From Microcella sp. (GTDB lineage: Bacteria > Actinomycetota > Actinomycetes > Actinomycetales > Microbacteriaceae): DNA of 54,899 nt. The translations under genes were made by a program, and so were the position numbers. Positions within the stretch are counted from its first letter, which is position 1, and every line of letters starts with the position of its first letter. Of this stretch, positions 1 to 54,899 are shown piece after piece. Location of the stretch: contig NZ_JAUSMI010000135.1 in assembly GCF_030645145.1 (NCBI RefSeq), positions 1 to 54,899 on the forward strand, written 5' to 3'. The notes under the pieces are model-generated. The model made no database searches. It saw nothing but the letters and a program-made list of their open reading frames with translations, and was not told the origin of the DNA.

Positions 1-4
1 CACG

Positions 5-59
5 CTTCGATAAGTGCGGAACGGGCGAGTACCGCTCACCCCCTCCGCACTTATCGAAG
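5..59. repeat. Palindromic repeat, variant A, copy 1
   Basis: Seen directly: a perfect 16-bp inverted repeat, CTTCGATAAGTGCGGA at 5-20 and its reverse complement at 44-59, separated by 23 nt. The spacer itself is partly self-complementary (GGGCGAG against CTCACCC). The same element recurs at 22493-22547 with identical arms and spacer length. It lies outside any credible gene. Function unknown; REP-like structure. Confidence 0.85.
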
Positions 60-82
60 GAGGTCAGACCCGGGTCGCCGCC

Positions 83-139
83 CCTTCCAAAACTACGGAG
101 TGCGTGAGCGCGATTCGCCCGCTCCGTACTTCTGGAAGG
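83..139. repeat. Palindromic repeat, variant B, copy 1
   Basis: Seen directly: 17-bp arms at 83-99 and 123-139 around a 23-nt spacer. The second arm is the reverse complement of CCTTCCAGAAGTACGGA; the first arm differs from that at two positions. It shares the core AAGTRCGGA and the spacer pattern with variant A, so both belong to one family. It sits 23 nt from variant A copy 1. The second copy of variant B is at 22385-22441. Confidence 0.8.
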
Positions 140-233
140 CAGGGCCACGGAATGCGGAAACGCCGGGCGGGCGCGGGCCCCGCCCGGCGAGACCCCGCCC
201 GCCCGACCACCCGACCGCCCGACGCGCCCCGCT

Positions 234-2534
234 CTACGGCCGCGGCAGCGTCGTGAACCCGCGCAGCCGCAGCGAGTTCGTCACCACGAACACGCTCGAG
301 AACGCCATGGCGAGCCCCGCGAGCAGCGGGTTGAGCAGCCCGAGCATCGCGACCGGGATCGCCGCGACGTTGTACCCGAACGCCCAGAACAGGTTGCCGA
401 TGATCGTGCGCAGCGTGCGTCGGGCGAGGCGGATGCCGTCGGCCACGACGAGCAGGTCTCCCGACACGATCGTGAGGTCGGAGGCCGCGATCGCGGCGTC
501 GGTCCCGCTGCCCATCGCGATGCCCAGGTCGGCCGCGGCGAGCGCCGCCGCATCGTTGACCCCGTCGCCGACCATCGCGACGACGTGCCCGTGCGCCTGC
601 AGCTCGCGGATGACGTCGAGCTTCCCCGCTGGCATCACTCCCGAGTGCACCTCGTCGATTCCGAGGCGATCAGCGACGACCGACGCCGCACCCTCGTTGT
701 CTCCCGTCAGCAGCACGACGTCGAGCCCCAGGTCGCGCAGTCGCGTGACCGCGAGCTCCGCCTCCGGCTTGAGCGTGTCGGCGAGAACGATGACGCCGGC
801 GAAGGCTCCGTCGATCGCGACGGCGATGGGCGTCGCGCCCTCCGCCTCGAACGACGACAGTGCCGAAGCAGGTACCGTGATCGCCCACTCCGACTCCAGC
901 CACGCAGCACGCCCGATCGCCACCGAGCGCCCGTCGACGACGGCCGTCACGCCCAGACCGGCGTGCGACGCGAAACCCTCAGCGGCGGGCAGAGAGACCC
1001 CGGTCGACCGCGCGTGGTCGACGACCGCGCGAGCGAGCGGGTGCTCGCTGCCCTCCTCCGCGGCCGCGGCGAGCGACAGAAGCGACGACGCAGAGAACCC
1101 GGCAGCCGGCACGACCGCCGTCACGGACATCCGCCCCGTCGTCACGGTGCCCGTCTTGTCGAGCACGATCGTGTCGATGCGGCGGGTGCGCTCGAGAACC
1201 TGGGGCCCCTTGATCAGGATGCCCAACTGCGAGCCGCGCCCCGTGCCGACCATGAGCGCGGTCGGGGTCGCGAGTCCGAGCGCGCACGGGCACGCGATGA
1301 TGAGGGTCGCGACGGCGGCCGTGAAGCCGAGCTCGATCGACCCGGTGAAGATAACCCACCCGAGAAGGGTGAGCAGCGCGAGGCCGATGACAACGGGCAC
1401 GAAGATGCCCGAGACGCGGTCGGCGAGGCGCTGCACCTCGGCCTTGCCCGTCTGCGCCTCTTCGACGAGGCGGCCGAGGCGCGCGAGCTCGGTGTCGGCG
1501 CCGACGCGCGAGGCCTCGACGACGATGCGGCCCGAGACGTTGACGGTGCCGCCGACGACGCGCGAATCCATCTCGACGTCGACCGGCACCGACTCGCCCG
1601 TGAGCAGCGACGCGTCGACCGACGAGACGCCCTCGACGACGACGCCGTCGGTCGCGATCTTCTCGCCCGGGCGCACGACGAAGCGGTCGTTGACCTGCAG
1701 CTGGTCGACGGGCACCTTCACCTCGACGCCGTCGCGCAGCACCGAGGCGTCGCGCGCGGCGAGGTCGAGCAGCGCGTTGAGCGCCGCCCCCGACTCGCGC
1801 TTCGCGCGCGCCTCGAGGTACCGCCCGAGCAGGATGAACACCGTCACCGCCGCGGCGACCTCGAGGTAGATCTCGTGCGCGCCGGTCTCGGGGGTTCCGA
1901 AGAGCTGGAGCGTCATCGTCATGCCGGGCATGCCGGCCTCGCCGAGGAACAGCGCGTACAGCGACCACAGGAAGGCCGCCGAGACGCCGAGCGAGATAAG
2001 GGTGTCCATCGTGGCGTTGCCGTGCCGCGCGTTGACGGCGGCCGCTCGGTGGAACGGCCACGCCCCCCACACCGCGACGGGCGCCGCGAGGGTGAGCGCG
2101 AGCCACTGCCAGTACGTGAACTGCAGCGGCGGAATCATCGACATGAGCAGCACGGGCACCGTGAGCACGGCCGAGATGATGAGCCGCTGACGCAGGGCGG
2201 CGAGCGCGTCGGGGCGGGCGTCGCCGGCGGCGCCGGCCTCGCCCGATGCGGGGGCGGATGCCCCGCTCGCGACACGCGGCGCCGTCACGCTCGCCTGGTA
2301 CCCGGCCTTCTCCACCGCTGCGATGAGCACGGAGGCATCGAGCTGCCCGTCGGCATCCGGAGCGACCCGCACGGTCGCCTTCTCGGTCGCGTAGTTGACG
2401 GTCGCCTCGACGCCGGGCACCTTGTTGAGCCCGCGCTCGATGCGGTTGGCGCATGAGGCGCACGTCATGCCGACGAGGTCGAGCTGCAGCTCGGGGGCGG
2501 CGGTCGGCGCCGCGGAGGAATCGGTGAGAGTCAT
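234..2534 (-). CDS. copA: Copper-translocating P1B-type ATPase
   Basis: Exports copper from the cytoplasm using ATP. The 766-residue protein starts at the ATG at 2534, which has GAGGAG 8 nt upstream. It has one N-terminal HMA domain with GMTCASC at residues 22-28, then paired membrane helices, the TGES actuator motif, the metal-binding CPC in a membrane helix ([13 protein letters not shown]), the phosphorylated Asp in DKTGTVT, an SEHPLA loop and the [10 protein letters not shown] hinge. CPC marks a Cu(I)/Ag(I) transporter. The gene starts 11 nt after the stop of the DUF305 gene, so the two form an operon probably driven from the operator at 3212-3228. Length is normal for a one-HMA actinobacterial CopA. 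Confidence 0.95.
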
Positions 2535-2545
2535 GCGGGGGCTCC

Positions 2546-3181
2546 TCAGCGCTCGGCGAGCAGGTCGTTCATCGCGTCGATCTCGACCTGCTGGGTCTCG
2601 ATGATGGTCTCGGCGAGCTCGGCGACCTCGGTCGATTCGCCGTCGTCGAGGACGTCCTGCGCCATGTCGATCGCGCCCTCGTGGTGCTCGACCATGCCCT
2701 CGAGGTAGAGGCGCTCGGCCTCGTCGCCCTCGGCCTCCTCGATGGCCTCGAGGTCGTCGTCGCTCATCATGCCGCCGGGGCCGTCGCCGCCGTCGTGGCC
2801 GCCGTGACCGCCACCGGGCATGGTCGGCACGCCCCACTCGTCGAGCCACTCCTCCATGAGCTCGATCTCGGGATCCTGCGCGGCGATGATCTGCTCGGCG
2901 AGCTCGACGATCTCGGGGTCGATGTCGTCGCGCCCGAGCACGAGCTCGCTCATCTCGATGGCCTGCTCGTGGTGGGGGATCATCATCATCGTGAACATGG
3001 CGTCGGCCTGGTTGACGCCGTCGGGCAGGTCGCCCAAGGGCATCCCGCCCGGGCCGGTCGAGCCGCCCGTGTTGACGGTCGCGCACCCGGCGAGGGCGAG
3101 CGCGAGAGCGGCGGTGCCGGCGATCGCGGCGACGACGGATGCGCGGCGGCGAGCGGGTCGAGCGATGGTCGTGCGAGTCAT
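2546..3181 (-). CDS. DUF305 lipoprotein
   Basis: A 211-residue exported protein. The N-terminus has Arg-rich residues, a hydrophobic stretch and a lipobox ending LAGC with Cys33, so it should be anchored on the outer face of the membrane. Two copies of the DUF305 signature are visible: [13 protein letters not shown] and [13 protein letters not shown], each with paired His and Met residues suited to metal binding. DUF305 proteins commonly sit beside copper exporters. Here it is the first gene of an operon with copA, which supports a role in periplasmic-side copper binding; that role is inferred. The ATG at 3181 follows GGGAGG. Confidence 0.88.
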
Positions 3182-3211
3182 GAGAGGCCTCCCTGTCGCG
3201 ACAAGTATCGC

Positions 3212-3228
3212 ATACCCCGGGGGGGTAT
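3212..3228. promoter_or_regulatory. CsoR-like copper operator upstream of DUF305-copA
   Basis: ATACCCC followed by a G-tract and TAT forms a G/C-tract inverted repeat typical of CsoR operators (TACCCC...GGGGTA). It lies 31 nt upstream of the DUF305 start codon. A closely matching site precedes the HMA protein gene at 3679-3695. No csoR gene is in the window. Confidence 0.7.
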
Positions 3229-3254
3229 TACAACCCCGCCCGGATGAATGACGA

Positions 3255-3297
3255 CGGCCCCCGTTCCGCAGCCGCAGTGGGCGCGGCACGAGGGCCG
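3255..3297 (-). terminator. Possible terminator after the HMA protein gene
   Basis: CGGCCC at 3255-3260 and GGGCCG at 3292-3297 can pair; flanking TGA and TCA extend the stem with a bulge. It lies just beyond the stop of the gene at 3311. The loop is long (31 nt) and there is no clear T-tract, so this is a weak call. Confidence 0.3.
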
Positions 3298-3310
3298 GTC
3301 ATGTGAGCGA

Positions 3311-3649
3311 TCAGGCGAGCTGGTAGCCCGCCTCCTCGACCGCGGCGCGGATCTTCGCCTCGTCGATCGGGCCGGCCGACTGCACGGTCACGCGCGAGGC
3401 GCCGCCCTTGACGAGCGCGACCTCCACGGCCTGCACGCCATCGACGGCGCCGACCTCCTCCCTGACGCTCGCGACGCAGTGGCCGCAGGTCATGCCGGTC
3501 ACGAGGTACTCGTTCGCGTCGACCGCGGCCGTCGCGTCGGCCGTCGCGGGGGCCTCGGCAGCGCCGTGGCCGCAGCCGCACGCGCCGCCTCCGCAGCATC
3601 CGCCGCCGCTCGCGGACGCGGAGTCGCCGAGCAGGTTGAGTCGAGTCAT
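3311..3649 (-). CDS. Small HMA-domain protein (CopZ-like copper chaperone)
   Basis: A 112-residue protein ending in a heavy-metal-associated domain with GMTCGHC and the usual beta-alpha-beta-beta-alpha-beta length. Before the domain is a short Cys/His-rich segment (CCGGGACGCGHG), which could bind metal in addition. ATG at 3649 is preferred because GGAGA lies 7 nt before it; an upstream in-frame ATG at 3664 would add five residues but lacks a Shine-Dalgarno. A CsoR-like operator (3679-3695) is just upstream, so expression should follow copper. It may hand Cu(I) to the ATPase at 234-2534 (inferred). Confidence 0.85.
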   Translation of the reverse strand: MTRLNLLGDSASASGGGCCGGGACGCGHGAAEAPATADATAAVDANEYLVTGMTCGHCVASVREEVGAVDGVQAVEVALVKGGASRVTVQSAGPIDEAKIRAAVEEAGYQLA

Positions 3650-3678
3650 GTCGTTGGTCTCCATACGACCAGTGTCGC

Positions 3679-3695
3679 ATACCCCATGGGGGTAC
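3679..3695. promoter_or_regulatory. CsoR-like copper operator upstream of the HMA protein
   Basis: TACCCC-AT-GGGGGTA is a near-perfect inverted repeat at 3680-3694, closely similar to the one at 3212-3228. It sits 30 nt upstream of the preferred ATG (3649), overlapping the place where a promoter is expected. Confidence 0.7.
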
Positions 3696-3847
3696 GTGAA
3701 GCCGATCCCCCGCTCGACCCGCCGAACCAGGAGCGGACGGTCAGTCAATCGGCATCGAACCCGCGGCGAGCATCCAGCAATCGTGCTTAGCGTCGCGATG
3801 TCGGCGCTTGCCCTGGGCGCCGTTCTCTCTGAGCGACGGAGCCCGGA

Positions 3848-5200
3848 TTGCCTCGCACGCGCGCGCACGACGCCGACCTCGTGATCCTTGGCGCGGGCTG
3901 CGCGGGGCTCGCGCTCGCGGCGCGGCTCGCGGCGGGCGACTCGGGGCTCCGGGTGATCGCGGTGGATGCCCGCACCGACTACGCCGACGACCGCTCGTGG
4001 TGCTTCTGGGCGGGGCCCGATCACGAGCTGCGGTCGATCGTCCACCGCGAGTGGAGCACGTGGGCGTACCAGGCCGAGAGCGGCCCCGCCCACGCGCACG
4101 GCGTCGACGGCATGACGTACCAGTACATCCGCGGCACCGATTTCTACGCTCGCTGCCGCGCGCTCATCGACGCGAGCCCGACGGTCGAGCTGCGCCTCGG
4201 CGTCGCGGCGGGCTCGCTGCGCGCCCTCGATCCGGCCGAGGGCGAGGGGGTCGTCGTGAGCACGACGGCCGGCGACCTCACCGCCCGCTGGGTCGTCGAC
4301 ACGCGCCCGCGCCGCACCGCCGCCTTGCTCTTCCAGTGCTTCTCGGGCGTCGAGATCGACCACGGCGGCGCGCTCGACCTCGCCGCGCTCGGCATCGAGC
4401 CCGGCGCCGTGGGCCTCATGACGGGGATGCGCGCCGACGCCGACGGCCTCGGCTTCGTCTACGTCCTCCCGCTGTCCGCGACCACGGCCCTCGTCGAGTG
4501 GACGCGCTTCTCCCCCGCCCCGCTGCGCGCCTCCGTGGTGCGCGCCGGGCGCGACGCCGCGCTCGCCTCCCTCGGAGCGCCCCTCGGCGCCCCCCACGTC
4601 CGCGTCCTCCGCGAGGAGGGCGGCGTGCTCCCGATGGGCCGCGTGCCGAGCGGGGCCGCCGACGCGACGCCGAGCATCCCCGGGGTCGTCGTCGCGGGTG
4701 CGGCGGGCGGCGCCCTCCGCGACGCCTCCGGCTACGGGTTCGCGCGCATCCAGGCCTGGGCCCGCGACTGCGCCGACGGTCTCGCGCGGGGTGAGGCTCC
4801 GGTCGGCCACCCGCCCGAGCCGTTCGTCCGCCGCCAGATGGACCGCATCTTCCTCCAAGCCCTCCGCGCGCACCTCGATCGCACCGCCGACTACTTCGCC
4901 GCGATGGCGCGCGGCGTCGCGCCAGCCCGACTGCTGCGCTTCCTCACCGACCGCGCGCGGCTGAGCGACCTGCTCGCGATCATCGCGAGCCTGCCGCTGC
5001 TGCCGTTCCTCGCGCAGCTGCCCGACCGCTCGCGCGCGCTCGCGACGAGCTCGGCGCGGCGCCCCGACCTCGTGCGGGCGCTCCCGCGCATCCGGCGAGC
5101 GCCGGCCGCTGCCCCTTCCGCCGTGCCGTCGCGGCACCCCGCCGCGCGCCCCGCAGCGCCCGAGCCGACCGGCGACGCGCTCGAGCAGGTCGCGTGGTGA
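3848..5200 (+). CDS. crtY: Lycopene beta-cyclase family protein
   Basis: Predicted to cyclise lycopene to beta-carotene. The 450-residue protein begins with a Rossmann dinucleotide fold, DLVILGAGCAGLALAARL, at about residues 10-27, followed by DDRSWCFW, a signature region of CrtY-type cyclases. It is somewhat longer than the family norm because of an Ala/Pro/Arg-rich C-terminal tail. Translation starts at TTG 3848, with GGAG 7 nt upstream. The stop overlaps the start of the Brp/Blh gene, so the two are translationally coupled. The upstream carotenoid genes (crtE, crtB, crtI) are not in the window. Confidence 0.85.
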   Translation: MPRTRAHDADLVILGAGCAGLALAARLAAGDSGLRVIAVDARTDYADDRSWCFWAGPDHELRSIVHREWSTWAYQAESGPAHAHGVDGMTYQYIRGTDFYARCRALIDASPTVELRLGVAAGSLRALDPAEGEGVVVSTTAGDLTARWVVDTRPRRTAALLFQCFSGVEIDHGGALDLAALGIEPGAVGLMTGMRADADGLGFVYVLPLSATTALVEWTRFSPAPLRASVVRAGRDAALASLGAPLGAPHVRVLREEGGVLPMGRVPSGAADATPSIPGVVVAGAAGGALRDASGYGFARIQAWARDCADGLARGEAPVGHPPEPFVRRQMDRIFLQALRAHLDRTADYFAAMARGVAPARLLRFLTDRARLSDLLAIIASLPLLPFLAQLPDRSRALATSSARRPDLVRALPRIRRAPAAAPSAVPSRHPAARPAAPEPTGDALEQVAW

Positions 5201-6162
5201 CGGAGACGGCGACCGCGAGCCCGACCGCCGCGAACGCCGGCGACGCCGCCCCGGGCATGCGCCCCCACCCCCGCGCCCCGCGCGAGACCTACCTCTTCAC
5301 CGCGACGGCCCTCGCGACGATCCTGGCGTTCCTCCTCGCCGACCCCGAGCCGCCGCTCGTCGTGCAGATCGCCGCGATCGCGATCCTCGCCGCCGTGCTC
5401 GGCATGCCGCACGGAGCCCTCGACCCGCTCATCGCCCGTCGCCTCGGGCTGTGGCGCGGTCCGCTGAGCTTAGGCGCCTTCAATCTCGTCTACTCGGGGC
5501 TCGCGGTCGCGGTCGTCATGCTGTGGATCGTCGCTCCGGTGCCGAGCCTCGTGCTCTTCCTCGTCGTCTCCGCGGTGCACTTCGGCGGCGACTGGATGCG
5601 CGAGCGCTCGCCCGCGCCCCGCGCTCTCGCGGGCGCGGCGCTCCTGTCGTTCCCGGCGTTCCGTGACGAGGATGCCGTGGCCGGCCTCTACGCGACCCTC
5701 GCCGGGGAGGGCGCCCGCTCGGTCGCCGCGGCGCAGGCCGCGCTGGGTCTGCCGCTGCTCGTCCTGCTCCTCGTGCTCGCGGTCCTCGCCGCCCGACGCG
5801 CCCCGCACGAGGCCGTCGAGCTCGGCCTCGTCGCGCTGCTCGCCCTCACGACGCCGCCCCTCGTGTTCTTCATCGTCTACTTCTGCACGCTGCACAGCGC
5901 TCGTCACTTGCGCGAGGGCTTCGCCGAGGAGAGAGCGCAGCCCCGCCGCCTGACGGCGCTGGTCGTCGTCGCGTACACGGTCATCCCGCTCATCGCCGCC
6001 GGCATCTTCCTCGCCGCGACCGCCGGAACCGCGAGCCTCGACGATCAGCTCCTCCGCGTCGTTTTCATCGGTCTCGCGGCGCTCACCGTGCCGCACATGG
6101 TGCTCGTCGGCCTCGGCGACCGGGCGCTGCGGCGAGACGAGCAGGCGGCCGCGCAGCCCTAG
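5194..6162 (+). CDS. blh: Brp/Blh family beta-carotene 15,15'-dioxygenase
   Basis: Integral membrane enzyme that splits beta-carotene into two retinals. It has 322 residues and about eight hydrophobic helices. Conserved His-containing segments for the iron centre are visible: GMPHGALD, HFGGDW and YFCTLHSARHL. The GTG start at 5194 (or the next GTG, 5197) overlaps the crtY stop. Coupling with a lycopene cyclase indicates that the end product of this operon is retinal, the chromophore of microbial rhodopsins. No rhodopsin gene lies in the window. The stop codon shares the tetranucleotide CTAG with the stop of the convergent EamA gene. Confidence 0.88.
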   Translation: MVTETATASPTAANAGDAAPGMRPHPRAPRETYLFTATALATILAFLLADPEPPLVVQIAAIAILAAVLGMPHGALDPLIARRLGLWRGPLSLGAFNLVYSGLAVAVVMLWIVAPVPSLVLFLVVSAVHFGGDWMRERSPAPRALAGAALLSFPAFRDEDAVAGLYATLAGEGARSVAAAQAALGLPLLVLLLVLAVLAARRAPHEAVELGLVALLALTTPPLVFFIVYFCTLHSARHLREGFAEERAQPRRLTALVVVAYTVIPLIAAGIFLAATAGTASLDDQLLRVVFIGLAALTVPHMVLVGLGDRALRRDEQAAAQP

Positions 6163-7055
6163 CCGATGAGCTCGGGCAGCTGATCGCCGTCGCGAGCGGG
6201 AGGCCGAGCATCCGCCCCGTCGACGGAACGCCGACCGCCGCGCTGGGCCGCCGCTCCCGCGAGCACGACGATGACGATGCCGACGACCTGCACCGCCGAC
6301 GGCGACTGGGCGAGGATCAGCAGGCCGAGCACGAGCCCGATCGCGGGCTCGACGGCCATGAGCGTGCCGAACGCGGTGTGGGTCATGCGGCGGAGGGCGA
6401 GCATCTCGAGCGCGAACGGCAGCACGGGCAGCAGCAGCGCGAGGCCGAGGGCGATGAGCAGCACCGCGCCGTCGATCTGCCCCCACGCCTGCGGCACGCC
6501 GACGACCGCCGCGGCGAGCGCCGCGACCGGGATCGTGAGGGCGAGCCCCTGGATGCCGTCGAATCGGTCGCCGATGCGCTGCGTGTAGAGGATGTACGTG
6601 CCCCAGCCGATGCCGGCGAGCGCCGCGAACAGCACTCCGAGCAGGTCGATCTCGCCGAGCCACGGCTCGGTCAGCAGCACGACGCCGGAGAACGCGACGA
6701 TCGGCCACACGAGCGCGCGACGGCCTCCGCTGCGCACCGCCGCGACGGTGAGCGGGCCGAGGAACTCGATCGCGACCGCCGTGCCGAGAGGGATGCGCTC
6801 GAGCGCGGCGAGGAAGAACACTGTCATGAGGCCGGTGGCGACCCCCAAAGCCAGCAACGGCACCACGTCGGCGCGACGGATCGCCGCGAGCCGCGGCCGC
6901 GCGATGAGCAGGAAGACGATCGCCCCCATGCTGAGCCGCAACCACGCGGTGCCGGCCGCGCCGACCTCGTCGATGAGCCCGACCGAGAGCGCGGAGCCGA
7001 GCTGCACCGAGAACATGGCGAGCACGGCGAAGCTCCACGGCGGAACGCGCGTCAT
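6159..7055 (-). CDS. EamA family transporter (RhtA-like)
   Basis: A 298-residue membrane protein with ten hydrophobic segments arranged as two EamA repeats, the drug/metabolite transporter fold. Resemblance is to the RhtA threonine/homoserine exporter group (FLGPLTVAAVRS, LEMLALRRMTHTAFGTLMAVEPAIG). Start ATG at 7055 overlaps the stop of the regulator gene upstream (ATGA), so the regulator and exporter form one operon. The substrate is not evident; the XRE-cupin partner suggests a small effector, perhaps an amino acid, sensed by the cupin domain. Confidence 0.85.
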   Translation of the reverse strand: MTRVPPWSFAVLAMFSVQLGSALSVGLIDEVGAAGTAWLRLSMGAIVFLLIARPRLAAIRRADVVPLLALGVATGLMTVFFLAALERIPLGTAVAIEFLGPLTVAAVRSGGRRALVWPIVAFSGVVLLTEPWLGEIDLLGVLFAALAGIGWGTYILYTQRIGDRFDGIQGLALTIPVAALAAAVVGVPQAWGQIDGAVLLIALGLALLLPVLPFALEMLALRRMTHTAFGTLMAVEPAIGLVLGLLILAQSPSAVQVVGIVIVVLAGAAAQRGGRRSVDGADARPPARDGDQLPELIG

Positions 7056-7666
7056 GAGCCGCTCGCTGTCGCGTGCGCGCCGGGTCGTGCGCCGCCGCCG
7101 GCCGGCTCGTACACGGCGAGGGAGAATCGCGAGCGATCGGAGCCGGACGCGGCGTATGCGTGAGCGACGTCGCCGGCGAACGCCACGGCATCCCCCGCCG
7201 TCAGCTCGTGGGCGACGCCGTCGACCGTCACGGAGAGCGCGCCCTCGAGAACGTGCAGGAGCTCGCGCGTGCCCGGCGTGTGCGCCTCGGAGTCGTGTCG
7301 CTCGCCCGCCTCGAGCGTCCACTCCCACAGCTCGAAGGCGTCGGGCAGGGTCGCGCTCGCGACGAGCACGCCGCGACCGCCGTGGTCGCCGCTCCAGAGC
7401 ACGGCGCCGGATCCCGCCTGCGTCACGGTCGCCGCGGCGCGCGTCGGCGGCTCGACGAGTACCGGAAGCCCCACCCCGAGCGCCTCGCTGAGCTTGAGCA
7501 GCGTGCCGAGGCTCGGGTTCGCGGCGCCCTGCTCGACCGTCACGAGCAGGCGGCGGCTGACGCCGGCGGCGTCGGCGAGCTGGTCGAGCGTCCACTGCCG
7601 CGCCTGGCGCTCGTGGCGCACGCGCGCGCCGATGGCGACCGCGAGGCCGCTGATCTCGTCTTCCAT
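7052..7666 (-). CDS. XRE-family regulator with C-terminal cupin domain
   Basis: A 204-residue DNA-binding protein. An N-terminal helix-turn-helix (about residues 11-65, with the typical LADAAGVSRRLLVTVEQGAANPS) is followed by a cupin barrel (about 125-190, ELLHVLEGALSVTVDG, DAVAFAGDVAHAY). Such proteins usually repress or activate an adjacent transport or metabolic gene on binding a small ligand. Its stop overlaps the start of the EamA exporter. A perfect 8-bp inverted repeat sits one nucleotide upstream of the start codon, over the probable promoter, so autoregulation is likely. Confidence 0.87.
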   Translation of the reverse strand: MEDEISGLAVAIGARVRHERQARQWTLDQLADAAGVSRRLLVTVEQGAANPSLGTLLKLSEALGVGLPVLVEPPTRAAATVTQAGSGAVLWSGDHGGRGVLVASATLPDAFELWEWTLEAGERHDSEAHTPGTRELLHVLEGALSVTVDGVAHELTAGDAVAFAGDVAHAYAASGSDRSRFSLAVYEPAGGGARPGAHATASGS

Positions 7667-7667
7667 G

Positions 7668-7687
7668 TAGTGCAGAATACTGCACTA
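7668..7687 (-). promoter_or_regulatory. Operator/leaderless promoter of the XRE-cupin gene
   Basis: TAGTGCAG-AATA-CTGCACTA is a perfect 8-bp inverted repeat with a 4-nt spacer. A third half-site, GTGCAG, lies at 7691-7696. On the minus strand TATTCT (7674-7679) inside the palindrome reads as a -10 element placed 7 nt before the ATG, which fits a leaderless transcript. Binding here would block RNA polymerase directly. Confidence 0.65.
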
Positions 7688-7704
7688 TCTGTGCAGACGG
7701 ATGC

Positions 7705-8145
7705 TCAGCCTGGGGTCAGCGCCTTCTGGAAGTGGTACGAACTGATGCGGTACCCCTCGGCGAAGTAAAGGCGGTGCGCGGCCTGCCGCTCGGGCTGCAC
7801 GCCCGAGTCGAGGTGCACCTCGACGATGCCCTCCGCCGCCGCGAGCGCGTCGATCCAGCGCAGGAGCGCCGTCGCGCCGCCCTTGCCGCGCCCGTCGGGC
7901 AGCGTCGACAGGTCGTCGATGTAGACGTGCCGCCCCCACGCGAGCTTCTCCTCGACGCGGAACCCCGCGACCGACACGGCGTGCTCGTGCTCGCCGTCGA
8001 ATGCGCCGATCAGCCGGTAGCCCTGCGCGAACTGGCTCCGCACGCGCGCGACGAATGCGGGCTCGTCGCCGACCTGCGGCCGCAGCTCGCGCATCGCCGC
8101 GTGCGCGAGGCGGCAGTCGTCATCGGACAGTTCGCGGACATCCAT
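7705..8145 (-). CDS. GNAT family N-acetyltransferase
   Basis: A 146-residue acetyltransferase of the Gcn5-related fold. Motif A is clear: VYIDDLSTLPDGRGKGGATALL, where RGKGGA forms the acetyl-CoA pyrophosphate loop. The C-terminal strand-helix EVHLDSGVQPERQAAHRLYFAEGY is the usual motif B with the family's YF-x-x-GY signature. The acceptor substrate cannot be told from sequence. It is separated by 24 nt from the YaeQ-family gene upstream on the same strand, so the two may be co-transcribed. Confidence 0.88.
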   Translation of the reverse strand: MDVRELSDDDCRLAHAAMRELRPQVGDEPAFVARVRSQFAQGYRLIGAFDGEHEHAVSVAGFRVEEKLAWGRHVYIDDLSTLPDGRGKGGATALLRWIDALAAAEGIVEVHLDSGVQPERQAAHRLYFAEGYRISSYHFQKALTPG

Positions 8146-8169
8146 GCGACCACTGAACCAGAAAGCGCG

Positions 8170-8709
8170 TCAGGCGAGCGGATGCTCGTGGATCGCCGTG
8201 CTGAACGTCGACCCGTTCAGCTCGAGGTACAGCTGCTGCTCGGTGACCGAGACCGTGAGGGTGTTGCGCCGCTCGAGCGCGCTCGTCGCGTCGTCGATGA
8301 AGCCGGGGTCGAAGCTGTAGAGGCTGATGCGCTCGGCGTCGTGGATCTTCTTGCCCGCCCACAGCGCGAGCACCTTCGCGGGGTCGCGGTGCGTGTAGAT
8401 CGCGGTGCGCTCGGCGAGCTTGCTGCCGCGATGGAGCCGATCGGCGTCGGGCGCGCCCACCTCGATCCAGCCGGTCAGCAGTCCGCTGCGGTCACGGATG
8501 ACCACTGCGGGCTCGTCAACCGCCGAGACGCCCTCGCTGAACTGAGCACCCTCATCCCATTCGAGGCAGAAGGCCAGCACGCGCACGAGCATGTAGGAGT
8601 CGGTCTCGGACGGGTGCCGCGCCACCCGCAGCGAGAGCTCCTCGTACACGCCTCGGTCGACGTCGGCGAGCGACCCCGTGAACGTGTGCATCACTGCGCC
8701 GGCTGCCAT
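8170..8709 (-). CDS. yaeQ: YaeQ family protein
   Basis: A 179-residue protein, close to the 181 residues of E. coli YaeQ. Family hallmarks are FTGSLADVDRGVYEELSLRVARHPSETD near the N-terminus, the WIEVGAPDADRLHRGSK segment and AERTAIYTH. Structural work places the YaeQ fold in the PD-(D/E)xK nuclease-like superfamily, but its activity is not established. Start ATG 8709 is chosen over an upstream in-frame ATG at 8745 because family similarity begins right after it; neither has a strong ribosome-binding site. Confidence 0.82.
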   Translation of the reverse strand: MAAGAVMHTFTGSLADVDRGVYEELSLRVARHPSETDSYMLVRVLAFCLEWDEGAQFSEGVSAVDEPAVVIRDRSGLLTGWIEVGAPDADRLHRGSKLAERTAIYTHRDPAKVLALWAGKKIHDAERISLYSFDPGFIDDATSALERRNTLTVSVTEQQLYLELNGSTFSTAIHEHPLA

Positions 8710-8773
8710 GGTGCTCGAGCCTACGGGTCGCCGCGGCCCGCGCATTCACCCCCGGACGCGCCGGGAGACGCGA

Positions 8774-8803
8774 AACGGCCCCGATCCGAGGACCGGGGCC
8801 GTT
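8774..8803 (-). terminator. Terminator downstream of tRNA-Leu
   Basis: AACGGCCCCG (8774-8783) pairs with CGGGGCCGTT (8794-8803) around a 10-nt loop; on the minus strand the stem runs into TTTCG. It lies 39 nt past the 3' end of tRNA-Leu. Confidence 0.65.
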
Positions 8804-8841
8804 CATCCGCGCACCGAACCTCTCGATGAGAGAGGGCCGCG

Positions 8842-8925
8842 TGCGCGAGGGGGGACTTGAACCCCCACGCCCGTAAGGGCACTGGCACCTGAAGCCAGCG
8901 CGTCTGCCAATTCCGCCACTCGCGC
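8842..8925 (-). tRNA. tRNA-Leu (CAG)
   Basis: Cloverleaf readable on the minus strand: acceptor GCGCGAG (8919-8925) pairs with CTCGCGC (8843-8849), with discriminator A at 8842. The anticodon loop CTTCAGG gives anticodon CAG (codon CUG). The long variable arm (GTGCCCTTACGGGCGT) is the class II feature of Leu tRNAs. The 3' CCA is not encoded. Confidence 0.95.
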
Positions 8926-9056
8926 GAGGCGGGGTGGAAACCCCGCCAGCCCAGCGAGATTATCACAGCGCGTACCGGCGAGAAGGCGCGGTGGGGGCGC
9001 CGTTCAGAGCACCCCACTATCCTCAGAAGGTCAACTGCCAGGGAAGGACGCTTGCC

Positions 9057-9761
9057 GTGGGGCTTCTCGACAGCTTCGAGCGCGGTCTCGAGCGCGCCGT
9101 CGGCGGCGCGTTCGCCAAGACCTTCAAGAGCGGCGTGCAGCCGCTCGAGATCTCCGCCGCGCTCCGACGCGAGCTCGACACGAAGGCCGCCGTCGTCTCC
9201 CGCGACCGCATCCTCGCCCCCAACGACCTCACCGTCCGGCTCTCCCCCGCCGATAAGCAGCGCATGGATTCGCTCGGCGAATCGCTCACCGACGAGCTCA
9301 CCCAGCTCGTGCAGAAGCACGCGACCGCGCAGCGCTACACGTTCCCCGGCGGCATCCGCATCACGCTGCAGGCCGACGAGAGCCTCTCCGAGGGCGTCAT
9401 CCAGGTCGACTCGCACACCATCAAGGGCGCCGTGGTCTGGAACCCCGTCCTCGACATCGAGGGCAAGCGCTACCCGCTCATGACCTCGCGCACGATCGTC
9501 GGCCGCGGCTCCGAGGCCGACATCACGCTCGACGACTCGGGCACGAGCCGCAAGCACATCGAGATCCTCTGGGACGGCACGCGCGGCCAGGTCAACGACC
9601 TCGGCTCCACCAACGGGTCGCTCCTCAATGGGGAGCCGTTCACCCAGGCCGCCCTGCCGCCCGATAGCGTGATCCAGATCGGGCGCACCCGCATCCTCTT
9701 CCGGGTGCTCGCCCAGTCCGAGCCGCCGAGAGGCGGAAGCACCCGAGGGGGACCACGATGA
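9057..9761 (+). CDS. fhaA: FHA domain protein with N-terminal DUF3662
   Basis: A 234-residue cytoplasmic adaptor that reads phosphothreonines laid down by the PknA/PknB kinases. The N-terminal half (about residues 2-110, GLLDSFERGLERAVGGAFAKTFKSG) is the DUF3662 domain of actinobacterial FhaA. The C-terminal FHA domain carries GRGSEADITLDD, SRKHIEI and LGSTNGS. In mycobacteria FhaA binds phosphorylated MviN/MurJ and kinases to restrain peptidoglycan synthesis. GTG at 9057 is the start, with GGAAGGA before it. A possible -10 element, TATCCT, lies at 9018-9023. First gene of the seven-gene wall-control cluster; its stop overlaps the next start (ATGA). Confidence 0.93.
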   Translation: MGLLDSFERGLERAVGGAFAKTFKSGVQPLEISAALRRELDTKAAVVSRDRILAPNDLTVRLSPADKQRMDSLGESLTDELTQLVQKHATAQRYTFPGGIRITLQADESLSEGVIQVDSHTIKGAVVWNPVLDIEGKRYPLMTSRTIVGRGSEADITLDDSGTSRKHIEILWDGTRGQVNDLGSTNGSLLNGEPFTQAALPPDSVIQIGRTRILFRVLAQSEPPRGGSTRGGPR

Positions 9762-10321
9762 GCGAACTCACCCTCCTCATCCTCCGCATCGGGTTCCTCA
9801 TCCTGCTGTGGGCGTTCGTCTTCGCCATCGTCTACGCCCTGCGCAGCGATCTCTTCGGGCAGAAGGTGCGCCGACTGCCCGCGCAGAACGGCGCGAGCGC
9901 AGCATCCGCCCCGCCTGCCCCCGCACCGGCCCCCGCTGCCGCCGGAAGCGCGACCGCCCGCACCGAGGCGATCGCGCCCCCAGCCGCCGCGGCCCCGACG
10001 CCCACCGCGCAGGAGGTCGCCGACGAGCCCGTCGCCCGCCGCCTCGTCATCACCTCCGGCGCGAAGGAGGGCATGGAGCTCGAGCTCGGCGAGGACCAGC
10101 TCACGATCGGCCGCTCCGCCGACTCCGGCCTCGTCATCCGCGACGACTACACCTCGACCCACCACGCGCGCCTCATGCTGTGGAGCGACCAGTGGATGAT
10201 CCAGGACCTCGACTCGACCAACGGCACCTTCCTGAACGGCAAGCGCGTCAGCATCCCCACCCCCGTGCCCCTGAACACCCCCGTCAGCATCGGGACGACG
10301 ACGTTCGAGCTGCGACGGTAG
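9758..10321 (+). CDS. fhaB: Membrane-anchored FHA domain protein
   Basis: A 187-residue protein with one N-terminal membrane helix (about residues 4-27), an Ala/Pro-rich linker (about 45-85) and a C-terminal FHA domain (LTIGRSADSGLVIRDD, STHHARL, LDSTNGTFLNGKRVS). It should hold a phosphothreonine-binding domain on the inner membrane face, near the SEDS/PBP pair and the kinases encoded downstream. Equivalent to mycobacterial FhaB/FipA, which links kinase signals to the division machinery. It overlaps fhaA by 4 nt and ends 4 nt before pstP. Confidence 0.92.
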   Translation: MSELTLLILRIGFLILLWAFVFAIVYALRSDLFGQKVRRLPAQNGASAASAPPAPAPAPAAAGSATARTEAIAPPAAAAPTPTAQEVADEPVARRLVITSGAKEGMELELGEDQLTIGRSADSGLVIRDDYTSTHHARLMLWSDQWMIQDLDSTNGTFLNGKRVSIPTPVPLNTPVSIGTTTFELRR

Positions 10322-10325
10322 GCCG

Positions 10326-11561
10326 ATGACGAGCCGCACAGCCGCCCTCTCGCACGTCGGAAAGATCCGAGCCAACAACCAGGACTCGGGCTACGCCGGC
10401 GAGCACCTCTTCGTCGTCGCCGACGGGATGGGCGGCCACGCGGGAGGGGACGTCGCCTCCGCGCTCGCGATCCAGGCGATCGCCCACACCGATCGGGCGT
10501 ACGACTCGGTCGACGAGGCCGAGCAGGTGCTGAGCCAGGCGCTCCTGGAGGCCAACCAGGAGCTCGCCGAGACCGTCTTCGAGCACCCCGAGCTCACCGG
10601 CATGGGCACGACCGTCAGCGGGCTCATCCGCGTCGGCGACAAGGTCGTCGTCGCCCACATCGGCGACTCGCGCATCTACCGGTTCCGCGGCGGCGAGCTC
10701 GAGCAGATCACGAAGGACCACACCTTCGTGCAGCGCCTCGTCGACAGCGGCCGCATCACGCCCGAGGAGGCCGCCGTCCACCCGCGCCGCTCGGTGCTCA
10801 TGCGCGTCCTCGGCGACGTCGACCTCAATCCCGAGATCGACACCATGGTGCTCGAGACCGAGCCCGGCGACCGCTGGCTGCTGTGCTCCGACGGGCTGAG
10901 CGGGTACGTGACCGAGGAGAAGATCGCCGAGATCCTCGCCGGGCAGTCCGACGCCGCCGTCGCGGGCCAGGCGCTCATCGACGAGAGCCTCGACCACGGC
11001 GCTCCCGACAACGTGACCGTCGTCCTCGTCGGCGTCGACGACGGCCCCTCGAGCGCGACGAGCGAGCCCGTCATGGTCGGCTCGGCCGGGGCCCCCCTCA
11101 CCTTCGAGGTCGACACCTCGCGCCGCGGCGTGCGCCTGCCGGCCCTGCTGCTGCACCCGCTCATGACGAGCGTCGCCGAGGACGAGCACTTCGAGCCCGA
11201 GAGCGAGGAGTTCCTCCGCGAGCTCATAGCCGAGGATCGCCGCCGTCGCATCCGCCGCCGCATCACGTGGTCGGTCGGCATCCTCCTCATCGTCGCCCTG
11301 CTCGTGACGGCGGCCGTCGCCGGATACCGCTACACGCAGTCGCGCTACTACGTCGGCGTCGTCGACGGCAATGTCGCGATCTTCCAGGGCGTGCAGCAGG
11401 GCATCGGGCCGATCCCGCTCTCGAGCGTCTACCGCGAGACCGACATCGCGCTCGACGACCTCCCCCCGTTCAGCCGGCAGACGGTCGAGGCGACCATCAA
11501 CGCCGACGACCTGCAGGACGCCCTGTCGATCATCGAGAGGCTCGAGCGTGCCGCCGACTGA
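10326..11561 (+). CDS. pstP: PP2C-type Ser/Thr protein phosphatase
   Basis: Dephosphorylates PknA/PknB and their targets. The cytoplasmic PP2C domain (about residues 5-240) has metal-binding motifs VADGMGGHAGG, HIGDSRIY, CSDGLSGYV and DNVTVVLVG. After a linker, one membrane helix (about 317-338, WSVGILLIVALLVTAAVAGY) leads to a small extracellular domain of about 70 residues. This is the standard actinobacterial PstP layout. The stop overlaps the rodA start by 14 nt, so the cluster is translated as one operon. Confidence 0.95.
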   Translation: MTSRTAALSHVGKIRANNQDSGYAGEHLFVVADGMGGHAGGDVASALAIQAIAHTDRAYDSVDEAEQVLSQALLEANQELAETVFEHPELTGMGTTVSGLIRVGDKVVVAHIGDSRIYRFRGGELEQITKDHTFVQRLVDSGRITPEEAAVHPRRSVLMRVLGDVDLNPEIDTMVLETEPGDRWLLCSDGLSGYVTEEKIAEILAGQSDAAVAGQALIDESLDHGAPDNVTVVLVGVDDGPSSATSEPVMVGSAGAPLTFEVDTSRRGVRLPALLLHPLMTSVAEDEHFEPESEEFLRELIAEDRRRRIRRRITWSVGILLIVALLVTAAVAGYRYTQSRYYVGVVDGNVAIFQGVQQGIGPIPLSSVYRETDIALDDLPPFSRQTVEATINADDLQDALSIIERLERAAD

Positions 11562-12933
11562 CAGCCTCCCGACCTTCACGAAGTCGATCGCGATCACCGT
11601 TCGGCAGCCGTCGAAGCTGCGCAACCTCGAGCTCTTCCTCCTGCTCGTCGCGATCGGCATCAGCGCCACCGCGATCGTGCTCGTCCAGCTCGGCGTGAAC
11701 GGCGCCGTCGACGTCGGCGTCCTCCTGCAGGCGGGCGCCCTCGGGATGCTCGCCCTCGGCATGCACGTCGCGCTGCGGGTCGTGGCGCGCGACGCCGACC
11801 CGTTCATCCTCCCCATCGCGACGACGCTCAACGGCATCGGCATCGCGATGATCTACCGCATCGACCTCGCGCGCGGGCTCTCCGGGTGGGAGGGACTCGC
11901 GGTGCGGCAGATGGTGTGGGCGGGCGTCGCGATGATCATCGCCCTCGGCGTGATCGTCGCCATCCGCAATCACCGCGTGCTCGCGCGCTACCGCTACGTC
12001 GCGATGTTCGTCGGCATCGCGCTGCTGCTCCTGCCGATGCTGCCCGGCATCGGCCTCACGCTCAACGGCGCGCGCCTCTGGATCCAGGTCGGCGGCTTCA
12101 CGTTCCAGCCCGGCGAGATCGCGAAGATCGCGCTCGCGGTGTTCTTCGCCGGATACCTCGTCACGGCGCGCGACTCGCTCTCCCTCACCGGGCGGCGCAT
12201 CCTCGGCCTGCAGCTGCCGCGGGCGCGCGACCTCGGGCCCATCCTCATCATCTGGGTGGCCGCGATGGGCGTCCTGATCTTCCAGCGCGACCTCGGTACC
12301 TCGCTGCTGTACTTCGGCCTCTTCGTCGTCATGATCTACGTCTCGACCGGCCGGCTCAGCTGGGTGCTCATCGGGCTCGGGCTCTTCCTCGGCGGCGCCG
12401 CCATCGCGAGCCGCACCCTCACCTACGTCGAGGGCCGCTTCGCCGCCTGGCTCGACTCGTTCAACCCCGAGGTCTACGACGCGCAGGGCGGCAGCTACCA
12501 GCTCGTGCAGGGTCTGTTCGGCATGGCGCACGGCGGGCTCGTCGGCCGCGGCCTCGGCCAGGGCGACCCGACGATCACGCCGCTCGCCGAGAGCGACTAC
12601 ATCATCGCGAGCCTCGGTGAGGAGCTCGGCCTCGTCGGCCTCTTCGCCATCCTCGGCCTCTACCTGCTGTTCGTCGCGCGCGGCTTCCGCATCGGCTTCA
12701 ACGGCACGGACGACTTCGGGCGCCTCCTCGCCGTCGGCCTCGCCTTCGTCATCGTTCTGCAGGTCTTCGTCGTCGTCGGCGGCGTCACGCGCGTGATCCC
12801 CCTCACGGGCCTCACGACGCCGTTCCTCGCCGCGGGCGGCTCGTCGCTCGTCGCCAACTGGATCATCGCCGCCCTCCTGCTGCGCCTCTCCGACGAGGTT
12901 CGGCACCAGCCGCGACTGGTGGTGGACGAATGA
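11548..12933 (+). CDS. rodA: SEDS peptidoglycan glycosyltransferase (RodA/FtsW family)
   Basis: Polymerises lipid II into glycan strands. The 461-residue protein has about ten to twelve membrane helices and SEDS family signatures: LNGARLWIQVGGFTFQPGE, FQRDLGTSLLYFG, ESDYIIASLGEELG and TTPFLAAGGSS. GTG at 11548 is the start, with GAGAGG upstream, overlapping the end of pstP. It is paired with the class B PBP gene downstream (ATGA overlap), the typical SEDS-PBP module. By position it matches mycobacterial RodA rather than the FtsW of the dcw cluster. Confidence 0.93.
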   Translation: MPPTDSLPTFTKSIAITVRQPSKLRNLELFLLLVAIGISATAIVLVQLGVNGAVDVGVLLQAGALGMLALGMHVALRVVARDADPFILPIATTLNGIGIAMIYRIDLARGLSGWEGLAVRQMVWAGVAMIIALGVIVAIRNHRVLARYRYVAMFVGIALLLLPMLPGIGLTLNGARLWIQVGGFTFQPGEIAKIALAVFFAGYLVTARDSLSLTGRRILGLQLPRARDLGPILIIWVAAMGVLIFQRDLGTSLLYFGLFVVMIYVSTGRLSWVLIGLGLFLGGAAIASRTLTYVEGRFAAWLDSFNPEVYDAQGGSYQLVQGLFGMAHGGLVGRGLGQGDPTITPLAESDYIIASLGEELGLVGLFAILGLYLLFVARGFRIGFNGTDDFGRLLAVGLAFVIVLQVFVVVGGVTRVIPLTGLTTPFLAAGGSSLVANWIIAALLLRLSDEVRHQPRLVVDE

Positions 12934-14384
12934 ACAAGGAGCTCCGCCGCGTGAGCATCGTCGCCCTGTCGATGTTCCTCGCGCTGTTCGTCTCGACGAG
13001 CGTCATCCAGGTCTTCGCCGTCGACGACCTCCGCGCCGACGGCCGCAACTCCCGGACCCTCTTCGAGAGCTACTCCGCCGAGCGCGGGCCGATCCTCGTC
13101 GACGGAACCCCGATCGCCGAGTCGGTGCCGGTCGACACGCAGTACGAGTTCCTCCGCACCTACACGCAGCCCGAGCTCTACGCCGCGATCACCGGCTACT
13201 TCACGCTCAATCAGGGCAACACGGGCATCGAGGGCGAGCTCAACGACTTCCTCTCCGGAACCGCGAACGAGCAGTTCCTCGACCAGCTGGGCGCGCTCGT
13301 GACGGGTCAGAGCCCGCGCGGCGCGGCGGTCGAGCTCACCGTCGACCCCGTCGTGCAGCAGGCGGCGTGGGATGCCCTGGGCGACCAGCAGGGGTCGGTG
13401 GTCGCGATCGAGCCCGCGACCGGTCGCATCCTCGCGATGGTCTCGAAGCCCGCCTACGACCCCAACCGCCTGGCGGCGCACGACACGCAGGCCGTGCTCG
13501 CCGCGTACGAGGAGCTCATCAACAACCCCGACGACCCGCTCGTGAACCGCGCGATCGCCGGCGACCTGTACTTCCCGGGCTCGGTCTTCAAGGTGCTCAT
13601 GGCCGCGGCGGCGATCGACAGCGGCGAGTTCGAGCCCGAGTCGGAGTTCCCGAACCCGCCGACCCTCGAGCTGCCGAACTCCTCGAGCGTCATCTCGAAC
13701 TCCGAGGGCGGCGCGTGCGGCGGCGGCGAGACCGTCACGATCGCGACGGCGCTGCGCCTGAGCTGCAACATCCCCTTCGCGCAGCTCGGCCTCGCGCTCG
13801 GCGAGGACACGATCGCCGACTACGCCGACGCATTCGGCTTCGGCACGCGCGTCGAGATCCCGATGCGGTCCACGGCGAGCACCTTCCCGACCGGCCTCGA
13901 CGAGGCGCAGCTCATGCTCTCGAGCTTCGGCCAGTACGACGTTCGCGTGACGCCGCTGCAGATCGCGATGATCAGCGCCGCGATCGCCAACGGCGGCAAC
14001 CTCATGCAGCCGACGCTCGTCGACCGCGTCATCGCGCCCGACCTCTCGATCGTCCAGGAGGACGAGCCCGTGCTGCTCAGCCAGCCCATCAGCCGCGAGA
14101 CCGCGTCGATCATGACGCAGCTCATGGTCGACGGCGTCGCGAACGGCGCCGCGAGCAATGCCACAATTGAGGGCGTCGCGGTCGCGGGCAAGACGGGAAC
14201 CGCCGAGAACGGCGGCGAGACCCCCTACACCCTGTGGTTCACCGGGTTCGCCCCGGCCGATGATCCCCAGGTGGCCATCGCGGTCGTGGTCGAGGATGGC
14301 GGCGGCTTCGGCCAGACCGCCTTCGGAAACCGCGTCGCGGCTCCGATTGCGAAGACTGTGCTTGAGGCGGTGCTGAACAGATGA
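12930..14384 (+). CDS. pbpA: Class B penicillin-binding protein (PbpA-type)
   Basis: Transpeptidase that cross-links strands made by RodA. 484 residues: short cytoplasmic tail, one membrane anchor (about 8-28), a dimerisation-type region and the C-terminal penicillin-binding domain. The catalytic motifs are present: SVFK (nucleophile Ser), SCN and KTGTAE. The N-terminal region is short, as in mycobacterial PbpA. It overlaps rodA by 4 nt and pknA by 4 nt. Its export is Sec-dependent by the signal anchor. Confidence 0.94.
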   Translation: MNKELRRVSIVALSMFLALFVSTSVIQVFAVDDLRADGRNSRTLFESYSAERGPILVDGTPIAESVPVDTQYEFLRTYTQPELYAAITGYFTLNQGNTGIEGELNDFLSGTANEQFLDQLGALVTGQSPRGAAVELTVDPVVQQAAWDALGDQQGSVVAIEPATGRILAMVSKPAYDPNRLAAHDTQAVLAAYEELINNPDDPLVNRAIAGDLYFPGSVFKVLMAAAAIDSGEFEPESEFPNPPTLELPNSSSVISNSEGGACGGGETVTIATALRLSCNIPFAQLGLALGEDTIADYADAFGFGTRVEIPMRSTASTFPTGLDEAQLMLSSFGQYDVRVTPLQIAMISAAIANGGNLMQPTLVDRVIAPDLSIVQEDEPVLLSQPISRETASIMTQLMVDGVANGAASNATIEGVAVAGKTGTAENGGETPYTLWFTGFAPADDPQVAIAVVVEDGGGFGQTAFGNRVAAPIAKTVLEAVLNR

Positions 14385-16105
14385 GACCCACGAGCGGGCT
14401 CACCTTCGGTGGGCGGTACCAGCTGCTCTCCCGGATCGCGATCGGCGGCATGGGCGAGGTGTGGCAGGCGACCGATCTCGTCATCGGCCGCACGGTCGCC
14501 ATCAAGATCCTGAAGGACGAGTACCTCGGCGACCCGGGCGTCCTCGAGCGCTTCCGCGCCGAGGCCCGCCACGCCGCGCTCGTGAACCACGAGGGCATCG
14601 CGAACGTCTACGACTACGGCGAGGAGGAGGGCAGCGCCTTCCTCGTCATGGAGCTCGTGCCCGGCGAGGCCCTGTCGACCGTGCTCGAGCGCGAGCGCGT
14701 GCTCTCGACCGACCAGGTGCTCGACATCGTCGCCCAGACCGCCTCGGCCCTGCACGCCGCCCACCAGGCCGGCCTCGTGCACCGCGACATCAAGCCGGGC
14801 AACCTGCTCATCACGCCCGACGGCCGCGTCAAGATCACCGACTTCGGCATCGCGCGCATCGCCGACCAGGTGCCGCTCACGGCGACCGGCCAGGTCATGG
14901 GCACGGTGCAGTACCTCTCGCCCGAGCAGGCGAGCGGCCACCCCGCCTCGCCCTCCACGGACGTCTACTCGCTCGGCATCGTCGCCTACGAGGCCCTCGC
15001 CGGCCGCCGCCCGTTCACGGGCGAGTCGCAAGTGGCGATCGCGATGTCGCACATCAACGACCAGCCGCCCGAGCTGCCGGTCACCGTGCCCGAGCCGGTG
15101 CGCAACCTCGTGTTCTCCGCGATCGCGAAGAAGCCCGACCAGCGCCCCGCCTCCGCGCAGCACTTCGCCCGCGCGGCGCAGGCGCTGCGGCGCGGCGACG
15201 TCGCGGGCGCCACGGCGATCGTCGCCGGCATCGGCGGAGTGGCCGCGGCCGCCGCCGCGACCGCCGCGACGCGGGTCATGCCGTCGGCGGCGGACGGCGC
15301 GACGCGCGTCATGCCCTCGAGCGCCGGAGCCGCGGGCGCATCCGCCACCACGACCACCGAGACGACCGAGAACCGGCGATCCCCCTGGACGTGGCCGCTC
15401 ATCGCGCTCATCGGCCTGCTGCTCGTCCTCATCGTCGGCGCGCTCATCGCGATATTCGTCGCGCCGAACGACGAGGACCCGACGGGGACGCCGACGCCGA
15501 CGCCGACCGTCACGACCCCGAGCACGTCGCCGTCTGCGACCCCCAGCCCGCAGGCGATCGTGATCACCGAGGAGGAGTGGGTCGGCCTCACCCGCACCGC
15601 GGTCGAGGACAAGATCGCCCAGCTCGGCCTGCGCCTAGACGCGGTCGACGGCAACATCGCCCCGAGCGGCGACCAGGTCGGACTCTCGTACCGCGTGAAC
15701 CCCCGCGGCGAGGTGCAGCCCGGCACGCTCATCACGGTGTACTTCTACACTGACATCCCGACGCCCGAAGCGCCCTCGAGCCTCGCCATCGACCCCGGCT
15801 CGGGGCCGTACCCGGGCGGGGAGGACGTCACGCTGAGCTGGCCGACCTACACGGGCTGCCCCGCGGGCTACTCGCTCAACGGCTACAACGTCACGATCGT
15901 CGGCGGCTCGCCCGCGCAGGCGAACCCGCTGCCCGCGAGCGCGACCTCCCTCGTCGTGACGCTCGCCGACAGCGGCCAGCTGCGCGTGACCTACACCGCC
16001 CTGTGCGGCGACCTCCAGTCGGAGCGCTCGGCCGAGCTCGCCGTGCCCATCACCGCGGCCGAGGAGCCGCCCCCCGCCGAGGAGCCGCCCCCCGCCGAGG
16101 GCTGA
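14381..16105 (+). CDS. pknA: Ser/Thr protein kinase PknA-like with extracellular domains
   Basis: A 574-residue receptor kinase. The kinase domain (about residues 8-270) has the ATP lysine in TVAIKILK, catalytic HRDIKPGN and DFGIAR. An Ala-rich juxtamembrane region is followed by one membrane helix (about 343-364). The extracellular part holds a single PASTA-like unit (about 390-450) and a beta-rich, Ig/Fn3-like domain with two Cys (about 465-555), ending in a repeated EEPPPA motif. Mycobacterial PknA lacks such an extracellular domain, so this protein may sense wall fragments on its own. The pknB gene begins 82 nt downstream. Confidence 0.9.
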   Translation: MRPTSGLTFGGRYQLLSRIAIGGMGEVWQATDLVIGRTVAIKILKDEYLGDPGVLERFRAEARHAALVNHEGIANVYDYGEEEGSAFLVMELVPGEALSTVLERERVLSTDQVLDIVAQTASALHAAHQAGLVHRDIKPGNLLITPDGRVKITDFGIARIADQVPLTATGQVMGTVQYLSPEQASGHPASPSTDVYSLGIVAYEALAGRRPFTGESQVAIAMSHINDQPPELPVTVPEPVRNLVFSAIAKKPDQRPASAQHFARAAQALRRGDVAGATAIVAGIGGVAAAAAATAATRVMPSAADGATRVMPSSAGAAGASATTTTETTENRRSPWTWPLIALIGLLLVLIVGALIAIFVAPNDEDPTGTPTPTPTVTTPSTSPSATPSPQAIVITEEEWVGLTRTAVEDKIAQLGLRLDAVDGNIAPSGDQVGLSYRVNPRGEVQPGTLITVYFYTDIPTPEAPSSLAIDPGSGPYPGGEDVTLSWPTYTGCPAGYSLNGYNVTIVGGSPAQANPLPASATSLVVTLADSGQLRVTYTALCGDLQSERSAELAVPITAAEEPPPAEEPPPAEG

Positions 16106-16187
16106 CCCCCGGCGCTCCCGGCGCTCGCGGGTACGCCACGTACACTGGGGCGCGACCGCACCAGGTGACAGCAAGGACTCCCACAGC

Positions 16188-17984
16188 ATGATCGACGGAA
16201 CGGCTCAGAGCGCGCGCCTGCTCGCAGGCCGGTACCAGCTGGGCTCCCTCATCGGTCGCGGCGGCATGTCCGACGTCCACATCGCGACGGATGCCCGGCT
16301 CGGCCGCCGCGTGGCGGTCAAGCTCCTGAAGTCCTCCCTCGCGAGCGACCCCGTCTTCCGGACCCGGTTCCGCCAGGAGGCCCAGGCCGCGGCGCGCATG
16401 GCCCACCCCACGATCGTCCGCGTCTTCGACGCCGGCGAGGAGTCGGTGACCGAGCCCGGCGGCGGCGAGACGATCTCGCCGTTCATCGTCATGGAGCACG
16501 TCGAGGGCCGGCTGCTGAAGGACATCATCGCCGACGGCCCCGTCGACCCGGCCGAGGCGACGCGCATCATCGAGGGCGTGCTCACGGCGCTCGAGTACTC
16601 GCACCGCGCCGGCGTCGTGCACCGCGACATCAAGCCCGGCAACATCATGATCACGAACTCCGGCCAGGTGAAGGTCATGGACTTCGGCATCGCGCGCGCC
16701 GTCTCCGACTCCGCCGCGACGGTCGCCCAGACGAGCACGATCCTCGGCACGGCGCAGTACTTCTCGCCCGAGCAGGCGCGCGGCGAGACCGTCGACGCCC
16801 GCAGCGACCTCTACTCCACGGGCGTCGTCCTGTTCGAGATGCTCACCGGCCGTGCGCCGTTCCGCGGCGACTCCCCCGTCGCCGTCGCCTACCAGCACGT
16901 GAGCGAGGCGCCCGTCGCGCCGAGCACGATCGTCCCCTCGATCTCGCCCGCGCTCGACGCCGTCGTGCTCCACGCCCTCGCGAAGGACCGCTTCGAGCGC
17001 TTCCAGACCGCCTCCGACTTCCGCGCGGACGTCGCGGCCGCGGCCGCCGGCCAGGTCCCGCCGAAGCGCGTCGACACCTCCACCGACTTCAGCGCCACGC
17101 TCTTCGGCGTCAACCCGCAGGCGACCTCCGACACCGAGGCCGCGATGCGGCAGCTGAGCGTCGACGACGACGATCGCCGCAGCCGCACGCAGAGCCGGCC
17201 CCCCGTCGCGTGGATCTGGGCCGGGATCGCCGTGCTCGCCGTCGTCGTCGCGGCCGTGCTGTTCTGGGCCTTCAACCTCGAGCGCACGCAGCTCGCTCCC
17301 TCGATCTCGGTGGCGGTGGCGGATGTCGCCGGCCAGGACTACGAGGACGGCGCGCAGCGCCTCATCGACGACGGCCTCACCCCCAATCCCTTCCGCGAGC
17401 CGAGCGCCGACGTCCCGGAGGGCCAGATCCTCCGCACCGTGCCCGCGGCCGGAGTGACCGTGTCGCCCGGCCAGGAGGTGCGGGTCTACGTCTCCACCGG
17501 GCCGCCGACCGTCCAGGTGCCCAACATCGACCGGCTGTCGCTCGCCGATGCGCAGGCCGCGATCGAGGCGGCGGGCCTGCGGGTCGGGACGATCTCGGCG
17601 GAGAACTCGCCGAACATCCGCAAGGACATCGTCATCCGCACCGACCCCGCCGTCGGGGCGGAGGTGCGCGAGGGCGACACGATCGCGATCGTCATCTCCT
17701 CGGGCCTCATCACCGTCCCCGACGTGCGGAACCTCCCGATCGGCGACGCGACGGCGCAGCTCAGCCCGCTGCAGCTGCAGATCCGCGTGCAGGGCAACAA
17801 CGGCTGCTCGGGCGGGCTCGTCACGAACCAGTCGCTCGCGCCGGGCGACCAGCCGCAGAACTCCGAGATCACGCTCACGTGGTGCTCGGGCGTCGCGGGC
17901 GGGTCGACGGGCGACACGACGGAGATCGACGACTCGAGCGGGCCGGGCGACGGGAACGGCAACGGCCGCGGCGGGAACGGCTGA
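16188..17984 (+). CDS. pknB: Ser/Thr protein kinase PknB with PASTA repeats
   Basis: A 598-residue receptor kinase that controls growth and division. Kinase domain at about residues 16-280 (VAVKLLK, HRDIKPGN, DFGIAR), membrane helix at about 343-365, then three PASTA units (about 378-440, 444-508, 510-575) for muropeptide or lipid II binding, and a Gly/Asn-rich tail. The third unit carries two Cys. ATG 16188 has AAGGA 10 nt upstream. TACACT at 16141-16146 could be a -10 element, so pknB may have its own promoter in the 82-nt gap after pknA. The convergent amidotransferase gene ends 3 nt away. Confidence 0.94.
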   Translation: MIDGTAQSARLLAGRYQLGSLIGRGGMSDVHIATDARLGRRVAVKLLKSSLASDPVFRTRFRQEAQAAARMAHPTIVRVFDAGEESVTEPGGGETISPFIVMEHVEGRLLKDIIADGPVDPAEATRIIEGVLTALEYSHRAGVVHRDIKPGNIMITNSGQVKVMDFGIARAVSDSAATVAQTSTILGTAQYFSPEQARGETVDARSDLYSTGVVLFEMLTGRAPFRGDSPVAVAYQHVSEAPVAPSTIVPSISPALDAVVLHALAKDRFERFQTASDFRADVAAAAAGQVPPKRVDTSTDFSATLFGVNPQATSDTEAAMRQLSVDDDDRRSRTQSRPPVAWIWAGIAVLAVVVAAVLFWAFNLERTQLAPSISVAVADVAGQDYEDGAQRLIDDGLTPNPFREPSADVPEGQILRTVPAAGVTVSPGQEVRVYVSTGPPTVQVPNIDRLSLADAQAAIEAAGLRVGTISAENSPNIRKDIVIRTDPAVGAEVREGDTIAIVISSGLITVPDVRNLPIGDATAQLSPLQLQIRVQGNNGCSGGLVTNQSLAPGDQPQNSEITLTWCSGVAGGSTGDTTEIDDSSGPGDGNGNGRGGNG

Positions 17985-17987
17985 GCG

Positions 17988-18635
17988 TCAGCTCGTGCGC
18001 ACGCTCGGGGAGACGAGCGGGCTGAGCGTCGCGGCCGCCTCGCGCGCGCCGGGGAGCCCGGCGTCGGCGAGCCAGTTGCCGAGCATCCGGTAGCCGCCCT
18101 CGGTGAGCACCGACTCGGGGTGGAACTGCACGCCCACGACCGGGGCCTCGCGGTGCCGCAGCGCCATGATGACGCCGCCGGGCGTACGGGCGGTGACCTC
18201 GAGCTCGTCGGGAACCGTGCCGTCGACGACCGCGAGCGAGTGGTACCGGGTCGCGCGGAACGGCTGGGGCACGTCGACGAAGAGCGAGCTGTCGTCGTGC
18301 TCGATCATCGACGTCTTGCCGTGCATGAGCTCCTCGGCGTGCGTGACCGTCGCGCCCAGGGCCTCGGCGATCGCCTGGTGGCCGAGGCAGACGCCGAGCA
18401 GCGGAGTGCCGCTCGCGATCGCCGCGCGCACGACGGCGACCGAGACGCCCGCATCCGCCGGGGTCCCGGGGCCGGGCGAGACGAGCACGGCGTCGTAGCC
18501 GGCGATGAGCTCGGCGGCCTGCTCGGGGGCGACGACGTCGTTGCGGACCACCTCGGTCTCGGCCCCGAGCTCCTGCAGGTAGCCGTCGAGGGTGTAGACG
18601 AAGCTGTCGTAGTTGTCGATGACGAGAACGCGCAC
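17988..18635 (-). CDS. Glutamine amidotransferase (TrpG/PabA family)
   Basis: A 215-residue class I glutamine amidotransferase. The triad is visible: Cys in LLGVCLGHQAI, His and Glu in GVQFHPESVLTEGG. This subunit releases ammonia from glutamine for anthranilate or aminodeoxychorismate synthase. Which of the two cannot be told from sequence; component I is not in the window. Its place beside pknB is conserved in many Actinobacteria. The gene ends 3 nt from the pknB stop, and the short membrane protein gene ends 5 nt upstream of its start. Confidence 0.9.
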   Translation of the reverse strand: MRVLVIDNYDSFVYTLDGYLQELGAETEVVRNDVVAPEQAAELIAGYDAVLVSPGPGTPADAGVSVAVVRAAIASGTPLLGVCLGHQAIAEALGATVTHAEELMHGKTSMIEHDDSSLFVDVPQPFRATRYHSLAVVDGTVPDELEVTARTPGGVIMALRHREAPVVGVQFHPESVLTEGGYRMLGNWLADAGLPGAREAAATLSPLVSPSVRTS

Positions 18636-18639
18636 GGCT

Positions 18640-18798
18640 CTACTCTTCCACGGTCACGTCTTGAGGAAGCAGGACGTCCGCGGCCCACGGGAACACGACG
18701 TAGGCGAGAGCCCACAGGATGCCCGCCACGAGCACGAGCACGATCAGCAGGCGCAGCCACACCGGCCCGGGCAGGGCGCGCCACAGCGCCGCGTACAT
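18640..18798 (-). CDS. Small single-helix membrane protein
   Basis: A 52-residue protein with one hydrophobic helix (about residues 14-38, WLRLLIVLVLVAGILWALAY) and an acidic C-terminus ending VTVEE. The ATG at 18798 overlaps the stop of the sortase gene (ATGA), which argues that it is translated. Unknown function; it may assist the sortase or the membrane complex at this locus. Confidence 0.75.
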   Translation of the reverse strand: MYAALWRALPGPVWLRLLIVLVLVAGILWALAYVVFPWAADVLLPQDVTVEE

Positions 18799-19592
18799 CA
18801 GACCTCCTCCTGGCCGAGCTCGCTGAGCTCGGCGGGCATGCCGCCCTCGCGCGGGTACCAGGCGGTCATCACCGAGTACGCGATCGCGCGCTCGTCGGTC
18901 GAGAACAGCGGATTGCAGGTCGTCATGGTGAGGATGCGCTCGGCCGGGTCGGCGCCCGCGTCGCGGGGCACGGGCGCGATGACGTCGACCTGATTCGGCA
19001 GGACGTACTCGAGACCGCGGAACGTGTACTCGTACCAGCCGTCGGCGGTCTCGACGTAGACGTGGTCGCCGACGCGGAGGTCGACGAGCCGGCCGAAGGG
19101 AGCGCCGTTGGCGTTGCGGTGCGCGGCGATCGCGAAGTTGCCGAGCTCGCCCGGCATCTGCGTGCCCGGGTAATGACCGACGCCCGTGCGGCGACTGTTC
19201 AGCACGTCGCGCACGTCGATGCCCTGGGCGATCGTGCGGGCGTAGTCGGTGCCGAAGCGCGGGACGATGAGCGTCGCGAAGGCCTCGTTGACCCCGCCCG
19301 GCTCGGAGCGCACCGGAGCGGAGTCGGGGCTCTGCCCCTCGTAGACGGGAGGCGGGGGCTCGGCGGGCTCGCCCGCCCCGCCGCGCTCGTCGCGCGACTG
19401 CTCGGCCCACTCCTGCTGCAGCTCGGTCGCCGCCTGCGTCTGCTCGCTGCCGACGATCACGTCATTGAGCCAGACGTACCAGCCGATGAAGAGCAGTACG
19501 AGAACCCCGACGGTGATGAGCAGCTCGCCGAGCACTCCGACGACGCTGAGGCGTCGGCGCGCACGCGGGCGCGTTCGAGTCTGCTCGGGCAT
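18798..19592 (-). CDS. Class E sortase
   Basis: A 264-residue membrane-anchored transpeptidase that attaches proteins to the wall. After a basic N-terminus, one membrane helix (about residues 17-42) leads to an acidic/Pro-rich linker (PPPVYEGQ) and the catalytic domain. Active-site residues are His in IAAHRNANG, Cys in TMTTCNP and probably Arg in DERAIAYS. The layout (signal anchor, no long C-tail, this motif set) is that of class E. No LPxTG-type substrate gene is in the window. Divergent from crgA with a 36-bp gap. Confidence 0.9.
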   Translation of the reverse strand: MPEQTRTRPRARRRLSVVGVLGELLITVGVLVLLFIGWYVWLNDVIVGSEQTQAATELQQEWAEQSRDERGGAGEPAEPPPPVYEGQSPDSAPVRSEPGGVNEAFATLIVPRFGTDYARTIAQGIDVRDVLNSRRTGVGHYPGTQMPGELGNFAIAAHRNANGAPFGRLVDLRVGDHVYVETADGWYEYTFRGLEYVLPNQVDVIAPVPRDAGADPAERILTMTTCNPLFSTDERAIAYSVMTAWYPREGGMPAELSELGQEEV

Positions 19593-19615
19593 GCGGTCAT
19601 TGTAGGCGGCACGGT

Positions 19616-19621
19616 TAGACT
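19616..19621 (+). promoter_or_regulatory. -10 element of a probable leaderless crgA promoter
   Basis: TAGACT ends 7 nt before the crgA ATG at 19629 and there is no Shine-Dalgarno in between. This spacing places the transcription start at or next to the A of ATG. No clear -35 hexamer is seen. Confidence 0.55.
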
Positions 19622-19628
19622 GTCCCCC

Positions 19629-19868
19629 ATGGCCCGTGGAACCACTCGCAACGCAGAGAACCCCGAGACCCCCAGCGGCAAGGATGCCCCCAACCCGGTC
19701 TGGTTCAAGCCCGTGATGTTCGGCTTCATGCTCGTCGGTCTGCTCTGGATCATCGTCTACTACCTGAGCCAGACCTCGTGGCCCGTGCCGTCCCTCGGCC
19801 CGTGGAACATCATGGTCGGCTTCGGGATCATGTTCATCGGATTCCTCATGACCACGCGCTGGCGGTAG
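19629..19868 (+). CDS. crgA: Cell division protein CrgA
   Basis: A 79-residue protein with two membrane helices (about residues 30-50 and 60-75) and the family motifs NPVWFKPVMFGFMLVGLLWI and GPWNIMVGFGIMFIGF. CrgA helps place and assemble the divisome in Actinobacteria through contacts with FtsZ, FtsQ and PBPs. It is normally found beside the pknB cluster, as here. The basic cytoplasmic N-terminus (ARGTTRNAEN) is typical. It is probably translated from a leaderless message. Confidence 0.95.
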   Translation: MARGTTRNAENPETPSGKDAPNPVWFKPVMFGFMLVGLLWIIVYYLSQTSWPVPSLGPWNIMVGFGIMFIGFLMTTRWR

Positions 19869-19962
19869 CCGGCACCCTCCGTCGGCCCTCCGTTCACCGG
19901 CCGTTCATCCCCCGAAGAGGGGGTGGAACTACAGCGGTGTGACTATCCCCAGTGTGGAATCG

Positions 19963-19976
19963 CCTGTGGATAACTC
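19963..19976 (-). promoter_or_regulatory. Perfect DnaA box in the crgA-rhomboid gap
   Basis: On the minus strand the site reads GAGTTATCCACAGG and includes a perfect TTATCCACA box (19965-19973). The same 14 bases occur in oriC at 31368-31381. It lies between two convergent genes, so it is not a promoter site for either. Confidence 0.7.
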
Positions 19977-19982
19977 TCGGCC

Positions 19983-20831
19983 CTAGATGAGGGCGAAGCG
20001 CGCGACCGTCGTCAGCACGAGGACGACGGCGAGCCCGATCAGCAGCGCTCGTTGCTTCTTCCGCTCGTCGACGCGCCGCGTGCGCACCATGATGAGCGCC
20101 GCGAGCGCCCCCACTATGAGGCCTCCGACGTGGGCCTGCCACGAGATCCCCGGCACCACGAAGCCGATCGCGAGGTTGATGCCGATGAGGACGACGAGCT
20201 GCATGCTCCGCCCGCCGAGTCGTCGCTGGATGATGAAGAACGCGCCGAGCATCCCGAAGATCGCCCCGGATGCCCCGACGACCGCTTGCGCCGGGGCGAG
20301 GTAGAGCACCGCGAGCGAGCCGCCGAAGGCGGAGAGCACGTACACGGCGAGGAACCGCGCCCGGCCGATGAGCCCCTCGAGGAGCGGGCCCAGGATGAAG
20401 AGCGAGTACATGTTGAACAGGATGTGGAACAGCGACCTCTCGCTGTGCACGAGCGCGGCGGTCAGCATCCGCCACGGCTCGGTCGGCGTGAGCGGCGGCC
20501 AGTAGAGCAGGAGCTGCGTGACGAACCCGCCGGTCACCTGCTGCAGCAGGAACACGGCGACCGTGATCGCGAGGATCGTGTAGGTCACGACGGGCGAGCG
20601 GGATCCGGGCCGGAAGGCGCGCGCGATCGCCGATCGCTGTTTCGGGGCGGATGCCCGTGCCGCGGCCGTGCACTCGGGGCAGTGCACCCCGACCGCTGCC
20701 GGGGTCTGGCACTCGCCGCAGATGACGCGGCCGCAGCGCTGGCAGCGCACGAAGCTCCGGCGGTCGCCGTGCCGGTAGCAGACGCTGACGCCCGCCTCCG
20801 GCGCGGGACCGCCGGAAGCCGCCTCGCTCAT
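19983..20831 (-). CDS. Rhomboid family intramembrane serine protease
   Basis: A 282-residue membrane protease. The N-terminal cytoplasmic part (about 15-60) is a Cys/His-rich zinc-binding module (CYRHGDRRSFVRCQRCGR, CGEC, HCPEC). Six helices follow, with the rhomboid motifs HILFNMYSLFILGPLLEG, nucleophile Ser in GASGAIFG and catalytic His in QAHVGGLIVG. Substrates are unknown. ATG 20831 overlaps the cyclophilin stop (ATGA), so the two genes form an operon. Confidence 0.92.
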   Translation of the reverse strand: MSEAASGGPAPEAGVSVCYRHGDRRSFVRCQRCGRVICGECQTPAAVGVHCPECTAAARASAPKQRSAIARAFRPGSRSPVVTYTILAITVAVFLLQQVTGGFVTQLLLYWPPLTPTEPWRMLTAALVHSERSLFHILFNMYSLFILGPLLEGLIGRARFLAVYVLSAFGGSLAVLYLAPAQAVVGASGAIFGMLGAFFIIQRRLGGRSMQLVVLIGINLAIGFVVPGISWQAHVGGLIVGALAALIMVRTRRVDERKKQRALLIGLAVVLVLTTVARFALI

Positions 20832-21370
20832 CAGACCTCGACGACCTCGATGCCCGTGATCACGACGTCGGTGAGGGGCTTGTCGCGGCCGTCGGTCGGG
20901 ACGGCCTCGATCGCCTTGACGACGTCGCGCGAGGACTGGTCGGCGACGGCGCCGAAGATCGTGTGGTTGCCGTTGAGCCACGGGGTGGGGACCGTGGTGA
21001 TGAAGACCTGCGAGCCGTTGGTGCCGCGGCCGCCGCGCTTGCCGGCGTTGGCCATGGCGAGGAGGAAGGGCTCGCTGAACTGCAGCTCGGGGTGGATCTC
21101 GTCGTCGAACTCGTAGCCGGGGCCGCCGATGCCCTGGCCGAGCGGATCGCCGCCCTGGAGCATGAAGTCCTTGATGATGCGGTGGAAGATGACGCCGTCG
21201 TAGAGCGGGTCGGTCGTCTTCTGGCCGGTCGCGGGATGGGTCCACTCGAGCTGGCCCGTCGCGAGGCCGACGAAGTTCGCGACGGTCTTGGGGGCGTGGT
21301 TGCCGTAGAGGTTGATCGTGATGTCGCCGAGCGAGGTGTGAACGGTGGCGACTGCGGTGTGGATCGACAT
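20831..21370 (-). CDS. Cyclophilin-type peptidyl-prolyl cis-trans isomerase
   Basis: A 179-residue cytoplasmic isomerase with no signal peptide. The cyclophilin core is clear: TVANFVGLATG, FHRIIKDFMLQGGDPLGQG (the catalytic FHR-x-I segment), GPGYEFDDE and NGSQVFITT. It catalyses proline isomerisation in protein folding. Start ATG at 21370 gives the expected N-terminal strand with TSLGDITINLY. It is overlapped by the rhomboid gene downstream. Confidence 0.95.
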   Translation of the reverse strand: MSIHTAVATVHTSLGDITINLYGNHAPKTVANFVGLATGQLEWTHPATGQKTTDPLYDGVIFHRIIKDFMLQGGDPLGQGIGGPGYEFDDEIHPELQFSEPFLLAMANAGKRGGRGTNGSQVFITTVPTPWLNGNHTIFGAVADQSSRDVVKAIEAVPTDGRDKPLTDVVITGIEVVEV

Positions 21371-21496
21371 GCCGTCATTCTTCCACGGTGCGCGCCGCGC
21401 GCTTCCTGAGCGTTACGTCTACGCGGGTTGGGGCCTCGGACCCGCAGTGCCAGGATGGGAGGCGCACGCTACCGATCGCACCCCTGGGAGGACCGC

Positions 21497-22090
21497 ATGG
21501 AGCTGTCACGCAAGCGGCGCCGCGAGCTGAAGAAGCTGCGCGGCGCGGCCGAGAACGTCTGGAACGAGCAGCGCGAGGTGCTCGACCACGCGTCGAAGGT
21601 GCTGCGCGATGCGGGTCGGCAGGCGACGGTCGTCGCCCGCAAGGACGTCGCACCGCGGGTCCGCGACTCGTACGAGCGCCGGGTGCAGCCGGGCATCGAC
21701 GCGAGCGTCGGCGCCGTCCGTCACGCGGCGCACGCCACGAAGTCGACCGTCACCGACGACATCCTGCCCGCGATCTCCGGAGCGCTCGGCTCGGCCGCCG
21801 CCGCCATCGAGGTCGCGCGCGACAAGCACCTGCGCGACGCGATCCGCACCGCGTCGCGGACGAGCAGCGAGATCGCCACGAAGGCCGGCCAGCGTCTCGG
21901 GCTCATCGAGGTCAAGCGCTCGCCCGGCCCCGGCACGTTCGTGCTCATCGGGCTCGGCGTGGTCGCGGCCGCCGCGATCGCCTACGCCGCCTGGCAGACC
22001 TTCCGCCCGGACGACGACCTCTGGGTCGAGGACGACCTCGACGACGACCTCGAGCCGGCCACGCCGGAGGAGACCTCGACGGCGATGTGA
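21497..22090 (+). CDS. Hypothetical protein, charged helical region plus one membrane helix
   Basis: A 197-residue protein of unknown function. The first 140 residues are highly charged and probably helical (MELSRKRRRELKKLRGAA at the start). A membrane helix follows at about 152-174 (FVLIGLGVVAAAAIAYAAW), then a strongly acidic tail (DDDLWVEDDLDDDLE). ATG 21497 has GGGAGGA upstream. The topology suggests a membrane-tethered cytoplasmic helical protein, but no family is recognised with certainty. Codon use is like the neighbours. A hairpin terminator lies 36 nt after the stop. Confidence 0.8.
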   Translation: MELSRKRRRELKKLRGAAENVWNEQREVLDHASKVLRDAGRQATVVARKDVAPRVRDSYERRVQPGIDASVGAVRHAAHATKSTVTDDILPAISGALGSAAAAIEVARDKHLRDAIRTASRTSSEIATKAGQRLGLIEVKRSPGPGTFVLIGLGVVAAAAIAYAAWQTFRPDDDLWVEDDLDDDLEPATPEETSTAM

Positions 22091-22125
22091 GCCGCCGCGC
22101 GACGCACGTCGCGCACCCGCACCAC

Positions 22126-22154
22126 CGAAGGGCGCCCCACGTGGGCGCCCTTCG
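22126..22154 (+). terminator. Hairpin terminator after the hypothetical gene
   Basis: CGAAGGGCGCCC at 22126-22137 and GGGCGCCCTTCG at 22143-22154 form a 12-bp stem with a short loop, 36 nt after the stop at 22090. No strong T-tract follows (TCGTCG), so efficiency is uncertain. Confidence 0.6.
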
Positions 22155-22180
22155 TCGTGCGGCGGGCGGCTCGCTCGCAA

Positions 22181-22270
22181 CGCGGTCCGGCGCGGTCGGG
22201 CGCGGGCAGGCGCGGTCAGGCGCGGTCCGGCTCGGTCAGGCGCGGTCAGGCGCGGTGGAGCGCGGTCGGC
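22181..22270. repeat. Nine tandem copies of a 10-bp unit
   Basis: Nine consecutive 10-bp units in perfect register, consensus CGCGGTCAGG with one to three changes per copy (for example CGCGGTCCGG, CGCGGTCGGG, CTCGGTCAGG). It is the first part of the gene-free stretch 22091-22711, which also holds an 18-bp tandem duplication, two palindromic repeats and a diverged direct repeat. No coding signal is credible there. Confidence 0.85.
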
Positions 22271-22286
22271 ATTCGGCACGTGAGCC

Positions 22287-22322
22287 GCCGCCCGTGGGAT
22301 CCGCGCCGCCCGTGGGATCCGC
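22287..22322. repeat. 18-bp tandem duplication
   Basis: Two adjacent identical copies of GCCGCCCGTGGGATCCGC (22287-22304 and 22305-22322), 16 bp after the 10-bp tandem array. No gene here. Confidence 0.85.
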
Positions 22323-22384
22323 GTCGACCGCGCGCCGCTCAGCAGGCTGCCGCGCGGCTCCTGCCCCCTCCGCTCCCCCAGGAC

Positions 22385-22441
22385 CCTTCCAGAAGTACGG
22401 AACGGCCGAATCCGCTTCACCCTCTCCGTAGTTCTGGAAGG
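22385..22441. repeat. Palindromic repeat, variant B, copy 2
   Basis: Arms CCTTCCAGAAGTACGGA (22385-22401) and its near-complement (22425-22441, one mismatch), 23-nt spacer. Same element as 83-139. Confidence 0.8.
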
Positions 22442-22492
22442 AGGCGCGAGGAAGGCGGTCGACTGACGCGACCACCGATCGCGATCCCCAGA

Positions 22493-22547
22493 CTTCGATA
22501 AGTGCGGAGCGGCTGAGGGGCATTCACCCGTTCCGCACTTATCGAAG
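22493..22547. repeat. Palindromic repeat, variant A, copy 2
   Basis: Perfect 16-bp arms CTTCGATAAGTGCGGA (22493-22508) and complement (22532-22547), 23-nt spacer. Arms identical to the copy at 5-59; the spacer differs at several positions but keeps the TCACCC half. From here to tRNA-Ala (22548-22711) only a short direct repeat is seen. Confidence 0.85.
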
Positions 22548-22661
22548 GGCGCTGCGGGAAGCTCAGTGACCGGCAGAGCGGAGCACCTGCGAAAGGCTTC
22601 GGTGTGCGACGCAGAACATCACGACCGCGCTCGTGTCGCGAAGCGGACAGCGCGCCGCATG

Positions 22662-22703
22662 AGCGGCGGCGCGCCAGGCCAGCTCAGCGGCGGCGCGCTA
22701 GGC
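22662..22703. repeat. 18-bp direct repeat near tRNA-Ala
   Basis: AGCGGCGGCGCGCCAGGC at 22662-22679 and the same with one change (T for C) at 22686-22703, a 24-bp period. It lies immediately past the 3' end of tRNA-Ala. No function evident. Confidence 0.65.
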
Positions 22704-22711
22704 AAACAACG

Positions 22712-22784
22712 TGGAGCCTAGGGGAATCGAACCCCTGACCTCCTGCTTGCAAAGCAGGCGCTCTACCAATTGAGCTAAGGCCCC
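22712..22784 (-). tRNA. tRNA-Ala (TGC)
   Basis: Minus-strand cloverleaf: acceptor GGGGCCT (22778-22784) pairs with AGGCTCC (22713-22719, one G-U), discriminator A at 22712. The anticodon stem-loop CTGCTTTGCAAGCAG gives anticodon TGC. The T-arm has GGTTCGATTCC. CCA is not encoded. The gyrA-tRNA-Ile-tRNA-Ala order is conserved in Actinobacteria. Confidence 0.96.
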
Positions 22785-22822
22785 GAACTGTGACAAGGGT
22801 AGCGAAGATGCCGCGCGAGACG

Positions 22823-22847
22823 AAAAAGGCCCCGTCTTCACGGGGCC
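22823..22847 (-). terminator. Terminator between tRNA-Ile and tRNA-Ala
   Basis: On the minus strand GGCCCCGT (complement of 22840-22847) pairs with ACGGGGCC (complement of 22828-22835) and runs into TTTTT (22823-22827). It ends tRNA-Ile transcription, so tRNA-Ala probably has its own promoter in the 38 bp that remain. Confidence 0.8.
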
Positions 22848-22855
22848 CGATCGCG

Positions 22856-22929
22856 TGGGGATACGAGGACTTGAACCTCGGACCTCTTCGTTATCAGCGA
22901 AGCGCTCTAACCGCCTGAGCTATATCCCC
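22856..22929 (-). tRNA. tRNA-Ile (GAT)
   Basis: Minus-strand cloverleaf: acceptor GGGGATA (22923-22929) pairs with TATCCCC (22857-22863), discriminator A at 22856. The anticodon stem-loop CTTCGCTGATAACGAAG gives anticodon GAT. D-arm AGCTCAGGCGGTTAGAGC and T-arm GGTTCAAGTCC are standard. CCA is not encoded. Confidence 0.96.
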
Positions 22930-22995
22930 GGGAGACCGGATATGACTGTACACGACCCGGTCACCTCACCCGAAATCGGCGAGGATGCGCGGCTC

Positions 22996-23403
22996 TCAGT
23001 TGTTCGTGAAGCCCACGAGCAGGCCGCCGGTGAACTTCACCGACAGGTTGTAGAGGAGCGCGCCGATGGCTCCGAGGGCGGTTCCGCCGACGACGTTGAG
23101 AACGCCGACGATGATCGCGAAGAGCATCACCTGGCCGAGCGACAGGATCGAGGCGAGGCTCGCCGCGTCGTCGCCGAGGATGTCCGCGAAGACCGAGTCG
23201 ATGTCCTCGATGATGCCGATCGACTGCATGACGAGCCAGATGAAGAACGTCGCCACGACGAGCACGATCGCGCCGCACATCGCGATGAGGAACGACAGCT
23301 TCACCGCCGACCAGAAGTCGATGTAGACGAGCTTCAGGCGGACCTGCTTGGTGGGGGTGGAACGCTGCGACTTGCGCTGCAGCTTCTCGGCGACCGTGCT
23401 CAC
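22996..23403 (-). CDS. DUF3566 membrane protein
   Basis: A 135-residue membrane protein that follows gyrA in most Actinobacteria. After a basic N-terminus (KLQRKSQRSTPTKQVRLKL) there are two main hydrophobic regions, about residues 35-60 and 90-120, giving two or three helices. The GTG at 23403 is 12 nt downstream of the gyrA stop, so it is probably co-transcribed with gyrA. Function is unknown; a link to DNA gyrase or the cell envelope is only suggested by context. Confidence 0.88.
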   Translation of the reverse strand: MSTVAEKLQRKSQRSTPTKQVRLKLVYIDFWSAVKLSFLIAMCGAIVLVVATFFIWLVMQSIGIIEDIDSVFADILGDDAASLASILSLGQVMLFAIIVGVLNVVGGTALGAIGALLYNLSVKFTGGLLVGFTNN

Positions 23404-23415
23404 AGGGTGTCTTCC

Positions 23416-25986
23416 TTACTTCCCGGCCTCGGCCGCGGGCGCGGTCTCGGTTCCGTCGGTGGCGGAGTCGTTCTCGACCTCCGCCGTATCGGCGTCTGAT
23501 TCTTCCAGGTTTCGCTCGCTGTTGCGTGCGATCGCGATGATGCGGTCGTCGTCATCCGGTCGGGCGAACACGACGCCCATCGTGTCGCGACCCTTCGCCG
23601 GCACCTCCGACACCGCCGAGCGCACGACCTTGCCGCCCGCGAGGACCACGAGCACCTCGTCGTCCTCCGCCACGATGATGCCGCCGGCGAGCCCGCCGCG
23701 ATCGTCGTTGAGCTTGGCGACCTTGATGCCGAGTCCGCCGCGGCCCTGCACGCGGTACTGGTCGACAGCGGTGCGCTTGGCGTAGCCGCCCTCCGTGACG
23801 ACGAACACGTAGCCGTCGTCGTGCACGACCGAGGCCGAGAGCAGGTGGTCATCGCCGCGGAAGCTCATGCCGCGCACGCCCGAGGTCGAGCGGCCCATCG
23901 GCCGCAGCGCCGAGTCGCTCGCCGTGAAGCGCACCGACATGCCGCCGCGCGAGATGAGAAGGATGTCGCTCTCCTCCTCCGCGAGCATCGCCGAGACGAG
24001 CTCGTCGCCGTCGCGCAGGTTGATCGCGATGATGCCGCCCGAGCGGTTCGTGTCGTACTCGGTGAGCGCGGTCTTCTTCACGAGGCCGTTGCGGGTCGCG
24101 AGGACGAGGAACTTCGCCGCCGAGTAGTCGCGGATGTCGAGGATCTGCGCGATCTCCTCCCCCGGCTGCAGGGCGAGGAGATTGGCGACGTGCTGGCCCT
24201 TCGCATCGCGACCGGCCTCCTGGATCTCGTACGTCTTCAGGCGGTAGACCCGGCCGGTCGTGGTGAAGAACAGCAGCCAATGGTGGGTCGTCGTGACGAA
24301 GAAGTGCTCGACGACGTCGTCGGCGCGCAGCTGCGCGCCCTTCACTCCCTTGCCGCCGCGATGCTGCGAGCGGTAGTTGTCGCTGCGCGTGCGCTTGATG
24401 TACCCGCCGCGGGTGACGGTGACGACCATCTCCTCCTCGGGGATCAGGTCCTCCACGCTCATGTCGCCGTCGAAGCCGAACATGATCTCGGTGCGGCGGT
24501 CGTCGCCGAACTTGTCGACGATCTCGGTGAGCTCGTCGGCGACGATCGAGCGCTGGCGCACCGGGCTCGCGAGGATCCCCTGGTAGTCGGCGATGAGCCG
24601 CTCGAGCTCCTCCGCCTGCTCCTGGATCTTCTGCCGCTCGAGCGCCGCGAGGCGGCGCAGCTGCAGGTTGAGGATGGCCGTGGCCTGCAGCTCGTCGACG
24701 GCGAGGAGCTGCATGAGCCCTTCGCGAGCCTCCTCCACCGTGGGCGAGCGACGGATCAGGGCGATGACCTCGTCGAGAGCATCCAGTGCCTTCAGGTAGC
24801 CGCGCAGGATGTGGGCGTCCGCCTCCGCCTTCTTCAGGCGGAAGGCGGTGCGCCGGACGATGACCTCGATCTGGTGCGACACCCAGTAGGTGATGAACCC
24901 GTCGATCGGCAGGGTGCGGGGCACCCCGTCGACGATCGCGAGCATGTTGGCGCCGAAGTTGTCCTGCAGCTGCGTGTGCTTGTAGAGGTTGTTGAGCACC
25001 ACCTTCGCGACCGCGTCGCGCTTGAGCACGATCACGAGGCGCTGGCCGGTGCGGCCCGACGACTCGTCGCGGATGTCGGCGATGCCGCCGAGCTTGCCCT
25101 CCTTGACGAGGTCGGCGATCTTGATCGCCAGGTTGTCGGGGTTCACCTGGTACGGCAGCTCGGTGATGACGAGGCACGTGCGGTTCTGGATCTCCTCCAC
25201 CGTCACGACCGCGCGCATCGTGATCGAGCCGCGGCCCGTGCGGTACGCGTCGTGGATGCCCTTGACGCCGAGGATCTGCGCGCCCGTGGGGAAGTCGGGG
25301 CCCTTCACGCGCTGCATGATCGCGTCGAGCAGCGTCTCGCGGTCGGCCTCGGGGTTCTCGAGGTGCCACAGGGCGGCCGAGGCGACCTCGCGGAGGTTGT
25401 GGGGCGGGATGTTCGTGGCCATGCCGACCGCGATGCCGACCGATCCGTTGACGAGCAGGTTCGGGAAGCGCGAGGGCAGGATCGCGGGCTCCTGCGTGCG
25501 CCCGTCGTAGTTGTCCTGGAAGTCGACGGTGTCCTCGTCGATGTCGCGGACCATCTCCATCGCGAGCGGCGCCATCTTCGTCTCGGTGTACCGAGGGGCG
25601 GCCGCGCCGTCGTTGCCGGGCGAGCCGAAGTTACCCTGGCCCGCGGCGAGCGGGTACCGCATCGACCACGGCTGCACGAGGCGCACGAGGGCGTCGTAGA
25701 TCGCCGAGTCGCCGTGCGGGTGGAACTGGCCCATCACGTCGCCGACGACGCGCGAGCACTTCGAGAACGCCTTGTCGGGGCGGTAGCCGCCGTCTTACAT
25801 CGCGTAGAGCACGCGGCGGTGCACGGGCTTGTGGCCGTCGCGAACGTCGGGCAGCGCGCGCCCGACGATGACGCTCATCGCGTAGTCGAGGTACGAGCGC
25901 TGCATCTCGAGCTGCAGGTCGACCTGATTGACGCGGCCTCCGGGGCCGGGGCTTACGTCGTCGACGTCGGTGATGTCGTCGGCCAT
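23416..25986 (-). pseudogene. gyrA: DNA gyrase subunit A, interrupted by an in-frame TAA at codon 64
   Basis: Full frame from ATG 25986 to 23416 would give about 856 residues, normal for GyrA. Codon 64 (25797-25795) is TAA. Just before it the sequence reads [11 protein letters not shown] and just after it [19 protein letters not shown] in the same frame; related proteins have Tyr there, so TAC to TAA is a single-base change. The rest is intact: [10 protein letters not shown], catalytic Tyr in APRYTE, and the GyrA box QHRGGKG of the C-terminal pinwheel. The longest ORF after the stop could begin at GTG 25737 but would lack the first 83 residues. Gyrase is essential, so a sequencing error, a second copy elsewhere, or readthrough must be considered. 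Confidence 0.85.
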
Positions 25987-26049
25987 GGTGTCAGTCCTTC
26001 AGGTTCGTGTCGTCGTGCGGGTCGGCAGAGCGGCGGTGCGGATGCTCGA

Positions 26050-28125
<2,076 letters not shown>

Positions 28126-28130
28126 CTAGC

Positions 28131-28153
28131 AAAAATCCGGCCCTCAGCGGGCC
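28131..28153 (-). terminator. Terminator between dciA and gyrB
   Basis: On the minus strand GGCCC (complement of 28149-28153) pairs with GGGCC (complement of 28139-28143), and ATTTTT (28136-28131) follows. It separates the recF-dciA transcript from gyrB. The stem is short but the T-run is clear. Confidence 0.55.
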
Positions 28154-28189
28154 TGTAACGCCCCTCAGGGGCGATTTCTCGCTACAGGC
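28151..28189. repeat. Nested inverted repeat downstream of dciA
   Basis: An outer pair GCCTGTA (28151-28157) and TACAGGC (28183-28189) encloses an inner hairpin CGCCCC-TCA-GGGGCG (28159-28173). It overlaps the dciA-side arm of the T-run terminator, so the transcript could fold in two alternative ways. Confidence 0.55.
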
Positions 28190-28205
28190 GGAGTGATTCG
28201 CTATC

Positions 28206-28706
28206 TCACCCGTAGGTATCGCGAGGGCCGCGCCCCGGAATCGACCGGGGGCCTCGTTTCCAGCTCGGCGCCCCGGGCCCGTCGAAGCGGATCGATGTCA
28301 CGCCCGCGTCCGGGTAGCGCTTCAGGATCGAGGTCAGGATATCGGCCCGCATGAGCCGCAGCTGCGTCGCCCACGCGGTCGAATCGCACTGCACCGTGAG
28401 CACCTCCTCCTCGATGCCGACGGGCGTGGAGTGCGCGGCGGTGTCCTCCCCCACGAGCTCGGGCCACGAGAGCAGCAGCTCGCCCTTCGCGAGCGGCGAG
28501 GTCCAGCCCATGCGCGCGCTCATCGAGTCGATCACGTCGCCGAGACCCGAGGGGTCGCGTCCCTTCCCGAACGGCACGGATGCCCCCTTCGCGACCGTGG
28601 ACCGCTTGCGGGCATCCCCCGATCGCTTCGCCGGGTCGCCCATGAGTCGGCGCAGTCGCAGGTACACGGCCGACGCCTCGGACTCGGGCTGCTCGCGCGC
28701 CGGCAT
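28206..28706 (-). CDS. dciA: DciA (DUF721) replicative helicase loader
   Basis: A 166-residue protein of the DUF721/DciA family, which loads or regulates the DnaB helicase in bacteria lacking DnaC or DnaI. The C-terminal half carries the family core: MSARMGWTSPLAKGELLLSWPELVG, LTVQCDSTAWATQLRLM and ILTSILKRYPDAGVTSIRF. The N-terminal 50 residues are basic and probably disordered. ATG 28706 overlaps the recF stop (ATGA). Its helicase partner DnaB is encoded at 49646-51052. Confidence 0.9.
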   Translation of the reverse strand: MPAREQPESEASAVYLRLRRLMGDPAKRSGDARKRSTVAKGASVPFGKGRDPSGLGDVIDSMSARMGWTSPLAKGELLLSWPELVGEDTAAHSTPVGIEEEVLTVQCDSTAWATQLRLMRADILTSILKRYPDAGVTSIRFDGPGAPSWKRGPRSIPGRGPRDTYG

Positions 28707-29866
28707 CAGTCGTCGCCCTCCACGACCGCGCCCGCGGCGATGCGCACGGTCGTCGCGCGCAGCCGGTCGGGGACGTCCCCGCCCACCGCTGCCGTGATGA
28801 GGACCTGCTCGAACCCCTGCACCGCATCCGCGAGGCGCTCGCGGCGACCCTCGTCGAGCTCGGCGAAGACGTCGTCGAGGACGAGCACGGGGTCGCCGGC
28901 GACGGCGTCCGCGCGCAGCACGTGCGCCGAGGCGAGCTTGAGCGCGAGTGCGTACGACCAGCTCTCGCCGTGGCTCGCGTACCCGCGGGCCGGGAGCCCG
29001 TTGAGCTCGAGCACGAGATCGTCGCGGTGCGGGCCGACGAGCGTGACGGCGCGCTCGAGCTCGGCCCGGCGGCGCTCGGTGAGGACGGTGCGGAACCGCT
29101 CGCGCGTCGCCTCGGGGTCGAGCGGGGCATCCGCCGCCTCGTCGTCGAGATGCGGACCGGCCGCATCGCCGTCGATCGAGTGCTGCAGACCGAGCCGCGT
29201 GCGATGGTCATCGCCCGCGACCGCGCGATAGGCCTCCGCGACGTGCGGGCGGAGCGCCGTGACGAGCTGCCATCGGGCGACCATGAGCTCGGTGCCGAGG
29301 TCGACGAGGCGGTCGTCCCACACGTCGAGCGTCGTGAGCGCGTCGGCAGGGATGCGCGAGGCGCGTGCCGATTTCAGGAGCGTGTTGCGCTGCCGCAGCA
29401 CCCTCTCGTAGTCGGAGATCACGCCGGCGAAGCGCGGATTGCGCTGCACGACGAGGGTGTCGAGGAAGGTGCGGCGGCCGCCGGGCTCGCCGCGCACGAG
29501 CGCGAGGTCCTCCGGGGCGAAGAGCACGCTCGAGAAGTAGCGCGGCAGCTCGCGGACGCGGATCGCCCCGCGATTGACCTGCGCCTTGTTGGCACCCGTT
29601 CGGTTGAGCTGGATCTCGATCACGAGCGCGCGATCGTCGTGCTGCACGCGGAGGCGCACGATCGCCGACTCGGCGCCGAAGCGGATGAGCGCCTGATCGG
29701 TCGAGACGCGGTGGCTCGAGACCGTGCTCGCGTAGCCGATCGCCTCGACGAGGTTCGTCTTGCCCTGGCCGTTGCGGCCGACGAACAGGACGGGACCCGG
29801 GGCGAGCTCGACCTCGGCGCGCGCGTAGTTGCGGAAGTCCGCGAGCGAGAGGTGGGTGACGTGCAC
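28706..29866 (-). CDS. recF: DNA replication/repair protein RecF
   Basis: SMC-like ATPase that helps load RecA at single-strand gaps. 386 residues. Walker A is GRNGQGKTN, the central region has the usual coiled arms, and the C-terminus has the signature-type LVGPHRDDL and Walker B VLVLDDVFAELDEGRR. GTG at 29866 (HVTHLSLADFRNYARAE) matches the standard RecF N-terminus, but there is no clear Shine-Dalgarno in the 10 nt after dnaN. Coupled translation with dnaN is likely. No gnd gene lies between dnaN and recF, unlike in some relatives. Confidence 0.95.
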   Translation of the reverse strand: MHVTHLSLADFRNYARAEVELAPGPVLFVGRNGQGKTNLVEAIGYASTVSSHRVSTDQALIRFGAESAIVRLRVQHDDRALVIEIQLNRTGANKAQVNRGAIRVRELPRYFSSVLFAPEDLALVRGEPGGRRTFLDTLVVQRNPRFAGVISDYERVLRQRNTLLKSARASRIPADALTTLDVWDDRLVDLGTELMVARWQLVTALRPHVAEAYRAVAGDDHRTRLGLQHSIDGDAAGPHLDDEAADAPLDPEATRERFRTVLTERRRAELERAVTLVGPHRDDLVLELNGLPARGYASHGESWSYALALKLASAHVLRADAVAGDPVLVLDDVFAELDEGRRERLADAVQGFEQVLITAAVGGDVPDRLRATTVRIAAGAVVEGDD

Positions 29867-29876
29867 GCCGGCGGCG

Positions 29877-31019
29877 CTAGCGCAGCAGCAGGTTGGGCTG
29901 CAGCAGGTAGCGGTAGTTGTCGGCGCCCGGCTGGTCCTTCGACGACTGGCTCGTGATGAGCACGGGGCCGGGCTTGTTCGGGTTGTCGGTCTTCGTGAAC
30001 GAGATGCGCACGAACTCGCTGTGCACCGCGGCGAGGCCGTCGATGAGGAACTGCGGCTTGAGCGAGACGACCGTGTCGCCGCCGACCAGGTGCGCGTCGA
30101 TCGTCTCGGAGGCCTGCGCGTTCTCGCTGCCGATCGCCTCGAGGGTGAGACCGTCGACTGAGAAGCTGTAGCGCAGCGCCGCGTCGCGCTCGAGTACGAG
30201 GGCCACACGACGAGTGGCCTCGATGAGCTCGGCGGTGTTCATGACCGCGTAGTTGTCGACCGTCTCGGGGAAGAGCCGCTTGACGGGCGGGAAGTTGCCC
30301 TTGATGAGCAGCGAGGTGACGGTCTTCTTGTCGGCCGAGAAGGCGATGAGCTCGCGGTCTCCGCCCGTGACGATCGTGACCTCGATCTGCGCGGAGTGGC
30401 CGAAGATCTTGCCGAGCTCGGAGAGCGTGCGTGCCGGGACGAGAGCGGTGACGCCCTCGGCGACGGCGGAGGACTCCCAGTCGATCTCGCGCACGGCGAC
30501 GCGGTAGCGGTCGGTCGCGACGAGCGAGAGGCGGTTCTCGGCGATCTCGAGCTGGACACCGGTGATGACCGGGGTCACGTCGTCGCGCGAGGCGGCGACC
30601 GAGACCTGGCCGACGGCGTCGGAGAACGCGTCGCCGGGAAGGACGCCGGCGGGGCCGTCGACGACGGGCAGGCTCGGGTACTCCTCGACCGGCATGCTCG
30701 AGAGCGTGAAGCGCGCCGAGCCGCAGCGGACGGCGATCTTGTTGTCCTCCGTCGTGAACTGCACGGGGGCGTTGGGCAGCCGCGAGGCGATCTCCGAGAG
30801 AAGGCGGCCGGAGACGAGGACGGTCCCGTCCTCCTCGATGTCGGCGGTGATCGCCGTCTGGGCCGAGACCTCGTAGTCGAACGACGAGAGCGTGAGCGTG
30901 TCGCCCTCGGCCCGCAGCAGGACTCCGCTGAGGATCGGGAGGGTGGTGCGCTGTGGGAGCAGTTTCACGGCGAACGACACGGCATCGGCGAAGACGTCGC
31001 GATTGACCTGGAACTTCAC
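29877..31019 (-). CDS. dnaN: DNA polymerase III sliding clamp (beta subunit)
   Basis: Ring-shaped processivity factor for DNA polymerase III. 380 residues built from three clamp domains, with the conserved segments LPILSGVLLRAEG, RFTLSSMPVEEYPSLP and TDRYRVAVREI. GTG 31019 is chosen because GAGGGAG precedes it and family similarity begins with KFQVNRDVFADAVSFAVK; the frame is open further upstream but codes nothing conserved. It is separated from dnaA by the oriC gap and followed by recF after 10 nt. Confidence 0.96.
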   Translation of the reverse strand: MKFQVNRDVFADAVSFAVKLLPQRTTLPILSGVLLRAEGDTLTLSSFDYEVSAQTAITADIEEDGTVLVSGRLLSEIASRLPNAPVQFTTEDNKIAVRCGSARFTLSSMPVEEYPSLPVVDGPAGVLPGDAFSDAVGQVSVAASRDDVTPVITGVQLEIAENRLSLVATDRYRVAVREIDWESSAVAEGVTALVPARTLSELGKIFGHSAQIEVTIVTGGDRELIAFSADKKTVTSLLIKGNFPPVKRLFPETVDNYAVMNTAELIEATRRVALVLERDAALRYSFSVDGLTLEAIGSENAQASETIDAHLVGGDTVVSLKPQFLIDGLAAVHSEFVRISFTKTDNPNKPGPVLITSQSSKDQPGADNYRYLLQPNLLLR

Positions 31020-31442
31020 GGGCTCCCTCTCGGTCGTGAGTGCTGCGGATGCTGCTGCCCCGGTGGCGGGGGCTTCAATACTGGCACAGCGCCGATGCGG
31101 CGCGAACTGCGCGGATTCCTGTCGTTCGGGCCCAGGAAGGGTTATCACCCTCGCTCATTCATTGAAGAGAAGGATTAACATCGTTAACCGCTGTGCACAG
31201 TGTGGATAACTCGGTGGGAAACCCGTAATCAGGCTGAACCACATTCGTGTGATTTGTGGAGGATCGGGGCTCGAGGTCGTGAAGCGCCGGGGAGCGATTC
31301 GCGCGGTCGATCTCCTCCGCTCACACGTCTCCCGCGGCCATCCACAATCCGTACCGGCGTGTCAGCAGAGTTATCCACAGGCTCTCCCCAGTGTGCGAAA
31401 ACCCCTCTGAACCTGGCAGGAAGCTGTGGGAGGCGACAAGAA
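31020..31442. other. Origin of replication (oriC), dnaA-dnaN gap
   Basis: The 488-bp gap between dnaN and dnaA holds two perfect DnaA boxes TTATCCACA: 31371-31379 on plus and 31201-31209 on minus. Looser matches with two changes are at 31338-31346 (CCATCCACA) and 31255-31263 (TCCTCCACA on minus). The region 31141-31260 (ATTCATTGAAG, GATTAACATCGTTAACC) is the most AT-rich in the neighbourhood and could serve as the unwinding element. A 10-bp palindrome CTGTGCACAG (31191-31200) abuts the minus box. Genes point outward on the rpmH-parB side. Confidence 0.85.
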
Positions 31443-31466
31443 CGGCCCGGGCGAGAGCCCGGGCCG
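31443..31466 (-). terminator. Terminator of dnaA
   Basis: CGGCCCGGGC and GCCCGGGCCG form a perfect 10-bp stem with a GAGA loop (31443-31466), 41 nt past the dnaA stop on the minus strand, followed by TTCTTG. Confidence 0.75.
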
Positions 31467-31507
31467 CATCCCGAATCGCCCGAAACAGGCGGAAGTCGTG
31501 GGAGGCG

Positions 31508-32917
31508 TCAGCCGTAGCGGTGGTTCTGCTTGATGCGGCTCGTGAGCTCGGTGACCTGGTTGTAGATCGAGCGGCGCTCCTTCATGAGCTCGCTGATCTT
31601 CTTGTTCGCGTACATGACGGTGGTGTGGTCGCGGTTGCCGAACAGCTGCCCGATCTTCGGCAGCGAGAGGTTCGTGAGCTCGCGGCACAGGTACATCGCG
31701 ATCTGACGCGCCGTGGCGACCGCTTGCGACCGGGAGGAGCCGTACAGGTCGTCGACCGTGAGCTTGAAGTAGGCCGCGGTGTGATTGATGATGTCGACCG
31801 GTGCGATGACGTTGTCCTCGTCGAGCGTGATGAGGTCCTTCAGCACGGTCTGCACGAGCTGCATGTCGACGGGCGTGCGGTTCAGGTTCGCGAACGCCGT
31901 GACGCGGATGAGCGTGCCCTCGAGCTCGCGGATGTTGCTGGACACCTTCGAGGCGATGTACTCGAGCACGTCGTCGCGCACCTGGAGCTTGTCGTTCTGC
32001 GCCTTCTTGCGGAGGATCGCGATGCGCGTCTCGAGATCGGGCGCCTGCACATCGGTGATGAGGCCCCACTCGAAGCGGCTGCGCATGCGGTCTTCGAAAC
32101 CGGTCAGGTGCTTCGGCGGCAGGTCGCTCGTGATCACGACCTGCTTGTTGTGGTCGTGGAGCGTATTGAAGGTGTGGAAGAAGGCCTCCTGCGTCGAGTC
32201 CTTCCCCTGCAGGAACTGGATGTCGTCGATCAGCAGGATGTCGATCTCGCGGTAGCGCGACTGGAACAGGCTCGCCCGGTTGTTCGCGATCGAGTTGATG
32301 AAGTCGTTCGTGAACTCCTCGGAGCTCACGTAGCGAACCCGGATGCCCGGATACAGGCTCTCGGCGTAGTGCCCGATCGCGTGGAGGAGGTGCGTCTTGC
32401 CGAGCCCGGACTCGCCGTAGACGAACAGCGGGTTGTAGGCCTTCGCGGGCGCTTCGGCGACGGCGACGGCTGCGGCGTGCGCAAAGCGGTTCGAGCCACC
32501 GATGACGAAGTTGTCGAAGCTGTACTTAGGGTTCAGCCGGCTGTCGCTGCGGCGATCGCTCGCGTTGACCGGTGTCGAGGTCTGCGGCTGCTCGATGTAC
32601 GGGGTCGGCTCGATCTTCTCGACGGGGGCGTCGAAGCCGTCGTTCTGGATCTCGGGGTTCACGACGATCGCGAAGCTCGTCACGGTCTCGCCGGCGACGC
32701 TCGAGAGGGCATTGAGAAGGGGCAGACGGATGCGCTGCTCGAGCATCCCGCGCGTCAGCTCGTTCGGCACCTCCAGATAGAGGGTGCCCGCCATGATGCC
32801 GCGCGGCTCGACGAGGTTGATGAACCCGTGCAGCTGGGGCGTGATGCGCTCGTCGGCGGTGAGGACGCCCTGCACCGAGTTCCACAGCTCGACGGTGGAA
32901 TCGGACTCATCCGTCAT
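31508..32917 (-). CDS. dnaA: Chromosomal replication initiator DnaA
   Basis: Binds DnaA boxes at oriC and opens the duplex. 469 residues: N-terminal domain I (about 1-90), a short linker, the AAA+ domain with Walker A GESGLGKTHLL and Walker B DILLIDDIQFL, and C-terminal domain IV with the DNA-binding helix-turn-helix ending GNRDHTTVMYANKKI. Its domain II linker is short compared with Streptomyces DnaA. ATG 32917 follows GAGGAG. A candidate -10 TACAGT (minus, 32997-32992) lies 75 nt upstream. Confidence 0.97.
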   Translation of the reverse strand: MTDESDSTVELWNSVQGVLTADERITPQLHGFINLVEPRGIMAGTLYLEVPNELTRGMLEQRIRLPLLNALSSVAGETVTSFAIVVNPEIQNDGFDAPVEKIEPTPYIEQPQTSTPVNASDRRSDSRLNPKYSFDNFVIGGSNRFAHAAAVAVAEAPAKAYNPLFVYGESGLGKTHLLHAIGHYAESLYPGIRVRYVSSEEFTNDFINSIANNRASLFQSRYREIDILLIDDIQFLQGKDSTQEAFFHTFNTLHDHNKQVVITSDLPPKHLTGFEDRMRSRFEWGLITDVQAPDLETRIAILRKKAQNDKLQVRDDVLEYIASKVSSNIRELEGTLIRVTAFANLNRTPVDMQLVQTVLKDLITLDEDNVIAPVDIINHTAAYFKLTVDDLYGSSRSQAVATARQIAMYLCRELTNLSLPKIGQLFGNRDHTTVMYANKKISELMKERRSIYNQVTELTSRIKQNHRYG

Positions 32918-33069
32918 CGCTGGACTCCTCGGGGGTGGGTGGCACCGGTTTCAGCGGCAGCACGGTTCGCCGCGGCGCGCCATAGCCCCCCACTGTAGAC
33001 GGGAGCGGCGCGTCGTTACCAATGGTCCGGGAGGGGACTGGTGATAATGCACGACCGGCTCCTTGCGGT

Positions 33070-33098
33070 TTGACCGGGGGCCTCCGTCACCGTACTGT
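33070..33098 (+). promoter_or_regulatory. Promoter of rpmH operon
   Basis: TTGACC (33070-33075), 17-nt spacer, TACTGT (33093-33098): a good sigma70-type promoter, about 80 nt upstream of rpmH in the 267-bp dnaA-rpmH gap. Confidence 0.65.
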
Positions 33099-33184
33099 TA
33101 ACCGGTTGACTTCTGTCCGGGTCGATCTGCGATGTCCGGGCACCGCCCGTCGCCGCCGCCCTGTCGCGGCCGAGGAGAATAAGC

Positions 33185-33322
33185 ATGAGCAAGCGCACGT
33201 TCCAGCCCAACAACCGCCGTCGCGCCAAGGTGCACGGCTTCCGCCTGCGCATGCGCACTCGCGCCGGCCGCGCCATCCTGGCCGCGCGTCGCCGCAAGGG
33301 TCGCACCGAGCTCTCGGCCTAA
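33185..33322 (+). CDS. rpmH: 50S ribosomal protein L34
   Basis: A 45-residue, very basic ribosomal protein: [20 protein letters not shown] is the unmistakable L34 start, and it ends [11 protein letters not shown]. It is too short for most ORF finders. GAGGAG precedes ATG 33185. First gene of the rpmH-rnpA-yidD-yidC-jag-rsmG group, divergent from dnaA as in nearly all bacteria. Confidence 0.97.
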
Positions 33323-33330
33323 GACTCTCG

Positions 33331-33675
33331 GTGCTCGGCCGGGCCCACCGGGTCACGCACCCGGACGACTTTCGCGCCGCAGTGCGAAAAGGTCGTCGCG
33401 CCACTGCCGAGCACGCCGTGTTCCACCGACTGCGCTCCCCATCTGCTGACGGACCCCGATTCGGGGTCATCGTCTCCAAGCAGGTCGGGAGCGCTGTCGT
33501 TCGCAACCGGGTCCGCCGCCGCATCCAGGCCGTGTGCGCGGCGGCGATCGACGAGATCCCCGTCCCGCCGACGGATCTCATCGTCATCCGGGCGCTCCCA
33601 GGAGCCGGTGAGATCGACTGGGATACCCTGCGGGCGGAGATCGACGGCGGCGTTCGACGGGTGGTGACGGCATGA
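33331..33675 (+). CDS. rnpA: Ribonuclease P protein component
   Basis: Protein subunit of RNase P, which matures the 5' ends of tRNAs. 114 residues starting at GTG 33331 ([20 protein letters not shown]). The RNR motif region is present: [14 protein letters not shown], preceded by [13 protein letters not shown]. It begins 8 nt after rpmH and its stop overlaps the yidD ATG, so the three are co-transcribed. Ribosome-binding sequence is weak; coupling with rpmH is likely. Confidence 0.95.
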
Positions 33676-33989
33676 CGGTGCTGCGCAGCACTGCTCTTCA
33701 GACCCTCGTGCTCCTGCCGCGGAACGCGGTGATCGCTGTTCTGCGGGTGTACCGGGCGATCATCTCCCCCCTGTACGGCGACGTCTGCCGCTACTACCCG
33801 AGCTGCTCGGCCTACGCACTCGGCGCGGTGCAGGAGCACGGCGTCGCCCGCGGCGGCTGGCTCGCCACCCGCCGACTCGCCCGCTGCCATCCGTGGGCCG
33901 AGGGCGGCATCGACGATGTACCCGTCCACGAGCACTTCCCCTACCGCCGCACGCGGCTCGGCTTCGTGGCCACTCAGAGAAAGGGATAA
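33672..33989 (+). CDS. yidD: Membrane protein insertion efficiency factor YidD
   Basis: A 105-residue membrane-associated protein with the YidD signature [29 protein letters not shown] and conserved Cys residues, followed by [13 protein letters not shown]. It aids YidC-dependent membrane insertion. It overlaps rnpA by 4 nt and lies 8 nt upstream of yidC. Confidence 0.95.
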
Positions 33990-33997
33990 TTCCCGTC

Positions 33998-34954
33998 ATG
34001 GACTTCTTCAGCCTCATCCTGTGGCCCATCAAGTGGGTCATCGAGGCGATCCTGGTCGGCTGGCACTCGCTGCTCATGCTCGCGGGCATGGACGCCGCCT
34101 CGGGTGTGACCTGGGTGCTGTCGATCACGGGTCTCGTGCTCGTCATCCGCGCCCTGCTCATCCCGGTGTTCGTCCGGCAGATCAAGAGCCAGCGGCGGAT
34201 GATGGAGATCGCGCCGCAGCTCAAGAAGATCCAGGACAAGTACAAGGGCAAGCGCGACCAGTTCTCGCGCGAGGCCATGTCGCGCGAGACCATGGAGCTG
34301 TACAAGCGCACGGGCACCAACCCACTGTCGTCGTGCCTGCCGCTCCTGCTCCAGATGCCGATCTTCCTCAGCCTCTTCTACGTGCTGAGTGACGCCTACG
34401 CCGGCAAGCCGGGTGTGGGTCTGCTCAACGAGGGGCTCTCGCGCCAGTTCGGTGAGGCGGAGCTCCTCGGGCTCGCTCCCCTGGGCTCGTCGATGGTCAC
34501 CTCCGATGGCAACGTGTGGGTCATCGTCATTGCGTCGATCCTCGTCGTGCTCATGACGGCGTCGCAGTTCATCACGCAGCTGCAGATCATGTCGAAGAAC
34601 CAGTCGCCGGAGATGAAGGCGTCTCCGATGTACAAGCAGCAGCGCATCCTGCTGTACCTGCTCCCCCTCGTGTTCGCGTTCTCGGGCTTCGCCTTCCCGC
34701 TCGGCGTGATGTTCTACTGGTTCGTCTCGAACCTCTGGACGATGGTGCAGCAGTTCATCGTCATCCGGAACATGCCGACGCCCGGCTCGGAGGCCGCGCT
34801 CGCCCGCGAGGCCCGCCTCGCGAAGAAGCGCCAGCGCCGCGGCCTCCCGACGATCGTCGAGGACGCCCCGGAACCCGCGGCCGAGGAGCCCAAGAAGACC
34901 CAGCGCCAGCAGCCGGTCGGCAAGAACCGCGCCAAGAAGAAGACGGGGAAGTGA
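33998..34954 (+). CDS. yidC: Membrane protein insertase YidC
   Basis: Inserts membrane proteins alone or with Sec. 318 residues, the Gram-positive form without the large periplasmic domain. About five membrane helices; the hydrophilic-groove region has VIRALLIPVFVRQIKSQRRMMEIAPQ, and PLLLQMPIFLSLFYVLSD and FSGFAFPLGVMFYWFVSNLW are helix signatures. The basic C-terminal tail (KNRAKKKTGK) probably contacts the ribosome. ATG 33998 follows GAGAAAGGGA. The frame is open upstream, but YidC homology starts at this ATG. Confidence 0.96.
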   Translation: MDFFSLILWPIKWVIEAILVGWHSLLMLAGMDAASGVTWVLSITGLVLVIRALLIPVFVRQIKSQRRMMEIAPQLKKIQDKYKGKRDQFSREAMSRETMELYKRTGTNPLSSCLPLLLQMPIFLSLFYVLSDAYAGKPGVGLLNEGLSRQFGEAELLGLAPLGSSMVTSDGNVWVIVIASILVVLMTASQFITQLQIMSKNQSPEMKASPMYKQQRILLYLLPLVFAFSGFAFPLGVMFYWFVSNLWTMVQQFIVIRNMPTPGSEAALAREARLAKKRQRRGLPTIVEDAPEPAAEEPKKTQRQQPVGKNRAKKKTGK

Positions 34955-34956
34955 CC

Positions 34957-35460
34957 ATGACCGATGTGAGCGAGCAGGAGGCCACCCAGGCCGAGCCCAG
35001 CGCGCAGGCGCTGATCGACGAGGGCGATGCCGCCGCCGACTACCTCGAGGAGCTCCTCGACCTCGCCGACCTCGACGGCGACCTCGAGATCGAGTCGCGC
35101 GCGGGTCGCGTCTACCTCTCGGTCGAATCCGAGAGCCCGGATGACCTGCGCCTGCTCTCGAAGCCCGACGTCGTCTCTGCGCTCCAGGAGCTCACGCGCC
35201 TCGCGGTGCACGCGCGCACCGGCGAGTTCTCGCGCCTCATCCTCGACATCGGCGGTTCGCGGGATGCGCGCGCACAGGAGCTCTCCCTCCTCGTCGACCG
35301 TGCCGTCGAGCGCCTCGAGGCGGGCGCCTCGTCCGCCGCCCTCCCCCCGATGTCGAGCTATGAGCGCAAGCTCGTGCACGATCTCGTCGCCGAGCGCGGC
35401 TTCACCTCGGAGTCCGAGGGCGAGGGCGCCGACCGTCACACGGTCATCCGCCGCGCCTGA
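34957..35460 (+). CDS. khpB: Jag/KhpB family RNA-binding protein
   Basis: A 167-residue cytoplasmic RNA-binding protein. A KH-like domain (about 30-105, with YLEELLDLADLDGDLEIE) is followed by an R3H domain (about 115-165, SSYERKLVHDLVAERGFTSESEGEG). The N-terminal Jag domain of Firmicutes is missing, as usual in Actinobacteria. ATG 34957 lies two nt after the yidC stop; an alternative GTG at 34951 overlaps that stop. The conserved place between yidC and rsmG supports the call. Confidence 0.93.
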   Translation: MTDVSEQEATQAEPSAQALIDEGDAAADYLEELLDLADLDGDLEIESRAGRVYLSVESESPDDLRLLSKPDVVSALQELTRLAVHARTGEFSRLILDIGGSRDARAQELSLLVDRAVERLEAGASSAALPPMSSYERKLVHDLVAERGFTSESEGEGADRHTVIRRA

Positions 35461-35468
35461 CGCACCCC

Positions 35469-35482
35469 GTTTCACGTGAAAC
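35469..35482. promoter_or_regulatory. parS site 1
   Basis: Perfect 14-bp palindrome GTTTCACGTGAAAC, the ParB recognition core. It overlaps the GTG start codon of rsmG (35476). The second site is at 36255-36268. Confidence 0.93.
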
Positions 35483-36210
35483 ATTCCGAGGACGCCTCTC
35501 CCCCGGCGGACGCAGCGTTCGCCCCGTCACCCCACGACCCCGACGACAGGGCGACCGAGGCGAGCAGCGGGCTCGCGGGGCTCGAGCCCGAGCCCGCCGG
35601 CGCGGCGGTCCTCTTCGGCGATCGCGTCGAGATCGCGCGCCGGTTCACTCGCGACCTCGCCGAGCATGGCGAGACGCTCGGCCTCATCGGACCGCTCGAG
35701 CCGCCGCGCCTGTGGACGCGCCACGTGCTCAACTCGGCCGTCCTCGCACCCCTCATCCACGAGGGCGCCCGGGTCGGCGACATCGGGAGCGGCGCCGGCC
35801 TGCCCGGGCTCGTGCTCGCGATCGCGAGACCGGATGCCCGCTTTATCCTCATCGAGCCGATGGAGCGCCGCTGCGACTGGCTTCGCGCCGAGTCCGATCG
35901 CCTCGGTCTCGAGAACGTCACGGTCCTCCGCGCCCGGGCCGAGGAGGCCTTCTCCGTCGCGCCGCTCGACCAGGTGACCGCTCGCGCTGTGAGCGCCCTG
36001 CGCACGCTCATCCCCCTCGCGGCGCCGCTCCTCCGTCGCGGCGGCGAGCTCATCCTGCTCAAGGGTGCGAAGGTCCACGACGAGATCGACGCCGCCCGGA
36101 AGCAGATCGCGAAGCACCGTCTCTCGGGCATCGAGGTGCTCGAGCTCGGCACGGGAGTCGTGCCCGAAGCCACGCGCGTCTTTCGGGCTACAGTGGACGC
36201 AGCGTCCTGA
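35476..36210 (+). CDS. rsmG: 16S rRNA (guanine527-N7)-methyltransferase RsmG
   Basis: Methylates G527 in 16S rRNA; its loss gives low-level streptomycin resistance in many bacteria. 244 residues with a Rossmann methyltransferase fold: IGSGAGLPGLVLAI (SAM loop), FILIEPMERRCDWLRAE, and TARAVSALRTLIPLAAPLL. The first 30 residues are Ala/Pro/Asp-rich and not part of the fold. The chosen start, GTG 35476, lies inside parS site 1, so the coding sequence and the partition site overlap. Downstream is parS site 2 and parA. Confidence 0.92.
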   Translation: MKHSEDASPPADAAFAPSPHDPDDRATEASSGLAGLEPEPAGAAVLFGDRVEIARRFTRDLAEHGETLGLIGPLEPPRLWTRHVLNSAVLAPLIHEGARVGDIGSGAGLPGLVLAIARPDARFILIEPMERRCDWLRAESDRLGLENVTVLRARAEEAFSVAPLDQVTARAVSALRTLIPLAAPLLRRGGELILLKGAKVHDEIDAARKQIAKHRLSGIEVLELGTGVVPEATRVFRATVDAAS

Positions 36211-36254
36211 GCCCCTCGGTTCGGCCGCATACGGCGGGCGTCGATTCGACGCCC

Positions 36255-36268
36255 GTTTCACGTGAAAC
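36255..36268. promoter_or_regulatory. parS site 2
   Basis: Perfect GTTTCACGTGAAAC, 21 nt upstream of the parA ATG, between rsmG and parA. ParB bound here could also regulate parAB. Confidence 0.93.
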
Positions 36269-36289
36269 ATCGATTCGGGAGGCTCTCCG

Positions 36290-37183
36290 ATGACTGCGGG
36301 CAGCAGCTACGACGAGTCCACTCCCCTCGCGCGGGAGATCGCGGACATCACCCGTCGCCGCATGGCTCTGCAGCAGAAGGACCTCCCCCTCCCCTCCGCT
36401 CCGCGCGTCTTCACGGTCTCGAACCAGAAGGGCGGCGTCGGGAAGACGACGACCACCGTCAACCTGGCGGCAGCGCTCGCACGCTCTGGCGCCCGAGTGC
36501 TCGTCATCGACCTGGACCCTCAGGGCAACGCCTCGACCGCTCTCGGCGTCGAGCACCGCGCCGACACCCCGAGCGTGTACGACGTCATCGTGGGCGAGGC
36601 GGAGATGGACGACGTCGTCCAGAAGAGCCCGGAGTTCGACCACCTCTACTGCGTGCCCGCCACCATCCACCTCGCCGGCGCCGAGATCGAGCTCGTGTCG
36701 CTCGTGGCGCGCGAGCAGCGCCTCCGCACAGCCCTCGACACCTACCTGCAGGAGGTCGACGAGCCCGTCCACTACGTGTTCATCGACTGCCCGCCGTCGC
36801 TCGGACTGCTGACGATCAACGCCTTCGTCGCCGCGCGCGAGGTGCTGATCCCCATCCAGTGCGAGTACTACGCGCTCGAGGGGCTCAGTCAGCTGCTCAA
36901 CTCGATCAAGCTCATCGAGAAGCACCTCAACCCCGACCTCCGCGTGTCGACGATCCTCATGACGATGTACGACGGCCGCACCAATCTCGCGCAGCAGGTC
37001 GTCGCCGACGTCCGCGAGCACTTCCCGGATCTCGTGCTCTCCACGCTCATCCCCCGATCGGTGCGGATCAGCGAGGCTCCGTCGTTCGGGCAGAGCGTCA
37101 TCAGCTACGACCAGTCCTCCGCCGGCTCGCTCTCGTACCTCGAGGCCGCTGCGGAGATCGCTCAGAGAGGGGCGGGGCAGTAA
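36290..37183 (+). CDS. parA: Chromosome partitioning ATPase ParA
   Basis: A 297-residue Walker-type ATPase that moves ParB-parS complexes. The deviant Walker A is NQKGGVGKTTTTVN at about residues 44-57, followed by VIDLDPQGNASTALG and FIDCPPSLGLLT. A 40-residue N-terminal extension precedes the fold (REIADITRRRMALQQ). ATG 36290 is the only plausible start. Its TAA stop overlaps the parB ATG (TAATG), so ParA and ParB are translated together. Confidence 0.95.
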   Translation: MTAGSSYDESTPLAREIADITRRRMALQQKDLPLPSAPRVFTVSNQKGGVGKTTTTVNLAAALARSGARVLVIDLDPQGNASTALGVEHRADTPSVYDVIVGEAEMDDVVQKSPEFDHLYCVPATIHLAGAEIELVSLVAREQRLRTALDTYLQEVDEPVHYVFIDCPPSLGLLTINAFVAAREVLIPIQCEYYALEGLSQLLNSIKLIEKHLNPDLRVSTILMTMYDGRTNLAQQVVADVREHFPDLVLSTLIPRSVRISEAPSFGQSVISYDQSSAGSLSYLEAAAEIAQRGAGQ

Positions 37184-38133
37184 TGGCCACCAAGCGCACA
37201 GGACTCGGGCGCGGCATCGGCGCGCTCATCCCCATGAGCGACGGCGATCGCGACCGCCCCGTCGACGTCTTCTTCCCGCCGGCGCCCGACGCGACCGAGC
37301 TCGCGGCCGTTCCCGGTGCCCGTCTGGCCGCGATCGCCCCGAGCGACATCGTCCCGAACCCGCAGCAGCCGCGCACCGAGTTCCGCGAGGAGGAGCTCTC
37401 CGAGCTCGTGCACTCCGTGCGCGAGTTCGGGGTGCTGCAGCCCATCGTCGTCCGCGAGCGCGCGGGCGCAGGACAGGGCGAGCCGCAGTACGAGCTCATC
37501 ATGGGCGAGCGCCGGCTCCGAGCATCCACTCTCGCCGGCCTTGAGACGATCCCCGCGATCGTGCGCAACACGGCCGATGAGGACATGCTGCGGGATGCCC
37601 TGCTCGAGAATCTTCACCGCGCTCAGCTGAACCCGCTCGAAGAGGCGAGCGCCTACCAGCAGCTGCTCGAGGACTTCGGCATCACGCAGGAGCGCCTCGC
37701 CGAGCGCCTCGGCCGTTCACGCCCGCAGATCAGCAACACCCTGCGTCTGCTGCGCCTGCCCGAGGCCGTCCAGGCGCGGGTCGCGGCAGGGGTGCTCAGC
37801 GCGGGCCACGCGCGCGCGATCCTCTCCACGAACGAGCCCGAGCTCATGCAGCGCCTCGCCGACAAGATCGTCAATGAGGAGCTCTCGGTGCGTCAGGCGG
37901 AGGCGGCCGCGCAGCTGCTGAGCGGCGCGGCAGGCACGCGCAAGCAAAAGAAGCCGGCTCCCGGCGGGCGGCAGGCCCAGCTCGCCGAGATCGCCGAGCG
38001 TCTCGGCGACCGACTCGACACGCGCGTGAGCATCTCGCTGGGGTCGAAGAAGGGCTCGATCGTCATCGATTTCGCGACGATCGGCGACCTCAATCGCATC
38101 CTCGGCGAGCTCGGCGACGACGGCTTCCGCTAG
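37183..38133 (+). CDS. parB: Chromosome partitioning protein ParB
   Basis: A 316-residue CTPase/DNA-binding protein that spreads from parS. The N-terminal ParA-interacting motif GLGRGIGALI is at about 7-16; CTP-binding boxes follow (NPQQPRTEFRE, GERRLRAS, ENLHRAQLNPLEEA); the parS-binding helix-turn-helix is ITQERLAERLGRSRPQISNT; and a dimerisation C-terminus ends NRILGELGDDGFR. Its targets are the parS sites at 35469 and 36255. Convergent with ddl, gap 39 bp. Confidence 0.95.
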   Translation: MATKRTGLGRGIGALIPMSDGDRDRPVDVFFPPAPDATELAAVPGARLAAIAPSDIVPNPQQPRTEFREEELSELVHSVREFGVLQPIVVRERAGAGQGEPQYELIMGERRLRASTLAGLETIPAIVRNTADEDMLRDALLENLHRAQLNPLEEASAYQQLLEDFGITQERLAERLGRSRPQISNTLRLLRLPEAVQARVAAGVLSAGHARAILSTNEPELMQRLADKIVNEELSVRQAEAAAQLLSGAAGTRKQKKPAPGGRQAQLAEIAERLGDRLDTRVSISLGSKKGSIVIDFATIGDLNRILGELGDDGFR

Positions 38134-38172
38134 ATCGCCGAGGTCACTGATCGGGTCATAAACCTGCTCTGA

Positions 38173-39159
38173 TCAGGAGTTTCGTGACCCAACTTCGTCG
38201 CGGATGGCGGCCTGAGCCAGCTCGGCGTACACCCAGCCCACATCGTGCCCGGCGGCCTCGAGGGCGAGGGCGATCGTCGACGTCTCGGTGAGCCCCGGCA
38301 TGACGCTCGCCTCGAGGAACCACGGCGTGCCGGCGCCGTCGACGATGAGGTCGATGCGGCTGAGGTGACGGAGCCCGAGGGCCTGGTGCGCCGCGAGCGC
38401 GATCCCGGTCGCGCGCTCGGCGACGTCGTCGGCGATGCGCGCGGGCGCGTAGAAGCGGGTCTCCCCCGCGTTGTAGCGCGCCTCGAAGTCGTAGACGCCC
38501 GAGAGCGGCTCGATCTCGACCGCGGGGAGGGCGACGGGGCCGTCTCCGGTGTCGATGACGCCGATCGCGATCTCGGTGCCGCGGATGCGCTCCTCGATGA
38601 TCGCGACGTCGCAGTACGTGTACGCCTGCACCATCGCGCGTCGCAGCTCGTCGTCGCTGCTCACGAGGCTCACGCCCTGCGCCGAGCCGCCCTGCGCCGG
38701 CTTGACCGCGAGCTCGCCGGGCAGCTCGCCGCGCACGACCGCGAGGACGCTCTCGGCGCCGAGCTCGCGGAAGGCGTCGCGCGTGAGGGTGATCGAGTGC
38801 GGCGTCGGGGCTCCCGCGCGCTCGACGAGGGTCTTCGCCGCCGGCTTGTCCCACGCGAGGCGCGTCGCCGAGGCGCGCGAGCCCACGTAGGGCACGCCGA
38901 GGAACTCCAGGAGGCTGCGCAGCGCGCCATCCTCGCCGCTCGCGCCGTGCAGCGCGGGCCAGACGACATCCGGTCGGTCGGCCAGGAGTGCGGGCAGGAG
39001 GGTCGCGTCGGGGTCGCGCAGCTCGACCTGCAGGCCGTGCGAGGCGAGCGCGTCGGCGACGCGGCGCCCCGAGCGGAGCGAGATGTCGCGCTCGTGCGAG
39101 ATTCCGCCCGCGAGGACGACGACGCGCTGCGCCGGGGGATCGGTGGGGGTTCGGCTCAT
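38173..39159 (-). CDS. ddl: D-alanine-D-alanine ligase
   Basis: ATP-grasp enzyme that joins two D-Ala for peptidoglycan. 328 residues. Domain markers are GGISHERDISLRSG near the N-terminus, HGASGEDGALRSLLEFLGVPYVGS, ELAVKPAQGGSAQGVSLV (ATP lysine and glycine loop), YNAGETRFYAPA and RIDLIVDGAGTPWFLEASVMPG (metal-binding end). It ends with GLTET, the family C-terminal pattern. ATG 39159 begins 10 nt after the aminotransferase stop, so the two are probably one transcript. Confidence 0.9.
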   Translation of the reverse strand: MSRTPTDPPAQRVVVLAGGISHERDISLRSGRRVADALASHGLQVELRDPDATLLPALLADRPDVVWPALHGASGEDGALRSLLEFLGVPYVGSRASATRLAWDKPAAKTLVERAGAPTPHSITLTRDAFRELGAESVLAVVRGELPGELAVKPAQGGSAQGVSLVSSDDELRRAMVQAYTYCDVAIIEERIRGTEIAIGVIDTGDGPVALPAVEIEPLSGVYDFEARYNAGETRFYAPARIADDVAERATGIALAAHQALGLRHLSRIDLIVDGAGTPWFLEASVMPGLTETSTIALALEAAGHDVGWVYAELAQAAIRDEVGSRNS

Positions 39160-39169
39160 GCGATCGGGT

Positions 39170-40477
39170 TCATCCCAGGTTCGGCGGCGGGCTGATGACG
39201 TGCGGCTCGGGCAGGACGAGCTCGACGGGACCCGTGGGGTGGAAGGTCGACAGGAGCTCCTGCTCGCCGCGGACGACGCTCGCGAGGCGTCGGATGCCCT
39301 CGCGGATCTCGTGCGGCGTCGGGTAGCAGTACGACAGGCGCAGGTTCGCGCGGCCCGAGCCGTCGGCGAAGAACGCCGTTCCGGGCGTGTAGGCGACGAG
39401 CTCCTTGACCGCGCGGGGCAGCATGGCCTTCGCATCGAGGCCCTCGGGCAGGGTGACCCACACGTAGAAGCCCCCGTTGGGGTTCGTCCACTCCAGATCG
39501 GGCAGGTAGTGCTCGAGAGCGTCGATCAGGGCATCCCGCCGCTCGCGATAGAGGCCGCGGAAGGTGTCGATCTGGCCCTTCCAGTCGGCGTTCGCGAGGT
39601 AGTCGCTCACGACGAGCTCGTTCACGGCGCTCGGCGAGAGGATCGCCGACTCGGCCGCGAGGACGAGCTTCTCGCGGATGGCGTGCGGCGCGAGCGCCCA
39701 CCCGATCCGGAAGCCGGGCGCGAGCGTCTTCGAGAACGAGCCGAGGTACACGATGCCGTCGGTCTCGACCGAGCGCATGGCGTGCGGGGCCGGGCGATCG
39801 AACCAGAGCAACCCGTAAGGGTTGTCCTCGACGATCAGGACGCCCTCGCGGCGCGCGATCTCGATGATCTCGAGCCGGCGCTCCCAGCTCAGCGTGACGC
39901 CGGCCGGGTTGTGGAAGTTCGGGATCAGGTAGAGGAACTTGATGCTGCGGCCCGCGGCCCGCAGCGACGCGATGCGCTCGACGAGCGCGGCGGGGATCAT
40001 GCCGTCCGCATCCATCGCGATGTGCGAGACCTCGGCCTGGTACGAGCGGAAGATGCCCATCGCGCCGACGTACGAGGGCGACTCGGCGAGCACGACATCG
40101 CCCGAGTCGAGGAAGAGCTTCGCGATGAGGTCGAGCGCCTGCTGCGAGCCCGTCGTGACGACGACGTCGTCGACGCCGGCGCGCACCCCCTCGAGCGCCA
40201 TGATCTCGAGGATGTGCTCGCGCAGCTCGGGCGTGCCCTGCCCCGACCCGTACTGGAGGGCGCGGGCGCCCTGGTCGCGCATGACGCGCTCCATCGAGCT
40301 GCGGATGCTCTCCAGGGGCAGCGCGCTCACGAAGGGCATCCCGCCCGCGAGCGAGACCACCTCGGGGCGCGAGGCGACGGCGAAGAGGGCGCGGACCTCG
40401 GAGGCGCTCAGGCCAGCGGTGCGGTCGGCGTAGAGGCCGTACCAGGGGTCGAGATTGGTTCCTTCGCGGGGAATCAC
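39170..40477 (-). CDS. PLP-dependent aminotransferase (fold type I)
   Basis: A 435-residue class I/II aminotransferase. The PLP lysine is in LGSFSKTLAPGFRIGW; other family segments are SLAGGMPFVSALP, QYGSGQGTPELR, VVTTGSQQALDLIAK, IPNFHNPAGVTLS and VEDNPYGLL. This pattern belongs to the 2-aminoadipate/kynurenine (Lys N, Aro8-like) group, but the substrate is not determined by sequence. It directly precedes ddl, which may hint at amino-acid supply for the wall; this is only positional. The gene begins 70 nt beyond the trxA terminator. Confidence 0.9.
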   Translation of the reverse strand: MIPREGTNLDPWYGLYADRTAGLSASEVRALFAVASRPEVVSLAGGMPFVSALPLESIRSSMERVMRDQGARALQYGSGQGTPELREHILEIMALEGVRAGVDDVVVTTGSQQALDLIAKLFLDSGDVVLAESPSYVGAMGIFRSYQAEVSHIAMDADGMIPAALVERIASLRAAGRSIKFLYLIPNFHNPAGVTLSWERRLEIIEIARREGVLIVEDNPYGLLWFDRPAPHAMRSVETDGIVYLGSFSKTLAPGFRIGWALAPHAIREKLVLAAESAILSPSAVNELVVSDYLANADWKGQIDTFRGLYRERRDALIDALEHYLPDLEWTNPNGGFYVWVTLPEGLDAKAMLPRAVKELVAYTPGTAFFADGSGRANLRLSYCYPTPHEIREGIRRLASVVRGEQELLSTFHPTGPVELVLPEPHVISPPPNLG

Positions 40478-40547
40478 GCCGTTTCACCACCCATCACGCG
40501 GCTGCCCGATGCGGCAGTGCCTTCCAGGATACGGCCGGAACGACGAA

Positions 40548-40571
40548 CGGCCCGCCCCGGAGGGCGGGCCG
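40548..40571 (-). terminator. Terminator of trxA
   Basis: CGGCCCGCC (40548-40556) pairs with GGCGGGCCG (40563-40571), 6-nt loop; on the minus strand TTCGTCGTTCC follows. It lies 44 nt after the trxA stop. Confidence 0.7.
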
Positions 40572-40615
40572 CTCGTCGCATCCCGAACGGGCGGATGCCC
40601 GTGGCGAGGAGGCGA

Positions 40616-40939
40616 CTACGCCAGGAACTCGGCCAGATCGGCCTCGAGAGCCGGCTTCGGCTTGGCGCCGATGACGGTCTTGACGACCTCGCCGCCCTTG
40701 AACACCTTCATCGCGGGGATCGAGGTGATCTGGTACTTCATGGCCGTCTGCGGGTTGTCGTCGACGTTGAGCTTGACGATGTCGATCTTGTCGGCGTTCT
40801 CGGTCGCGATCGCGTCGAGGATCGGCGAGACGGCGCGGCAGGGGCCGCACCACTCGGCCCAGAAGTCGACCATGATCGTCTTCTCGCTGTTGAGGACCTC
40901 GGCCTCGAAGGTGGCGTCGGTGACGTCGCGCGTGCTCAT
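40616..40939 (-). CDS. trxA: Thioredoxin
   Basis: A 107-residue thioredoxin with the active site WCGPC in VDFWAEWCGPCRAVSP, the cis-Pro loop SIPAMKVFKGG and normal length. It reduces disulfides in cytoplasmic proteins and is recharged by the thioredoxin reductase encoded 32 nt upstream. ATG 40939 follows AAGGAGA. Confidence 0.97.
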   Translation of the reverse strand: MSTRDVTDATFEAEVLNSEKTIMVDFWAEWCGPCRAVSPILDAIATENADKIDIVKLNVDDNPQTAMKYQITSIPAMKVFKGGEVVKTVIGAKPKPALEADLAEFLA

Positions 40940-40971
40940 GAGTGTCTCCTTGGAGTCGGTGGTTCGACGGA

Positions 40972-41928
40972 TCAGGCGGTCGCCGACGCGGTCTCGCGCG
41001 CGGCGTCGTGCAGGGTCTCGAGGTAGTGCTGGGCGTCGAGCGCCGCGACCGTGCCGCTGCCCGCGGCCGTGATGGCCTGGCGGTAGGTCGGGTCGACGAC
41101 GTCGCCGGCGGCGAAGACGCCCTCGACGCTCGTGCGCGACGAGCGGCCCTCGACGGCGATCGTGCCGTGCTCGTTCAGGTCGAGGATGCCGTGCACGAGG
41201 TGCGTGCGCGGGTCGGCGCCGATCGCGATGAAGAGGCCCGAGACGTCGAGCGTCGTCTCCTCCCCCGTGACGGTGTCGACGAGGCCGACGCCCGTGACGA
41301 GGTCGGAGCCGTAGATGTGCTCGACCGTCTTGTTGAAGACGAACTCGATCTTCGGGTCGTTCTTCGCGCGGTCCTGCATGGCGGCCGAGGCGCGGAGGGT
41401 CTCGCTGCGGTGGATGACGTAGACCTTGTCGGCGAAGCGCGTGAGGAAGGTCGCCTCCTCCATCGCCGAGTCGCCGCCGCCGACGACCGCGACGGTCTTC
41501 TGGCGGAAGAAGGCGCCATCGCACGTGGCGCACCACGAGACGCCGTAGCCGCTCAGGCGCTCCTCGTCGGCGATGCCGAGCTTGCGGTACGCCGAGCCGG
41601 TGGCGAAGATCACGGCGTGCGCCTCGTGGCGGTCGCCGTTGCCGAGGGTGACCGACTTGACGGGGCCCTCGAGCTCGAGCGACACGACGTCGTCGTAGAC
41701 GATCTCGGCGCCGAAGCGCTCGGCCTGCTGCTGCATCTTGACCATGAGGTCGGGGCCCATGACGCCCTCGGGGAAGCCGGGGAAGTTCTCGACCTCGGTC
41801 GTCTTCATGAGCTCGCCGCCGAACTCGACCGAGCTCGCGATGACGAGCGGCTCGAGGTTGGCCCGCGCGGCGTAGATGGCGGCGGTGTAGCCCGCCGGGC
41901 CGGAGCCGATGATGATGACGTGGCGCAT
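40972..41928 (-). CDS. trxB: Thioredoxin-disulfide reductase
   Basis: A 318-residue NADPH- and FAD-dependent flavoenzyme. The FAD motif GSGPAGYTAAIYAARA is at residues 8-23; the redox-active CATCDG is in WCATCDGAFF; the NADPH motif is VVGGGDSAMEEA; and the C-terminal FAD contact is GVFAAGDVVDP. ATG 41928 with GAGG upstream is chosen; an in-frame ATG at 41982 would add 18 unrelated residues. It is coupled with trxA downstream and sits near murJ, as in many Actinobacteria. Confidence 0.97.
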   Translation of the reverse strand: MRHVIIIGSGPAGYTAAIYAARANLEPLVIASSVEFGGELMKTTEVENFPGFPEGVMGPDLMVKMQQQAERFGAEIVYDDVVSLELEGPVKSVTLGNGDRHEAHAVIFATGSAYRKLGIADEERLSGYGVSWCATCDGAFFRQKTVAVVGGGDSAMEEATFLTRFADKVYVIHRSETLRASAAMQDRAKNDPKIEFVFNKTVEHIYGSDLVTGVGLVDTVTGEETTLDVSGLFIAIGADPRTHLVHGILDLNEHGTIAVEGRSSRTSVEGVFAAGDVVDPTYRQAITAAGSGTVAALDAQHYLETLHDAARETASATA

Positions 41929-42043
41929 GTCGTTCCTCACGAGGTGGGTGCCGGGCGGGTGCCGCTCCGACACGGGTGACAACCCATCCTAGGTCGGGGG
42001 TATTCCGGCGGTCGGCGCGTCCACCGGCCGTTCACCTGCACCG

Positions 42044-43723
42044 TCAGCGCCCAAGTCGACCGCGCACGAGCGCGAGCGTGCTGAGCGCCTCCGGCACGCG
42101 CATCGCGAGAAGCGCGCCGCCGTACGCGAGGATCATCGGCACGGCGATCGCGACGATGCTCACGACCGCTCCCCCGACGGAGGCGCGCGCGAAGCCGTCT
42201 CCGACGAGGCCGCCGCCGAGCGTGCCCAGGGCCGTGCCGACGCCGAGGCCGATGAGCAGGGCGGGAACGGCGGCGACGACGAACTGCGTCATGCGTCGCG
42301 CGATGAGCGGAGCATCCAGGCCCCCCAGCCGTCGGCGGAGGACGATGCCGCCGAGCACCATCTGGAAGGCCCCCGCTGCCGAGGTCACGATGCCGAGGCC
42401 GGGCACGATCCACGCGGTCGGCAGGAGCGAGCACAGCAGCGCGCCCGTGATGAAGAACGCCGTGTGCGCCGCCTGCAGCCAGAACGCCGTGCGGGTGTCG
42501 TCGAGGGCGTAGAACACGCGCTGCATGACGAAGTACACGCTGAACGGCACGAGCCCGACGACGAAGGCGATGAGCACGGTCGCGATCTGATCGACGGCGT
42601 TCTCCGCGAAGATGCGCGCGAAGGGCACCGCGACGGCGATGAGGCCGATCGTCGCGAGCGTCATGAGCAGGCTCGTGATGCGGATCGCCTCGGTCGTGTC
42701 GATGCGCACCGCGTCGAGATCCTTGTCGCGCGCGTGGGCGCTCATGCGGGTCAGGTAGGCGGTCACGAGCGAGACGACGACGACCGAGTGCGGGAGCATG
42801 AACAGGAGCCACGCCGTCCGCATGACCATGAGCGAGGCGTCGTCGGCGGTCGCGGCCTCGGAGGCGACGCGCGTCTGCACGATGCCGCCGATCTGCATCA
42901 CGACGATCATCGCGAAGATCCAGCCGGCTGCGCGGCCGGTCGCGCCGAGGCCGACCCCGCGCCACGTGAACTCGGGGCGGTAGCGCAGGCCCGCCCGCCG
43001 CCAGAAGAGCACGAGCACGAGCGCCTGGGCTGCGACGCCGAGGGTCGCCGACCCGCCGAGCACCGCGATCATCTCCGGCGTCCAGGCGGATGCCCGGGTG
43101 ACGTCGGCGTCGAACATCGCGCCGAAGACGATGAGGCCGGCGATCGCGACCACGTTGTTGATCGCGGGCGCCCACGTGAACGGCCCGAATACGCGGCGCG
43201 CGTTGAGCACCTCGCCGAAGAGCGTGTACAGCGCGTAGAAGAGCACCTGCGGCAGGCACCAGTAGGCGAAGGCCGTCGCGAGGGCGATCTCCTCCCCCGT
43301 GAAGCCGCGCCCGCCGCCGTCGGAGGAGGCGGCGTAGAGCGAGACGAGGAGCGGCGCGGCGAGGGTCGCGACGACGGCCGCGCCCAGGAACACGACGAGC
43401 CCGAGGGTCACGAGCCGGTTGATGAAGCGCTCGCCGCCGTCGTCGTGCACGCTCGCCCGTACGATCTGCGGCACGAGCACGGCGCTCAGGACGCCGCCCG
43501 CGACGATCGCGTAGATGTTGTTGGGCAGCTGATTGGCGAGGGCGAAGGTGTTGGCGCCCGAGCCGAGCGCGCCGATCGTCTGCGTGAGCATGACGGCGCT
43601 CACGAAGCCGAGCAGGCGCGAGACGATCGTGCCCGAGGCGAGCACGAGGCTCGCGCGTCCGATTCCGCCCGAGCGGTCGTCGGGCAGGTCGCCGGGGGCG
43701 CCGGGGCGGGGCTCGTCGGTCAC
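42044..43723 (-). CDS. murJ: Lipid II flippase MurJ
   Basis: A 559-residue polytopic membrane protein of the MurJ/MviN family that flips lipid II across the membrane. It has about fourteen membrane helices, and the N-terminal helix ASLVLASGTIVSRLLGFVS is typical. GTG 43723 is the start, with GAGGAGGAGA upstream; its overlap with the DUF6049 stop (GTGA) supports it. No C-terminal pseudokinase or FhaA-binding extension is visible, unlike mycobacterial MviN. Works with RodA/PbpA encoded at 11548-14384. Confidence 0.93.
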   Translation of the reverse strand: MTDEPRPGAPGDLPDDRSGGIGRASLVLASGTIVSRLLGFVSAVMLTQTIGALGSGANTFALANQLPNNIYAIVAGGVLSAVLVPQIVRASVHDDGGERFINRLVTLGLVVFLGAAVVATLAAPLLVSLYAASSDGGGRGFTGEEIALATAFAYWCLPQVLFYALYTLFGEVLNARRVFGPFTWAPAINNVVAIAGLIVFGAMFDADVTRASAWTPEMIAVLGGSATLGVAAQALVLVLFWRRAGLRYRPEFTWRGVGLGATGRAAGWIFAMIVVMQIGGIVQTRVASEAATADDASLMVMRTAWLLFMLPHSVVVVSLVTAYLTRMSAHARDKDLDAVRIDTTEAIRITSLLMTLATIGLIAVAVPFARIFAENAVDQIATVLIAFVVGLVPFSVYFVMQRVFYALDDTRTAFWLQAAHTAFFITGALLCSLLPTAWIVPGLGIVTSAAGAFQMVLGGIVLRRRLGGLDAPLIARRMTQFVVAAVPALLIGLGVGTALGTLGGGLVGDGFARASVGGAVVSIVAIAVPMILAYGGALLAMRVPEALSTLALVRGRLGR

Positions 43724-45882
43724 GCCGTCTCCTCCTCGCCGCGCTGCGCGCGCACCCGGCGTCGCATCCGCCGGCGGCGGATGTCGCGCGAGAGCCCGAA
43801 GGCGAGCAGCCCTCCCACGAGCACCGCCATGACGACGATCGCCGCGGTCTCCCACCCTGCCTGGAGATTGAGCAGAACGCTCGTCGACTGGCCGACGGGG
43901 CGGTCGGCGGCGTCGATGAGCGACACCGTGATGGGCACCTCGCCGTTGGTGAGCGACTGCACAGGCACGAGCGCGCGCGTCTGCGACTGCGGCTCGACGA
44001 TCGTCTCGACGCGCCGGTCCTCCACGCGGAGTCGTCCGGTGGCGCTGTCGACCTGCACGAAGACCCGGATCGCCACGTCGAGCGCGTTCTGCACCGTCAC
44101 GGGGAGCGATGTGCGGTCGGAGAGGAGCGTGATCGTGCTGCCCTCGACGATCTGGACCCCCGCCCGCAGCTCCTGCGAGGCCTCCACGAACCGGGTCGCG
44201 GCCTCGCCCGCCTCCTCGTCCCAGCCGAGCGACAGGGCGCCGAGCAGCTCGAGCCTCCGCTCGTCGGTAATGAGCGCGGGCTCGACGGCCACCTCGGCGA
44301 ACGCGCGATCGGCGGCCTCGGCGTCGAGCATCCGCCCGACGTCGATGAGCCGCTCCTCCGCGATCGCGGCGTCGACGACGCCGACCTCGGGGCCGGATGC
44401 GGCGCTCGCGGCCGCGAGGCCGCCTCCGCGCGCCCACGGCAGCGCCTCGATCGCGCCCAGGAGGTCGAGCAGGCGCAGCGAGTTGCCCAGCCGGTCGCGG
44501 CTCAGGGTGAAGAAGGGCACGACCGCGGCGTCGGAGGCGCTCGAGGCCGCGATGAGGGCGGAGACCCGCGCGGTCGCGCTCTGCCACTCCTGCTCGGTCG
44601 TCGCGGCGACGGCGTCGCGCGCGGCGCGGGAGAGCGCGTCGTCGCTGCGCAGCACCTTCAGGTCGCCGACCCGGGCGACGAGGCCGGTGCCGCCGTCGAG
44701 GTTGGTGCTGCCGACGATCGCGGTGCGCACGCCCGATTCGGCGACCACGCCGAGGGCGCTCGCGGTCGCGGTGCCCTCGCGCGGCCAGACGACGTCGTCG
44801 AGGTCGTGCGGCCAGGCGCTGAGCTCGGCGAGGGTGGGGACGGCGCCGGGGGCGTCGCTCGGGCTCGGGGAGGCCGACGGCGAGGCCTCGGGCGCGTCGG
44901 ACGGCGCGACGCCGGTGCCCTCGGTGCCGTCGGCGCCATCGCCTCCCCCCAGCACGCTCGGGTCGATCGCCGCGCCCGCGCCCTCGACGGGCGGGAGCGG
45001 GATGCCGCGGGCGTGCGCGGTCGCGAGCGGATCGGCGTCGGACCAGGCGAGCGAGAACGTGTCGTTCGGCACGAGCGCGAGCCGGTCGAGGAAGGCGGTC
45101 GCCGACTCCGGCGCGGCCGTGCCGAGGATGCGGATCGACGCGATCACCCGCGGGTCGACGCCGATGGCGACGGCGCGGCCCGCGACGGCGTCGAGGGTGC
45201 GCAGGAGGAGCCCGCCGGGTGCCGTGAGGAGCGCGAGATCCTCCGCGGGGATGAAGGCCCCGTCGAAGCCCGGGGCGGTGAGCGGCACGGCCGCGACGAC
45301 GGTCGAGGTCGGCGGTGTCGTGCCCGCGGGCACCCAGACGACGGCCGAGCGGGCAGTGCCGAGCACGCGCCCCTCCCCCGCGATGGAGACCTCGATGACG
45401 CGCGGGCCCCAGGCTCCGGCGAAGCCGACTGCGTCGGACTCGGCGCGCAGCTCGACCGTGGCGCTCGATCCGGGCTCGAGCGCGGGGACGACGGCCGATG
45501 CGACCGCGGTGGGGCGGACATCCGCATCGCTCTCGCCGAGCCAGGCGGCGAGCGTCGCGGAGTCGGCGGGCGCGCCCGCCGCGATCGACAGCGTCGCCGC
45601 GCCCGCAGGCGTCACGGCGGTCGAGAGGTTCGTGGCGACGACGCGCACCTCGAGCGGCGAGTCGGGGTCGACGATGCCCGAGCCGAGCGGCGCGACGGTG
45701 AGCTGCAGGCCGGTCATCCCGGCGTCGTGGGTCGTCGTCGCGAGCGGACCGGAGGCGGCCGTCGCCGTCGCGGAGGGCGCGGCGACGAGGATGAGCAGGA
45801 GAGCCGTCAGCAGGGGGCGGAGCAGCGCGCGCACCGGGGTCGCGGGCGCGGCAGAACCCCCTCGCTCCCGCTCGGCCGACAT
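43720..45882 (-). CDS. DUF6049 secreted/membrane-anchored protein
   Basis: A 720-residue protein of unknown function kept upstream of murJ in Actinobacteria. The N-terminal signal peptide (about residues 18-45, LLRPLLTALLLILVAAPSATA) is followed by a long extracellular region and one C-terminal membrane helix (about 675-698), then a very basic tail (RRRRMRRRVRAQRGEEE). The middle contains a Ser/Pro/Ala-rich linker. The position suggests a helper of lipid II transport or wall assembly, but no activity is shown. Divergent from cca with a gap of about 26 bp. Confidence 0.82.
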   Translation of the reverse strand: MSAERERGGSAAPATPVRALLRPLLTALLLILVAAPSATATAASGPLATTTHDAGMTGLQLTVAPLGSGIVDPDSPLEVRVVATNLSTAVTPAGAATLSIAAGAPADSATLAAWLGESDADVRPTAVASAVVPALEPGSSATVELRAESDAVGFAGAWGPRVIEVSIAGEGRVLGTARSAVVWVPAGTTPPTSTVVAAVPLTAPGFDGAFIPAEDLALLTAPGGLLLRTLDAVAGRAVAIGVDPRVIASIRILGTAAPESATAFLDRLALVPNDTFSLAWSDADPLATAHARGIPLPPVEGAGAAIDPSVLGGGDGADGTEGTGVAPSDAPEASPSASPSPSDAPGAVPTLAELSAWPHDLDDVVWPREGTATASALGVVAESGVRTAIVGSTNLDGGTGLVARVGDLKVLRSDDALSRAARDAVAATTEQEWQSATARVSALIAASSASDAAVVPFFTLSRDRLGNSLRLLDLLGAIEALPWARGGGLAAASAASGPEVGVVDAAIAEERLIDVGRMLDAEAADRAFAEVAVEPALITDERRLELLGALSLGWDEEAGEAATRFVEASQELRAGVQIVEGSTITLLSDRTSLPVTVQNALDVAIRVFVQVDSATGRLRVEDRRVETIVEPQSQTRALVPVQSLTNGEVPITVSLIDAADRPVGQSTSVLLNLQAGWETAAIVVMAVLVGGLLAFGLSRDIRRRRMRRRVRAQRGEEETA

Positions 45883-45893
45883 GTGCGGAAGTC

Positions 45894-45899
45894 TAGACT
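45894..45899 (+). promoter_or_regulatory. -10 element of a probable leaderless cca promoter
   Basis: TAGACT ends 9 nt before ATG 45909, with no Shine-Dalgarno between. The same hexamer precedes crgA at nearly the same distance. GTG 45903 is only 3 nt from the -10 and is too close to be a leaderless start. Confidence 0.5.
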
Positions 45900-45908
45900 C
45901 TGGTGACT

Positions 45909-47351
45909 ATGCAGAGCGTGGCCGAGGCCCTCGACCGGCTGCGGGCACTCGCCGCCGCCGAGCCCCTGGCGACCCTCGCGTCGCGGTTCGAGGCCGCGGG
46001 CCACGAGCTCGCCCTCGTCGGCGGGCCCGTGCGCGACGCCTTCCTCGGTCGTCCCGTCAACGATCTCGATCTCACGACGAGCGCGCGCCCCGACGACATC
46101 ATCCGCATCGTCGCGCCCGTCGCGAGCGCGCACTGGGACATCGGGCGGGCCTTCGGCACGATCGGAGCGCGCATCGGCGCCGACACCGTCGAGATCACGA
46201 CGTACCGCTCCGACGCGTACGACCCCGACTCGCGCAAGCCCGAGGTCGCGTTCGGCGACACCCTCGACGGCGACCTCGAGCGGCGCGACTTCACCGTCAA
46301 CGCGATGGCCCTCCGCCTGCCGTCGCTCACGCTCGTCGACCCGAGCGGCGGGTTCGACGACCTGCTCGGCGGTCGACTGCGCACCCCGATCTCGCCCGAG
46401 CGCTCGTTCAGCGACGACCCTCTGCGCATGCTGCGGGCCGTGCGGTTCGCCGCGCAGCTCGGCCTCGACGTCGACGACGCGACCCTGCGGGCGATCGAGG
46501 GGATGCGCGATCGTCTCGGCATCATCTCGGCCGAGCGGGTGCGCGACGAGCTCGTCAAGCTGCTCTCGACCTCCTCCCCGCGCCGCGGCCTCGAGCTGCT
46601 CGTCTCGACGGGCCTCGCCGATCTCGTGCTGCCCGAGCTGCCGGCGCTCCAGCTCGAGGTCGACGAGCACGCCCACCACAAGGACGTCTACGAGCACTCG
46701 CTCACGGTGCTCGACCAGGCGATCGAGCTCGAGGCCTCGCGCGGTGCCGGGGCGGATGCTCCCGCCGACATCGTGCTGCGCCTCGCGTCGCTCCTCCACG
46801 ACATCGGCAAGCCCGCGACGAAGAAGGTCGAGCCGGGCGGGGCCGTGACGTTCCACCACCACGACGTCGTCGGGGCGAAGCTCGCGCGCAAGCGGCTCAC
46901 CGCGCTGCGGTTCGACAAGGAGACGATCGTCGCGGTGTCGCGGCTCATCGAGCTGCACCTGCGCTTCTTCGGCTACAGCGACGCCCCGTGGACGGACTCC
47001 GGCGTGCGCCGCTACGTGCGCGATGCGGATGCCCTGCTCGAGCGCCTCCACATCCTCACCCGCGCCGACGTCACGACCCGCAACCGCCGCAAGGCCGCGC
47101 GCCTGCGCGGCGCGTACGACGAGCTCGAGGCGCGCATCGCCGCGCTCGCCGAGCAGGAGGAGCTCGCGGCGATCCGCCCCGACCTCGACGGCGAGCAGGT
47201 CATGGCGATCCTCGACGTCCGGCCCGGGCCCGTCGTCGGCGAGGCGTACCGCTTCCTGCTCGAGATGCGGCTCGACGAGGGGCCCCTGGGGGCGGAAGAG
47301 GCCGAGCGGCGACTGCGGGCCTGGTGGCAGGAGCGCGGCGGCGCCTCCTGA
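45909..47351 (+). CDS. cca: CCA tRNA nucleotidyltransferase
   Basis: Adds or repairs the 3' CCA of tRNAs; needed here because the three tRNAs in the window do not encode CCA. 480 residues from ATG 45909. The nucleotidyltransferase head has VGGPVRDAFLGRPVNDLDLTT; RRDFTVNAMALRL is the RRD motif; an HD domain with LLHDIGKPATKK lies in the C-terminal half. ATG 45909 is preferred over GTG 45903 on promoter spacing. The linked DUF6049-murJ genes lie on the opposite strand. Confidence 0.93.
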   Translation: MQSVAEALDRLRALAAAEPLATLASRFEAAGHELALVGGPVRDAFLGRPVNDLDLTTSARPDDIIRIVAPVASAHWDIGRAFGTIGARIGADTVEITTYRSDAYDPDSRKPEVAFGDTLDGDLERRDFTVNAMALRLPSLTLVDPSGGFDDLLGGRLRTPISPERSFSDDPLRMLRAVRFAAQLGLDVDDATLRAIEGMRDRLGIISAERVRDELVKLLSTSSPRRGLELLVSTGLADLVLPELPALQLEVDEHAHHKDVYEHSLTVLDQAIELEASRGAGADAPADIVLRLASLLHDIGKPATKKVEPGGAVTFHHHDVVGAKLARKRLTALRFDKETIVAVSRLIELHLRFFGYSDAPWTDSGVRRYVRDADALLERLHILTRADVTTRNRRKAARLRGAYDELEARIAALAEQEELAAIRPDLDGEQVMAILDVRPGPVVGEAYRFLLEMRLDEGPLGAEEAERRLRAWWQERGGAS

Positions 47352-47431
47352 ACTGGCGCCGGGCATCCGTCATCGACTACGCTGTGCAGGTTGCCCGGGG
47401 CCCTGTCCCCAGTGGGCGACTGATGCCATAC

Positions 47432-47475
47432 CCTCCTGCTGCAGATCGTCTGCAGCCGTTCGAGTCCGAAGGAGG
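47432..47475 (+). promoter_or_regulatory. rpsF leader hairpin able to mask the Shine-Dalgarno
   Basis: CCTCCT at 47432-47437 is complementary to AGGAGG at 47470-47475, the rpsF Shine-Dalgarno. Between them is a 7-bp hairpin GCTGCAG-atcgt-CTGCAGC (47438-47456), followed by CCG. The layout fits autogenous control of rpsF operons by the S6:S18 complex, but binding is inferred. Confidence 0.55.
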
Positions 47476-47485
47476 TGGGTGAGTC

Positions 47486-47875
47486 ATGCATCAGTACGAA
47501 ATGATGGTGATCCTCGACCCCGAGATCGACGAGCGCACTGTCGCTCCGAGCCTCGACAAGTTCCTCAACGTCATCCGCAATGACGGTGGGAACATCGAGA
47601 ACGTCGATATCTGGGGCCGTCGTCGCCTCGCATACGAGATCCAGAAGAAGACCGAGGGCATCTACGCCGTCGTCAACTTCACCGCGAACCCCGCGGCCAC
47701 GCAGGAGCTCGACCGCCAGCTGAAGCTCAGCGAAGCGGTCATGCGCACCAAGGTGCTGCGTGCCGAGGAGGCCGTCGCTCGCGTCGCCGCCTTCGAGGCG
47801 AAGGCTGCGGAGAAGGCCGCGTCCAAGTCCGCTCGCGAGGCCGCCAAGGCCTCCGCGCCCAAGGCCGCGGAGTAG
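47486..47875 (+). CDS. rpsF: 30S ribosomal protein S6
   Basis: A 129-residue ribosomal protein with the standard N-terminus [19 protein letters not shown] and the core [22 protein letters not shown]. The C-terminal 40 residues are Ala/Lys/Glu-rich ([18 protein letters not shown]), a longer tail than in E. coli. ATG 47486 follows AAGGAGG. First gene of the rpsF-ssb-rpsR-rplI operon, with a hairpin in its leader. Confidence 0.97.
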
Positions 47876-47877
47876 TC

Positions 47878-48393
47878 GTGGCCGGCGAGACGATCATCAC
47901 CGTCGTCGGCAACCTGACCGCCGACCCCGAGCTGCGCTACACGCAGAACGGGCTTGCCGTGGCGAACTTCACCATCGCGTCCACTCCCCGCACGTTCGAC
48001 CGTCAGGCGAACGAGTGGAAGGACGGCGAGGCGCTGTTCCTGCGCGCGAGCGTGTGGCGTGAGTTCGCCGAGCACGTCGCCTCCTCGCTGACGAAGGGCT
48101 CGCGCGTCATCGCGCAGGGTCGCCTGAAGCAGCGGTCGTACGAGACGAAGGAAGGCGAGAAGCGCACGAGCATCGAGCTCGAGGTCGACGAGATCGGCCC
48201 GAGCCTGCGCTACGCCACCGCTCAGGTCACCCGCACGTCGGGCGGCTCGAGCTCCATGGGCGGAGGCCGCGGCGGGAACGCCCAGGTCGCCGACGAGCCG
48301 TGGGGCGCTCCGGCGCAGCAGAGCTCCGGCTCCTCCAACGCCGGCGACGTGTGGAACACGCCCGGCTCCTTCTCCGACGACACCCCGTTCTGA
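47878..48393 (+). CDS. ssb: Single-stranded DNA-binding protein
   Basis: A 171-residue SSB. The OB-fold spans about residues 1-110 ([32 protein letters not shown]). The flexible Gly/Ser linker is followed by the conserved acidic tip DDTPF, which docks replication partners. The start is GTG 47878, just after the rpsF stop. It binds exposed DNA at the fork with DnaB, clamp and primase. Confidence 0.96.
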
Positions 48394-48437
48394 TCCGGTC
48401 TGACGACCGGCAGCTGATTTCGTAAAGGACAACCACT

Positions 48438-48698
48438 ATGGCTGGCAAGAGCAGCGGCGACCGCCGCAAGCCTCGCGGCGGCAAGGGCGCGAAGAACGCC
48501 GCCCCCGCGAAGGCGATCAAGGTTGGCATCATCGACTACAAGGATGTCGCCACCCTCCGCAAGTTCATCTCCGAGCGCGGGAAGATCCGCGCTCGCCGAA
48601 TCACCGGTGTCTCCGTGCAGGAGCAGCGCCTCATCGCCCGCGCCGTCAAGAACGCGCGCGAGATGGCACTGCTTCCGTACGCCGGCGCTGGCCGCTAA
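48438..48698 (+). CDS. rpsR: 30S ribosomal protein S18
   Basis: An 86-residue basic ribosomal protein, with the S18 core [26 protein letters not shown] and [21 protein letters not shown]. It forms a pair with S6 on the 30S platform. AAAGGAC precedes ATG 48438. No CxxC zinc motif is visible, so this is the zinc-independent form. It is followed by rplI after 10 nt. Confidence 0.97.
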
Positions 48699-48708
48699 GG
48701 GGGCCGTG

Positions 48709-49161
48709 ATGTCGAAGCTCATCCTCACGCAGGAGGTCACCGGTCTCGGTGCTCCCGGCGACGTCGTCGAGGTCAAGAACGGGTACGCCCGCAACTACCT
48801 CATCCCCCAGGGCTACGCCGTGGCGTGGACCCGCGGTGGCGAGAAGCAGGTGGACCAGATCAAGGCCGCCCGCACCGCCCGCGAGCACGCCACGATCGAA
48901 GAGGCCCAGGACCTCAAGGCGCGCCTCGAGGCCAACCCCGTGAAGCTCGCCGTCAAGGCGGGCGCCGAGGGCCGGCTGTTCGGCTCGGTGAAGACCGCTG
49001 ATGTGGCCGCGGCCGTCGAGAAGGCCGGCATCGGCTCGATCGACAAGCGTCTCGTCGAGCTCGTCGCGCCGATCAAGTCGGTCGGCACCCACGAGGCGAT
49101 CCTCAAGCTCCGCGACGGCATCGTCGCGACGATCACCCTCCAGGTGGTCGCCGCGAAGTAG
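48709..49161 (+). CDS. rplI: 50S ribosomal protein L9
   Basis: A 150-residue ribosomal protein. The N-terminal domain has [14 protein letters not shown] and the signature [14 protein letters not shown]; a long connecting helix (about 40-75) leads to the C-terminal domain ([19 protein letters not shown]). ATG 48709 is the start; a GTG at 48706 is also possible. Last gene of the operon; a strong hairpin terminator follows at 49178. Confidence 0.97.
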
Positions 49162-49177
49162 TCGCGAGCGCGCAACG

Positions 49178-49213
49178 GAAGCGCCCCCGGGGTCTCGATC
49201 CCGGGGGCGCTTC
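49178..49213 (+). terminator. Terminator of the rpsF-rplI operon
   Basis: GAAGCGCCCCCGGG (49178-49191) pairs with CCCGGGGGCGCTTC (49200-49213) around an 8-nt loop. The 14-bp perfect stem is 17 nt after the rplI stop. Only TCGTCG follows. Confidence 0.8.
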
Positions 49214-49645
49214 GTCGTCGTCGGGGCCGATTCCGGGGGGTACGTGCGCCGCTCCCTAGCGGGTCGGAGCCCGTCCGCGCAAGAGCTCGAGGGGCCGTTC
49301 TGTGCACAGGTGAGCATTCAGAACGGCAACTCTGAAGTGCCGCTTGAAGCCTGTTTCCCCACACATGGTGTGGAAACGGAAAACCCAGGTCAGAGGTCGG
49401 TTCCGGCGAGAATGAGCTCCGAATGCCACAGGCCTGTCCACAGGCTGTGCACACCGTCACCGGCGTTTCTCGACCGCTCTCCACATCGTTATCCACAGGG
49501 CTGGTTGAGGGTACCGCGACGCCGTCCCTATCGTGATGGCCTATCCCGCCGCACACGCAGCCACTCGCGTGTCATCGCTCCGCTGTCAGTGGTCGGCGGT
49601 ACACCTGAAGCACTCAGCGATCCGATCGCAGATTTTGGAGGCCCT
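49214..49645. promoter_or_regulatory. DnaA-box cluster in the rplI-dnaB gap
   Basis: The 484-bp gap after rplI holds, past the terminator, a perfect TTATCCACA (49489-49497), CTGTCCACA (49434-49442, one change from TTGTCCACA), GTTTCCACA on minus (49369-49377, two changes), and CTGTGCACA (49445-49453). The 10-bp palindrome CTGTGCACAG at 49300-49309 also occurs in oriC. A hairpin CCACAC-ATG-GTGTGG lies at 49359-49373. No gene is credible here; DnaA may regulate dnaB or be titrated. Confidence 0.55.
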
Positions 49646-51052
49646 GTGTCCCTCGCGCACATCGGCAGCGCCCTCGACGCTCGAGGCGGCTCCGACAACC
49701 GCGGGTCCGATCACCGGGGCTCCGACGGCCGCCACTCCGAGCGGACGCCGCCGCACGACCTGCTCGCCGAGCAGAGCGCGATCGGCGGAATGTTGCTCAG
49801 CAAGGACGCCACGGCCGACGTCATCGAGGTCGTGCGGGGCATCGACTTCTACGTCCCGAAGCACGAGGTCATCTTCGAGGCGATCCTGTCGCTGTACTCG
49901 CGCGGCGAGCCCACCGACGTCATCGCCGTCACCGACGAGCTCACGAAGGCCGGCGACCTGTCGCGCGCCGGCGGCGCCGACTACCTCCACACCCTCACGG
50001 GCATCGTGCCGACCGCCGCGAACGCCGGCTTCTACGCCTCGCTCGTCGCCGAGAAGGCGGTGCTCCGTCGCCTCGTCGATGCGGGCACGCGCATCGTCCA
50101 GATGGGCTACGCGAGCGAGGGCGAGGTCACCGACCTCGTCAACAACGCCCAGGCCGAGATCTACGCCGTCGCCGGCGGAACGCAGTCGGAGGACTACGTC
50201 CCGCTCACCGAGGCCGTCAACGAGGCGATCGACGAGATCGAGGCGGCCCGCGGCCGCGACGGCTCGATGACGGGCGTCCCGACGGGCTTCGCCGACCTCG
50301 ACGCGCTCACCAACGGCCTCCACGCGGGCCAGCTGATCCTCATCGCCGCGCGCCCCGCGCTCGGAAAGTCGACCGTCGCCCTCGACTTCGCCCGCGCCGC
50401 CGCGATCAAGCACAACCACCCCACGGTCTTCTTCTCGCTCGAGATGGGGCGAAGCGAGATCGCGATGCGCCTGCTCTCGGCCGAGGCCTCCGTACCCCTC
50501 CACGCGATGCGCAAGGGCACGCTCGAGTCGCGCGACTGGACGACGATCGCCTCGACGCGCGGCCGCATCAACGACGCCCCGCTCTACATCGACGACAGCC
50601 CGAACATGACGCTCGTCGAGATCCGCGCGAAGTGCCGCCGACTGAAGCAGACGGTCGGGCTCAAGATGGTCATCATCGACTACCTGCAGCTCATGACGAG
50701 CGGGAAGCGCGTCGAGAGCCGGCAGCAGGAGGTCAGCGAGTTCTCTCGCGCGCTCAAGCTCATGGCGAAGGAGCTGCAGGTGCCCGTCGTCGCCCTCTCG
50801 CAGCTCAACCGAGGCCCCGAGCAGCGCGCCGACAAGAAGCCGGCGCTGAGCGACCTCCGCGAGTCCGGCTCGCTCGAGCAGGACGCCGACATGGTGATCC
50901 TCCTCCACCGCGAGAGCGCCTACGAGAAAGAGAACCCGCGCGCGGGCGAGGCCGACTTCATCGTCGCCAAGCACCGCAACGGCCCGACCGACACGATCAC
51001 GGTCGGCTTCCACGGGCACTTCTCCCGCTTCGCCGACATGCCGCGGGTCTAG
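49646..51052 (+). CDS. dnaB: Replicative DNA helicase DnaB
   Basis: Hexameric helicase that unwinds the fork. 468 residues from GTG 49646 (GGAGG 5 nt upstream). After a short variable start (residues 1-35), the N-terminal domain has HDLLAEQSAIGGMLLS, the RecA-like domain has Walker A ARPALGKST, IIDYLQLM and the LSQLNRGPEQRADKKP loop. No intein is present, unlike some Actinobacteria. It depends on a loader; DciA at 28206-28706 is the candidate. A DnaA-box cluster lies upstream. Confidence 0.96.
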   Translation: MSLAHIGSALDARGGSDNRGSDHRGSDGRHSERTPPHDLLAEQSAIGGMLLSKDATADVIEVVRGIDFYVPKHEVIFEAILSLYSRGEPTDVIAVTDELTKAGDLSRAGGADYLHTLTGIVPTAANAGFYASLVAEKAVLRRLVDAGTRIVQMGYASEGEVTDLVNNAQAEIYAVAGGTQSEDYVPLTEAVNEAIDEIEAARGRDGSMTGVPTGFADLDALTNGLHAGQLILIAARPALGKSTVALDFARAAAIKHNHPTVFFSLEMGRSEIAMRLLSAEASVPLHAMRKGTLESRDWTTIASTRGRINDAPLYIDDSPNMTLVEIRAKCRRLKQTVGLKMVIIDYLQLMTSGKRVESRQQEVSEFSRALKLMAKELQVPVVALSQLNRGPEQRADKKPALSDLRESGSLEQDADMVILLHRESAYEKENPRAGEADFIVAKHRNGPTDTITVGFHGHFSRFADMPRV

Positions 51053-51138
51053 CGACCGCGATCGCGCTCGCGCGGCGTTCGCTCGGGCGCCGCGCCGTAG
51101 GCTGGGGCCGCACACTCGCTCCCCGCCGGAAGGACCTC

Positions 51139-51702
51139 ATGGCGTCGGCCGCCTCCCCCGAAACGCGCGCGCTCGGGCGCGCCGTGCTGCTGCGCGCCGT
51201 GCCGCTCATCGTCGCCGGCCTCGTGATCACGTTCACCGCCGACCACTCCGCCCGCCTGGGCCTCCTCGCCCTCGGCCTCCTGGGCGCCGCGCTCGCCGCG
51301 ACCCTCGGGTTCCCCGCGCTCGGGCTGCCCCGCGACGAGCCGCTCCGCGGCCTGCACGCGATGCTCGCCGGCCTCGCCCTCGCCACCGGCGCGGTCGCGC
51401 TCGTGCGGCTCGACGCCGGCCTGCCCTTCCTGCTGGTCATCGCGAGCGGGTGGGCCGTGCTCTCGGGCGCGGTCGAGCTCGTGTGGGGCATCCGCCACCG
51501 CACCCGCCATGCGCTCGCCCGCGACGCGATCGTCGTCGGCGGCGCGACGCTCGCCCTCGCCGTCGTGCTCGCGATCGTCGCCGACTCGGTCTCGGCCGTC
51601 GGGTTCCTCGGCGCCTACGCGATCGTCGTCGGCGTCTTCCTCGTCATCGCCGCGCTCAGCCTCACCTGGGGCGCCTCGCAGAAGGAGCACTCCCCCTCAT
51701 GA
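51139..51702 (+). CDS. Hypothetical six-helix membrane protein
   Basis: A 187-residue membrane protein with about six hydrophobic helices and very short loops (ALGRAVLLRAVPLIVAGLVI at the first). The layout recalls the HdeD/DUF308 group, but the match is loose. ATG 51139 follows GGAAGGA. Its stop overlaps the start of the next membrane protein gene (ATGA). It lies 86 nt after dnaB. Function unknown. Confidence 0.8.
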   Translation: MASAASPETRALGRAVLLRAVPLIVAGLVITFTADHSARLGLLALGLLGAALAATLGFPALGLPRDEPLRGLHAMLAGLALATGAVALVRLDAGLPFLLVIASGWAVLSGAVELVWGIRHRTRHALARDAIVVGGATLALAVVLAIVADSVSAVGFLGAYAIVVGVFLVIAALSLTWGASQKEHSPS

Positions 51703-51926
51703 CCGAACCCCGTCGCCGCGAGCGCCTGCGCCCCGCCGAGCTCATCGGCTTCGCCGGCATCGTCGCCCTCTTCGCCGGCGGCACGATCTTCGCCGTGACG
51801 CGCGATCTCGCCCTCGCCGCGATCGTGCTCGGCGCGACCTTCGTCATCGACCTCATCGTGATCTCGATGCTCATGCTCGCGATCACGCCGAACAAGCCGA
51901 TGGACGGCGAGCTCCCGCACGACTGA
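51699..51926 (+). CDS. Small two-helix membrane protein
   Basis: A 75-residue protein with two hydrophobic helices (about residues 14-33 and 37-60) and a basic N-terminus (TEPRRRERLRPAE). ATG 51699 overlaps the previous gene's stop, which supports translation. Unknown function, probably a partner of the six-helix protein. It ends 58 nt before the convergent purB stop. Confidence 0.78.
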   Translation: MTEPRRRERLRPAELIGFAGIVALFAGGTIFAVTRDLALAAIVLGATFVIDLIVISMLMLAITPNKPMDGELPHD

Positions 51927-51983
51927 GCGCGCGCCGCTCGCGGCGCCGCTCTCCGGCGGGATGCCCGGGTCGTCTCCGGAGCG

Positions 51984-53381
51984 TCAGCGCGCGAGGCGCC
52001 GCGCCAGCTCGCCCGCGACGCCCACGTAGGTCGCCGGCGTGAGCTCGCGCAGCCGCGCCTTCGCGGCGTCGGAGATGTCGAGACCGTCGACGAACGCCCG
52101 CAGCTCCTCGCCGCCGACGCGGTGGCCGCGCGTGAGCTCCTTGAGCATCGCGTACGGGTCCTCGATCGAGCTGCGCCCGGCGGTGACCTCGGCGCGGATG
52201 ACGGTCTGGATCGCCTCGCCGAGGACCTCCCAGTTGCCGTCGAGATCGCGAGCCAGGGCATCCCGATCGAGATCGATCTCGCCGAGGCCCTTGAGGATGT
52301 TGTCGAGCGCGAGCATCGAGTGCCCGAGGCCGACGCCGATGTTGCGCTGCGCCGACGAGTCGGTGAGGTCGCGCTGCAGTCGGCTCGTCACGAGCGTCGC
52401 CGCGAGCGAGTCGAGCACGGCGGCCGACAGCTCGAGGTTCGCCTCCGCGTTCTCGAAGCGGATCGGGTTGATCTTGTGCGGCATCGTCGACGAGCCCGTC
52501 GCGCCCGGCTGCGGGATCTGCCGGAAGTAGCCCATCGAGATGTACGTCCACACGTCGGTGCAGAGGTTGTGCAGCACGCGGCCGACGTGCGCGACGCGCT
52601 GGTAGAGCTGCGCCTGCCAGTCGTGCGACTCGATCTGCGTCGTGAGCGGGTTCCACGTCAGGCCGAGGCCCTCGACGAACGCCTGCGAGGTCGCGACCCA
52701 GTCGTGCTCGGGGTCGGCGGCGAGGTGGGCCGAGAACGTGCCGGTCGCGCCCGAGAACTTGCCCAGGTACTCGACCTCCTCGATCGAGGCGAGCAGGCGC
52801 TCGAGCCGGTGCACGGTGACGGCGAGCTCCTTGCCCATGGTCGTCGGCGTCGCCGGCTGACCGTGGGTGTGCGCGAGCATCGGCTCGTCTGCGAAGGCGA
52901 GCGCCCGCTCGCGCAGGGCCTCGACGACCGACCGGGCCCGGGGCATCCATACATCGACGATCGCCGCGCGCACGGTGAGGGCGTACGAGAGGTTGTTGAT
53001 GTCCTCGCTCGTGCAGGCGAAATGGGTGAGCTCGGCGATCGACTCGAGACCGAGCTCGGCGAGGCGGTCGCGCACGTGGTACTCGACGGCCTTCACGTCG
53101 TGGCGGGTGACGGCCTCGCGGCGGGCGAGCGAGTCGATGTCGTCCTGCCCGAACCCCGTGACGAGCTCGCGCAGGCTCGCCTTCTGCTCATCGGTCAGGC
53201 GCGCGGCGTCGAACAGCCCGGCATCGGTGAGGTGGATGAGCCACTCGACCTCGACCTGGATGCGCGCGCGGTTGAGCCCGGCCTCCGAGAGGTGCTCCCC
53301 GAGCGCGGCGACCTGGTCGCGGTAGCGGCCGTCGAGCGGGCTGAGGGGCTGGGGGGCGAGGGGCTGCGAGGCGGGGGTCAT
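51984..53381 (-). CDS. purB: Adenylosuccinate lyase
   Basis: Cleaves SAICAR and adenylosuccinate in purine synthesis. 465 residues, the long E. coli-like PurB form. It begins TPASQPLAPQPLSPLDGRYRDQV, has the catalytic-loop signature GSSTMPHKINPIRFEN and the segment THGQPATPTTMGKEL. ATG 53381 with GGGAG upstream is chosen; it overlaps the phosphatase stop (ATGA). The active-site His and Ser (HTHGQ, SSTM) are present. Confidence 0.96.
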   Translation of the reverse strand: MTPASQPLAPQPLSPLDGRYRDQVAALGEHLSEAGLNRARIQVEVEWLIHLTDAGLFDAARLTDEQKASLRELVTGFGQDDIDSLARREAVTRHDVKAVEYHVRDRLAELGLESIAELTHFACTSEDINNLSYALTVRAAIVDVWMPRARSVVEALRERALAFADEPMLAHTHGQPATPTTMGKELAVTVHRLERLLASIEEVEYLGKFSGATGTFSAHLAADPEHDWVATSQAFVEGLGLTWNPLTTQIESHDWQAQLYQRVAHVGRVLHNLCTDVWTYISMGYFRQIPQPGATGSSTMPHKINPIRFENAEANLELSAAVLDSLAATLVTSRLQRDLTDSSAQRNIGVGLGHSMLALDNILKGLGEIDLDRDALARDLDGNWEVLGEAIQTVIRAEVTAGRSSIEDPYAMLKELTRGHRVGGEELRAFVDGLDISDAAKARLRELTPATYVGVAGELARRLAR

Positions 53382-53905
53382 GGGGCTCCCTGTCGGATTC
53401 CGGGTTCGAGCTGGCGGAACAGAGCGGTGCAGGCCCGCTCGATCATCCCGAGCACCGTGTCGAACATCGCGGCGTCGGAGTAGTACGGGTCGGGCACGTC
53501 GAGCTGCGCCTCGTTGTGGGCGGGGTCGAACGACATGAGCAGGTGCACCTTGCTGCGCGCGTCGTCGTCGGGCGCCCAGGTCTTGAGGATCCGCTCGTGG
53601 GTGCGGTCGAAGGCGATGATGAGGTCGAGGTCGGTGAACCAGCGGCTCTCGAACTGGCGCGCGCGGTGCACGTCGCCCTCGTAGCCGCGAGCGCGGAGCG
53701 CCGCGAGCGTGCGCGGATCGCTCGACTCGCCCACGTGCCACTCGCCCGTGCCGGCCGAGCGCACCGAGACCAGGTGCTCCCAGCCGCGCTTGCGGATCAG
53801 CTCGTTGAACACGGCCTCGGCCATGGGCGAGCGGCAGATGTTCCCGGTGCAGACGAAGCAGATCCGGAAGACGCCGGGCACGCCGAGGTCCCGGTCGAAG
53901 CTCAT
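53378..53905 (-). CDS. Low-molecular-weight protein-tyrosine phosphatase
   Basis: A 175-residue phosphatase with the active-site loop VCTGNICRSPMAEAVF (Cys-x5-Arg) at about residues 16-31 and the Asp pair in VPDPYYSDAAMFDTVL near the C-terminus. ATG 53905 is preferred; the frame is open 11 codons upstream but these are unlike the family. It is translated together with purB. The substrate is unknown; such enzymes often oppose bacterial tyrosine kinases, none of which is in the window. Confidence 0.93.
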   Translation of the reverse strand: MSFDRDLGVPGVFRICFVCTGNICRSPMAEAVFNELIRKRGWEHLVSVRSAGTGEWHVGESSDPRTLAALRARGYEGDVHRARQFESRWFTDLDLIIAFDRTHERILKTWAPDDDARSKVHLLMSFDPAHNEAQLDVPDPYYSDAAMFDTVLGMIERACTALFRQLEPGIRQGAP

Positions 53906-54042
53906 GCCCCCATCATCCCCCACTTCCCCCTCCTCCACAGCCGTCGAGGCGGCGATCGGATGCCCCGATCGCGCCCGCCGCGCCGGTCCGGTCGGGCGAC
54001 TGCCGCAACCTGGTCACCCCCACGAGTCGAAGGAGGGCCCCC

Positions 54043-54354
54043 GTGCAGCCGTCGCACCCCCCGCACCCCGATCCGCTCGCCGCGCAGCACGCGGCTCAGG
54101 CGAGCGAGCTGCGTCATCGCGAGCTCGTCGTCAGCGCCGTCGCCGCGCAGGTCGAGTCGGTCATGGCGCTCGTGCGCACGACCGCGCACGACGACCAGTG
54201 GCGCGGCCCCGCCGCGCGCGCGTACGCCCGCGCCGTCGAGAACCGCTTGAGCGGGCTCGTCGACGCCCGCCGCTCGCTCGACACCGCCGGGCAGGCGCTC
54301 GCGTGGGCGCGCTCGCAGGCCGAGACCCGCGCGGCGGCGGCGGCCGGTGGCTGA
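54043..54354 (+). CDS. WXG100-like small helical protein
   Basis: A 103-residue all-helical protein with a central W-R-G (residues 53-55, DQWRGPAARAYARAVE), the helix-turn-helix hallmark of WXG100/ESAT-6-like proteins. The N-terminus is Pro/His-rich. GTG 54043 follows GAAGGAGG. Its stop overlaps the start of the next gene, which carries a W-N-G at the same position. No EccC or other type VII component is in the window, so a secreted role is only inferred. Confidence 0.65.
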   Translation: MQPSHPPHPDPLAAQHAAQASELRHRELVVSAVAAQVESVMALVRTTAHDDQWRGPAARAYARAVENRLSGLVDARRSLDTAGQALAWARSQAETRAAAAAGG

Positions 54355-54899
54355 CGCGCTCCTCATCGGCGGGGGCGGGTCGACGACGGTCGCCTCCGAG
54401 CACCTGCTCGAGGCGCTCGAGCGGCTTCGGCGCGGGTCGGTGACGTGCGCGACGGCCGCCGGGCGGCTCGAGCCGCTCACGTCTCCCCTGCCGGGCGACC
54501 GCTGGAACGGCACGGGGCTGGAGCTCGCGGAGGCCGCGGCGGTGCTGCGCCGGGAGTCGGAGGCGCTCGAGGCGCTCGGCGGGGCGCTGCGCATCGCGAT
54601 CGACGGCTACGGCTGGGCGGAATCCCGCGCCCGATCCTGGCTCGAGGAGGCGATCGCGCCCGTCGCCTCGACGGTCGGCTTCCTCGCCGGCCGCCTCGCC
54701 CTCGGCCTGCTGCCGTCGGTCCTCCCCGTGGTCGCGATCGCGGCCGGGGCGTGGATACTCCTCCCGGCCGCCTCGCGCGAGTCGCTCTCGCGCAGCTCGA
54801 CGGCGGGGGTCGAGCGGCTCACCGGGTCGCTGTTCGACTCGCCCGCCACGACCGAGGCGCTGCGCCTGCTCGCGACCTCGGCCGACGACGCCGTGCTCG
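54347..54899 (+). CDS. Second WXG-like protein with a membrane segment (partial)
   Basis: An open frame from GTG 54347 to the window end (184 codons), cut off at 54899. The first part is helical with W-N-G at residues 53-55 (GDRWNGTGLELAEAAAVLRR), matching the W-R-G spacing of the upstream protein. A hydrophobic stretch (about residues 113-145, GFLAGRLALGLLPSVLPVV) suggests a membrane domain. The upstream stop overlaps the start, so the pair is coupled. Function not recognised. Confidence 0.6.
   Translation, partial: MADALLIGGGGSTTVASEHLLEALERLRRGSVTCATAAGRLEPLTSPLPGDRWNGTGLELAEAAAVLRRESEALEALGGALRIAIDGYGWAESRARSWLEEAIAPVASTVGFLAGRLALGLLPSVLPVVAIAAGAWILLPAASRESLSRSSTAGVERLTGSLFDSPATTEALRLLATSADDAVL

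Follow-up and report, generated by a model that had tools for sequence, protein, structure and literature searches.

Isolated base errors in draft assemblies can create false nonsense codons. The gyrA gene of the Microcella sp. genome studied here has several features in common with such errors: a single substitution, intact flanks, an essential gene and an unlikely substitution nearby. Nonsense suppression and stop-codon reassignment also place an in-frame stop within a conserved frame, and the likeness of this locus to those systems goes no further. Gyrase is essential, and Microcella is an environmental genus. The closest named GyrA is that of Microcella alkalica (L003; Microbacteriaceae), with 95% identity over the part after the stop, and another genome of the genus (G004) encodes the same GyrA as M. 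alkalica over the aligned part. Protein identity to GyrA of G012 (locus L084), also of the same genus, reaches 99% across the 792-residue part that follows the stop. The full-length frame is common to our gene and to those of M. alkalica and G012. In contrast to our gene, none of the 91 related gyrA loci has a stop at codon 64 or His at codon 52. We consider the TAA at codon 64 to be an error of base calling or consensus, confined to one spot of a fragmented draft assembly, with a probability of about 0.85, and most likely not new biology.

The gyrA reading frame and its neighbourhood

The window, i.e. the whole stretch of 54,899 nucleotides that was analysed, is contig C60 of a draft genome of 2,412,510 bases in 176 contigs, with 98.99% completeness and 1.2% contamination. 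A replication-origin cluster lies on the minus strand. Named by their Pfam matches, its products are DnaA, DnaN, an SMC/RecF-type protein, GyrB, GyrA and a DUF3566 protein, after which come tRNA-Ile and tRNA-Ala. Three features are needed here:

26050-28089, minus strand: gyrB, intact, immediately upstream of gyrA
23416-25986, minus strand: gyrA, one frame of 857 codons counting the terminator, with TAA at codon 64
25795-25797, minus strand: in-frame TAA at codon 64, where 91 of 91 relatives have Tyr or Phe

The gyrA gene starts with the ATG at 25986 and ends with a TAA terminator at 23418-23416 (minus strand). The original prediction described this frame as open save for one TAA at codon 64, with an intact HPHGDS motif, and both statements were borne out. 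The TAA occupies 25797-25795 (minus strand), so that the frame is interrupted in the given sequence; 792 open codons follow before the terminator, and HPHGDS is present in the product. The part after the stop matches the Pfam families DNA_topoisoIV and DNA_gyraseA_C. Both domains expected of a gyrase A subunit, the breakage-reunion domain (PF00521) and the C-terminal GyrA repeats (PF03989), are thus there. Moreover, the top solved-structure match of this 792-residue part is DNA gyrase subunit A, aligned in a single stretch over residues 1-769.

Codons 52 and 64 and selection on gyrA

We compared the gene with 91 related gyrA loci, 80 taken from one search and 11 from another, two of which are protein-identical to another, leaving 89 distinct sequences. 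Codon 64 encodes Tyr at 57 of the 91 loci, Phe at 34 and a stop at none. Hence, the earlier statement that relatives have Tyr here holds for the larger part of them, whereas Phe occupies the position in the rest. The TAA had also been presented as the lone anomaly of the gene, which was not confirmed, since a second codon is odd as well:

25831-25833, minus strand: codon 52, His here, whereas all 91 relatives have Leu or Met

At this codon, Leu is found in 86 and Met in five of the 91 relatives. Codon 52 lies upstream of codon 64, 12 codons away, and the private bases of the two codons are 37 bases apart. In an alignment of 90 distinct GyrA proteins, counting only columns that are gap-free in the relatives, codons 52 and 64 were the sole positions with a state absent from all 89 distinct relatives. 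They alone form a local cluster of evolutionarily unlikely substitutions of the kind that marks a sequence error, and that both anomalies fall at positions conservative in all 91 relatives counts in favour of an error.

The number of private positions per GyrA sequence ranged from 0 to 21 when at most two residue types were permitted in the remaining sequences. Two random positions would lie as close as codons 52 and 64 with a probability of about 0.028, while four private codons within 36 have a probability of 0.49 and are unremarkable. Six of the other 89 GyrA sequences, all of them more divergent, likewise have neighbouring private replacements, so close private pairs are not unheard of, which counts against an error. 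What is unusual is such a pair inside a GyrA so nearly identical to that of G012 after the stop.

The remainder of the gene changes in an ordinary way. From codon 23 onward, 20 gyrA codons differ from four relatives that agree with each other, and 18 of these differences are synonymous, the exceptions being codons 52 and 64. The same count in the four relatives gave product-changing shares of 0/8, 1/46, 14/45 and 12/66. Against the two near relatives G012 and G001, taken where they agree, 37 bases are private from codon 23 onward, of which 35, including that of the stop, are at third positions; codon 52 has the sole second-position change and the sole T>A, and codon 622 the sole first-position change. 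One further private change of the replacement type precedes codon 23, at 25955 in the variable N-terminal tail. These substitutions show that strong purifying selection acts on gyrA in this lineage, which also favours an error. Because the private changes are mostly synonymous or at third positions, the gene does not look like one in decay but like a conserved one in which two odd codons lie near each other. A pseudogene, which would show relaxed selection, was therefore rejected, in agreement with the earlier assertion that this is not a decayed gene.

Second copies, tRNAs and decoding of UAA

Besides an error, the original prediction had offered a true nonsense mutation covered by a second gyrA, or an unusual readthrough event. 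Searches by Pfam family, protein and DNA found no second gyrA in this 98.99% complete draft. The only other DNA_topoisoIV gene in the genome, on contig C137, is 39% identical to GyrA, and we infer that it is parC. With the 5' part of gyrA as query, a DNA search of the genome returned gyrA itself, the C137 paralogue (74% over 201 bases) and otherwise short matches. Neither the suggested cover nor a second gyrA was thus found in the whole-genome check, beyond this paralogue and the short matches. A GyrA-type search gave two matches in 20 of 26 genomes of the genus, ours included, and one of these second matches was short. One draft of the genus, G015 (75% complete), has on contigs C37, C92 and C6 five partial matches that resemble gyrA and vary in identity; this draft may be a mixed bin.

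It is unlikely that the nonsense mutation is true and very recent, carried by a mixed or dying variant in the sequenced material or by a lineage that topoisomerase IV alone keeps alive. The presence of a paralogous type II topoisomerase subunit speaks for such a mutation, and the base call could hold, since the assembly is otherwise clean (see below). Against it, gyrase is essential, and the private changes from 23416 to 25794, i.e. after the stop, comprise one non-synonymous and 32 synonymous changes, a mark of purifying selection, although a very recent stop would look alike. Furthermore, if selection on the gene were relaxed, the sole two odd residues that it has would not be expected to lie within 12 codons of each other, and the partner gene gyrB is intact. 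That gene was detected, by the match used, at 79 of the 91 related loci, and its product has one residue unseen in these 79 relatives, at a site that is variable among them.

If the stop is real, the cell could alternatively bypass it, with readthrough or misreading of UAA yielding enough full-length GyrA. The complete conservation of the downstream frame would suit this explanation, and the genome has near-cognate tRNAs for Tyr, Gln and Lys, as genomes ordinarily do. However, all 43 tRNAs found in the 98.99% complete draft were typed and none of them reads UAA; there is one tRNA for Tyr, with anticodon GTA. The suppressor tRNA that the original prediction proposed to look for was thus not among them, although a UAA-reading tRNA, or for that matter a gyrA copy, may possibly be hidden in the missing part of the draft.

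The translation termination machinery appears ordinary as well. The genes prfA and prfB (RF1 and RF2) both score over their cut-offs and have no internal stops, and TAA terminates three of the 33 gene models in the window, that of gyrA included and its internal stop left out. Hence, neither loss or restriction of a release factor nor avoidance of UAA as a terminator was found, and no other mid-gene stop, which could have pointed to recurrent in-frame UAA, was seen in 323,082 of the 2,412,510 bases. Two folded stretches of RNA at the stop were no better than shuffles (z of +1.31 and +1.10), and the sequence after it is ordinary coding sequence as in four aligned relatives, with no new element seen. 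UAA is the stop least read through according to a passage of PMC5289835, which agrees with what had been said of TAA in the original prediction. The suggested readthrough event thus found no support, and we regard bypass of a real stop as extremely improbable. Unlike systems of nonsense suppression or stop-codon reassignment, this genome combines TAA as a normal terminator and unbroken release-factor genes with no matching tRNA among those found.

Re-initiation after a real stop, at GTG codon 84 or ATG codon 85, would give an N-terminally shortened GyrA. This alternative, too, is scarcely credible. It draws on the GTG at codon 84, which is private to our genome among five aligned sequences, while ATG 85 occurs in the four aligned relatives as well. 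The product would be shorter by 83-84 residues at its N-terminus, where the conserved KPVHRR segment and some of the Pfam domain lie, and the part after the stop already begins at profile position 27 of 432. By eye, no purine run resembling a ribosome-binding site is evident close before ATG 85. In the mechanically produced list of open reading frames, codon 84 (25735-25737) is the start of a frame of 773 amino acids; the change to GTG is synonymous, and its private occurrence is probably due to chance.

A real and fixed stop, with which the organism lives either because UAA is bypassed efficiently in the absence of a dedicated tRNA or because it does without full-length GyrA, is very unlikely. 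Were the stop real, the view that gyrase is indispensable would be challenged, or else an actinobacterium would be shown to bypass UAA strongly.

Assembly quality and a probable local consensus error

Among the explanations that had been put forward, an error of sequencing or assembly has the most support and is our preferred reading. A local error is favoured, as it explains the stop and the adjacent His together and requires nothing unusual of the cell. Both would stem from one poorly supported stretch, perhaps covered by very few reads, or even a single one, where a hairpin and GGC occur:

25845-25867, strand not assigned: inverted repeat of 8 bp without mismatches, enclosing a 7-nt loop, shortly ahead of codons 48-52 in the reading direction of gyrA

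From the end of the inverted repeat it is two bases to the private third-position change of codon 48, and GGC immediately precedes codon 52. The hairpin and GGC together may form an error-prone context, by analogy with contexts described elsewhere: a passage of PMC4787001 relates that inverted repeats and GGC have been tied by others to Illumina errors, while PMC4787001 itself prefers a different cause of such errors.

The His at codon 52 probably belongs to the same local error as the stop, and gyrA is probably ordinary and intact in the cell itself. Two further points count against an error. The site lies mid-contig in sequence of ordinary GC content (0.697 vs 0.708), and the assembly is otherwise clean, with one mid-gene stop in 323 kb.

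This last result comes from a coding-potential scan of the window and 14 further stretches, together 323,082 of the 2,412,510 bases. Three candidate mid-gene stops were found with strict settings and eight with looser settings. The eight comprised the codon-64 stop, the terminator of gyrA, five stops followed by an ATG 2-8 codons on, and one stop between PAC2 and MFS genes, so that gyrA holds the sole mid-gene stop in the 323 kb scanned. With only eight candidates in the looser scan, the codon-64 TAA is no chance pattern of noncoding DNA. The same scans gave no strict and one looser candidate in G012 and G001 (89,533 bases), and no strict and two looser candidates in the related loci (719,963 bases); in both sets, sensitivity may be lower, because the scan model was trained on our own genome. 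In a family-wide survey of 299 genomes, internal stops were absent from all rows listed, which do not include our gyrA.

Over 27,460 shared bases, our genome has 651 private differences, G012 has 902 and G001 has 1339. Since our genome has fewer private differences than either, no general excess of errors is seen. Gene models were compared as well. An orthologue of at least 75% identity was found, within the compared stretches, for 69 of 95 models of G012, of which six were flagged, and gyrA was the only one of these with a stop read as internal. The other flagged models were three with a stop near the 5' end, one in two overlapping frames and one with its match at a stretch end; the first four are read, from their alignments, as models that are probably over-extended at the 5' end. 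In our own genome, an orthologue was found for 80 of 107 models. Of the six flagged here, four run into a stretch end, one (L151, 4436-6742) has no match for its first 156 residues, and one is the frame at 48992-51052 of the window described below. A generally poor assembly was rejected, as there is no surplus of private differences or of broken genes. Even a good draft may have a single bad spot per several hundred kilobases. These results suggest caution wherever an essential gene in a draft that looks good carries a single nonsense codon; the best test is to look for a second unlikely substitution nearby.

Searching the literature for gyrA stops together with sequencing errors, or for errors in metagenome-assembled genomes, gave no match, and a search on Microcella with gyrA returned nothing related. 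Elsewhere in the window, the frame at 48992-51052 is open in our genome, while the matching DNA of G012 has four in-frame stops and many small indels; this is perhaps a gene model on the wrong strand or a fast-evolving gene.
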